A stretch of 40,057 bases of DNA from Methanocorpusculum sp. (lineage in GTDB: Archaea > Halobacteriota > Methanomicrobia > Methanomicrobiales > Methanocorpusculaceae): NCBI GenBank assembly GCA_017387505.1, contig JAFOFB010000013.1, positions 1-40,057 of the forward strand, written 5' to 3'. Below, piece after piece: positions 1 through 40,057 of this stretch. Under the pieces are notes generated by a model, which searched no databases, was not told where the DNA came from, and was given only the letters and a program-made list of their open reading frames with translations. Every line of letters starts with the position of its first letter. The stretch's first letter is position 1. Both the position numbers and the translations under genes were made by a program.

Positions 1-1451
1 ACTGCCTTGAAGGATGCCGGAAGCCATGCGACGTCCTGGACTGTTCCTGTCTCGTGAACATGGTCAATGACCTCCTGACGTTTATCTTCTGCGGCTTTAC
101 CGGTGTATCCCATACCTGCAAGAACGTTTGCGAGTTCTGCTTCGAAGTACGGGTGTACAAGGACGAATGTCTTTCCGACGGTGTTTCTTCTGGTGTATGC
201 GTATGAGAATACAGGCTCGATACCCGAGGAACATCCTGCAAGAAGAGAGATGGTTCCAGTTGGTGCGATGGAGGTCAGGGCTGCGTTTCTCATGATGATG
301 CCCTGCTTGTCCCAGACACTTCCCTCGTATGCAGGGAAGGTTCCCTTTTCGTTTCCAAGACGGATGGACTCTTCGACTGCAACGTCATTGACGCGCTTCA
401 TGATGTCCTGACAGAAGCTGCGTCCTTCCTCGGAGTCGTACGGGATTCTAAGCATCAGCATTGCATCGTGGACACCCATTAAGCCGAGACCAACCTTTCT
501 TGTACGGTTGGTTGCCTCCTTAATCTCTGGAATCGGGAAGACATTCTTGGTGATGACAGCATCGAGGAAGCGGATTGCCATCTGAACCATGCGGTCGAGG
601 CGGGCGTAGTCGATTGCATCGTTCTCAACGAACTTGGAGAGGTTGATACTTCCAAGAACACAGGATTCGAACGGAAGAAGCGGCTGTTCTCCGCATGGGT
701 TGGTTGTGTCGATTGCGCCAAGCTGCGGGGTTGGGTTCTTGCTGTTGATTGTATCGTAGAATAAGATACCCGGTTCTCCGTTTCTCCAGACACCTTCAAC
801 GATTCCGTCCCAGATTTCCTTGACGGTGACTTCGGTACCTGAGTTGTCAGTTACCCAGACATCGGAGAGTTTTCCGTCTGCTACCTTCTGCATGAACTCG
901 TCAGAGACCATGACTGAGATGTTGAAGTTCGAGAAGTCGCCTTCTTTTGCTTTGCTGTTGATGAACTTCATGATGTCAGGATGCCAGACGTTTAAGATAC
1001 CCATGTTGGCTCCGCGTCTTCTTCCGCCCTGTTTGATGACATCAGTTGCGGAGTTGAATACGCGCATGAAGGATACCGGTCCGGATGCTACACCGTCGGT
1101 GGAGCGCACTGGAGAGCCTTCTGCACGTAAGTGTGAGAAGTTGTATCCGGTTCCGCCGCCCGACTGGTGAATGATTGCTCCCCAGCGGATTGCGTCAAAA
1201 ATCTCCGGCAGAGAGTCGTTTACCGGGAGTGTGAAACATGCGGAGAGCTGTCCAAGCGGGGTTCCTGCGTTCATGAGGGTTGGTGAGTTTGGAAGGAAGG
1301 ATAAACTCATCATTGCCTGGAAGTACTCTTCGGTTTCTTCTGGGTTTTCTCCGAGAGCGTTCGCTACGCGCCGGCAGACGTCTTCGAATGAGGTCTCGCC
1401 TGCGCGGAAGTAGCGGGCCGCTAAAATGCTGTCTACTACAGAATCCGACAT
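1..1451 (-). CDS. nrdJ: Adenosylcobalamin-dependent (class II) ribonucleotide reductase, C-terminus outside window
   Basis: Reduces ribonucleotides to deoxyribonucleotides for DNA synthesis, using adenosylcobalamin to generate the radical. Reverse-strand translation gives an open frame of about 483 codons that runs off the left edge. It starts [15 protein letters not shown] and contains [10 protein letters not shown], the LSACFTLPV segment with the redox cysteine, [11 protein letters not shown], and [14 protein letters not shown], which holds the Asn-Cys-Glu active-site triad. [20 protein letters not shown] follows near the edge. These are hallmarks of the NrdJ alpha chain; the C-terminal redox cysteines are off-window. 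No separate radical-generating subunit or activase is visible nearby, as expected for class II. It diverges from pdaD; the 164-base gap holds a perfect 10-bp inverted repeat 23-48 bases upstream of this start. Identification is firm; the full length is unknown. Confidence 0.93.
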
Positions 1452-1473
1452 ACTATCAACCTTTTTGTATCTA

Positions 1474-1499
1474 ATCTATCTCTTCTAAGAGAGATAGAT
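1474..1499. promoter_or_regulatory. 10-bp perfect inverted repeat in nrdJ-pdaD intergenic region, possible operator
   Basis: ATCTATCTCT (1474-1483) and AGAGATAGAT (1490-1499) are exact reverse complements separated by 6 bases. The dyad covers -23 to -48 relative to the nrdJ start, where a TATA element would sit if the transcript is leaderless. A transcription-factor operator is the simplest reading; an RNA hairpin in the leader is the alternative. It does not look like the bacterial NrdR box. Confidence 0.45.
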
Positions 1500-1615
1500 A
1501 ACGAGTATGTTTGGTTGGAATGTAATTAAACCCATCTAAGCATGGGGTGAAATTTTGTTTTCTTCTGAATGAAGCAAAGGCATTATATCGTCTCAGGGTG
1601 ATTTAATGAGAACAA

Positions 1616-2161
1616 ATGTTTGTCCCGTCAAAAGTATTTTTCACAAAGGGGGTCGGCGTTCATAAAGAGAAGCTTGTTTCGTTCGAGATGGCTCTGCGCG
1701 ACGCTCATGTGTCTCCGTTTAATCTGGTTACGGTCTCTTCGATTATGCCTCCGAATGCAAGGATTGTTCCGCGCGATGAGGGCTTATCAGAGCTTCACGC
1801 AGGAGAGATTGTTTTCTGTGTTATGGCCAGAGCTGAGACTAATGTGGAAGGGGAATCTGTTGCGGCATCCGTTGGTCTTGCGGTTCCGCCTTTTGAGCAG
1901 GGACATCACGGGTTCTTATCCGAGCATCATGCAGCCGGTTTAACAGAAGAGGAGTGCGGTATTCATGCTGAGGATTTAGCTGCTACTATGCTTGGTTCTT
2001 TGATGAATGTTGATATCGATCCGAAGGCTGCATGGAATGAGCGTGAGCAGGCATATCTTGCAAGCGGGAAGATTATTAAGACCAGTAATATCAGTTCAAG
2101 TGCTGTATGCCGTGACGGTCTTTGGACAACAGTTGTTTCTCTTGCGGTTTTTGTGCCGTAA
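1616..2161 (+). CDS. pdaD: Pyruvoyl-dependent arginine decarboxylase
   Basis: Decarboxylates arginine to agmatine, the archaeal entry to polyamines and the substrate for agmatidine modification of tRNA-Ile2. The 181-residue protein has the family's self-cleavage segment NLVTVSSIMPPN; the chain should split between Ser41 and Ser42, and Ser42 should become the pyruvoyl group. FFTKGVG near the N-terminus, and GHHGFLSEHHA and EEC further on, also match the family. ATG 1616 is chosen because it places the conserved VFFTKGVG start correctly. A GGTGAT Shine-Dalgarno match lies at 1597-1602, and ATG 1606 lies in another frame and gives only a short peptide. It is monocistronic, convergent with the aldolase gene and separated from it by a T-rich gap. 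Confidence 0.93.
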   Translation: MFVPSKVFFTKGVGVHKEKLVSFEMALRDAHVSPFNLVTVSSIMPPNARIVPRDEGLSELHAGEIVFCVMARAETNVEGESVAASVGLAVPPFEQGHHGFLSEHHAAGLTEEECGIHAEDLAATMLGSLMNVDIDPKAAWNEREQAYLASGKIIKTSNISSSAVCRDGLWTTVVSLAVFVP

Positions 2162-2192
2162 TATAAATTTCTTTTTTAAAAATAGATTTTTG
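2162..2192. terminator. T-rich/A-rich bidirectional termination region
   Basis: The 31-base gap between convergent pdaD and the aldolase gene has T tracts on both strands (for example 2172-2177 on +, and the complement of the A run at 2178-2182 on -). Archaeal transcription terminates at such T tracts without a stable hairpin. No gene fits here. Confidence 0.5.
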
Positions 2193-2741
2193 TTACTTCT
2201 GCATCGTCTTTAACAGATACAGCACCTTACAGCAGTGTTCCGCAAGCGATGTAAAAAGATAAGCCTCATCTAAAGACTTACCTGCCGCAAACGTACCATG
2301 CCCTTTAGCGATAACAACCTTGGACGAACAAAGAGCCTCGGCAACCGCATCAGCCAAAGCCTGCGAACCGCACGCACCTTCAACAACAGGAATCTCTGAT
2401 GCGAAAAGCTGCCCCTCACTGTCAACAGTCCTTATAGAATCGTACAAAAGAGACAAAGCAACAGCATGCTGGGGATGAGCATGAACAATTGCCTTGTGCT
2501 CTGTTGCATTGTAGACTGCTGTATGAACACGCCACTCGCTCGAAGCACCTGGCGTCATTCTGCCGTTTCTTGGCATCAGAACAATCTCGGCAGGGTCTGC
2601 ATCAAGATAAGACCCCGTACGGGTAATGAAATACCCTTCCGGAGTCAGAACGCTCATATTCCCGAAATTACCGCCGACTAAATGTTCAGAGAACAAACGG
2701 CGTCCGATACGGGAAAACTCTGCGGCAGTATTAGAGCTCAT
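2193..2741 (-). CDS. Class II aldolase/adducin family, fuculose-1-phosphate aldolase-like
   Basis: A zinc-dependent aldolase of 182 residues. The family ligand set is present: Glu69 (ASSEW), His87 and His89 in VHAHP, and His148 in KGHGTFA. GGNFGNMS near residue 23 matches the phosphate-binding loop. In Methanocaldococcus a related enzyme cleaves fuculose-1-phosphate to supply lactaldehyde for coenzyme F420; that role is possible here but unproven, since substrate cannot be read from the sequence. The start overlaps the argF stop by 11 bases, so it is probably the last gene of a purD-argF-aldolase operon. Family assignment is firm; substrate is open. Confidence 0.85.
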   Translation of the reverse strand: MSSNTAAEFSRIGRRLFSEHLVGGNFGNMSVLTPEGYFITRTGSYLDADPAEIVLMPRNGRMTPGASSEWRVHTAVYNATEHKAIVHAHPQHAVALSLLYDSIRTVDSEGQLFASEIPVVEGACGSQALADAVAEALCSSKVVIAKGHGTFAAGKSLDEAYLFTSLAEHCCKVLYLLKTMQK

Positions 2742-3645
2742 TATTCATCAGGCGGACAAGAACAGCTTTCTGTGCATGCAGTCTGTTCTCTGCCTGATCC
2801 CAGACACCGCTCTGCATAGAGTCAATAACCTCATCGGTAATCTCCTCGCCTCTGTGTGCCGGAAGACAGTGGAGAACAATTGCATCGTCAGCAGCTTTCT
2901 TCAGCAAGTCCATGTTTAACTGATATCCGACGAAATCCTTCAGCTTCTCGTCCTTGATATCCTCTTCACCCATCGAAATCCAGGTATCAGTGTAGATTGC
3001 GTGTGCATCAGTTACAGCATCAACCGGATTATCATAGAACACAACCTTACCGCCGTTCTCCTTTGCGAAATTAACAGCACCCTGGTCAGGCTCATATCCC
3101 TTCGGAGTACTTACAGCAATCTCCATACCGGTCTGAACAGATGCCATAATCAGAGAGTTTGCAACATTGTTTCCGTCTCCAATCCATGCAATGCGAAGCC
3201 CGTCAAGCTCTCCAAACTTCTCTTTAAGAGTTAAGGAGTCGGCCATAATCTGGCACGGGTGCTCCTTATCGGATAAAGCATTGATGACTGGAATGCTTGC
3301 ATACTTTGCAAACTCGGTGATGGTCTCATGCTTATAGGTGCGCATGATAACTCCCTGAAGGAAGCGAGACATTACTCGTGCAGTGTCTGGAACTGTCTCT
3401 CCGCGTCCAAGCTGAGTGTCCTTCGAGTTTAAGTAGAGCGCATATCCTCCAAGCTCGTGCATACCGACATCAAAAGAAATACGGGTTCTGGTTGATGCCT
3501 TCTCGAAGATCATACCAAGATTCTTTCCTGCAAGGTACGGGTGCGGAATTCCGGCAGAACGCTGGCGCTTCATGCGGGCGGCGAGAGTTAATATATCATC
3601 ATATGCCTCAGGGGTGAGGTCAGAGATAGAGAGAAAATCCTTCAT
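2731..3645 (-). CDS. argF: Ornithine carbamoyltransferase
   Basis: Transfers a carbamoyl group from carbamoyl phosphate to ornithine to give citrulline in arginine biosynthesis. At 304 residues it has normal length. The carbamoyl-phosphate motif STRTR is at 51-55, HPCQ at 129-132, the ornithine-loop SMG at 224-226, and the catalytic HCLP at 259-262. HCLP and SMG separate it from aspartate carbamoyltransferase. It begins 2 bases after the purD stop and overlaps the aldolase start, so the three genes are probably co-transcribed. There is no obvious biochemical link between purine and arginine synthesis here beyond shared transcription. Confidence 0.96.
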   Translation of the reverse strand: MKDFLSISDLTPEAYDDILTLAARMKRQRSAGIPHPYLAGKNLGMIFEKASTRTRISFDVGMHELGGYALYLNSKDTQLGRGETVPDTARVMSRFLQGVIMRTYKHETITEFAKYASIPVINALSDKEHPCQIMADSLTLKEKFGELDGLRIAWIGDGNNVANSLIMASVQTGMEIAVSTPKGYEPDQGAVNFAKENGGKVVFYDNPVDAVTDAHAIYTDTWISMGEEDIKDEKLKDFVGYQLNMDLLKKAADDAIVLHCLPAHRGEEITDEVIDSMQSGVWDQAENRLHAQKAVLVRLMNNEL

Positions 3646-3647
3646 AA

Positions 3648-4940
3648 TTACTTCCTGAGCTCGTCCATGTGAGAGATGCGCTTTGCAAACAGTGCTGCAG
3701 TTCCAATATCGCTTCTGTAACGGATATTTCCGCTGACATTCTTACATGCGGCTTCTGCATAACGCTCAGCCTCTTCAAGGCTGTCGCCGACACCGACATA
3801 TGCCATGGTTCTTGAGGTGATGGTCTCTAACATGCCGGATTCATTCTCAATAACGTTTGCATAGTAGAGAACAGTGTTGTCTGCGGCACCTGTAGTAATC
3901 GGGTCACCTGCATGCGGTGCATCCGGATATCCTGCCGGAACAATGTACTTACAGACAGTTGCCTTCGGTGCGAAGGAGACATCATCTGCAGTCAGACATC
4001 CTTCTGCGATGTGTTCTGCGATAACAGAAAAGTCAGAGGAAAGAATGGTTAAGACATTCATTGCCTCCGGGTCTCCGAAGCGTGCGTTGAACTCAATAAC
4101 CTTTGGTCCGTCGCGGGTGTTCATGAACTGACCGTAGAGAATTCCCTGGTACGGGCATCCCTCAGCGGCGAGGGCTGCAACAGTTTCATTCATGATAGTA
4201 AATGCTGCATCATAGTCAGCGTCAGATACGAACGGGAACTTGTGGGACTCAAGGGAATAGGAACCCATGCCGCCGGTGTTTGGTCCAACGTCTCCTTCAA
4301 ATGCACGCTTGTGGTCCTGAACGAGCGGCATTGGAACAAGAGTCTTTCCGTCGGTGAACGCCATTAAAGTGAACTCTTCACCAAGGAGACGCTCTTCTAA
4401 GATGATTTCCTGGTCTTTGAGAGTTAATGCGTATTCGACTGCACCGTCTCTGTCGACCTGTTCTCCCATAACCTTGACACCCTTTCCGCCGGTAAGTCCT
4501 GTCGGCTTTACAGCAAGTTCTCCTTCGTAGGATTTGATATATTCTGCTGCTTCTTCAGGGGTTTTGCAGATCTTGTATCCCGGACATCCTGCGATTCCGT
4601 GCTTCTGCATAAGCTCGCGGCAGAATCCCTTGTCTGTCTCGATTCTTGCGGCCATCTTCTTTGGTCCGACACATCCGATTCCGACTTCCCAAAGTGCGTC
4701 TGCAAGTCCGGCCTGGAGCGGAGCTTCGGGTCCTATTACTGCGTATTTGATATTGTGTTTTTTAGCGAAGTCAACAACTGCTTCTACATCGGTTTCAGCA
4801 TGGAATACTTCCTTTGCAAGTTTTGCGATTCCAGGGTTCTTCTTTCCCATGACACTGTAGAGTTCGACAGCGCTGTTTCTGCAGAGAGCAGATACGATTG
4901 CGTGTTCTCGTCCGCCGCCACCGGCAACAAGGATTTTCAT
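3648..4940 (-). CDS. purD: Phosphoribosylamine-glycine ligase (GAR synthetase)
   Basis: Second step of purine synthesis: ATP-dependent joining of glycine to phosphoribosylamine. The 430-residue protein has an N-terminal nucleotide-fold start ([13 protein letters not shown], 2-14). The ATP-grasp glycine loop is [10 protein letters not shown] at 146-155, PNTGGMG is at 220-226, and the metal/ATP segment [10 protein letters not shown] is at 283-292. Length is typical for the single-function enzyme, with no fusion to PurM or PurN. It is the first gene of the purD-argF-aldolase unit; the upstream 4941-5055 gap should carry the promoter, but I see no unambiguous TATA box. Confidence 0.96.
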
Positions 4941-5021
4941 ATCCCTATATGTTGGACGTATGATATCAAAAATGTTTACCGTAACTAGTGGGTGGGGACT
5001 TTGAATTTGTTTGAAGAAAAG

Positions 5022-5029
5022 AAAAAAAA
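5022..5029 (-). terminator. T8 tract downstream of UPF0058 gene
   Basis: A run of eight A on the + strand (T on the transcribed minus strand) lies 27 bases past the UPF0058 stop. This suits archaeal T-tract termination; no hairpin is evident. Confidence 0.45.
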
Positions 5030-5055
5030 GTATTCAGCCGGATGGCTTTTTGGAT

Positions 5056-5322
5056 TTAGTGTTCTGCAGGTACTGCGTCTGCGTGTGCTTCGTTTAATGC
5101 AGCACCGGAAACCGGCATGGTTGCTTTCATCTGAGTTACGATTTCATTTCCAAGGGTTAAGACAGCCACTCTGTGTACGTTCTTATTCTTGTGGATGTGT
5201 ATTGGGGAGATAGATAATGCATCGTATTCTTCGGTCGGAACGGTATTGCCGGAGACGGATTCATAGTACTTCTTAATCTGTACCATGAGCATGTGGAGGT
5301 GTAGGAGTTCTTCTTTCTGCAT
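5056..5322 (-). CDS. UPF0058 family small archaeal protein
   Basis: An 88-residue protein with the UPF0058 signature start MQKEELLHLHMLMVQIKKYYE and the later segments YDALSISPIHIHKNKNVH and AVLTLGNEI. The family is restricted to archaea and its function is not known. A longer frame begins at 5364, but 5322 is preferred: it matches the family start, and the minus strand has AGGTGAA about 6 bases upstream as a Shine-Dalgarno site. His and Lys are frequent, so metal or nucleic-acid binding is possible; that is inference. The gene is divergent from the ADP-ribosylglycohydrolase and appears monocistronic. Confidence 0.85.
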   Translation of the reverse strand: MQKEELLHLHMLMVQIKKYYESVSGNTVPTEEYDALSISPIHIHKNKNVHRVAVLTLGNEIVTQMKATMPVSGAALNEAHADAVPAEH

Positions 5323-5534
5323 GTTTTTCACCTGTGTATTGGGGTGATGATAGTTCTTATACATGTCAGCGTCAGTTTGTGATATACCTAACTCGTTATA
5401 TTTATATCTTAGAAGTGATTTCGCCTGTTATTTTTTCAAAGATTTTCGACATGGGTCACATTTGGGCCTGTTTTGTAATTTCGCACGTTTTGCGCGGTTT
5501 GTTTCATTTGCGCGTTTCGAACATACCATCTATG

Positions 5535-5547
5535 TTTAAATATAATG
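5535..5547 (+). promoter_or_regulatory. TATA box for ADP-ribosylglycohydrolase gene
   Basis: TTTAAATATAATG is a good archaeal box A centred about 25 bases before ATG 5564. Transcription would therefore start close to the ATG, giving a leaderless mRNA. This favours ATG 5564 over the upstream GTG at 5549. Confidence 0.6.
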
Positions 5548-5563
5548 AGTGCTATTTTCTTGT

Positions 5564-6388
5564 ATGGATTTGAACAGGGTATACGGGGCTCTTTTCGGCG
5601 CGGCGGCGGCTGATTCTGTTGGCGCAACGTTTGAAGGGATGATGGCAGATGACAGCCGCATTCCTGAAATGAGGGGTGGAGGTCAGTTTTCGATAGCCCC
5701 GGGAGAGGTAACGGATGATACCCTGATGATGTTAAATCTTCTTGAGACCTGCGTTGAGGAAGGATACTTTTCAAGAGAGCTTTTTTTGTCGAAGATGATT
5801 CAAACAATACGTGCACGCCCCAAAACATTTGGAAACACGACACGCACTTTAGCTTACCTTGTTGAGCAGGGATGCTATCCTGAATCTGCGGCAGAAGTTG
5901 TACACATGATTTTTGGAAGCAGAACAAACGGCAGTGTTATGAGAACGCTTCCGGTGGGACTTGTCGCAACATCAGAAGAAGAGGCAGAATCTCTTTCAAG
6001 AAAGGTCTCATCATTTACCCATATGGATAAAGAGGCATTGGATGCATGTTCTGCCGTGTCTTTAGCCGTCTATTCAATTCTGCACGGGAAGTCAAAAGAG
6101 GAGGTACTCAAAGCAGTGCCGAAAAAATATCTGGAAGGAGATCTCTGGCCGTCGGTTGACGCTCTTGAATCAACCCGCTGTGCTTTCTGTATATTTAGAG
6201 ATTCGAATAGTTATCTTGATGCAGTAACAAAAGCGTGCCGTTTAGGCGGCGATTCTGATACAATCGGGGCGATTGTTGGGGGGATGTGCGGGGCTCTGTA
6301 TGGAATTGATGCAGTGCCGAAAGAATGGCGTGAAATGCTTGAAGTAAAAGACCGCATAATGAATGCGGTTGAAAAGATTTGGGGATAA
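5564..6388 (+). CDS. ADP-ribosylglycohydrolase (DraG/ARH family)
   Basis: Predicted to remove ADP-ribose from proteins or to hydrolyse related ADP-ribose conjugates, using a binuclear metal centre. The 274-residue protein shows the family pattern: GALFGAAAADSVG near the N-terminus, VTDDT at 49-53 with metal-binding Asp residues, and RTNGSVMR in the middle. The C-terminal GGDSDTIGAIVGG supplies the remaining Asp ligands. No partner transferase (DraT) is visible in the window, so the substrate is unknown. ATG 5564 is chosen because the TATA box at 5535-5547 places the transcript start there; a GTG at 5549 would add five residues. It ends 4 bases before the convergent trmI stop. Confidence 0.87.
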   Translation: MDLNRVYGALFGAAAADSVGATFEGMMADDSRIPEMRGGGQFSIAPGEVTDDTLMMLNLLETCVEEGYFSRELFLSKMIQTIRARPKTFGNTTRTLAYLVEQGCYPESAAEVVHMIFGSRTNGSVMRTLPVGLVATSEEEAESLSRKVSSFTHMDKEALDACSAVSLAVYSILHGKSKEEVLKAVPKKYLEGDLWPSVDALESTRCAFCIFRDSNSYLDAVTKACRLGGDSDTIGAIVGGMCGALYGIDAVPKEWREMLEVKDRIMNAVEKIWG

Positions 6389-6392
6389 AAAA

Positions 6393-7127
6393 TTATATTT
6401 TCCGGGCAATTGTAAGATAGCCCGTGTGACCAACTCTGGTCGAAGGACGCGTTCCGCGCTTTCCTCTGGTGAGTTCACGCTCCATACATTCGACGGTCTG
6501 CACAGCCTCCTCACCAAACAGACGCTTTGCAGTATCCATAACAATAAACGTCTGCTCCAAAAACGGAGTATATGTTGCAAAGTAGCCTCCGGTCTTTAAC
6601 AGATTGTATGCGTGTTCAACATGACGCTCATCAATCTGCATATCGAGATGCACGATATCAAAGGGCCCGTCAGTGACCTCTAATACGTCACATGCTCTGG
6701 CCTCAACATTATCAAGACAGGCATCTGCGATATTTCCAGCGGCAACTTTGGAAAAGTCCTCGCGTGCCTCGCAGGTCACAACCTCTTTGGCACATCCGCC
6801 GAAAAAGATTGAAGCAATACCTGAACCAGTTCCTGCATCGAGCACGCGGTCACGACTGCACATACCTGTGTATGCCATAACCATGCCGATGTCTTTTGGC
6901 ATCATCGGAGCGCCGGTTCTTTTTCCGTGCGAGAAAAAGTCTGTAGCCTTCGGGAGGAGAACGGTAAAGGGCTTACCTAAATGAGTAAGCACTGTATCTC
7001 CATCCTCAAGGTTTGCGGCCTCTGCTAAATCAACCATGCCTAAATCGGTCGAAAGCTTACCTTCTCCAAGGCGCACATAATATTCGCGGTTATTTCCGCG
7101 AAGAATAACCCTGCGGTTTCCAATCAT
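6393..7127 (-). CDS. trmI: tRNA (adenine-N1)-methyltransferase, TrmI family
   Basis: Archaeal TrmI methylates adenosines 57/58 in the tRNA T loop using S-adenosylmethionine. The 244-residue protein has a small N-terminal beta domain, then a Rossmann methyltransferase core with motif I VLDAGTGSG at 95-103, the acidic loop CEAREDF, FDIVHLDMQ, and the terminal RVGHTGYLTIARK. MMPKDIGMVMAYTGM just before motif I is typical for the TrmI group. It overlaps the NAC gene by 4 bases (ATGA) and ends the recJ-PUA-NAC-trmI operon, an arrangement that fits an RNA/translation role. Confidence 0.93.
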   Translation of the reverse strand: MIGNRRVILRGNNREYYVRLGEGKLSTDLGMVDLAEAANLEDGDTVLTHLGKPFTVLLPKATDFFSHGKRTGAPMMPKDIGMVMAYTGMCSRDRVLDAGTGSGIASIFFGGCAKEVVTCEAREDFSKVAAGNIADACLDNVEARACDVLEVTDGPFDIVHLDMQIDERHVEHAYNLLKTGGYFATYTPFLEQTFIVMDTAKRLFGEEAVQTVECMERELTRGKRGTRPSTRVGHTGYLTIARKI

Positions 7128-7462
7128 ACTGCGGTGAGTTTAAGGATGGCTTCTGCAATATCTCCCTTGCATTCCTTTAAAGCTGCAAGAGCTGCTTCCG
7201 GAGATACAGAGGTCTGGGATGCGACAAGCTCAACATCAGACTCCGGAATCTCGACTTCTGCTTCCTCGAAGTGCATGTTTCCTGTTAACTGGTAGGAGGT
7301 CTGGCCCTGCATGGTAATTCCAACGACCTGTGCATCCTCGAAAACATAGTTTCCGTCAGCAGTGTACACAACTACCTTGGTGACGTTTTCGATTTCGTTC
7401 ATCTGCATGCCCATCTTGCGCATGGCTGCTTTCATCTGTTTAGGATTAATTCCCGGCATCAT
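7124..7462 (-). CDS. nac: Nascent polypeptide-associated complex protein (archaeal NAC alpha)
   Basis: Ribosome-associated chaperone that binds emerging chains; archaea use a homodimer. The 112-residue protein has an N-terminal MPGINPKQMKAAMRKMGM segment, a NAC beta-barrel (about 25-72, including VVGITMQGQTSYQLTG), and a C-terminal UBA-like helical bundle (about 78-112, SPEAALAALKECKGDIAEAI). Tandem ATGs at 7462 and 7459 make the first residue ambiguous. It overlaps the upstream PUA gene stop and the downstream trmI start. It is the usual archaeal length. Confidence 0.94.
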   Translation of the reverse strand: MMPGINPKQMKAAMRKMGMQMNEIENVTKVVVYTADGNYVFEDAQVVGITMQGQTSYQLTGNMHFEEAEVEIPESDVELVASQTSVSPEAALAALKECKGDIAEAILKLTAV

Positions 7463-7953
7463 TTTTTATTTACTCCTTGTCTTACTTTTACTGCTGTTCC
7501 AAAGTTAAATCCGAGCATTTCGCATCCGGCAAGAACAGCCATTCCTGTGGCTATCAGGTTATCCGACTCATCAACAACAAACACCTCATCTTCGGCTAAA
7601 ATCTTCTCGTCTGCCGAGATGACATGTTTTGCCATCGCATTTTTACCGTCTGCGATAAAAGGCACTGCCTCTTCCATGACGACGACACGGTTCTCCGGCT
7701 TTGGAAGGAACTCGTGAAGGCGCTTTGCTCCAGGGTATCCGAGAGTGAAGCGGCCGTCATTTGCGCGGACTGTTACCAGACGTTCCTTTCCGAGGTTGAC
7801 GTATCTGACACGCTTTGTGTTAGAGTATGAGAAAGTAACCTCGTCTGGGAAAAGTGCCTCGCCTGCTCCGCGGCCGAACTGGAAATCAGCTATTCTTCTG
7901 ACCCGAATCAAGCTGGGTTTGGATAAGTTCGCTAACTCTTCTGATGAAATCAT
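7459..7953 (-). CDS. PUA domain protein, probable RNA-binding
   Basis: A 164-residue archaeal protein with an N-terminal region (FQFGRGAGEALFP) and a C-terminal PUA domain (about 75-155; NRVVVMEEAVPFIADGKNAMAKHVISA, then DEVFVVDESDNLIATGMAVLAG). PUA domains bind structured RNA, and the context with NAC and TrmI supports a tRNA or translation role. The precise activity is unknown. The frame is open to 8079, but Met at 7953 is preferred: AAAGGATG stands just upstream as a Shine-Dalgarno site, and the extra 42 residues would lie entirely on recJ coding sequence without family support. Even so it overlaps the recJ end by 68 bases, a long same-strand overlap. Confidence 0.85.
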   Translation of the reverse strand: MISSEELANLSKPSLIRVRRIADFQFGRGAGEALFPDEVTFSYSNTKRVRYVNLGKERLVTVRANDGRFTLGYPGAKRLHEFLPKPENRVVVMEEAVPFIADGKNAMAKHVISADEKILAEDEVFVVDESDNLIATGMAVLAGCEMLGFNFGTAVKVRQGVNKK

Positions 7954-9283
7954 CTTCGCATCCTTTAGGTATATATGCGCCTGCTGCAATATTATGCCCT
8001 CCGCCTGAACCTCCGAATTCAGCGGCTGCAGTACATAATGCATCCTGTAAATCAACACCGCGGCGCAGAACTTTTTCATAGGTTCTCATGGAGGCTTTTA
8101 AAAAGTCCGGCTCGTCTGCAACTTCGCAGAGGACAAGAATGGGCTTGTTTGTGTTAAGTTTTGATAAAGCCATTCCAGCCCCGATTCCAACGATTGTATC
8201 CGGGTATCTGTCTCCTATGTTAATCGTCTGAATGGGTCCGCGTCTTTCAACTCCTGTCTCTAAGATGTACTCGCACAGTTCGCGAATCATGCTTCTGTGG
8301 TGTCTTAGCATGTGTTCTGCTTCACGGTAGTGAACTCCGCGGTCTCCGGCGCAGACAGCAGCACCTATAGCAGGTTTTGCCCATCTTCCGCAGGCGTTGA
8401 GCATGGTTGCATACTCGGAGGCATTTCGAAGCGGAGTTTTTTCTGCTTCGTCAAAGAAGAAGTACTGTTCTGCAAAGAGCCGCTCGACAGATTCTCCGTT
8501 TGCTATCATCTGCTGTGCGACATTGCTTGCAAGTTTTCTGGCCTCGTCTTCTGATAGTTCTTCAAAAGTCCGGGCGGCAGACGGTGTGTCATAAACTCCA
8601 ATCCTGCAGAGGAATTCCATTGCTTTTGCAGGCTTTCTGGAGATTCCTGGAATTACCGGGTCGTCACAGTTCGAGAGAGATAAGTGAAGCGCACGGGTTG
8701 AGAGTCCATAACAGTTTAATCCCTGAACCATCTTTAAGTGCCCGTGGGCTTCTGCGTCTTCTGCTATCCAGTGGGCTATTCCGGTAAGTCTCCCGGTTTC
8801 TCTTGCCATCATGTCTCCAACGTTTCCAACTACGGCAAGCTTTGATAAATCCGTGTTTTCCGGATTCATGCGGCGGGCAACAAGATATGTGATTCCTGCG
8901 GCACTGCATTTGTGGTAGTCTTCTCCGTAGGACTGAGCGTTTACTTCGAAGTACTCGGTTCCGTTTGGAGCAGGCTGGCTTACGTGGTGGTCGAGGATTA
9001 CGACGTTGTCCGGATTGATTCCTGCTTCTTCAAGAAGCCCCTGCTGACCTGAGCCAAGGTCAGTGAAGACTTTTAAGGTGTCATCTTTTGGGATGTGGGG
9101 TATGGTCATTGGTTCAAGCTGTCTTACAAACACAGGCTTTACAGGTACTCCTTCGCGTGCGAGTGCCTGGCTTATGATTGAGTAGCTTGTAATCCCATCC
9201 GCGTCAATATGGGAGATAAGGGATACAGCGTCCGCTTCTGCTAAGCGGTCTGCGGCTCTGCTTACATCTTCGACAACTCCCAT
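7886..9283 (-). CDS. RecJ-like DHH-family exonuclease (archaeal GAN/RecJ)
   Basis: DHH phosphoesterase of 465 residues, similar to archaeal RecJ-type single-strand exonucleases, some of which associate with GINS at the replisome. The phosphoesterase motifs run in order: SHIDADG at 24-30, VFTDLGSGQ at 72-80, ILDHH at 96-100, and NVGDMMARE around 150. The C-terminal DHHA1 motif GGSGGGHNIAAGA sits near residue 435. It is the first gene of the recJ-PUA-NAC-trmI operon and diverges from the DUF1616 gene. Whether it is the replisome paralog or a repair or RNA-directed paralog cannot be told here. Confidence 0.88.
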   Translation of the reverse strand: MGVVEDVSRAADRLAEADAVSLISHIDADGITSYSIISQALAREGVPVKPVFVRQLEPMTIPHIPKDDTLKVFTDLGSGQQGLLEEAGINPDNVVILDHHVSQPAPNGTEYFEVNAQSYGEDYHKCSAAGITYLVARRMNPENTDLSKLAVVGNVGDMMARETGRLTGIAHWIAEDAEAHGHLKMVQGLNCYGLSTRALHLSLSNCDDPVIPGISRKPAKAMEFLCRIGVYDTPSAARTFEELSEDEARKLASNVAQQMIANGESVERLFAEQYFFFDEAEKTPLRNASEYATMLNACGRWAKPAIGAAVCAGDRGVHYREAEHMLRHHRSMIRELCEYILETGVERRGPIQTINIGDRYPDTIVGIGAGMALSKLNTNKPILVLCEVADEPDFLKASMRTYEKVLRRGVDLQDALCTAAAEFGGSGGGHNIAAGAYIPKGCEDDFIRRVSELIQTQLDSGQKNS

Positions 9284-9367
9284 ACATTATTATTATTCGC
9301 TTTTCAAAGAGATAAGTGTCTGGTTTTGTGAAGATTGATATCAGAAGAAAAGAAATATAGTTACATC

Positions 9368-10342
9368 ATGGAAGAGAAAAACCGGATTGATGCCTTGGCT
9401 GAGATGGCTGATCCGAAAAACATCCCAAAAGACCTGATTGTTATTGCTGTATGGATGCTTTTGGCAGTCTTATCGATTTATGTCCCGTTCATTAATGAGA
9501 CATTTATTCGTGTGATATTTACTGTCCCTGTCATACTTTTTATCCCTGGTTATGTTCTGATTGCAGCCCTTTTCCCGGAAAAGACTTCTATTGACGGTAT
9601 CGAACGTTTCGCACTTTCAGTTGGTCTATCTATTGCTGTAGTTCCTTTAATAGGTCTTGTATTAAATTACACTCCGTTTGGAATCCGCCTTAATCCAATC
9701 GTAATTTCACTTGTTCTCTTCACTCTTATTATGATGATAATTACTCTCTACCGCAGAGCAAGATTATCTGATGAGGAGAAGTTCGCAGTTCCGTTTGAGA
9801 TGGTTAAGCCTGCACTCAAAGAAGAATTGTTCCCGAAAGGACAGGGTAAGTTTGACAAGGCGCTTTCTATCATTCTGATTGCGGCAGTTATCGTCGCCGC
9901 AGTTACAACAGTCTTTGTTATCGCTTTCCCGAAGGACGGCGAGAAGTTTACTGAGTTCTACATTTTAGGCGAGGACAAGATGGCAGACGATTATCCGGAG
10001 AAGTTCCCGGTAAACTCTCAGCAGTTCGTCTGGATTGGAATTGGAAATCATGAGTACAGAGATGTGACTTATACTGTTGAGACTCTTCTGCTGAATGCCG
10101 AGTGGGATTCTGCAACGAACTCTTCGGTAATTCACGCAAGTATGCCGCTTGACCGTTTCGAGGTTTCTGTTCTCGACAATACAACGTATCTTGAAAAGTA
10201 TTACTTCAGCGTCCCATATACTGGATATAACAGGTTAGAGTTCCTCTTATACAACGAGACAGTTCCATCTGCTTCTGCATCCGCAGAGGAAAAGATTGAA
10301 TCATCATACCGTGACCTCCACCTCTGGATTAAGGTCAACTAA
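9368..10342 (+). CDS. DUF1616 family membrane protein
   Basis: A 324-residue membrane protein. The N-terminal half has about four hydrophobic segments (IVIAVWMLLAVLSIYVPF, VIFTVPVILFIPGYVLIAA, the ALSVGLSIAVVPLIGLVL region, and IVISLVLFTLIMMIITLY). A further segment lies near residue 175 (ALSIILIAAVIVAAVTTVF). A soluble C-terminal domain of about 140 residues follows, probably outside the cell and beta-rich. This layout matches DUF1616 proteins, often found in archaeal surface-glycan settings; function is unknown. ATG 9368 is chosen over the in-frame TTG 9335. No glycan genes are adjacent, so context adds little. Confidence 0.8.
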   Translation: MEEKNRIDALAEMADPKNIPKDLIVIAVWMLLAVLSIYVPFINETFIRVIFTVPVILFIPGYVLIAALFPEKTSIDGIERFALSVGLSIAVVPLIGLVLNYTPFGIRLNPIVISLVLFTLIMMIITLYRRARLSDEEKFAVPFEMVKPALKEELFPKGQGKFDKALSIILIAAVIVAAVTTVFVIAFPKDGEKFTEFYILGEDKMADDYPEKFPVNSQQFVWIGIGNHEYRDVTYTVETLLLNAEWDSATNSSVIHASMPLDRFEVSVLDNTTYLEKYYFSVPYTGYNRLEFLLYNETVPSASASAEEKIESSYRDLHLWIKVN

Positions 10343-10403
10343 TTTTTTTATCTGTTTTTACTAAACAAAGATATTCTATAACATCCAATACTTTTCCTCA
10401 TCT
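10343..10403 (+). promoter_or_regulatory. T tract plus TATA box for the metallo-hydrolase gene
   Basis: T7 at 10345-10351 is a plausible terminator for the DUF1616 gene. TTCTATAAC at 10373-10381 lies about 27 bases before ATG 10404, a good box A for a leaderless transcript of the next gene. Confidence 0.5.
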
Positions 10404-11444
10404 ATGATTCCTGAATATTTCACAAGAGAATTCATGGCAAAAATGGCTCTCTATCTTTCCCCGCTCAACAAAAAAGAGCTTAACGAATATGTAAAAGAGG
10501 GAGAAGAGGCAATCAGAATCAGAGAACCGCAGGGTATCTCCCCGGAAAAATACCTCGAACTCGTAAAAGGAATCGGAGACTACCTTGGAGCAAACACCGG
10601 CAAAAACTTCACCTCCGACTACCAGAAAATCCCGCTTACCGCAAACATCACATTCTACTCCTTCCAGCTCCCGGGTGGCGGAAACCTCAATATCTTTGAT
10701 GCAGGCGAAGACGGCAAAATGGTTCTCGACACCGGATACGGATGCTTCTTTAACGACTGCGACAAAATGCTCGAAAAAGTAGGTGTTGACGGATTCTTTG
10801 ATACAAGAGTTGTCATCTGCACTCACGCTGACGCAGACCACTGCGGAGCTGCCGGATACTTCAAAATGATGCCTTTAATGCATCCGACATGCAAAGCAAT
10901 CCTTGACGCAGGAACCAGAAACTATGGTTCAGTCAACAACTTAGACCTTCTCGAAAAGTTCTATACCACATCCATTAACACAATGTCTCGTATGAACGTT
11001 CCGGACAAAGTAATCGAGTGCGGAACTGAACCGATTGGAATGCGCGGACTTTTCCCGATTATCGAGAAAATCTCCTTTGCAGGAATGGAGTTTGAGGTCT
11101 GGGAAAGCCTTGGGGGACACATCGCAGGACAGCTTCTCCTCTTTGAGCCGAACCTTGGAATGCTCTTTACAAGTGACGCATTCATCAACTTTGCAACCCT
11201 TTCCAAAGAGCGTGCAGATTACTGCTCTATCGCAGACTCCATGATAGGATCAGTCAATGTCGACAGCGAAATCGCCAGAACCGAGCGCAAAGAGTTAACC
11301 CGTCTTGCAGTCGAACTCGATGCCGAGCTTAAGAAAAACGGAAAATACCTTCTCATCTGCTGCGGACACGGAGCAGTCTCAAAGATTGATGAGAATGGAA
11401 ACCTTGTTCCGGCATCTGAACTTATCCACTACTCTGCAGAATAA
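10404..11444 (+). CDS. Metallo-beta-lactamase-fold hydrolase
   Basis: A 346-residue protein with an N-terminal helical extension (1-75) before an MBL core. LDTGYG is at 109-114. The metal motif is THADADHCGAAG, with His141, Asp143, Asp145 and His146: the HxDxDH form rather than the common HxHxDH. SLGGHIAGQ gives the next ligand His, LFTSDAF the bridging Asp, and CCGHGA the last His, so the metal site looks complete. The substrate is unknown. The alternative form of the motif occurs in other MBL groups such as ComEC-like proteins. It is flanked by its own TATA box and a T tract, so it is probably monocistronic. Confidence 0.82.
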   Translation: MIPEYFTREFMAKMALYLSPLNKKELNEYVKEGEEAIRIREPQGISPEKYLELVKGIGDYLGANTGKNFTSDYQKIPLTANITFYSFQLPGGGNLNIFDAGEDGKMVLDTGYGCFFNDCDKMLEKVGVDGFFDTRVVICTHADADHCGAAGYFKMMPLMHPTCKAILDAGTRNYGSVNNLDLLEKFYTTSINTMSRMNVPDKVIECGTEPIGMRGLFPIIEKISFAGMEFEVWESLGGHIAGQLLLFEPNLGMLFTSDAFINFATLSKERADYCSIADSMIGSVNVDSEIARTERKELTRLAVELDAELKKNGKYLLICCGHGAVSKIDENGNLVPASELIHYSAE

Positions 11445-11457
11445 ACCCAACACATAC

Positions 11458-11463
11458 TTTTTT
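11458..11463 (+). terminator. T6 tract after metallo-hydrolase gene
   Basis: A short T run 14 bases after the stop codon, consistent with archaeal termination. The evidence is weak because the run is short. Confidence 0.3.
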
Positions 11464-11492
11464 CCCGCGTCAGGCTGATAATCTATATACTA

Positions 11493-12089
11493 ATGACGCA
11501 CATACTCGCTTTGAACGGAAGCCCAAGGAGAAACGGAAACACCGAGACTGTCCTAAACGCATTCTTAAAAGGTGCAGAGGAAGCAGGTGCCACGTTTGAG
11601 AACATCAGGCTCTCATCTCTTACATTCAAAAACTGTCTTGGCTGTAATGCCTGCCACAAAAAAGGCGTGTGCGTCTTAAAGGATGACTTAACCGAAGTAT
11701 TCGAAAAGGTCATGAAAGCAGACATCTTAGTTCTAGCATCCCCGATATACTCAATGACTGTTACTGCCGAGATGAAAGGCTTCATCGACAGAGGACAGTT
11801 CCTCTGGGCTCAGAAGTTCAAAACAAAGGAGCTTGTCTTCGATGAAGAACATCTCAAAAACCATATCGGTGTTTTCCTCTCGACATCAGGTCAGGGACTT
11901 CCAATCATGTTTGATGCGGCATTCCCGGTTGTTCGAGCCCTCTTTAATGATGCAGGATTCTCTTACACTGAAAATGTTCTCTTCGCAGGAATGGATGAGC
12001 ATGGCGGGGTTAAAGCATGGCCGGAGAGTGTTAAAGAAGCTGAGGCACGCGGAATGGAGATTGTTCAGCGTTTCATAAAAGAGCCGTAA
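11493..12089 (+). CDS. Iron-sulfur flavoprotein (Isf-type NADPH-dependent FMN reductase family)
   Basis: A flavodoxin-fold protein of 198 residues. The FMN phosphate loop GSPRRNGNT is at 9-17. Cys48, Cys51, Cys54 and Cys60 form the compact CX2CX2CX5C cluster motif of methanogen iron-sulfur flavoproteins, which hold an FMN and a 4Fe-4S cluster and move electrons, in some cases to O2 or peroxide. LASPIYSMTVTAEMKGFIDR at about 80-100 is the second flavin-contact segment. No redox partner gene adjoins it. The 3' end overlaps the convergent truA gene by 25 bases. Family assignment is strong; the physiological acceptor is unknown. Confidence 0.87.
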   Translation: MTHILALNGSPRRNGNTETVLNAFLKGAEEAGATFENIRLSSLTFKNCLGCNACHKKGVCVLKDDLTEVFEKVMKADILVLASPIYSMTVTAEMKGFIDRGQFLWAQKFKTKELVFDEEHLKNHIGVFLSTSGQGLPIMFDAAFPVVRALFNDAGFSYTENVLFAGMDEHGGVKAWPESVKEAEARGMEIVQRFIKEP

Positions 12090-12910
12090 TTTCTTTCGGC
12101 ATTCTCTCTTAGATACTCATCAAATCCGCACTCCAAAAGAGCTTCTGCTGCATGTGCAGAGGTTCTTGCCTCTTTTGCTCTTTCGAAGAGCTGTCTTTTT
12201 GCAGCAGTTCTCTGCCTCATAGGAGTAAATTCGAGAGATGTTTCTGCATCCCAGAACACAAGCCCTCCGGCAGGGGCAGGATGTACGCGCCAGATATGTG
12301 ACTCAAGCTGTTCTAAGACAGTCTCCGGCGGTGTAAGGTCCAAGCCTGCGGCTTCTAAAATTCCTGCCATTCCGCGAACCATGTTCCATAGGAAGCTCTT
12401 TGCCGAGACTTCGAAAACAGGAAGCCCGTTTTCGATGAAGACGGAAGCAGAGGTTACTGTGCGCATTGGATCTCTTCCCGTTTCCATCTTTGAAAACCCA
12501 CTGAAGTCGTGAACTCCAACAAAGTATGAGGCGGCTTTCTGCATTGCTTCGATATCTAACGGATACGGGAAGAAGTATCTGTAGGTTCGAATGCCCGCAG
12601 AATATCTCGGATAAAAATCATCGTCCACTTCCGCATATCCGACACACCAGATATCGGGCGGCAAGTGGAAGTTTATTGCCTCAACAAACTTGTCTTTGTC
12701 ACGCGGTGTAACTGTGATTAACTGCCGCCTTGCTGATACGCCTTTGTCAGTTCTGCCGGCTGTTCTAAAGGATGCTGATTTCGCATCGTCCCAGGCTTTG
12801 CAGGATATTCCGGCTTTGATGAACTCTCCTTCAACAGTTCTCTTGTCCGGCTGGAACTGCGATCCTGAAAATCCTTCGCCAAGATATCCGACAGTTAATG
12901 CGAGTTTCAT
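12065..12910 (-). CDS. truA: tRNA pseudouridine(38-40) synthase
   Basis: Converts uridines 38-40 in the anticodon stem-loop of tRNAs to pseudouridine. The 281-residue protein has the catalytic Asp55 in AGRTDKGVSA, an N-terminal YLGEGFSGSQ strand, the DFSGFSK loop and the second-domain FLWNMVRGMAG motif. It overlaps the PHP gene by 4 bases (ATGA) as the last gene of the glnA-PHP-truA unit. Its last 25 bases also code for the end of the convergent flavoprotein gene. Confidence 0.94.
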   Translation of the reverse strand: MKLALTVGYLGEGFSGSQFQPDKRTVEGEFIKAGISCKAWDDAKSASFRTAGRTDKGVSARRQLITVTPRDKDKFVEAINFHLPPDIWCVGYAEVDDDFYPRYSAGIRTYRYFFPYPLDIEAMQKAASYFVGVHDFSGFSKMETGRDPMRTVTSASVFIENGLPVFEVSAKSFLWNMVRGMAGILEAAGLDLTPPETVLEQLESHIWRVHPAPAGGLVFWDAETSLEFTPMRQRTAAKRQLFERAKEARTSAHAAEALLECGFDEYLRENAERNYGSFMKR

Positions 12911-13578
12911 AGTTTGAGCCGGAGCTTGATTTTACGTATGACATTATTTTTTGACTGCCGAAGGTAGGTGGAAACAGGCGTCTTTTTGCATTCGGCAGTA
13001 ATTTTACCTGCCTTTAATGCCGAAAGGATGGATTCTGCTGTTTTTTCTTCTGCATCGATTATGTTTATTCCGTATCCTACGTAATCACAGTCATGTGCGT
13101 CAGAACCTGCTGTCACAGCTTTTCCAAGACGTTTTGCCGCATGCTTTGCTTCCAGGTTCGAGACTCCTATGTAGTATCTGCTGTTGTAAACCTCGAAGGC
13201 GTCAGCCATTTTAAGGGCTTTTTTGTTCCTTAAGCCTGTTGCATGGCGGAAAAGGTGGTACGGGTGCGGGATTACTGTGACGCATCCGTCAGCCTGCGCT
13301 TCAGCGATTGTCTCGTCTGCCGGTTTTCCTGCTTCGTACTCTTTGGTTGTTCCAAGAATCAGAACATGCCCGTCTTTTGTTGATACTTCAATTCCTGGGA
13401 TGACAATTACTTCAGATTCGAGTGAGAGGGCTTTCAGAGCGGAAACTGTTGTGTCATGGTCTGTGACAGCCACCGCGTCAAGGCCTGCGGCTTTGGCTCT
13501 TTCAAGAACCTTTTCTACCGGGCAGTGACCGTCTGCCGAGGCATTTGTATGTACGTGGAGGTCACAGATGAGCTGCAT
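12907..13578 (-). CDS. PHP domain metal-dependent phosphoesterase
   Basis: A 223-residue single-domain PHP protein with a full trinuclear metal-site pattern: DLHVHT (6-11), TDHD (39-42), PGIEVS (61-66), His71, PHPYH (His105), and GSDAHD (Asp160, His162). Members hydrolyse phosphate esters, including nucleotide 3',5'-bisphosphates and RNA ends; which substrate is used here is not readable. It starts 2 bases after the glnA stop and overlaps truA. A basic tail (residues about 208-223, rich in Lys and Arg) could contact nucleic acid. Confidence 0.87.
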   Translation of the reverse strand: MQLICDLHVHTNASADGHCPVEKVLERAKAAGLDAVAVTDHDTTVSALKALSLESEVIVIPGIEVSTKDGHVLILGTTKEYEAGKPADETIAEAQADGCVTVIPHPYHLFRHATGLRNKKALKMADAFEVYNSRYYIGVSNLEAKHAAKRLGKAVTAGSDAHDCDYVGYGINIIDAEEKTAESILSALKAGKITAECKKTPVSTYLRQSKNNVIRKIKLRLKL

Positions 13579-13580
13579 GA

Positions 13581-14912
13581 TTAGTATGTTGCGAGGTATC
13601 TCTTGATTTCCCAGTCGGTGATTGACTTGGAGAAGTCACTCCATTCAAGGTCTGCTAAGCGCTGAATCTGGGAAACAACGTGTTCGCCTAAGACACTGCA
13701 GAGCAGGCTGTCTGACATTAAGGCCTTGTTGGATTCTTTTAAGTTCTGCGGGAGACAGCGGATGCCTTCTGCTTCGCGCTCGGCTTCGGACATCTTGAAG
13801 ATGTTCTTGTCGATGCTCTCCGGAGGCTCAATCTTCTGAGTGATGCCTTCCATACCTGCGGCGAGCATGACTGCAAAGGTCAGGTACGGGTTACAGGTCG
13901 GGTCAGGGCTTCTGAGTTCTGCTCTGGTACTCTTTCCTCTCGGAGACGGCACGCGGATTAATGCTGAACGGTTCATGGTGGACCATCCGATGTAGACTGG
14001 TGCTTCGTATCCTGGAATCAGACGTTTGTATGAGTTGACTGTCGGGTTTGCAATGCGGGTGATTCCTTCGACGTGTTTTAAGAGACCGCCGATGAAGTAT
14101 CTGGCATCATCAGATAACAGGTGTTCTCCGTCAGGATCGAAGAATACGTTTTTGCCGTCTTTCATTAAGGAACAGTTCACGTGCATACCTGATCCGTTTA
14201 TTCCATAGATTGGTTTCGGCATGAAGGTTGCGTGAAGTCCGCGCTTTAATGCTAAGGTCTTTGCCGCGAACTTGAAGGTTACGACTTTGTCAGCCATCGA
14301 AAGAGCGTCACCGTAGGTGAAGTCGATTTCGTGCTGTGACGGGGCTACCTCGTGGTGGGATGCTTCGATATTGAATCCCATCTCGGAAAGCTGTGTTACT
14401 AAGTCGCGTCTTACATCCTCTCCCGGGTCAGTTGGCGTCTGGTCGAAGTATCCTCCGTGATCCTGGAGGTTTACGGTTGGTCTTCCAAACTCGTCCTGAC
14501 GGAAGAGGAAGAACTCCATTTCAGGGCCTACGTTGAAGGTGTATCCAAGAGCAGATGCTTTTGCCATCTGTTCTCTTAAGATGTAGCGCGGGTCTCCGGT
14601 GAACGGGTCACCGTGGGTTGTATATACGTTGCAGATAAAACGCGCAACACGGTAGTCTGCATCAGACCAGGGGATGACCTGATAGGTGGAGATTTCAGGG
14701 CGAAGGACCATGTCGGATTCTTCGAGACGTGCAAATCCCTGAATCGATGATCCGTCAAAACTGATACCGCCGGTTAATGCTTTTTCCACCTGTTTCGTCG
14801 GAATCGCCACGTTTTTTGGCTTACCTTCCAGGTCGGAGAACTGGAGGAGAACGGACCGTACTCTATCTTCCTCGAGCCGTTCGAGGACTGGTGTGATTTC
14901 GTCGGAAACCAT
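13581..14912 (-). CDS. glnA: Glutamine synthetase, type I (alpha-like)
   Basis: Assimilates ammonia by making glutamine from glutamate and ATP. The 443-residue protein has DGSSIQGFARLEESDM (from 53), GPEMEFFLF (129-137), GSGMHVNCSL, the ATP segment NRSALIRVPSPRG and RSPDPTCNPYLTFA. Arg62 matches the residue used for glutamine feedback inhibition in Bacillus-type GSI-alpha, and there is no recognisable adenylylation-site tyrosine motif. A longer frame from 14954 exists. ATG 14912 is preferred because a TATA box (14937-14946) lies about 25-30 bases upstream, and 14954 would lie upstream of it. A GTAA-N8-TTAC dyad sits between TATA and start and could bind a nitrogen regulator. Confidence 0.96.
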   Translation of the reverse strand: MVSDEITPVLERLEEDRVRSVLLQFSDLEGKPKNVAIPTKQVEKALTGGISFDGSSIQGFARLEESDMVLRPEISTYQVIPWSDADYRVARFICNVYTTHGDPFTGDPRYILREQMAKASALGYTFNVGPEMEFFLFRQDEFGRPTVNLQDHGGYFDQTPTDPGEDVRRDLVTQLSEMGFNIEASHHEVAPSQHEIDFTYGDALSMADKVVTFKFAAKTLALKRGLHATFMPKPIYGINGSGMHVNCSLMKDGKNVFFDPDGEHLLSDDARYFIGGLLKHVEGITRIANPTVNSYKRLIPGYEAPVYIGWSTMNRSALIRVPSPRGKSTRAELRSPDPTCNPYLTFAVMLAAGMEGITQKIEPPESIDKNIFKMSEAEREAEGIRCLPQNLKESNKALMSDSLLCSVLGEHVVSQIQRLADLEWSDFSKSITDWEIKRYLATY

Positions 14913-14946
14913 AGTAATATTATATTTACCGCATGAGTATAAACGC
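14913..14946 (-). promoter_or_regulatory. glnA promoter with dyad at the transcription start
   Basis: On the minus strand GTTTATACT (about 14937-14946) is a TATA box 25-34 bases before the start. Between it and the ATG, GGTAA-N8-TTACT (14930-14913) is a near-palindrome. Methanogen NrpR repressors bind dyads of GGTA/TACC or GGAA/TTCC type near glnA promoters, so this is a candidate, although its spacer is longer than those I know. Confidence 0.45.
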
Positions 14947-15002
14947 TTACTCACTGTATTATTTCGGGAATCTTAATGACGTATCCAATCTAATATACAA
15001 GT

Positions 15003-15407
15003 ATGGCATTAATTACTCCAGAACTTAAAGAGCAGATGGCAAAGGTCGGTGTTCTTCACTTAGCAACTGCATCCAAGGCAGGTGTTCCAAACGTTGCACC
15101 TATGGGCGCAGTTTTAGTAGAAGACGATAAGGTCTTAATCGCTAACAACTTCATGAACAAGACTATGGCAAATATCTTAGAGAATCCGCAGGTCTCTGTC
15201 CTCGTCTGGAGCCGCGACATTGGAAACTGTTTCCAGCTCAAAGGTACTGCAGAGATTATGAAGGACACTGAAGAGCACCAGAAGATGCGTGATATGCTTG
15301 AGGCAAAGAAACCAGGAGCATACCCGTGTCACGATCTTGTTGTTATCTCTGTTAAGGAAATATTCACCTGCATGCCAGGAGCAAACGCAGGAAACAAGAT
15401 TGCATAA
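15003..15407 (+). CDS. Pyridoxamine 5'-phosphate oxidase-family flavin-binding protein
   Basis: A 134-residue split-barrel protein of the PPOX/FMN-binding class (GVLHLATASKAGVPNVAPMGA, 16-36; then a NFMNKTMANILENPQVSVLVW segment). Such small archaeal members bind FMN or F420-like flavins and act as oxidoreductases, but the substrate is unknown. Motif content agrees with the flavin-binding superfamily rather than true PdxH. It is divergent from glnA with a 90-base gap. TAATATAC 5-12 bases before the ATG is AT-rich but too close to be the TATA box of a leaderless gene. Confidence 0.82.
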   Translation: MALITPELKEQMAKVGVLHLATASKAGVPNVAPMGAVLVEDDKVLIANNFMNKTMANILENPQVSVLVWSRDIGNCFQLKGTAEIMKDTEEHQKMRDMLEAKKPGAYPCHDLVVISVKEIFTCMPGANAGNKIA

Positions 15408-15420
15408 CACCTTCAACCAC

Positions 15421-15437
15421 ACAACCACTTTTTTTAA
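15421..15437 (+). terminator. T-tract terminator after PPOX gene
   Basis: A T8-type run (ACTTTTTTTAAAC) 20 bases after the stop of the PPOX gene, typical for archaeal termination. Confidence 0.5.
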
Positions 15438-15494
15438 ACTCCAATATCTCTGACCTTATATTTTATCATTCAATACACGGACTTGTAACATTGC

Positions 15495-15529
15495 CTTTTT
15501 ATGGTAAAAAGTCCCAAAGTAGTATATAC
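15495..15529 (+). promoter_or_regulatory. Promoter of DUF2150 gene
   Basis: CTTTTTATGG at about 15495-15505 is a TATA-like element 25-35 bases before ATG 15530, and TATATAC abuts the ATG. It implies a leaderless transcript and supports ATG 15530 over the in-frame TTG 15491. Confidence 0.4.
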
Positions 15530-16171
15530 ATGGCTGCGAAGAAAAGCAAGAAAAGCAGCGAGCCGGAAGAGGCTCCAAAGCTGTTCTATATATTCTACAA
15601 CCAGGAACGCTGGGAGAACTGGCTTCGTACCTTAAAGGAAGCTGACTGGGAAGGAGATCCTGATTCCGAGGACATGCCGGAAGGATTCAGAATCTTAGAC
15701 GGTTTATCTGACGATATCACTTTAGCTGTTATCAAGATTATCCGTCTGTACCAGAACGAGCGTTTCACTGTTGAAGAGGCGCGCACGAAGATTGCAGACG
15801 TTGAAGCAATCGTTATGGGCGAGGTAGCAGATGAGGAGGTAAGCGAGATTATTGCATCTATGCAGATTTCTATGATGGTTCTCTTCACTGCCGCACAGAA
15901 ATACCTCGAAGCAGACTATCCGGGAGCAACCGAGGTCAAGAACCTTGTAAAAGACGGAAGAAAGGTTGTCGATGATGACCCGGAGAAGGCACTCGAGTTT
16001 GCATCTTCGATTGGTTCAGCTGTAATCAACGGTGCATCCTGCTGTGGAAAGTATGTCAAGGATACTGATGATCCGACACTCTTTGATGAGTGGCTCGTGG
16101 AAGTCGAGCGTATTGCTGATGCAATGAAGTCCTTAAAGGACTTTGACGAGGTCGGCGGAGAAGCAGCGTGA
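15530..16171 (+). CDS. DUF2150 family archaeal protein
   Basis: A 213-residue soluble protein, strongly acidic except for a Lys/Ser-rich N-terminal tail (AAKKSKKSSEPEE). It matches what I know of DUF2150, a family of unknown function in methanogens and their relatives: FYNQERWENWLRTLKEADWEGD near the start, then mostly helical sequence. There are no transmembrane segments or catalytic motifs that I can name. It overlaps the following Cys-cluster gene through GTGA, so the two are translationally coupled and may work together. Confidence 0.72.
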   Translation: MAAKKSKKSSEPEEAPKLFYIFYNQERWENWLRTLKEADWEGDPDSEDMPEGFRILDGLSDDITLAVIKIIRLYQNERFTVEEARTKIADVEAIVMGEVADEEVSEIIASMQISMMVLFTAAQKYLEADYPGATEVKNLVKDGRKVVDDDPEKALEFASSIGSAVINGASCCGKYVKDTDDPTLFDEWLVEVERIADAMKSLKDFDEVGGEAA

Positions 16172-16620
16172 TTGCGGGACGGGCAAGATTCCGCTACATA
16201 AAAAAACTCCAGCGGGCTGCAGGATACCGCTTGCCGGATGCGGCATTCCATCCTGCAAACCTTGAAGCAATCACAGGTTCGATGAATATCGACGGCCTGG
16301 ATCCCGGGACACGCGACCAGGTTATGCGGTTCTTCAAGGACTTTCTGGACTGTAAATGCCGTGATTCACCTCTTTGCGGATGTCCGGAGAGAAAGTTTGT
16401 CGTCTGCCTCTTAGAGCTTCGCGAGCTTGGCCTAAACCACAAAGAGATTTCCCGCCATTTAATCGATGAGTATGGAATCGAACTGTTCCCGGCAGATATC
16501 CTAAGCTTCCTGGAAGATTCAGTCCACCTGCTCGAGGCTGTCAGAAGCGTTGCAGACTTAGCAGGCGAAGAGGAGCTTGTTAAAAAAACAGACAGACATA
16601 TCAGGGAAATTTCCCGATAA
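16168..16620 (+). CDS. Cys-cluster protein, DUF5814-like C-terminal region
   Basis: A 150-residue protein starting with GTG 16168, whose last two bases plus A form the upstream stop. Residues 62-72 hold CKCRDSPLCGC (CXCX5CXC), with Cys80 close by: a probable zinc or iron-sulfur site. The following helix pair (LLELRELGLNHKEISRHLIDEYG...FPADILSFLEDSVHLLEAV) resembles a segment seen at the end of some archaeal helicase-like proteins (DUF5814). Here it stands alone without a helicase, so the function is unknown; a nucleic-acid or protein adaptor is possible. The basic N-terminus (RARFRYIKKLQR) fits nucleic-acid binding. Confidence 0.65.
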   Translation: MIAGRARFRYIKKLQRAAGYRLPDAAFHPANLEAITGSMNIDGLDPGTRDQVMRFFKDFLDCKCRDSPLCGCPERKFVVCLLELRELGLNHKEISRHLIDEYGIELFPADILSFLEDSVHLLEAVRSVADLAGEEELVKKTDRHIREISR

Positions 16621-16641
16621 TCTTTTTTAAAAAAATAGATT
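16621..16641. terminator. Bidirectional T/A tract between convergent genes
   Basis: The 21-base gap has T6 (16623-16628) followed directly by A7 (16629-16635), giving T tracts on both strands for the convergent genes. Confidence 0.55.
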
Positions 16642-18321
16642 TTATTCGTCAGATGACTCTAAGACTTTGTAGTCTTTCTTGTTCATCTTGGTTCTCGGCA
16701 TCTCTTTGAGGACAGCAACAGCAAACGGACAGCTCCAGTGGTTTAAGTTTGCCTTTGCGTAAGTCATAATCTCATCCTTTGCTGTCTCTTCATCCGCCTT
16801 TGGGTCAGCAAGAGTTACGTAGAGCTTAATTTTCTTGTCAGTCTTCCAGGGGACTGCTACAGCACAGGCTTCTGAGATTGCCGGGCACTTCTCCATTGTG
16901 TTTTCGATGATGGTCGGATAAACATTATATCCGTTGACTTTGACCATTCTCTTGTATCTTGATTTGAAGATGATGTTTCTGCCCTCATCAAAGGTTACAA
17001 TATCTCCTGTGTGAAGCCAGACTCTTCCATCCTTATGGAGGCGCATCACGTCAGCGGTTGCCTGTTCATTCTTGTAGTATCCAGACATAATCGACCCGCC
17101 TAAGAGACAGAGTTCTCCTTCTTCGTTATCTGGAATAACTTTGGTTGTTCCAGGTTCAACCAGGCACATCTCAAGGCCGTTGACAGGTTTTCCAACACAT
17201 CCCTCCGGGATGTCATCTCTGTCTTCGTCAACTAAGATACATGCTCCGCCGCACTCGGTTAAACCGTATCATGGAAGGAAAGAGGCCCATCCGTTCTTGC
17301 GTTCGAGAATCTCGTTGTATCTGTCAACTAAATCAGAAGATACAAGATCTCCGCCGCAGACAATGTGCTCAATAAAGGAAAGGTCATGTCCTTTTAAGAT
17401 TGGATACATACGCTCGTACATGGCCGGAACTCCTGCCAGGATTTCGATTTTCTCTTTTAAGACCTGGTTTGCACAGTCCTTCGGGACAAATCTTGGAGCT
17501 AAAACCATTCTCATACCGCATGAAAGCGGGGCATGGATACAGATGGCAAGACCAAATGCATGGAAGACAGGAAGCACTGTAAGGAATGCTCCGTTTTCAT
17601 GACAGCGTCCTTCGACCTTCTGCATAATAAGAGCAGATGTTGTAATGTTGAATGCTCCGTTGGAGAGAAGAACACCTTTTGCATCTCCTGTCGTTCCTCC
17701 GGTGTACATCACAGCCGCAGTATCATCATACTGCATGGTGTCTTTTGGAAGCGGAGTTTTTGACTTATATCCGTCTTCTACAATGTCCTCATAGAGGAGA
17801 ACGTCAGACGCACGTTTTGCGTTTCTGACTGTTCTGTTGTAGACAGTCTTCATAATAAAGCCCTTGGGGCTTTTCGGGAAGAATAAAGGAGTTTTGCAGC
17901 GGATGATTTTTGCGCCGAGTCCTTCTGCGAATCCTTCGTTGAGTTCGAAGGTCAGAACAACTTTGCTGTCGCAGAGGCGGACGGCGTCTTTGATTTCCTT
18001 CTCAGTTGAAAGCGGGTGTACAAGGTTGCATATTGCGCCAAGTCTGTTTACAGCATAGACAGCAACCACGCACTGCGGCATGTTTGGAAGACAAATTGTC
18101 ACAAAATCTCCCTTCTTTACGCCAAGATTTACAAGCCCTGCGGCAAATGCATGGACATCATCCATCAGTTTTCCATATGAAATTCTGTTTCCGAAGTAGA
18201 GGATTGCTTCTGCGTCTCTTCCGACACGTGAGTATCCGTACTCGAACATGGAGAAAAGAGATCGCTGGATGTCTGCCGGGTAAGAGAGGCCGGTAATACA
18301 TTGTGCGGGATTTTGTGACAT
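16642..18321 (-). pseudogene. Acyl-CoA synthetase-like AMP ligase interrupted by one in-frame TGA
   Basis: A 560-codon frame closely related to the intact neighbour at 18590-20278. Residues 1-350 end ...NGWASFLP, then TGA (complement of 17269-17271). The same frame continues as YGLTE... through to the identical tail PRTKMNKKDYKVLESSDE. The neighbour has GGA (Gly354 of GYGLTE) at this point, so one G-to-T change explains the break; no frameshift is needed. The ATP loop YTGGTTGDAKG, HTGDIVT and the C-terminal Lys region are kept. The stop falls in the A5 core motif, so the 350-residue product should be inactive. Recent loss, a sequencing error, or rare readthrough are the options. Selenocysteine is unlikely because the aligned residue is Gly. 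Confidence 0.85.
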
Positions 18322-18589
18322 AATTATTATTTGTGTTCGTTAGTTGGGAATAAATACCCTGCCGTCAAGGATATGCGCTAATTGACGAAGAAATGTGTGC
18401 AAAATCCTGTGTTTCCGACCACAAGTTTCAGATGCAAAGTGTGTTTGTTTCGACATGAGGCGAAGGCAGATTCGCCAGAATATCAGACACTTTATGAAAT
18501 TATGACCTGCATGACCTACAAATCATCAGGCTGTGTTTGATGTGCGTAAATGATTCGGCTGTATATTTATGCCGCGCAGAAAAAAAGGG
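18322..18589 (-). promoter_or_regulatory. Upstream region of broken AMP ligase with three conserved boxes
   Basis: No gene is visible in these 268 bases. A TATA box (complement of GAATAAATA, 18348-18356) lies 27-35 bases before the start. Box 1 TGCGCTAATTGACGAA (18374-18389), box 2 TTCGACATGAGGCGAA (18449-18464) and box 3 GACACTTTATGAAAT (18486-18500) recur at nearly the same distances upstream of the paralog at 20278. Sequence between the boxes has diverged, so they are probably regulatory sites. T7 (minus strand) at 18580-18586 is a likely terminator of the upstream gene. Confidence 0.65.
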
Positions 18590-20278
18590 TTATTCATCAG
18601 ATGATTCTAAGACTTTGTAGTCTTTCTTGTTCATCTTGGTTCTTGGCATCTCTTTGAGTACAGCGACAGCAAACGGACAGCTCCAGTGGTCAAGGTTTGC
18701 TTTTGCGTAGGCCATAATCTCTTCCTTTGCTTTCTCTTCGTCTGCGTTTTTGTCCTTTAAGGTTACATAGAGCTTAATCTTCTTGTCAGTCTTCCAGGGG
18801 GCAGCTACAGCGCAGGCCTCGGATACTGCCGGGCAGTGTTCCATTGTGTTTTCGATGATTGTCGGGTAAACGTTGTATCCATTTACTTTGACCATTCTCT
18901 TGTATCTGGATTTGAAGATGATGTTTCTGTCTTCATCAAGAGTTACAATGTCTCCGGTGTGCAGCCAGACTTTTCCGTCCTTGTGGTGGCGCATGACGTC
19001 AGCGGTTGCTTTTTCGTTTTTGTAGTATCCGCCCATAAGTGAGCGTCCAAAGAAACAAAGTTCTCCTTCCTCGGTTTCAGGGATGACTTTGGTTGTTCCA
19101 GGCTCTACGATGCACATCTCAAGACCGGTAAGCGGTTTTCCAAGTGCGCCTTCCTGGAGTTCAATATCACTTCTGGATGCAAGACATACCGGGCCGCATG
19201 CTTCGGTTAAACCGTATCCCGGGAGGAATGATGCTCCGCCGTTACCACTGTCTAAGATTTCGTTGTATCTTTTCATGAGGTTGGATGATACAAGATCTCC
19301 TCCGGCTACTGCGTGGACGACAAAGGAGAGGTCCTTTCCTTTAAGAAGAGGATACATACGCTCGTACATTGCAGGAACTCCTGCTATGATTTCGATTTTT
19401 TCTTTTAAGATGAGTTTTGCGCAGTTCTTCGTGTCAAACTTTGGAGATAATATCATACGCATTCCGCATGATAACGGGGCATGAACGCTTGCAACCATTC
19501 CAAATGCGTGGAATACCGGAAGGATAGAGAGGAACGCTCCGCCTTCGTGACACTGGTTTTCGATTTTCATCTTGACAAGGCTTGAGGTTGTAACGTTGAA
19601 TGCTTCGTTTGTGAGAATTACTCCTTTTGACTCTCCTGTTGTTCCTCCGGTGTACATGAGAGCTGCGGTGTCAGTGATTTTTACGGTGTTTTTCGGAAGC
19701 GTTTTTTTGGAGAGTGATTTTCTGCCTGATGACATGAGGGAGTTCCAGAGTACAACTCCATCAACGCGTTTTGCTTTTCTGACTGAGATGTTGTACGCGG
19801 TTTTCATGATGAGTCCCTTTGGATTTTTCGGGAAGTACTCAGGGGTTTTACAGCGGATGATTGTTTTGCAGATGCCTTCGAAGTATCCTTCATTTAGTTC
19901 GAAGGTGAATGCAAAGTTGCTTTCCGTTAATTTTACTGCTTTTTCTATCTCGTTTTTTGTGGAGAGCGGGTGTACGAGGTTGCAGACAGCTCCAATTCTG
20001 TTTACTGCGTAGAGGGCGATTACACACTGCGGGATGTTTGGAAGGCAGATGGTTACAAAGTCTCCTTTTTTAACTCCGAGCTCAAGAAGCCCTGCGGCAC
20101 ATGCATGTATGTCATCCATGAGCTGCCCGTAGGTTACTTTTCTTGAGAAGTACTTGTATGCTTCGGCATCTTTTCCAACGCGCGACATTCCGTATTCGAA
20201 CATGCTGTAGAGTGAGTGCTGTATGTGGTCCGGGTAGGATAATCCGCGGATTAATGGTTTATGTGATGTTGAAGACAT
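18590..20278 (-). CDS. Acyl-CoA synthetase / AMP-dependent ligase (ANL superfamily)
   Basis: Intact 562-residue enzyme predicted to activate a carboxylic acid as acyl-adenylate and transfer it to CoA or another thiol. The ATP P-loop YTGGTTGESKG is at 209-219, GYGLTEACG at 354-362, TGD at 441-443, the hinge region RMVKVNGYNVYP after Arg460, and the likely catalytic Lys in the tail PRTKMNKKDYK. It has no extra carrier or transmembrane domains. Chain length and substrate cannot be read; fatty or aromatic acids are both possible, and methanogens often use such enzymes for assimilating acids from the medium. Its tandem copy downstream is broken. Each copy has its own TATA box and shared upstream boxes, suggesting independent but similar regulation. 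Confidence 0.9.
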   Translation of the reverse strand: MSSTSHKPLIRGLSYPDHIQHSLYSMFEYGMSRVGKDAEAYKYFSRKVTYGQLMDDIHACAAGLLELGVKKGDFVTICLPNIPQCVIALYAVNRIGAVCNLVHPLSTKNEIEKAVKLTESNFAFTFELNEGYFEGICKTIIRCKTPEYFPKNPKGLIMKTAYNISVRKAKRVDGVVLWNSLMSSGRKSLSKKTLPKNTVKITDTAALMYTGGTTGESKGVILTNEAFNVTTSSLVKMKIENQCHEGGAFLSILPVFHAFGMVASVHAPLSCGMRMILSPKFDTKNCAKLILKEKIEIIAGVPAMYERMYPLLKGKDLSFVVHAVAGGDLVSSNLMKRYNEILDSGNGGASFLPGYGLTEACGPVCLASRSDIELQEGALGKPLTGLEMCIVEPGTTKVIPETEEGELCFFGRSLMGGYYKNEKATADVMRHHKDGKVWLHTGDIVTLDEDRNIIFKSRYKRMVKVNGYNVYPTIIENTMEHCPAVSEACAVAAPWKTDKKIKLYVTLKDKNADEEKAKEEIMAYAKANLDHWSCPFAVAVLKEMPRTKMNKKDYKVLESSDE

Positions 20279-20623
20279 ATTTCTAAAAAGTGTTCGATAG
20301 TTTTGTTAAATAGTCTTTCGGAGGATGTTTGCGCTAATTGACGAATTGGTGTGGTTTATTTGGTTATTTTGAGGTTTTTATGTGTGTGTTTTTTGGGGTT
20401 TTGTTCGACATGAGGCGAATATGGTTCTTTAAGCATATTTGACACTTTTTGAAAATGTGGTTAATATTGGGTTTTTCTGGATGTATGTTGAACACTTTTT
20501 GGACATATGTTTTGTAGCAAATGGGTTATTTTACACAACGCGCACATGTGTTCGAGATTGTGATATGTGACTGGCAGACTGCATACCGTCACCTTCTACA
20601 AAAATATTGAATCTAAAAAAAGT
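20279..20623 (-). promoter_or_regulatory. Upstream region of intact AMP ligase with conserved boxes; no gene in 345 bases
   Basis: A TATA box (complement of TTAAATAG, 20306-20313) lies 28-35 bases before the start. Box 1 (20330-20345) and box 2 (20404-20419) are each identical over 16 bases to those upstream of the paralog, and box 3 GACACTTTTTGAAAAT (20441-20456) is similar. A further AACACTTTTTGGACAT at about 20491-20506 looks like another copy of box 3. T7 on the minus strand (20615-20621) probably terminates the his transcript. No ORF here looks real. Confidence 0.65.
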
Positions 20624-21205
20624 TTAGAGGGTTCCCTTTGTGCTCGGGATGTTAGAACATCCTTCGCGTACAGTAAGGGCTTTGCCTAAAGCAACTCCGA
20701 AGGCTTTGAAGATTGCCTCACACTTATGGTGATCATTTACACCGGTGAAGATGATATGAGCAGTAATTCCTGCGTGGATGCAGAAACTGTAGAAGAAGTG
20801 CTCGAATAAGTCGTTTGGAATGCCTCCTGTCATAATTCCGGTAAATGCCCCGTCCATTACAAGATATCCGCGGCCTCCGACATCCAAAGCAACAGTTGCC
20901 CGTGCCTCGTCCATCGGAATAATCACATCAGCAAAACGGGTAATGCCTGCACCGTTTCCAACAGCCTGCTTTACAGCATCGCCTAACAGAATTCCGATAT
21001 CCTCTACTGTGTGGTGACAGTCAACCTCTAAATCCCCCTTTGCATCAACCGTGAGGGAGAATCCCCCGTGCTTTGCGAAAGCATGAAGCATATGGTCAAG
21101 GAAACCGATTCTGGTGGAGATGGAAACCTCTCCTCTCACATCCGGATTGAAAGTGATTGAAATTTGTGTCTCTGTTGTCTCTCTTGTAAGTTCAGCAGTT
21201 CTCAT
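20624..21205 (-). CDS. hisB: Imidazoleglycerol-phosphate dehydratase
   Basis: Sixth step of histidine synthesis, converting imidazoleglycerol phosphate to imidazole-acetol phosphate at a di-manganese site. The 193-residue single-domain form has [11 protein letters not shown] (36-46), the metal motif HHTVED at 64-69 and the second [14 protein letters not shown] near 156-169. There is no fused histidinol-phosphatase. It overlaps hisA by 14 bases and is the last gene of mat-hisG-hisA-hisB. Confidence 0.96.
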
Positions 21206-21911
21206 TATTTGCCTCCAATGCCTCTTTTAAGGAAATTTTTCCGCTGTACAGGGCAGAACCTAAAATACATCCGCCGGCTCCAAGTTCTTTTACAGCACAG
21301 ACATCAGCCTTCGAAGAGACCCCGCCTGATACAAGAACAGGGATTGAAACCGCATCAATCAAGCGTGCGATAGGTTCAGTCTGGATGCCTGCCTGTTTTC
21401 CCTCCACATCGATGTTCGTGTAGAGAAGCGAACCGGCTCCAAGCTCTTCGAAGCGTTTCGACCAGGAAATATAATCGCCGGCATCAGCAGTCCACCCTTC
21501 AACAGAAACTGAACTGCCTCTTGCATCAACTCCGGCACAGATTTTATCCGAACCGAACTCCTCTGCAAGAACTGAAACTGCCTTGGGTTCGCGGACTGCA
21601 AACGTACTGATGATAATCCTGTCAACACCAAGGTCAAGCCAGCCGCGTGCATCGTCTAAGGATCGGATTCCTCCTCCAACTTCCACGAAGACATCAGTCT
21701 CGCGGATGACCTCGCGGATGCAGGAGACATTCTCAGCACTCGCTGAAAATGCTCCATCCAGGTTTACGACGTGGAGAGCATCTGCTCCCTGCTCTATCCA
21801 GCGAAGAGCATTCTCAAGCGGCTTGCCGTAAACTGTTGCCGTCGATTTGTCTCCGCCGACTAACTGAACGCAGTTTCCGCCTAAGATGTCTACTGCCGGC
21901 AGAATCTGCAT
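21192..21911 (-). CDS. hisA: Phosphoribosylformimino-5-aminoimidazole carboxamide ribotide isomerase
   Basis: TIM-barrel isomerase of histidine biosynthesis, 239 residues. [13 protein letters not shown] (5-17) holds the first catalytic Asp8. [18 protein letters not shown] and [10 protein letters not shown] are the phosphate-binding half-barrel repeats, and the [19 protein letters not shown] tail fits HisA. The product set of the cluster (HisG, HisA, HisB) is partial, so the other his genes lie elsewhere. It overlaps hisG by one base and hisB by 14. Confidence 0.94.
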
Positions 21912-22771
21912 CAGCGAACCATCCGGGTGATGTCGAGTACTAAGATGTCGCGTGCACCGGCATTCTTGAGCTGGTTGATGAGCTGATAAACGCGGTCGGA
22001 GGAGACCACTGCGTGGAGGGACACCGAGGTTGAGCCTGCGATATCCATCACAGTCGGACCTCCAAGACCCGGGATTAACTGCTTAATTGCATCGAGTTTC
22101 TCACGCTCAACGTTGAGCATCAGATAGCACATGCCGGATGCCGCCATAACACTTTCGAATGCGAGAAGAATCTCATCAATCTTCTCACGCTTCGATGTGA
22201 GTGACTCGTGGTTTGCGATAACGTGCGTGGTGCTAGCTAATACTTCCGAGATGATTCTAAGCTTGTTAATTTCAAGAGTTGTTCCAGACGATGTAAGGTC
22301 AGCGATTGCGTCAGCTACGCCAAGCTGCGGCGCTGCTTCACATGCTCCGGCAACTTCAACGATTGTTACATCAACGCCTGCTGCTTTGAAGAAGTCCTCA
22401 CAGATGTTCGGGAACTCGGTTGCAATCCGCATACCTTTCATGTCGGAAACTTCGCGGACTGCTGATGCCTCAGGGACAGCCAGGACTAAGCGTGCTCCGC
22501 CGAACTTTAAATCTAAGATAGGCTCGACATCTGCTCTTCTCTCGGCAATCATGTCAAGACCGGTGATTCCAATATCAGCAACCCCTTTTGCCACATACTC
22601 CGGGATATCAATCGGACGGACGAAGAGGATTTCGATGTTCGGGTCAACGGTTTTTGCCACAAGCTGACGGGAAGCCGTCATCTTTACGTGGATTCCGGCT
22701 TTCGTCATTAAGTCATTGATTGGCTCGGCAATTCTTCCCTTGTTCGGGATTGCAAGACGTACTTTTGTCAT
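21911..22771 (-). CDS. hisG: ATP phosphoribosyltransferase, long form
   Basis: Commits ATP and PRPP to histidine synthesis. At 286 residues it is the long HisG form with its own C-terminal regulatory domain, so no HisZ is needed. The N-terminus is VRLAIPNKGRI, DIGITGLDMIAE marks the first catalytic lobe, and the PRPP loop is in VADAIADLTSSGTTL. The last 70 residues (SHLE-type ferredoxin-like region, LNVEREKLDAIKQLIPGLGGPTV) should bind histidine for feedback. It starts 1 base after the mat stop. Confidence 0.95.
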   Translation of the reverse strand: MTKVRLAIPNKGRIAEPINDLMTKAGIHVKMTASRQLVAKTVDPNIEILFVRPIDIPEYVAKGVADIGITGLDMIAERRADVEPILDLKFGGARLVLAVPEASAVREVSDMKGMRIATEFPNICEDFFKAAGVDVTIVEVAGACEAAPQLGVADAIADLTSSGTTLEINKLRIISEVLASTTHVIANHESLTSKREKIDEILLAFESVMAASGMCYLMLNVEREKLDAIKQLIPGLGGPTVMDIAGSTSVSLHAVVSSDRVYQLINQLKNAGARDILVLDITRMVR

Positions 22772-22772
22772 T

Positions 22773-23990
22773 TTAGAAGGTCTTTAAGGTACCGTCGATG
22801 ACGAGTTTGGTGATGTCGGTGATGGACTCGAGGCGTTTGTCAACAATCTCCTCGATTTCAGGTGCGAAGTCTTTGTAGGAGTATCCGCGTTTGGTGATGC
22901 ACTGAACGCTTGCTACGTGCGGATGGTCAATCGGGTGTCCGATCTGGGAGAGGAGTCTGACATACATCTCAGATACTCCGTCAACCTTCTGACAGCACTC
23001 CTTTGCAATCTCGGTTGCGAGCAGGTTGTAGATTTTTCCGATGTGGTTGATCGGGTTCTTACCGGAGGTTGCCTCCATAGACATAGGTCTGTTTGGAGTG
23101 ATAAGTCCATTACAGCGGTTTCCGCGTCCGACAGATCCGTCGTCTCCCATCTCTGCTGAGGTTCCGTTAACGGTTAAGAAGACAGACTGACGGTTCTTCT
23201 TGATGACGTCTGCGGTGTTTACTGCAATCTTGACCTTTCTGTGAGTGAACTGCTTTGCAACGCGGGTGAACTCTTCGACCATCTTTTCCTTGGTCTCGAT
23301 GTAGTCTTCAATTCCGGAGCAGTAACGATCAACCATAGCTGCGGCAACAGTGATGTTGACAGTATTGATTTCGCGCATACCCATGAGTTTGATATCGTAA
23401 CCGAGTGCCGGGTTCTTCGGGCGGAACTCTTCTGCGATAAACTTGTCAAGACCTAAGATAATCTGTTCAGTCTCGGAGCACGGAGCGTGACCAACACCAA
23501 AGGAAGTGTCGTTTGCTCTCGGGATGGTGGTGTGTCCCTTTCTGGTGTTGAAGACATCACAAAGGTCAGTAGAACCGGTTCCCATACGACAGTCGATGAT
23601 GACATCGTTTTCCATGTTGAAGGTCGGCATGGTCTCCTTTAAGTAGTCACGTGCTGCTTTTACAGCGATTGCATCGGTTGCAAATGTCTTGTTTCCGAAT
23701 TTACGGGTTGCACGTCCGGTTAAGAGGAAGTAAATCGGCTTGATGATTTTTCCTCCTCCAAAGGCAGGTGCGGACTCTCCTGCAACAACTTCTCCCTGAT
23801 CGGTATTGTGGTGGAGAACTCCTCCGTCGCACTCTTCCATATATTCTTTGCAGAGTGCACGAGAGATTGCTTCTGCAACTCCATCGGCTAAACTGTCCGG
23901 GTGTCCGATACATTTGCGTTCGACAAGTTCGACACGCTGTTTTTCAATCGGACTCTGGACAAGATGAGAGACGTTAATATTTCTCTTCAT
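22773..23990 (-). CDS. mat: Archaeal-type S-adenosylmethionine synthetase
   Basis: Makes S-adenosylmethionine from methionine and ATP. The 405-residue protein belongs to the archaeal family, not the bacterial Met[22 protein letters not shown] near 25-45, [32 protein letters not shown] and [25 protein letters not shown] 23990 is preferred to TTG 23996 because GTGAT sits 6 bases before it as a Shine-Dalgarno site. A TATA element (24020-24030) lies upstream. The gene heads a unit with hisG, hisA and hisB, which is not an obvious metabolic pairing. Confidence 0.96.
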
Positions 23991-24000
23991 TTTCAATCAC

Positions 24001-24035
24001 TTTACAATATTCTGATTTTGTAATATAAAAGGCTT
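24001..24035 (-). promoter_or_regulatory. Promoter of mat-his unit
   Basis: CCTTTTATATTAC on the minus strand (about 24020-24032) is a strong box A roughly 30-40 bases before ATG 23990, leaving a short leader that includes the GTGAT ribosome-binding site. Confidence 0.55.
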
Positions 24036-24068
24036 TGTCTTGGTTTTTGCAGAAAATTGAAGTGGTGT

Positions 24069-24075
24069 AAAAAAA
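24069..24075 (-). terminator. T7 tract after methyltransferase gene
   Basis: A run of A on the + strand, hence T on the minus strand, 12-18 bases after the stop of the isoprenylcysteine methyltransferase-like gene. It separates it from the mat promoter. Confidence 0.45.
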
Positions 24076-24086
24076 GACGGGCAAAA

Positions 24087-24755
24087 TCACCACAGAAAGG
24101 GTATAATTCTATATCGAACACGCTTTTTGTACTCTAAATATCCATGAAGTTCATTATCGAGAACTTTTTCTTCATAGATGATGCGCACAATTATTACAAT
24201 CGGATAAAGCAGGAACACAAAAAACGCATACCATGAACCAAGGATTAGCGGAATTGACAAAAACATAAGAATTGTTGCTGCATACATAGGGTGTCTGATA
24301 ATCCCGTAAAGCCCGGTATCGACTACTTTCTGTCCCTCCTGTACGCTAATCGTACGGGAAAGGTATGCATTTTCTCTCATCACTTCAGCATACAATCCGT
24401 ATGAAATAAGGAAAAGAACAGATGCGGTAATTACAATCCATGCAGGAACTATAGACCAGCTAAACCTGCAGTCCAGACCTGCGATTACAAACCCTGCGGT
24501 AAAAATCATAGCCGAGGCGAACACAACACCTTTCTGTGTTACTGCTTTCTCTTTTGAATCAAGACGCTTTTGAAGAAGCTTTGGTGACTTTACGAAAAGA
24601 ATCCCTCCTAAAACAAGCATCGGGATGAACAGAAGACCGCAAAGCAGAACGCCTCCGAAGTAGAATGTGCCGGCAGGCAGGAAAACAAGAACTCCGATAA
24701 GGATTATTCCGGCGATGAATTTGAAAATAGCCTGAAAAAGAAGTTTGGAATCCAT
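24087..24755 (-). CDS. Isoprenylcysteine carboxyl methyltransferase-like membrane protein
   Basis: A 222-residue membrane protein with about five to six hydrophobic segments. The C-terminal signature GIIRHPMYAATIL, then EEKVLDNELHGYLEYKKRVRYRIIPFLW, is that of the ICMT/phospholipid methyltransferase-like superfamily. His in RHP and the Glu pair later contribute to S-adenosylmethionine binding in known members. Archaea lack prenylated CaaX proteins of the eukaryotic kind, so the true substrate, perhaps a lipid, is unknown. It lies 7 bases after the reductase gene. Confidence 0.8.
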   Translation of the reverse strand: MDSKLLFQAIFKFIAGIILIGVLVFLPAGTFYFGGVLLCGLLFIPMLVLGGILFVKSPKLLQKRLDSKEKAVTQKGVVFASAMIFTAGFVIAGLDCRFSWSIVPAWIVITASVLFLISYGLYAEVMRENAYLSRTISVQEGQKVVDTGLYGIIRHPMYAATILMFLSIPLILGSWYAFFVFLLYPIVIIVRIIYEEKVLDNELHGYLEYKKRVRYRIIPFLW

Positions 24756-24762
24756 TATTGGA

Positions 24763-25440
24763 TTATTCCTTTTTCATCCATGTCAGGAGAATGCCGTCAT
24801 CGATTTTTTCAGCACTCTTTAAAGTCAGACGCGGGAACTCATCAACCTCAGTAAATCCTTCGCCGTCTGCGAAGGTTGGTGAAGTCTTTCCTCCGATGAT
24901 TAAAGCTCCGACATAAATTCTAATCTCATCAAAGAGTCTCTGGCTCATGAATGACCAAAGAATTGTAGATCCTCCTTCGACCATGAGTTGTTTAACACCC
25001 ATCTCCCCTAACATCTCAAGCATCTCGGAAAGGTCAACTCTTGTATCACCTGCTTTAATTACAGTGGTCTTCTCAGAGAGCGCGGCAATTTTCTCCTCTG
25101 GGGCTGCGCGTGATACAACGATTACAACCTCTCCTAAACCCTTCTTGAACATATCAGAATCAAGCGGCATCTCTGCATGAGAATCAACAACAACTCTCAT
25201 AGGGTGAGCAGGCTTTCCTGCCTTGACTCTGGCGTCAGCAAGTTCTTCGCTCTTTAAACGAAGAGATGGGTCATCTGTTTTTACTGTTCCGATTCCTACT
25301 AAAACAGCATCAGACTCTGCACGAAGAGCATCCACGCGGGTAAAATCGTCAGCACCTGAAATCTTGGTCTGCTTGCGAAGAGGGGTTGAAATTTTACCGT
25401 CGGCACTCATTGCCGCGTTAATAATGACGTATGGTTTCAT
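24763..25440 (-). CDS. 2,5-diamino-6-ribosylamino-pyrimidinone 5'-phosphate reductase (archaeal RIB7/ArfC)
   Basis: NADPH-dependent reduction of the ribose side chain in riboflavin and F420 precursor synthesis. The 225-residue protein has the RibD C-domain fold: PYVIINAAMSADGKIS (3-18), RAESDAVLVGIGTVKTDDPSL (40-60), MRVVVDSHAEMP, and QLMVEGGSTILWSF. No deaminase domain is attached, which is the archaeal pattern. It follows the 64-residue protein by 12 bases and precedes the methyltransferase-like gene by 7, so the three are probably one transcript. Confidence 0.92.
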   Translation of the reverse strand: MKPYVIINAAMSADGKISTPLRKQTKISGADDFTRVDALRAESDAVLVGIGTVKTDDPSLRLKSEELADARVKAGKPAHPMRVVVDSHAEMPLDSDMFKKGLGEVVIVVSRAAPEEKIAALSEKTTVIKAGDTRVDLSEMLEMLGEMGVKQLMVEGGSTILWSFMSQRLFDEIRIYVGALIIGGKTSPTFADGEGFTEVDEFPRLTLKSAEKIDDGILLTWMKKE

Positions 25441-25452
25441 AAAAAAGAATTT

Positions 25453-25647
25453 TTAGTCTTTCTTTTCAATCTTCTTGTAAACGTTTACACCCACACGGAC
25501 ATCCGGGTGCTTGCGGGAAACCTGCTTGTTTCCTAAGGTAGATCCAATCATGATGGTCTTTCCGGAAGAGGACGGGCCAAAGTCCTGAGAAAGGTCAACA
25601 GTAATTGTCAGGATATCTCCTTCGACCGACATTTTAACATTCTTCAT
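25453..25647 (-). CDS. Small conserved archaeal protein of unknown function
   Basis: A 64-residue protein (MKNVKMSVEGDILTITVDLS, then FGPSSSGKTIMIGSTLGNK and a basic tail ending KKIEKKD). I recognise similar short proteins in other methanogens but know no function. The predicted structure is a short beta sheet with no cysteines. A TATA-like GATTTATTTT about 30 bases upstream (25674-25683) implies a leaderless start at 25647. Its position as first gene of a riboflavin-related transcript suggests real expression. Confidence 0.68.
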   Translation of the reverse strand: MKNVKMSVEGDILTITVDLSQDFGPSSSGKTIMIGSTLGNKQVSRKHPDVRVGVNVYKKIEKKD

Positions 25648-25746
25648 ATATGAGATATTACGTCACATAACAAAATAAATCTTTGCGGGGTTTTTCCCTC
25701 TCCATAGAGTAATACTAATCATCTAACAGGGCAAATATATAGGAAC

Positions 25747-26712
25747 ATGCCGAACTTAACAGTCGCAGTACTTGCCCCGAATGGATACTCCCGCGAACTT
25801 GGAAAGAAGGGAACAAGTACCGATATCACTTTCTATAACCTGAAAAAAGGACACGATACTGTAACTCTCCTTGAGCCGACCAGATACCCGGACAGACTTG
25901 CCCCGCTGTTCTACGTTGTCTCGATGGCACACGAAGCAATAGTTGTAGTTGAAGAAATCACTCCGATGCTTGCCGAGTGGATTTTAATGCTCGACTGTGC
26001 AGGTGTCAAAGCCGGAACAATTATTCTCAAGAACTACATCCAGCCGGAACAGATTGCTCCGCTCATCAAAGGAACTGTTCTTGAATCCTACACCGTAATG
26101 GAAGAGGACTTCATCACCTTATCCGCAGCACTCTTAGAGCGTGCAGCAGCCCAGCCGGACCTTGAACCAAAGGACGGGGCTGTTGGAACTGTCCCAATCG
26201 ACCACCACTTCAATGTCCGCGGTATTGGAACTGTTATCCTCGGATGCGTTGCTGACGGCTGGATTAAAAAACACGACAAGATGCGTGTTGAGCCGATTGG
26301 AAAGACCTGTCAGGTCCGCTCCGTTCAGAAGCACGATGATGACTTCCCGTCCGCATACGAAGGCGACCGTGTTGGATGTGCATTAAAGGACATCGAAGCA
26401 GATGACCTCGACCGCGGATACGTCTTAACCACCGATCCTGCTGTAATCCACAAGACAGAACTTGTTGGAAAAGCACACCTTGTAAAATACTGGCCGGCAG
26501 CCTTCAAAGAACAGATGGTAGTATCCCTTGGACACTGGATGCAGTTCTTATCTGCCCGCGTCACCGGTGTTGAGAATGGTGATGACTGGCACAACCCTAC
26601 CTTAACAATCGAACTTGAGACTCCGATTGTTTTCAAACCGGGAGACAGAGCAGTTATCCACTACCTCGACGGCGGAAAGCTTAGAATCGCCGGAACCTTA
26701 GAGCTTGAGTAA
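25747..26712 (+). CDS. EF-Tu/SelB-like translation factor with degenerate G domain
   Basis: A 321-residue protein laid out like EF1A/SelB: a G-domain-like part (1-150) then beta-barrel domains 2 and 3. PIDHHFNVRGIGTVILGCVADGWIKKHDKM (about 150-180) is the domain 2 opening seen in SelB-type factors. The G domain lacks GXXXXGK[S/T]: the corresponding loop is APNGYSRELGKKGTSTD (9-25). The usual NKXD is replaced by LKNYIQ, so GTP hydrolysis is unlikely. SHARED barrels suggest binding to a tRNA or ribosome, but the partner is unknown. It is upstream of gltX with only a 73-base gap. Some methanogens encode similar proteins; no role is established to my knowledge. Confidence 0.75.
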   Translation: MPNLTVAVLAPNGYSRELGKKGTSTDITFYNLKKGHDTVTLLEPTRYPDRLAPLFYVVSMAHEAIVVVEEITPMLAEWILMLDCAGVKAGTIILKNYIQPEQIAPLIKGTVLESYTVMEEDFITLSAALLERAAAQPDLEPKDGAVGTVPIDHHFNVRGIGTVILGCVADGWIKKHDKMRVEPIGKTCQVRSVQKHDDDFPSAYEGDRVGCALKDIEADDLDRGYVLTTDPAVIHKTELVGKAHLVKYWPAAFKEQMVVSLGHWMQFLSARVTGVENGDDWHNPTLTIELETPIVFKPGDRAVIHYLDGGKLRIAGTLELE

Positions 26713-26785
26713 GCTCACCAATACTTTTTTTCGCAAGCAAGCAGTTAGCTTAAACATCATTCCCAACCAATATTATACACCAAAT

Positions 26786-28468
26786 ATGGCCGACAGCAAT
26801 CTTGAAAACGATATATACATTCTTGCCCTTCAGAACGCCGTCAAAAACAAGGCTGTTCCGCGTGCGGGGGCAGTTCTTGGAAGTGTAATGGGCGCCCACC
26901 CTGAGCTTCGTTCTCAGGCAAAGGAAATCAACGCCATGCTTCCGGCAATCCTTGCAAAAGTCGAAGCACTTTCCGCAGAGGAGCGCGAAGCACAGCTTCG
27001 TGAATTAAACCCTGAAGCAATCGAGAAAATGCACGAGAAAAAGGAGCGCATTCACGAGCTTCCAACTCTTCCTGATGCAGAAGGCGGAGTTGTCATGCGT
27101 TTTGCTCCAAACCCGTCCGGACCGCTTCACTTAGGCCATGCAAGAGCTTCCGTCTTAAATGATTACTATGTCAAAAAATACGGCGGAAAATTCTATTACC
27201 GTGTCGAAGACACAGATCCGAAGCGTGTTGACCCTGAAGCATACGATATGGTCTCTGAAGACCTCAAATGGCTTGGAATCGGCATCACTGATGTAGTATA
27301 CCAGTCCGACCGCTTCGAGATTTACTACGACTTAGCCCGCGAGTTAATCAAACTCGGCGGAGCATACATGTGCGACTGTGACAACGCAGAGTTTAGAGAC
27401 TTAAAGCTCAAGAAGCAGGCCTGCCCGTGCCGCGACTTATCCGTCGAGGAGAACTTAAAGCGTTTCGATGATATGCTTGCCGGAAAGTACGAGGAAGGAC
27501 AGATTACCATGCGTGTCAAGACTGACATTGCACACCCTGACCCGGCAGTACGCGATTTCGCAGCAATGCGTGTCTTAAAAGAGCCAAAGCACCCGAGAAA
27601 GCCGGAAATTTTCGTCTACCCGCTTATGAACTTCTCGGTCGCTGTCGATGACCACCTCCTTGGAATGACTCATGTCATCCGCGGAAAGGACCACATCGCA
27701 AACACCCGCCGTCAGGAGTACATCTACAACTACTTCGGATGGAAGATGCCGTACTTCTACCACTATGGAAGAATGTCTATTGCCGGACTTGAACTCTCCA
27801 CCTCAGGTATGAGAAAGGGTATCAACGAAGGCTTATACACAGGATGGGATGACATCCACTTAGGAACCCTTCGTGCATTAGCAAGACGCGGTATTCAGGC
27901 AGAAGCAGTTCGCGGAGCTGTTGTTGATATCGGTATGGGAGACACTGACATCTCCTTCTCCTGGGAGAATCTCTTTGCCGCAAACAAGGCAATCATCGAC
28001 GCAGATGCAGACCGTTACTTCTTTGTTCCGGATGCAGTTGAGGTAACTGTCTCCGGCGCTCCGGAGATGACTGCACATGCCCCGGTTTATCCAAACAAAC
28101 CGGAGAGAGGAGAACGCCTTTTACCATTCACCGGAAAGGTACTCTTACCGCGTGCAGAAGTCGAGAAGGGAGGAATGCTCAGACTCAAAGACCTCTTCAA
28201 CATCAGAATGACAGGAGATTCAACCGCAGAGTATGCAGGCGAGTCCCTTGCAGAGGCAAGAAAGGAAAAAGCTCCGATTATTCAGTGGCTTCCGGCAGAA
28301 AAGGCAGCTCCGTGTTCTCTCTTAACTCCTGAGGGCATGCAGGAAGGATTTGCAGAGCCTGAGGTCTTAAACTACGAAGGAAAGATTGTCCAGTTCGAGC
28401 GCGTCGGATTTGCAAAGATTGACGCTGTCGAGAACGGAAAAGCTGTCGCATACCACACTCACAGATAA
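26786..28468 (+). CDS. gltX: Glutamyl-tRNA synthetase (archaeal type)
   Basis: Charges tRNA-Glu, and in most archaea also tRNA-Gln for later amidation. The 560-residue protein has an N-terminal helical extension, the class I motif HLGH (115-118) in FAPNPSGPLHLGHARA, a long Rossmann core and the KMSKS equivalent LSTSGMRKGI. This KMSKS form and the beta-barrel C-terminus are archaeal/eukaryotic rather than bacterial. The frame is open back to 26705, overlapping the previous gene, but ATG 26786 starts the usual MADSNLENDIYILAL sequence. It is followed directly by an unknown gene. Confidence 0.95.
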   Translation: MADSNLENDIYILALQNAVKNKAVPRAGAVLGSVMGAHPELRSQAKEINAMLPAILAKVEALSAEEREAQLRELNPEAIEKMHEKKERIHELPTLPDAEGGVVMRFAPNPSGPLHLGHARASVLNDYYVKKYGGKFYYRVEDTDPKRVDPEAYDMVSEDLKWLGIGITDVVYQSDRFEIYYDLARELIKLGGAYMCDCDNAEFRDLKLKKQACPCRDLSVEENLKRFDDMLAGKYEEGQITMRVKTDIAHPDPAVRDFAAMRVLKEPKHPRKPEIFVYPLMNFSVAVDDHLLGMTHVIRGKDHIANTRRQEYIYNYFGWKMPYFYHYGRMSIAGLELSTSGMRKGINEGLYTGWDDIHLGTLRALARRGIQAEAVRGAVVDIGMGDTDISFSWENLFAANKAIIDADADRYFFVPDAVEVTVSGAPEMTAHAPVYPNKPERGERLLPFTGKVLLPRAEVEKGGMLRLKDLFNIRMTGDSTAEYAGESLAEARKEKAPIIQWLPAEKAAPCSLLTPEGMQEGFAEPEVLNYEGKIVQFERVGFAKIDAVENGKAVAYHTHR

Positions 28469-29116
28469 ATGTCAGCCGCCGAAGTCGCCGAGCTCTTAAA
28501 CAACGCTGAAATTTTCAGCGGAGAGATTCGGCGTGCGGCAATTCACCTCCCAAAACCAACGCGTGCCGCTCTCTACGATGAAGATTCCCCTCTTCACCGT
28601 TCGGCGGCGGGCGAATTTTTTGAAGCTCTTGTTTACGAAATTTTACTTCAGGAAGGAGAAACCTCGTCTGCTGTTGAAACTGTTGCCGCAAAATTTTCGG
28701 ATGCCTTGTATGTTCCGTATGATAAGTATGCCAAAGACGGGCTTTGGTACTCGAAGGACGGGGGAATAAGGTTCAAAGTTAGTGGGCGTGTTGCGGCGGA
28801 AGTGGATTTTCTTGTGAAAACAGCAGATGGTGTTAGAGTTTTTGGAGAGGTCATTGTAAATCCTGCAAAAGCAGGCATCGCCTCTGAGGTTTCTGCAAAG
28901 CGCGAACTCTTAGAGCGTCTGTATGGATGCGATATTCAGTTTCTTCTGGTCTGCGCAAAGCCGGTTCGAGAACTGAAATTCTTAAGAGACGGTGATGCCT
29001 CAGTTATAATCGAGGATGGTAATCTGTTTTACAAGCGGCTTCATCCAAATGAAGTTCTGCATAAAAAAAGTGCTCCGGCAAAGAGTACCAAACGCGTTGA
29101 CGGAAGCGTCTGGTAA
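28469..29116 (+). CDS. Unknown protein, possible PD-(D/E)XK-like fold
   Basis: A 215-residue protein whose ATG immediately follows the gltX stop, so it is probably co-transcribed. I do not recognise the family. SPLHRSAAGEFFEALVYEIL (40-59) followed by AAEVDFLVKTADGVRVFGEVIVNPAKAG recalls the E...D...(E)XX layout of PD-(D/E)XK nucleases: a helix Glu, then Asp and Glu on neighbouring strands. The usual Lys is replaced (EVIV), so the assignment is speculative. The C-terminal tail is basic (HKKSAPAKSTKR), which fits nucleic-acid contact. Confidence 0.6.
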   Translation: MSAAEVAELLNNAEIFSGEIRRAAIHLPKPTRAALYDEDSPLHRSAAGEFFEALVYEILLQEGETSSAVETVAAKFSDALYVPYDKYAKDGLWYSKDGGIRFKVSGRVAAEVDFLVKTADGVRVFGEVIVNPAKAGIASEVSAKRELLERLYGCDIQFLLVCAKPVRELKFLRDGDASVIIEDGNLFYKRLHPNEVLHKKSAPAKSTKRVDGSVW

Positions 29117-29123
29117 TCTGCCT

Positions 29124-30005
29124 TTAGAAGAGTTCGAGCTGTTTTTGTTTGCCGCCGGTTTTGACTGTAAATATTGATTCGTTAAGCTGTCTGATGTCGT
29201 ATTCGAGGCCTGGGTTTTCTTCTTCAGCAAAGGAGACTGCATCTTCAAAGCTTTCTGCTTTGTCGAGAGGGAAGCTGTATCCGAAGTTGGATAAAAGCAT
29301 GTGATAGATGTCTCCGGAAAATACATCGTCTCCTGTAATCTCCATTAATGAGCGGTGGAAAGCTTTGCACTGCTCAAATGGGTAGAAGCCGTCTTTTATT
29401 TTCTCGGAGAAGATGCGAAGCTGTATTTCGATTGAGGTTTTCTGTTCTGCAGTGAGTGCTTCTTTTCCAAGGTTTGCGGAAAGTGCCTGGTGGATTTTTA
29501 CGATTTTGTGAATCGAAGGCATCTTCCCGTCACGAAGATTCCAGGCATTTTTTATGTTCTGCACAAGGTTTACTTCTGAAAGTGTCTTTCCGCGTGGGAT
29601 TGTTCCGGCAGATAACATCTTTGAGATATCTTCTGCCTCGAATGTGACTGCTTTGTGTGATGTTGCATACTCCGGGAAGATGTCAGCGGATTTCATCTGC
29701 TGTTTTCTGGCAGTTAAAAGACGGTAGCGTTCTATCTCGAATACTGCATCGGTGTCTATTTCTTCTTCGAATCTGAAACTCTCTGCTCTGTACTTTGCGG
29801 CTTTTGCAATGCATTTCAGCTCTAAGTCGAAGCCGAAAAGAGATGCACAGCGGTCAGTTTCTCTTCTGGTTGGAGGAGTACCTGATGTGATGAGGCGTGA
29901 AGCAGAGAACTTCTTTGAGTCAGTGAAGATTTCTCTAATCAGGTAGTATTTTCTGACACTGTTTTGTATGCGAAATTCTATACGATAGAAGTCACCGGCA
30001 GTCAT
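29124..30005 (-). CDS. Fic-like protein lacking the catalytic HPFX(D/E)GNGR motif
   Basis: A 293-residue protein. Residues about 125-190 show a Fic layout: GKTLSEVNLVQNIKNAWN, then IHKIVKIHQALSANLG. Later YPFEQCKAFHRSLMEIT leads to GDIYHMLLSNFGYSFP, which aligns with the Fic helix pair around the active site. The catalytic loop HPFXXGNGR is absent (TGDDVFSGDIY stands in its place), so AMPylation in the usual way is not expected. The N-terminal 110 residues are unlike known Fic N-domains. It ends a minus-strand gene row but has its own AT-rich upstream sequence and a T7 tract before it, so it may be transcribed separately. The family call is moderate. Confidence 0.6.
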   Translation of the reverse strand: MTAGDFYRIEFRIQNSVRKYYLIREIFTDSKKFSASRLITSGTPPTRRETDRCASLFGFDLELKCIAKAAKYRAESFRFEEEIDTDAVFEIERYRLLTARKQQMKSADIFPEYATSHKAVTFEAEDISKMLSAGTIPRGKTLSEVNLVQNIKNAWNLRDGKMPSIHKIVKIHQALSANLGKEALTAEQKTSIEIQLRIFSEKIKDGFYPFEQCKAFHRSLMEITGDDVFSGDIYHMLLSNFGYSFPLDKAESFEDAVSFAEEENPGLEYDIRQLNESIFTVKTGGKQKQLELF

Positions 30006-30044
30006 TTATTATATGTTTGACACGGCAGATGGTTAATTGTTTGG

Positions 30045-30051
30045 AAAAAAA
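30045..30051 (-). terminator. T7 tract after YhaM-like gene
   Basis: Seven T on the minus strand 7 bases beyond the YhaM-like stop, a plausible end for the DJ-1/TPR/ATPase/nuclease operon before the Fic-like gene. Confidence 0.45.
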
Positions 30052-30057
30052 TAGGGT

Positions 30058-30999
30058 TTAGATGGCCTTCCAGAGGAACTTTTCAGAGTGCAGTCCCTTC
30101 TTCTTCTGACCTGCCGGAATTGCCTCTAAGTCATCAACAATCGACCTCAGTCTCGAACTTGCCCCGTCTGCCTCGTTGACTAACCATGCTTCAGCGGTGA
30201 GCGGGACAACATCTCCGTAAATTCCGTGGTGGGACTGGATGATGTGGCGAATCTGTAAAAGCTGGGAATCGGTTAAGAGAGACTTGTACTCATCAATGAA
30301 CATGATACCCATCGTAATATGTTCGATTAAATTGTAGGTATCGTTTGGAACATAGTTCTGTCCTACTTTGTCGAAGCAGAAAATCTTTCCAATATCGTGG
30401 AGAACACAGCCTGCGATAACCATATCGCGGTTAATCTTTGTACGCGGCATAGTATCCATGATTGAGAGAGCAATTTTTACGGTCTCTAAAGAATGCTCGC
30501 ATAATCCTCCGATATACTCATGGTGGCGGCGGATTGCTGCCGGACACTCGTAGAATCTGCTGTCAAGACAGCATGCAACAAAGATTCTAAGGTTCTGGTT
30601 CTGGATGGATGCAACAATCTTCTGAAGTTCGGATGCATTTTCCTCAATCTTTGCCGGGGTGTAGATGTAGAGCATATCCTCACCTGCAGAAAGCGGTAGA
30701 GTTCCTTCAAGGATTGCATCAAGAGACTCCTCGTTTTCGGACTCGATGAGAAGGCTTCCGCCCTGCGGAACTTTTCCTGTTCCAATAATGCGGTAAACCT
30801 GCCCAGTCTTGATTGAGCGGGCTGCTTCTGCTGCCTTTTCTCCATAGAACTTTGCCTCAAGAACACCTGTTCTGTCGGCTACTGTAATGTGGAGGTACTG
30901 TTCTCCGCGCTTTGCTCTTAAATCTGCTCTCTTAACAGCAAACGGGGCATCAACTACTGTGCCGTTTGTGATATCTTTAACATATACTGTTTTTTCCAT
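30058..30999 (-). CDS. OB-fold/HD-domain protein, YhaM-like 3'-5' exoribonuclease
   Basis: A 313-residue protein with an N-terminal OB fold (about 5-100, nucleic-acid binding) and an HD phosphohydrolase domain. The metal-binding residues are in order: His169 (GGLCEHSLE), His201-Asp202 (LHDIGKI), His227 (EHITMG), His257-His258 (SHHGIYGD) and Asp278 (NEADG). OB plus HD with SHHG and a late Asp is the YhaM layout, a 3'-5' exoribonuclease/nuclease. ATG 30999 is chosen because GGTGAT, overlapping the previous stop, lies 3-8 bases upstream. ATG 31011 lacks such a site. It is the last clear member of the DUF2791 ATPase operon, which suggests it acts with that ATPase. Confidence 0.83.
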   Translation of the reverse strand: MEKTVYVKDITNGTVVDAPFAVKRADLRAKRGEQYLHITVADRTGVLEAKFYGEKAAEAARSIKTGQVYRIIGTGKVPQGGSLLIESENEESLDAILEGTLPLSAGEDMLYIYTPAKIEENASELQKIVASIQNQNLRIFVACCLDSRFYECPAAIRRHHEYIGGLCEHSLETVKIALSIMDTMPRTKINRDMVIAGCVLHDIGKIFCFDKVGQNYVPNDTYNLIEHITMGIMFIDEYKSLLTDSQLLQIRHIIQSHHGIYGDVVPLTAEAWLVNEADGASSRLRSIVDDLEAIPAGQKKKGLHSEKFLWKAI

Positions 31000-31004
31000 A
31001 TTAA

Positions 31005-32291
31005 TCACCATGAAATTTCCATGACTGCCTTCTCTTCAGCCTTAAGCGGAATATCTCCGTTTCCAGGAGTAAAGGCATACTTCTCCATTGGAGAATAGTT
31101 CTCGTACAATGCGCACTTATCTAAAACATCCACGAACTCGCGAAGGAAAAGTCTTGGAACAATATCAACTCTTCCTCCAAATCTTCTGGTAACCTTTGAG
31201 ATCATAGCACGGATGAATGCAGGAGAGACACGGGATGTGTCAACAGCTCCAAATCCTTCGCTGTAGATGTCTGATACTTTGTATGCGGCTTTTTCAAGTT
31301 TCTCGCAGTTGAACTTTGAAAGCACAATCTGGGTCTGCATCGGATTTGCAAATCCGTCATCAGAGATGATTCCGATTCTGTCGTAGAGAGGCGGAAGTGA
31401 GCGTATTCCTTTGGCACTCTCGAAGAATGCCGGAGTTCCGGCAAAGAGGAAGAAGCATCCCGGAATCTCATTTTTATCCGTCATATCGACAAGCTGTCGT
31501 AAGTTGATGTATCCTTTCTCGCGCTGAGGGCGGGAGAATGCCTGGGCTGTTTCTGCCTCGTCGAAGCTTACAAAAAGTCCGGCAAACCCTGCCTGACGGA
31601 TTAAATAGACGATGCCTTTCAAAAACAGCAGGGCATCGGTTTCCGATACCGAGCCTTTCACACCTGCCTGGGACTTGAAACTGCGGTTTGCAACAGTTGT
31701 ATCTCCGGCAATCCATCCAACAGCAGCCTGGGCTGTTGCAAAATCTCCGCGGTTGTTTGCGGCATAGTATGTACGAACAGCAGCAGCAAGGCCTGAACTT
31801 ACTCCTGCAACGCGCTCTAAGGATGATTCAATCTCCTTTTCTGTGAGTTCTGCAAGACGTTCATCATTCTCATCGATTCCGGTCTCGATTAGTCTGTCCT
31901 CTATTCCGAAAATCCAGGTATCGATGATGCTCTTTAGTGCATGGTCTTCGCTTTGAGTAGAAAGGCCTGCACAGATTTTTGTGTAGATTGCAGTAAGTTT
32001 GTGAAGCGGAGTGTCCGGGGAGATTACAACATGGGAGACGACAAACTTTTTCGATCTTGCAAGCTCTGCGGCTCTTGCAATCAGAAATGTCTTTCCTGAA
32101 CCATAGTCTCCTCTGACAAACTTACAGTCCGAATGCCCCAAGGCACAGAACTCGAACTGGGATGAGAGAACCTTCTCCTCTGCTTCGAGCCCTACGGCAA
32201 GACGTGAGAGGCCGGAGTTTGGAACTGTTCCTCTTCTAAGTGCAGTAATTACTGCGATGCTTTCAAGACGCAGGTCATCTGCGGCCGACAT
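31005..32291 (-). CDS. BrxD-like P-loop ATPase (DUF2791)
   Basis: A 428-residue protein with the start RRGTVPNSGLSRLAVG (19-34), then Walker A GDYGSGKT (61-68), VVISPDTPLHKLTAIYTKI (88-106), Walker B GLFVSFDEAE (238-247) and a sensor-like FAGTPAFF (283-290). These segments match the DUF2791 family, which includes BrxD of some BREX phage-defence systems and related conflict systems. No BrxC, PglZ, PglX or other BREX protein occurs in the window. It overlaps the TPR gene by 17 bases and its stop carries the Shine-Dalgarno site of the YhaM-like gene. ATP hydrolysis may load or remodel a nucleic-acid complex; that is inference. Confidence 0.82.
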   Translation of the reverse strand: MSAADDLRLESIAVITALRRGTVPNSGLSRLAVGLEAEEKVLSSQFEFCALGHSDCKFVRGDYGSGKTFLIARAAELARSKKFVVSHVVISPDTPLHKLTAIYTKICAGLSTQSEDHALKSIIDTWIFGIEDRLIETGIDENDERLAELTEKEIESSLERVAGVSSGLAAAVRTYYAANNRGDFATAQAAVGWIAGDTTVANRSFKSQAGVKGSVSETDALLFLKGIVYLIRQAGFAGLFVSFDEAETAQAFSRPQREKGYINLRQLVDMTDKNEIPGCFFLFAGTPAFFESAKGIRSLPPLYDRIGIISDDGFANPMQTQIVLSKFNCEKLEKAAYKVSDIYSEGFGAVDTSRVSPAFIRAMISKVTRRFGGRVDIVPRLFLREFVDVLDKCALYENYSPMEKYAFTPGNGDIPLKAEEKAVMEISW

Positions 32292-34110
32292 ATCCGTACA
32301 CCTCTCCTCTCTCTCCTACTCCGCGTTTCTCAATAAGAGTAACTCCGAAATCTGCCGTCTTTGCAAGAAGGCTGTTTACGATTCCTGCAACTCTTCTGGT
32401 ATCCAGAACGCTTCTTAAATCCATCTCGGTTGCTTCGCGGTGTTCGCGAAGGAATGAGAGAAGTTTCTTCTCGCGTTCGTCAAGGTTTGGAAGAATGTCT
32501 TCTTCAGCGGATACTTCCTCAACCACTTCTTCTGCGGCCTCTGCTGCTTTTTCGAGAAGAATCGGTCTTTCGGCAATCGCTCTTCCTTTGGTTCTTGACA
32601 GGATGTCTGTGAAATCCTGGATGCTGATTGTTGCCGGATAGCACGGGAGAACATCAATTCCTGCTAAACAGAACCATTTACAGTCTTCGTAGCTTCCGCA
32701 CTCGAGAGAATCAACTGCTGAATAGAGATAAACGGCAGATAACATCTCGCGGCCTTTGGAGGTTAAGCGGTCGGAAACTGATGCAAGGCTTTTCTGAACA
32801 AGTCCCCGGGACTTTTCGAGCTGGTAAAGTGCCGAGTCTCCGTTTAAGATGATATCTGATGCGTGCTCTAAGTCTGAAACTGATTCTGCATTTGTTAAGA
32901 TGTAACGGATAACTGTGTCAGCTTCGCGGAATGCTCCTGCCCGCTTCAGATATCCTGCGTATGCCAGTCCGCCGTTTAAGTAGTCTGCACGGTAGGAACG
33001 GTAGAACCAGTCTTTTGCCTGACTGTCTGCTCCTGCGTTTTCAAAGGCCTCACCGATTTTGGCAAGACATACGGCATGCGGGTATGCTGAAAGAACAACA
33101 CTGATAACTCCTGCAACCTCTTCCTTCGAGCGTACGGCTGAGAGGAATGCTGTATATCTGTCGATTACAAGTTCAGCGGTTTCCCAGTCTGCATCGCGCT
33201 TCATGAGCGAGTCAATTAATCCGCGGTAGATAGATGATGCTCTTTCTCCTTCATCCTTCTTTGCGGCAAGCTCTGCTGATAAAAGATGATATACAGCGTC
33301 TGCTTCCGGTGTTATAAGGTGGGAGAGCTCGAACTCTGCGGCATCGTAGTTTTCGAGATATTTTTCCAGAAGCACAAAGGAGAAGCGGATTGCAGAGACA
33401 TTCTCGTCTGAGATGTCAGCCTCTTCGAAGCTGTCAAGTGCCGATCGGTATGCTTTTTCTGCGGCTTCTTTGTCGATTTCAGCGAGTGCTTCCAGGTCAA
33501 GTCTGAGATATGCGGTGTCTTTGGTCTCGGTCCATCCGCGAAGAGCCATGTTTAATGCCTTCTGGAACTCGCCTGATGCGAGGAGTGCTTCGATATACTC
33601 AACGCTGAAGACATCTTCACTGAATGTTCTGCGATGCAGACTTACTGCTTCGTCTGCTTCTCCGACAGCGGTTAATGTCTTTATGAGGGTTTTTACATCC
33701 TCATCTTCTCCGCTGTTTCGAACAAGAGTTCGAAGGGCAGGAATGGCACCTCTCAAATCACCTCTTTCAATGACAAGTTCTGAGTACTGTCTGACTGCCG
33801 GTAGGTTTTCAGGGTCGAGAGTGATTGCTTTTGCAAACTCTGCTTCAGCCCCATCGTTTCCAACGGCTAAAAGGACGTCTCCTAAATAGCTGTGGACGTA
33901 GGATGATCCCGGCATTATTCGAATCAGAGACCGAAGAAGCGATTCTGCGATGTCATATTTTGCAACAGCCGCATAGCTTCTGGCTGATAAAAGCATTAAT
34001 GCCGGGTCGGTGGTTCCTGATGCGAAGCTGATTACTTCGTCATATTTTCCCGCGTTGAAAAGCTCGAGGGCGGCAGATAGTGCCGCCGGGTCCGGTATGG
34101 TATTTTCCAT
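32275..34110 (-). CDS. TPR-repeat protein with C-terminal winged-helix domain
   Basis: A 611-residue, mostly helical protein. Repeats of TPR type run from about 5 to 450, for example YDIAESLLRSLIRIMPGSSYVHSYLGDVLL and AEAEFAKAITLDPENLPAVRQYSELV. After a Glu/Ala-rich linker (about 510-535), residues 540-611 form a probable winged helix (KLLSFLREHREATEMDLRSVLD, then TLIEKRGVGERGEVYGYV). The TPRs should bind a protein partner and the winged helix DNA or another protein. It lies 3 bases after the DJ-1-like gene and overlaps the ATPase gene by 17, so a physical complex with the ATPase is a fair guess. Confidence 0.78.
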   Translation of the reverse strand: MENTIPDPAALSAALELFNAGKYDEVISFASGTTDPALMLLSARSYAAVAKYDIAESLLRSLIRIMPGSSYVHSYLGDVLLAVGNDGAEAEFAKAITLDPENLPAVRQYSELVIERGDLRGAIPALRTLVRNSGEDEDVKTLIKTLTAVGEADEAVSLHRRTFSEDVFSVEYIEALLASGEFQKALNMALRGWTETKDTAYLRLDLEALAEIDKEAAEKAYRSALDSFEEADISDENVSAIRFSFVLLEKYLENYDAAEFELSHLITPEADAVYHLLSAELAAKKDEGERASSIYRGLIDSLMKRDADWETAELVIDRYTAFLSAVRSKEEVAGVISVVLSAYPHAVCLAKIGEAFENAGADSQAKDWFYRSYRADYLNGGLAYAGYLKRAGAFREADTVIRYILTNAESVSDLEHASDIILNGDSALYQLEKSRGLVQKSLASVSDRLTSKGREMLSAVYLYSAVDSLECGSYEDCKWFCLAGIDVLPCYPATISIQDFTDILSRTKGRAIAERPILLEKAAEAAEEVVEEVSAEEDILPNLDEREKKLLSFLREHREATEMDLRSVLDTRRVAGIVNSLLAKTADFGVTLIEKRGVGERGEVYGYVGRR

Positions 34111-34113
34111 AAA

Positions 34114-34626
34114 TTACTGGATAACGGAGAGGATTGCGTCTGCAAATGCCTTTGCGTCGAATGGTGACTTTGCGGTGATGATGTTTCCGTCAACAACAAC
34201 GTTATCAGAGACAATCTCTGCATTGTCGAGCTGTAATACGCGGATACATGCCGGAGTTTGTAAGGTGGTTGCCTTCTTGCCGTTTAAGAGTCCTGCCTCA
34301 CCGAGGATGACCGGAGCTAAGCAGATTGCTGCTGCAAACTTGCCGTTGTTTCCGATTTTGTTTGCGATATCGATGAGCTCTTCACATCTCCAGAGCTGGT
34401 CCTGACATCCGATTCCGCCGCCGATAATGATTCCGTCAAACTCGTCTGCGTTGACATCTGCGAATGCGATGTCTGCTTCAACGATTTCGCCGTGCATACC
34501 GTAACAGGTTCCCTTAACAGGTGCTGCTGTTACACATTCAACGCCTGCTGCTTCGAGTGCCTGCTTTGGAATGGTGTATGCTTCATCCATGAATCTGTCT
34601 GATGCGATTGCGAGAAGAACTTTCAT
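34114..34626 (-). CDS. DJ-1/PfpI family protein
   Basis: A 170-residue class I glutamine amidotransferase-like protein. The nucleophile elbow is AAICLAPV with Cys102. Glu15 in DEAYTIP is the conserved acid that activates the cysteine in DJ-1 proteins, and IIIGGGIG precedes. Members include glyoxalases, deglycases, proteases and chaperones, so the activity is open. ATG 34626 is preferred to 34659 because MKVLLAIASD is the usual start and a TATA-like TTTATC (complement of 34651-34656) lies 25-30 bases upstream. It is the first gene of the TPR/ATPase/nuclease operon. Confidence 0.85.
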   Translation of the reverse strand: MKVLLAIASDRFMDEAYTIPKQALEAAGVECVTAAPVKGTCYGMHGEIVEADIAFADVNADEFDGIIIGGGIGCQDQLWRCEELIDIANKIGNNGKFAAAICLAPVILGEAGLLNGKKATTLQTPACIRVLQLDNAEIVSDNVVVDGNIITAKSPFDAKAFADAILSVIQ

Positions 34627-34645
34627 GGTATAATGTTGGTTTTGA

Positions 34646-34714
34646 GAGTTGATAAACAACCCGTATTCAGAGGGTGGATTTTATGAATTAAGTGGTTCAT
34701 TGAACCGAAAAAAA
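34646..34714 (-). promoter_or_regulatory. Promoter region of the DJ-1/TPR/ATPase operon with 6-bp palindrome
   Basis: TTTATC on the minus strand (34656-34651) is a TATA-like box. GGTTCA-T-TGAACC (34694-34706) is a perfect dyad 68-80 bases before the DJ-1 start, suitable for an operator. T7 on the minus strand at 34714-34708 is probably the terminator of the DUF169 gene. Confidence 0.4.
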
Positions 34715-34722
34715 GAGGGTTG

Positions 34723-35421
34723 TTATTTCTTGGATCCTGGTGCTGCAGTAACCTTCTTTAAGTTTTCTGCAACATCTGCGATTACTTCAATAGGGAATCC
34801 TGCAACCATCTCTTCGTCCTTGATTCCGGAGAACTTACGGGAACCGTCACATCCAAGAGAGAAGTTTGGCTTTCCGTTTAAGAGAACATATGCGGTAGTG
34901 TCGGAACAGATGGACTGAATTCCTGCAAACTCAGGATAGATTCTGCCGCCTACGTTGTAAAGAGTACTCTGTGCAAGCTTGAGCATGGCCATCGGTTTTG
35001 CGAAGATGAGAACAACAGACGGCTCGAAGTTTGCCTTCTCGAGTGGTGCATAGATTGTTGCGTAGCTTTCCTGCGGGAGACTTGGGACGCCCTCCATGGT
35101 TCTTCTGGAAGAGTTGATGGTCTCGTATTTGCCAAGTTTGAAGTAGTGCTGTCCGGTCTTTAAGGTAGCTCCCTTCTCGCGAAGACCAAGAGCCCATGCT
35201 CCTCCACCGCACTGGTGTTTTGCATCGGTTGCGTAGAACACCTGTCCTTCGCGTGCGAGAGATACCATGCGGCAGTGACGTGTTGTTTCCTCAATTTCCG
35301 GGATTCCTTCCGGGATGTCTTCTGGTGACTGAGCAATTTTTACTGCGACCGGAGATCCTTCAAGTCCGATAAGTTCCTTTAACTCTGCGGATATTTTCTC
35401 GAAATCTGCAATATTAACCAT
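34723..35421 (-). CDS. DUF169 family protein
   Basis: A 232-residue protein with the family segments IGLEGSPVAVKIA near the start, CRMVSLAREGQVFYATDAKHQCGGGAWALGL (two cysteines plus Gly-rich loop), and SDTTAYVLLNGKPNFSLGCDGSRKFSGI with a third Cys. DUF169 proteins are common in methanogens and anaerobes; function is unknown, though the conserved cysteines could bind a metal or cluster. A longer frame to 35847 is rejected as it overlaps a divergent gene. ATG 35421 is preferred over ATG 35442 because GTATAAAG (35444-35451) is placed as a TATA box 23-30 bases upstream. Confidence 0.83.
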   Translation of the reverse strand: MVNIADFEKISAELKELIGLEGSPVAVKIAQSPEDIPEGIPEIEETTRHCRMVSLAREGQVFYATDAKHQCGGGAWALGLREKGATLKTGQHYFKLGKYETINSSRRTMEGVPSLPQESYATIYAPLEKANFEPSVVLIFAKPMAMLKLAQSTLYNVGGRIYPEFAGIQSICSDTTAYVLLNGKPNFSLGCDGSRKFSGIKDEEMVAGFPIEVIADVAENLKKVTAAPGSKK

Positions 35422-35443
35422 GTTGATATTTTGGTTGTTCATG

Positions 35444-35451
35444 GTATAAAG
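35444..35451 (-). promoter_or_regulatory. TATA box of DUF169 gene
   Basis: CTTTATAC on the minus strand, 23-30 bases before ATG 35421, giving a leaderless transcript. It decides the start choice for this gene. Confidence 0.5.
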
Positions 35452-35500
35452 AGGTATCATTCTCGAAAAGCATATCCCGTCTCCAAAGAAAAGAATATTC

Positions 35501-37237
35501 ATGAATGGGCAGTCAAAGGTAGCAGAACTAATCTCGGCAGTTAGTTCAGCAGGATTTTTTAAGAGAATATTTTCATGGAAATCCATAAAGGAAAAAGCGG
35601 TTCTTGCCCGTATGGAAGCAGAAAATGCTGAGTCCATGCATGCGGCAGAGATTCGCGAGATTACCTTCCGCTTAAGCGAGGCTGAAAAAAGAGCCCGCGA
35701 TGCAGAACAGGCAAGACTGGAATCTCTCAGAGAAGCAGATATCAGATACTCAAATGAAACCGCCCGTTCTGCAAGACTGTCAGAGGATCTTACAACTGCC
35801 CGTGAGATGTTAGCCGCAGAAACTGCCGCAAAGCAGGCTTTGTCCATGAGGCTTTCGGATGTGGATTCTGCAAAACGTGAACTTGCATCAGAGTATGCCG
35901 CATTAAAAGCCGATGCGGAAAATCTCGAAACAGATGCCCAAAACTACAGAGACTCTCTGGCTCTTGAAACAGCAGAGAGAATGACTGCATTATCCAGAAT
36001 CGAAGAACTTACAGCCGAAGTTGAAAAGACTTCATCCGAGCTTCGCTTAGTTCGAGACACTCTTGCCGCTGAATCTGAAGGAAGGAAGCTTTCTGCTGAG
36101 AAGTATGCTGCACTAAAGGAAGAGTATGACTCCATGTCTTTGGCATTTGTTGAGATGCGTGAGACAAGAGCAGTTGAAGCAGAGCAGTGCCGTACAGCTC
36201 TTGAAAATGCTGAAGAGTTGACTCTCAAATATGAAAAGGCCGCATCCGAACTTCAGTCCGTACGCGATATGCTGACAGCCGAATCTGAGGGACGAAAGAT
36301 TGAGACTCAGAAGTATGCGGAACTGAAGGCTGAGTTTGATGAGAAATCAATCGAGCTTTCTTCGGTAAAAGAACTCCTTGCCGCAGAGGAAAGTGTAAAA
36401 GAGGAGCGTACTGCAGAGTACGAACGCCGTGTTGAAAAGCTCAACACTTTAGTTGAGCAGATGGAAGCAGACCACGCAAAAGCAGAGGAGAGAATTCTAT
36501 CCGAGGTTGCCGAACGCGAGGAGCGGCTTTCTACTGCATGGCAGAGACATGAGAAGGATGTTTCAGAATCTATGAAGAGCATCGCTAAAAAGCATGATTT
36601 CATCAGATGTGATAAGGACGAGTATCCAAACCCGGGAACCCCGGATAATGTGTTCCTGATTGGCGGAATGTATACTGTCTTCGATGCAAAGAGTCCGAAA
36701 AATCCTGAAGAACTCAGCAACTTCCCGCAGTACCTGAAGGCTCAGGCGGAAGGTATGAAGAAGTACTGTAAGCATGAAAATGTGAGAAAGGATGCTTTCT
36801 TAGTCGTCCCGGCTTCTACTCTTGAAGTATTGACTACATTCATGTATGATTTGGCGGAGTACACCGTCTATGTCATCACTCCTGAGTCTATGCTTCCAAT
36901 CCTTCAGATGTTGAGGACTATCGAAAACTATGACTTCGCAGAGCAGTTAAGCCCTGAGGACAGAGACAAACTTTGCAGATTCATCGGTCGCCTGTCTCAC
37001 ACAACCAAACGCAAAGTCCAGATTGATACTTACTTCTCACGCGAACTGGTCAGCGTTCTTCGCGAGATTGACACACTGCCTGATGAGTTCGCAAACGACA
37101 TCGCTGTCTATGAGCAGAAGGCAAAGCTGAATCCTCCAATGGAGAAGCGTGCAAAGATGATTTCTGTAGCGGATGTATCAGCTGATGTTTCAAGGATTGA
37201 AAACGAGATTCTTGGATGGTCGGTTGTGGAAGAGTAA
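35501..37237 (+). CDS. Long coiled-coil protein with possible PD-(D/E)XK nuclease domain (RmuC-like)
   Basis: A 578-residue protein. Residues about 35-365 are charged heptad sequence, a long coiled coil, with a near-repeat: SELRLVRDTLAAESEGRK (179-196) and SELQSVRDMLTAESEGRK (249-266), spaced exactly 70 residues. The C-terminal domain (365-578) has PD at 381-382 followed by DAK at 395-397 (GGMYTVFDAKSP), a fit to PD-(D/E)XK nucleases. FPQYLKAQAEGMKKYCKHENVRKDAFLVVPAS follows. Coiled coil plus this core resembles RmuC, a suppressor of inversion linked to DNA ends. No signal peptide is seen. It is divergent from the DUF169 gene and opposite the ATPase operon. Confidence 0.72.
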   Translation: MNGQSKVAELISAVSSAGFFKRIFSWKSIKEKAVLARMEAENAESMHAAEIREITFRLSEAEKRARDAEQARLESLREADIRYSNETARSARLSEDLTTAREMLAAETAAKQALSMRLSDVDSAKRELASEYAALKADAENLETDAQNYRDSLALETAERMTALSRIEELTAEVEKTSSELRLVRDTLAAESEGRKLSAEKYAALKEEYDSMSLAFVEMRETRAVEAEQCRTALENAEELTLKYEKAASELQSVRDMLTAESEGRKIETQKYAELKAEFDEKSIELSSVKELLAAEESVKEERTAEYERRVEKLNTLVEQMEADHAKAEERILSEVAEREERLSTAWQRHEKDVSESMKSIAKKHDFIRCDKDEYPNPGTPDNVFLIGGMYTVFDAKSPKNPEELSNFPQYLKAQAEGMKKYCKHENVRKDAFLVVPASTLEVLTTFMYDLAEYTVYVITPESMLPILQMLRTIENYDFAEQLSPEDRDKLCRFIGRLSHTTKRKVQIDTYFSRELVSVLREIDTLPDEFANDIAVYEQKAKLNPPMEKRAKMISVADVSADVSRIENEILGWSVVEE

Positions 37238-37442
37238 ATCTTCTAATCTGAGGATTTCTAATAACCTTCATTTTTGAAAAAGAGATACTAAGCCTAACTC
37301 AATTTTGAAAATAATCCTTCTCCATCATAAACCAAAAAGGGATATTCCACCGCGGGGCGGCTTGCGGTGGAAATATTCTAAGTATGGTTATAGTTGGAAA
37401 ATTACTGTTTTAAAAAAGAATAGGGATGTTTTTGCTGTATCT
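37238..37442. repeat. Intergenic region with a 9-bp perfect hairpin
   Basis: Between two convergent genes. TTCCACCGC (37345-37353) and GCGGTGGAA (37364-37372) pair perfectly around a 10-base loop GGGGCGGCTT. The GC-rich loop shares GCGGGGCGGC with 39892-39901. No gene is visible in these 205 bases. A shared transcription end is the plain reading; a repeat family is possible. Confidence 0.5.
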
Positions 37443-39050
37443 TTATGCCTCTCTCAGCATTTCCCTATCCAGCATATCCATTTTTCCCGCAACACTTGTT
37501 AAGTCCGCAGGTACTGCAATCATGTTCAGTGCGGTACTAACGAAGTCAAGAGCAATCTCTAAGACTACAGCGATACCGAGTGCTTCGACCGGGATTCCAA
37601 GCTGAAGGAAGAGAATTGAGTAACAGGCAATGCCTCCTCCCGGAACCGGCGGGACTGCTAAAGCCAGAAGACCTGCGGTCAAAATTGCTGCAAAGAGCCA
37701 GGATAAGGTCATAGGTACTGCGTAGTAGCTTGCCATAAAGACACACACGCAGAAGAAAGTTGCCGCGTGACCGCATCTGGAGAATGCTGTTGCGAGCGGG
37801 ACACCGAAGTTTACCAGGTTCTTAGAAATTCCAAGACGCTTTTCACAGCACTCAACATTAGTTGAGAATGTTGCAACAGATGAAGCGGTTGTGAGTGCGA
37901 TGAGTAAAACCGGCATTACCTTTCTGATGAATACTGCAGGTTTTACCTTCTGGAAGATGCATGCCTCACCTAAGATTAAGATGATGTTTAGGATGACAGA
38001 TATTGCAAGAACAACGAAAAGGAGCAGAAGCTCTGAAGCATTGTTTACCATGTCGGTCAGCATCAGATTCAGCACGCTGATGAAAACAATAAGAGGCAGA
38101 AGGGTTGTAATCCACTCCATGATGAGCTGAACCAGACTGTTTGCCTGAGCTACGAACTGGACGATTACAGGAAGCTTCTTGTTCAAGATAAGCATAGCAA
38201 GACCAAACGCCACAGCAAGGAAGATAATCTGCAGGGTGTTTCCTTCAACGAACGGGGATATCAGATTGTCCGGGACAATGCCAAGGAGCATATCAAATAT
38301 CGCAAAGAACTCGCCGCCTCCGGTACTTCCTCCGGAGAATGAGAAGGTAAAGAACGGCAGAGCAACAAGCGTACAGATAACTAATGTGAAGTAGATTCTT
38401 CCAAAGTATCTGCCGATAACTTTTCGCCCAAGTGTGCCGAGAGTTGCTGTGTCTCCTATACTGTAGATACCCCAGATAAGGGATAAAAACATCATTGGAA
38501 GTGCCGTTGCGATTAAAAGCCCGATAAATGTATCAAAGAGAGGGCCAATCAGAACTTCGGAAAGTCCGTGTCTCATGTCATCAGAAAGCGTTCTGCAGAA
38601 GAGACCAACCAGAATGCCTGAGATAAGTGCAATACCTAAGTAGATAAGCGGATTTATCTTTCTCCGCTTCGGCATGATTGTAATCTGGTTTTCGCCGTTT
38701 ACATAGTGGTAGGATGGAGCAAGACCAATGTTTGCAAGAAGAGTCTGAACAGAGCTTCCTCCGTTTAACACACAGTCGCTGTCATTTCCAAACGGATTTA
38801 CACGCGTGCCTGCTGAGGTTAAAGTGATGTACTGTTTTCCAAGTTTCCTGCCTGACCGAAAACTGCACTCTGCACCTTCTCCTAATCCATCAAGCCATTT
38901 ATGCAGAACCTTTTCAACAACCGCATGTAAACGGTCAGCTGCCTGTGATTCGATATTGTCCTCTTTTAATGTCTCGGCAGTTAAGGTGCTGATTTCCTCC
39001 ACCACATCCTTTGACAGGCGGAAGTTTTTGGATTTTGCAGAAGGCGGCAT
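37443..39050 (-). CDS. Dicarboxylate/amino acid:cation symporter with N-terminal GHKL-like domain
   Basis: A 535-residue protein. Residues 130-535 form a DAACS-type transporter with about eight membrane segments and two re-entrant loops. TTASSVATFSTN stands for the serine-rich hairpin tip, PPVPGGGI for the second hairpin and EIALDFVSTALNMIAVPADL for the last helix. The NMDGT motif of the GltPh family is replaced by FSRCGHA, so the substrate may differ from aspartate. Residues 1-125 are soluble (LHAVVEKVLHKWLDGLGEGAECSFRSGR...INLT-like strand) and resemble a reduced GHKL ATPase fold. This extension is unusual for the family. It is monocistronic, with the tRNA gene upstream. Confidence 0.85.
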   Translation of the reverse strand: MPPSAKSKNFRLSKDVVEEISTLTAETLKEDNIESQAADRLHAVVEKVLHKWLDGLGEGAECSFRSGRKLGKQYITLTSAGTRVNPFGNDSDCVLNGGSSVQTLLANIGLAPSYHYVNGENQITIMPKRRKINPLIYLGIALISGILVGLFCRTLSDDMRHGLSEVLIGPLFDTFIGLLIATALPMMFLSLIWGIYSIGDTATLGTLGRKVIGRYFGRIYFTLVICTLVALPFFTFSFSGGSTGGGEFFAIFDMLLGIVPDNLISPFVEGNTLQIIFLAVAFGLAMLILNKKLPVIVQFVAQANSLVQLIMEWITTLLPLIVFISVLNLMLTDMVNNASELLLLFVVLAISVILNIILILGEACIFQKVKPAVFIRKVMPVLLIALTTASSVATFSTNVECCEKRLGISKNLVNFGVPLATAFSRCGHAATFFCVCVFMASYYAVPMTLSWLFAAILTAGLLALAVPPVPGGGIACYSILFLQLGIPVEALGIAVVLEIALDFVSTALNMIAVPADLTSVAGKMDMLDREMLREA

Positions 39051-39233
39051 GAATTGTTGCTTATCATTTGCTGTGAAGCAAGATTAATTGTGTGGTGGCT
39101 AAGAGGATACGAAATTAAGTGAATCTGAAATTGGATGATGAGAACAGAGATATTGGTGAGAAAAGATGCGCAAGGCGCGTAAAACCCCAAACCTTGAACA
39201 TATTGTAAGCGAGCTATAACGAGTAAATAATAT
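39051..39233. other. Intergenic region upstream of the symporter
   Basis: AT-rich gap of 183 bases between the symporter start and the tRNA 3' end. It should hold the symporter promoter (AATTAATC on the minus strand near 39081-39090, weak). I see no gene. Confidence 0.4.
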
Positions 39234-39317
39234 GCGAAGGAAGGGATTCGAACCCCAGAACTCCTATGAGAATAGACCCTGAATCTATCGCCGTTGACCT
39301 GGCTTGGCTACCTTCGC
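39234..39317 (-). tRNA. tRNA-Leu (anticodon CAG)
   Basis: The reverse strand begins GCGAAGG and ends CCTTCGC, a perfect 7-bp acceptor stem. The D arm has GCC/GGC, the anticodon stem ATAGA/TCTAT encloses TTCAGGG with anticodon CAG, a long variable arm fits class II tRNA-Leu, and the T loop TTCGAAT is present. The outer T-stem pair is a U-U mismatch and the next is G-U. No intron is seen and CCA is not encoded. ATTATAAAG upstream (about 39328-39336) is a good box A. Confidence 0.93.
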
Positions 39318-39491
39318 TCTAAAAGTGCTTTATAATATTCGTTGTATGTTGTTATAAAGGTAATGTTTCTTTTAAAAAGTATATCTGCGGTTTATGGTAT
39401 TTTGTTTTTTGTCCTCACTCGAGGAACACCAAGAGCCAACAGTAAACTTCCCTCTCCAAAAACAAAAATGCAAAACAGTTTGAATGATTTT

Positions 39492-39540
39492 AGACATACA
39501 CCCTATTTAAAGCGGTTGCAAACTCCGCAGGTGTATGTCT
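39492..39540. repeat. 11-bp inverted repeat enclosing a 4-bp stem
   Basis: AGACATACACC (39492-39502) and GGTGTATGTCT (39530-39540) are exact complements. GCGG (39512-39515) and CCGC (39525-39528) form an inner stem. It is the longest perfect hairpin noticed in the window; an RNA gene, a terminator-like stem or terminal repeats of a tiny element would all fit. Confidence 0.6.
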
Positions 39541-39921
39541 GTTTGTGGAATATGCCAGAGACGGCACTCAGAATAGAGTGACTGCGGCGGCAGTTAAACT
39601 CTGAATAATATATTGTCTTATCAAGTATAAAATGTTGTTCCAAAAGAGATATTGAGAAAAGGAGGATGGGATTCATCATCCTTTTCTCGCTTTCTGAGTT
39701 CCAACCAACCTCGTATTTCACGAGATACAGCCGCGAAGGCTGTTATAATTAAACATATGGTTTCTGTCATATTTCACAAACAGTCAGTTTTGCGGACTGA
39801 CCAGTATCTATATTGGATTCGATTGTATTTGAGAGTAACACAGAGCTAAATCACTCGAAAAATCCCAAATCCTTTTTCTAAAATCCGGGGTGCGGGGCGG
39901 CGACTCCGACGCGGGGCGAGA

Positions 39922-39955
39922 GCTTGCTCGAGCCATGAGCAAGCCTTTGGCTTGC
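39922..39955. repeat. Three mutually pairing segments (alternative hairpins)
   Basis: GCTTGCTC (39922-39929), GAGCAAGCC (39937-39945) and GGCTTGC (39949-39955). The middle segment can pair with the first (8 bp) or the last (7 bp), but not both, so two folds compete. This resembles an attenuator or switch, though no downstream gene is visible within the window. Confidence 0.45.
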
Positions 39956-40057
39956 GACCCTTACCTGCATGCGGCTCTTCGAGCCTTAGCAGGAACAAAT
40001 CTCTTTTTCACTATATGTTGAGTTTTGAGAAAACAGTTTAGATAATTTAGACATGCA

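Follow-up and report, generated by a model that had tools for sequence, protein, structure and literature searches.

A TPR protein, a BrxD-like ATPase and an unlinked BrxHI-type helicase co-occur across three families of methanogens

A gene for a BrxHI-type SF2 helicase, unlinked to the locus under study, co-occurs across an order of methanogens with the gene for a TPR-repeat protein, which itself lies directly beside the gene for a BrxD-like AAA+ ATPase; the co-occurrence of this unlinked helicase is what is new here. The TPR protein, BrxD and BrxHI, together referred to below as the module, are likely to be functionally linked, and on balance we favor the view that they form a DNA machine, constitutive and inherited vertically, with its helicase encoded elsewhere in the genome. 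The locus was recognized in the window, the whole 40,057-nucleotide stretch of Methanocorpusculum contig JAFOFB010000013.1 that was analyzed, where the ATPase gene stands in a run of four:

34114..34626, minus strand: DJ-1/PfpI protein, 170 aa (PF01965, DJ-1_PfpI, 125.8 bits)
32275..34110, minus strand: TPR-repeat protein, 611 aa (TPR_19, 44.4 bits)
31005..32291, minus strand: BrxD-like AAA+ ATPase, 428 aa (PF10923, 412 bits)
30058..31011, minus strand: OB-HD (YhaM-like) protein, 317 aa (HD, 41.1 bits; OB-fold, 27.6 bits)

The layout described in the initial sequence-only reading is all present in the DNA, namely four minus-strand open reading frames in this order, the 3-nt gap between the DJ-1 and TPR genes, the 17-nt overlap between the TPR and ATPase genes, and a Shine-Dalgarno-like sequence at the stop codon of the ATPase gene. 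With its listed start the YhaM-like frame overlaps the ATPase gene by 7 nt; read from an inner ATG (30999) it follows after a short gap, and the Shine-Dalgarno-like GGTGAT spans the ATPase stop. A purine-rich run upstream of the ATPase start lies within the TPR gene. The four-gene cluster is real, yet its genes do not make up a conflict operon of four parts.

The ATPase is a genuine relative of BrxD, as had been proposed: in addition to its PF10923 match, it exceeds the cut-off of the NCBIfam BREX_BrxD model (383.5 bits against 350) over residues 13-422 of 428, and it scores 390.6 bits with the PADLOC model for BrxD and 145.4 bits with that for SngB. The Walker A (G61, G64, G66, K67, T68) and Walker B (D244, E245) residues are invariant among 46 sequences. 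The available text of PMC12839542 places BrxD among the ORC/Cdc6 AAA+ ATPases, describes its gene as forming a tightly linked dyad with that of BrxHI, and proposes helicase loading. Despite this placement among ORC/Cdc6-type helicase loaders, neither sequence nor profile searches of the PDB returned a relative of BrxD, and the best profile match, to a sugar kinase (E 0.062), is taken as chance. The designation of the neighboring protein as a TPR-winged-helix protein holds for the repeats, and the winged helix stays a putative feature of its C-terminal domain. This conserved domain of about 80 aa has 14 invariant columns across 24 sequences; no Pfam family matches the window copy at E ≤ 1, and profile searches gave nothing convincing among known winged-helix families or PDB chains. 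A relationship with TerB_C was likewise rejected (no similarity, hhalign probability 1.0%).

All profile searches within the order were run on the same 120 genomes, with thresholds of at least 632 bits for the ATPase clade of the module, at least 655 bits for the BrxHI-like helicase and E ≤ 1e-15 for YhaM. The TPR gene is found in 61 genomes, comprising every sampled member of three families (25 of f1, 12 of f4 and 24 of f6), and in none of the 59 sampled genomes of f2, f3 and f5, the families without the module; f1 probably corresponds to Methanocorpusculum/Methanocalculus, f4 to Methanofollis and f6 to Methanoregulaceae. A module-clade ATPase is present in 60 genomes, that is, in all TPR genomes except G024, whose contig ends 2 bases past the TPR match, and five further genomes of the order have distant BrxD matches only. 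In an initial search, 44 of 61 relatives had given an ATPase match at E ≤ 0.001, distant Shango-type matches included.

Comparison of coordinates places the TPR and ATPase genes in overlap or abutting in 60 of 60 genomes, so that within the order sample the TPR gene is an obligate neighbor of the module-clade ATPase. The junction itself is conserved beyond chance: the TPR stop codon precedes the ATPase motif LRRGTVP by 34-52 nt in 84 of 105 loci, and by exactly 46 nt in 61. Strict patterns were used for this count. Among the 21 loci left unscored are six with Shango-type or other BrxD genes, two truncated ones and the frame-broken G015 locus, which appears twice as separate views. G015, a termite-gut bin in which the TPR, ATPase and YhaM genes are each spread over several frames and the helicase query gives weak matches only, was left out of the evidence because assembly error and decay are indistinguishable there. 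One peptide pattern recovered at least 64 module loci, from Methanocorpusculum and its kin, Methanocalculus, Methanofollis, Methanoregula, Methanolinea and other members of the order; one of these is titled 'Euryarchaeota archaeon' only.

In the loci examined, the other BrxD genes of the phylum, which fall outside the module clade, adjoin an SF2 helicase gene. Besides Lhr, which occurs throughout the order, a query with one such helicase returned another helicase, about 700-720 aa long, that is confined to genomes with the module; a profile built from an alignment of 17 sequences was searched in the order and phylum samples. Helicases of this BrxHI type reach at least 655 bits in 61 of the 120 order genomes, which are exactly the TPR genomes, and none occurs in the remaining 59, where the best match is 347.7 bits. 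In the phylum sample (246 genomes, overlapping the order sample, with up to four or five candidates per genome scored for helicase and TPR protein), the TPR, ATPase and helicase genes are found in the identical 28 genomes, and none of the three occurs outside the order. The next-best helicase matches, at 496-499 bits, belong to three genomes of family f12, in which the helicase gene adjoins that of the ATPase.

Three helicases compared with the PADLOC models match BrxHI near full length at 547, 524 and 518 bits and SngC at 373, 368 and 358 bits, and no NCBIfam equivalog scores above its cut-off for the helicase. Motif residues K51; D154, E155 and H157; S189, A190 and T191; and Q330, R331, G333 and R334 are invariant among 17 sequences, and the nearest solved structures to BrxHI by profile are the Lhr chains 5v9x and 7lhl. 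The available text of PMC8301817 reports Lhr-like helicases from just two archaeal genomes, both outside this order. In the genome of the window, the helicase is encoded on the minus strand of contig 22 (64467-66575) and the ATPase on another contig, which explains its absence from the window's gene set; in six single-contig genomes (G014, G016, G042, G045, G047 and G060) 63 kb to 1.2 Mb separate the two genes. A thioredoxin-like gene, recognized by eye, lies near the helicase in 15 of 20 fetched loci.

On a gltX tree of 30 of 31 genomes (no locus for G047), presence and absence of the module need three changes, with a single change not rejected (AU p 0.227); on a gltX+Lhr tree of 28 genomes (no usable Lhr for G033 and G054), a single branch (82/89) sets the families without the module apart, giving one change. 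The hint of repeated independent losses in the former was not upheld by the latter, and the co-occurrence may reflect a single joint loss or gain, so that functional linkage is likely, short of shown. The case for the link is made by the joint change of unlinked loci, their complete retention in 61 genomes and the dyad status of BrxD and BrxHI elsewhere. Mirror-tree correlations, at 0.956-0.965 within the module versus 0.79-0.95 for controls, are slightly higher but not decisive.

The module genes are under purifying selection. Among near relatives, the ATPase gene has dN/dS values of 0.025-0.054 and the TPR gene of 0.043-0.058; the helicase gave 0.063 and 0.082, its ratio being computable in two of three pairs, and YhaM 0.037-0.078. 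In three of four pairs dS is greater than 1 for the majority of genes, which makes those ratios rough.

BrxD and BrxHI plausibly go back to a single linked dyad whose genes later separated, or to an ancestor common to both, as suggested by trees that place each of them on the BREX side. In all nine bacterial plasmid loci fetched, the BrxD gene is followed directly by a BrxHI-type helicase gene; five of these loci are annotated as BREX-2 and one as BREX-6, one is labeled BREX here from its alkaline-phosphatase-domain gene, one is Shango-like and one, from Deinococcus, is neither. Two of the nine plasmid helicases are missing from the gene table of their record. In the BrxD tree the methanogen ATPases form one clade (99/99) within a group that joins the BREX side and the Deinococcus protein (100/99), with Shango outside; in the BrxHI tree the methanogen helicases likewise form one clade (100/100), grouped with the BREX helicases and that of Deinococcus (85/89). 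The trees comprise 16 of 34 (BrxD) and 17 of 20 (BrxHI) methanogen rows, 6 of 16 earlier outgroups and the nine plasmid loci; four Lhr rows were added for BrxHI, whose tree was built without a mixture model and with the last 720 residues of a Rhodococcus helicase frame of 1056 aa. Long-branch warnings were raised, branching within the BREX-side group is not settled in either tree, and the position of f4 differs slightly between the two.

The module is not ordinary BREX, in keeping with the initial description of the locus: the window genome, which is 83.5% complete, has no PglZ match, and the genes examined around the ATPase in the window include neither a PglX/BrxX methyltransferase nor BrxC. 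PglZ matches occur in 12 of 61 relatives, and five of these, some of them weak, are among 44 genomes of f1, f4 and f6. As in the dyad of BREX types 2 and 6, the methanogen proteins match their models, BrxD for the ATPase and BrxHI for the helicase, near full length, and in trees they cluster with BREX sequences. In BREX, however, BrxD is linked to BrxHI, whereas the methanogen helicase is unlinked and no BREX genes lie beside the window ATPase; the BREX loci fetched have no TPR partner, whereas the methanogen module has one and is core and vertically inherited. The survey in PMC12839542, in its available text, reports no type-2 BREX in archaea and gives the roles of BrxD and BrxHI in BREX as unknown.

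A second point of comparison is Shango (SngABC: a TerB protein, an ATPase and a helicase), which restricts phages in Pseudomonas according to the available text of PMC10250203. Like the module, it combines an adaptor, a BrxD-family ATPase and an Lhr/Ski2-like helicase without methylase or PglZ. The adaptors nevertheless differ, TerB in one case and TPR in the other, with unlike C-termini, and the helicase of the module is unlinked. The module ATPase and helicase also score far below their BrxD and BrxHI values with the SngB and SngC models, in agreement with the BrxD tree and, less firmly, with the helicase tree. True Shango-type loci are present separately in some of these methanogens. Among the titles and abstracts listed from open PMC papers, none holds a description of the module.

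We propose that the TPR protein, through its repeats and conserved C-terminal domain, would recognize a DNA-bound partner or a DNA site and there position the BrxD ATPase. BrxD, by virtue of its ORC/Cdc6-like AAA+ fold, could then oligomerize on DNA and load or activate the BrxHI helicase, which would unwind or clear that DNA; the TPR adaptor would thus stand in for the BREX or TerB partners in directing the loader-helicase pair. That the proteins interact physically, that the helicase is loaded, that the TPR protein recognizes DNA, and what the assembly does in the cell are all inferred. Rather than to a dedicated antiviral role, we lean to a housekeeping one in the maintenance or surveillance of the genome, because stable inheritance among housekeeping genes favors it over a turnover-prone defense island. 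More tentatively, BrxD/BrxHI with the TPR adaptor might be a core chromosomal machine of the three families for replication restart, repair or chromosome surveillance. It would then represent a BREX dyad that was domesticated, or what remains of the cellular machine from which the dyads of BREX and Shango were taken.

The three proteins could alternatively provide resident innate immunity against plasmids or viruses, as a stripped BREX-2- or Shango-like system that became fixed in the chromosome. We regard this as possible though rather unlikely. The closest characterized relatives are indeed defense components, BrxD and BrxHI of BREX and the phage-restricting Shango (PMC10250203, available text), yet the loci lack defense-island surroundings, their flanking genes including pyrG-, hisD-, argD-, guaA- and uvrB-like ones (putative, named by eye), and there is no turnover within f1, f4 and f6, where the module TPR gene is kept in 61 of 61 genomes. 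The accessory distribution anticipated at the outset accordingly gives way to a locus that is universal and vertically inherited within the three families; the opposite outcome, universality with housekeeping partners, applies to these families and not to the whole order, as 59 of the 120 genomes lack the locus. Against an immune role also count the results for mobile elements: no relatives were found in viral contigs, none of the ATPase in phage records and none of the TPR protein in plasmids. More distant BrxD-type ATPases occur in 681 plasmid records at E ≤ 1e-10, 18 of which reach 1e-20. No nuclease, methylase or PglZ partner was identified, the methylase among the genes beside the ATPase only.

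TPRs, an AAA+ ATPase and a putative winged helix together are reminiscent of signal switches. BrxD and the TPR protein might therefore form a two-part regulator, a split STAND-like switch made of ATPase, repeat sensor and DNA-binding domain, with BrxHI merely lost or gained on the same branch. A very large PAS sensor kinase with a receiver domain (by eye) just upstream of six f4 loci would suit such a switch, as would the single change that may account for all three genes. We nonetheless consider it improbable, given that BrxD and BrxHI form a dyad in all other loci examined and that both are of BREX-side ancestry.

The YhaM, DJ-1, Fic-like and coiled-coil neighbors in the window are poor candidates for parts of the proposed DNA machine. 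YhaM is present in 77 of the 120 genomes (23 of 25 in f1, 12 of 12 in f4, 0 of 24 in f6, and 42 in f2 and f5). The neighbor tabulation for the ATPase homologs thus bears out recurrent pairing with the TPR gene (60/60) and fails for the OB-HD gene (0/24 in f6). In view of the shared distribution and adjacency of the TPR and ATPase genes and the dissociation of YhaM, the former two are one unit and the latter lies outside it. The YhaM-like protein shares the OB and HD layout of the 3'-5' exoribonuclease YhaM, with H205 and D206 invariant among 10 sequences, but scores 84 bits against the 460-bit cut-off of the YhaM model NF010007, so that 'YhaM-like' denotes a domain layout and the call of YhaM family membership falls away; nor is the gene obligate to the module.

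DJ-1, in 107 of the 120 genomes and also in families without the TPR-ATPase pair, was rejected as a module part on account of its nearly order-wide distribution and of gene order. The Fic-like and PD-DXK-like coiled-coil genes, suggested earlier as members of the locus, recur in just one of 34 other module loci (G018), and the Fic-like gene (29124-30005) has no Pfam, NCBIfam or PADLOC match at E ≤ 0.01. Flanks vary among loci, and the TPR gene stays the constant neighbor of the ATPase. In all six f2 loci fetched, DJ-1 is followed by a second gene and then YhaM, and the pair is absent; the second gene belongs to a cluster whose f1 member is a family-2 glycosyltransferase, and in f6 and the second f1 genus the pair typically comes directly after that glycosyltransferase. 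This arrangement suggests an older gene row into which the pair was inserted as a block, or from which it was cut out. The earlier notion that the TPR protein, the ATPase and the YhaM nuclease act jointly on nucleic acid as a complex, for which the common strand, the tight spacing in the window and the presence of YhaM in fetched f1 and f4 loci, often adjoining the ATPase, would speak, is very improbable given 24 of 24 f6 genomes that have TPR, BrxD and BrxHI and no YhaM match (E ≤ 1e-15), 42 genomes with YhaM and no pair, and the f2 rows.

On the reading that we prefer, of a constitutive DNA machine, a defense-type assembly would seem to serve as core cell equipment in some methanogens. The BrxD-BrxHI pair stands without a methylase partner or evidence of PglZ beside it, occurs throughout the sampled genomes of three families and belongs to an order with cultured members, which would offer a minimal setting for a direct test of the loader-helicase idea, and it may present a case in which a core DNA machine and a defense module have a common origin.

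Comparison of the window with the related genome G018 reveals that near-identity of the DJ-1 gene (34114-34626, minus strand) extends to synonymous sites, with a dS of 0.017 against approximately 0.5 for each of the adjoining TPR, ATPase and YhaM genes, and that the DJ-1 region is therefore likely to represent a recent recombination tract. Among 34 other module loci, that of G018 is also the only one in which the following window gene adjoins the module:

35501-37237 of the window: coiled-coil protein of 578 aa, weakly similar to the TrlF and LmuB coiled coils

In the termite-gut bin G015 (locus L238), the TPR, ATPase and YhaM genes are each split across several reading frames, consistent with either gene decay or assembly error, and the DJ-1 gene lies in a single frame.

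The loci examined include other BrxD-type sets. Some methanogens carry Shango-type loci, composed of a TerB protein, an ATPase and a helicase, which stand apart from the core TPR-ATPase module; this assignment was confirmed by PADLOC for L061 and made by sequence clusters for L062, L065, L085 and L090. A further set (L064, L068 and L086-L089) comprises a 280-315 aa protein, for which the one member scanned returned no family match, a BrxD-like ATPase, often joined by a second ATPase, and a BrxHI-like helicase that is short, at 524-564 aa. In genomes of another family, f12 (L082-L084), a 258 aa protein, likewise without a family match in the single member scanned, is found with a BrxD-like ATPase to which a BrxHI helicase is linked, in what could be a non-BREX intermediate. 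Finally, a Deinococcus plasmid record has no BREX genes annotated within the 13 kb viewed and carries:

L247, 1987-9401: two hypothetical proteins, a BrxD-like ATPase and a helicase

Within the module-bearing family f4, six loci (L050, L051, L053, L054, L055 and L060) include a 1596-1856 aa protein, judged by eye to be a multi-PAS histidine kinase with a receiver domain, whose gene occupies the DJ-1/TPR interval in most of them. This kinase-like protein could possibly provide sensor input for the TPR-BrxD module.
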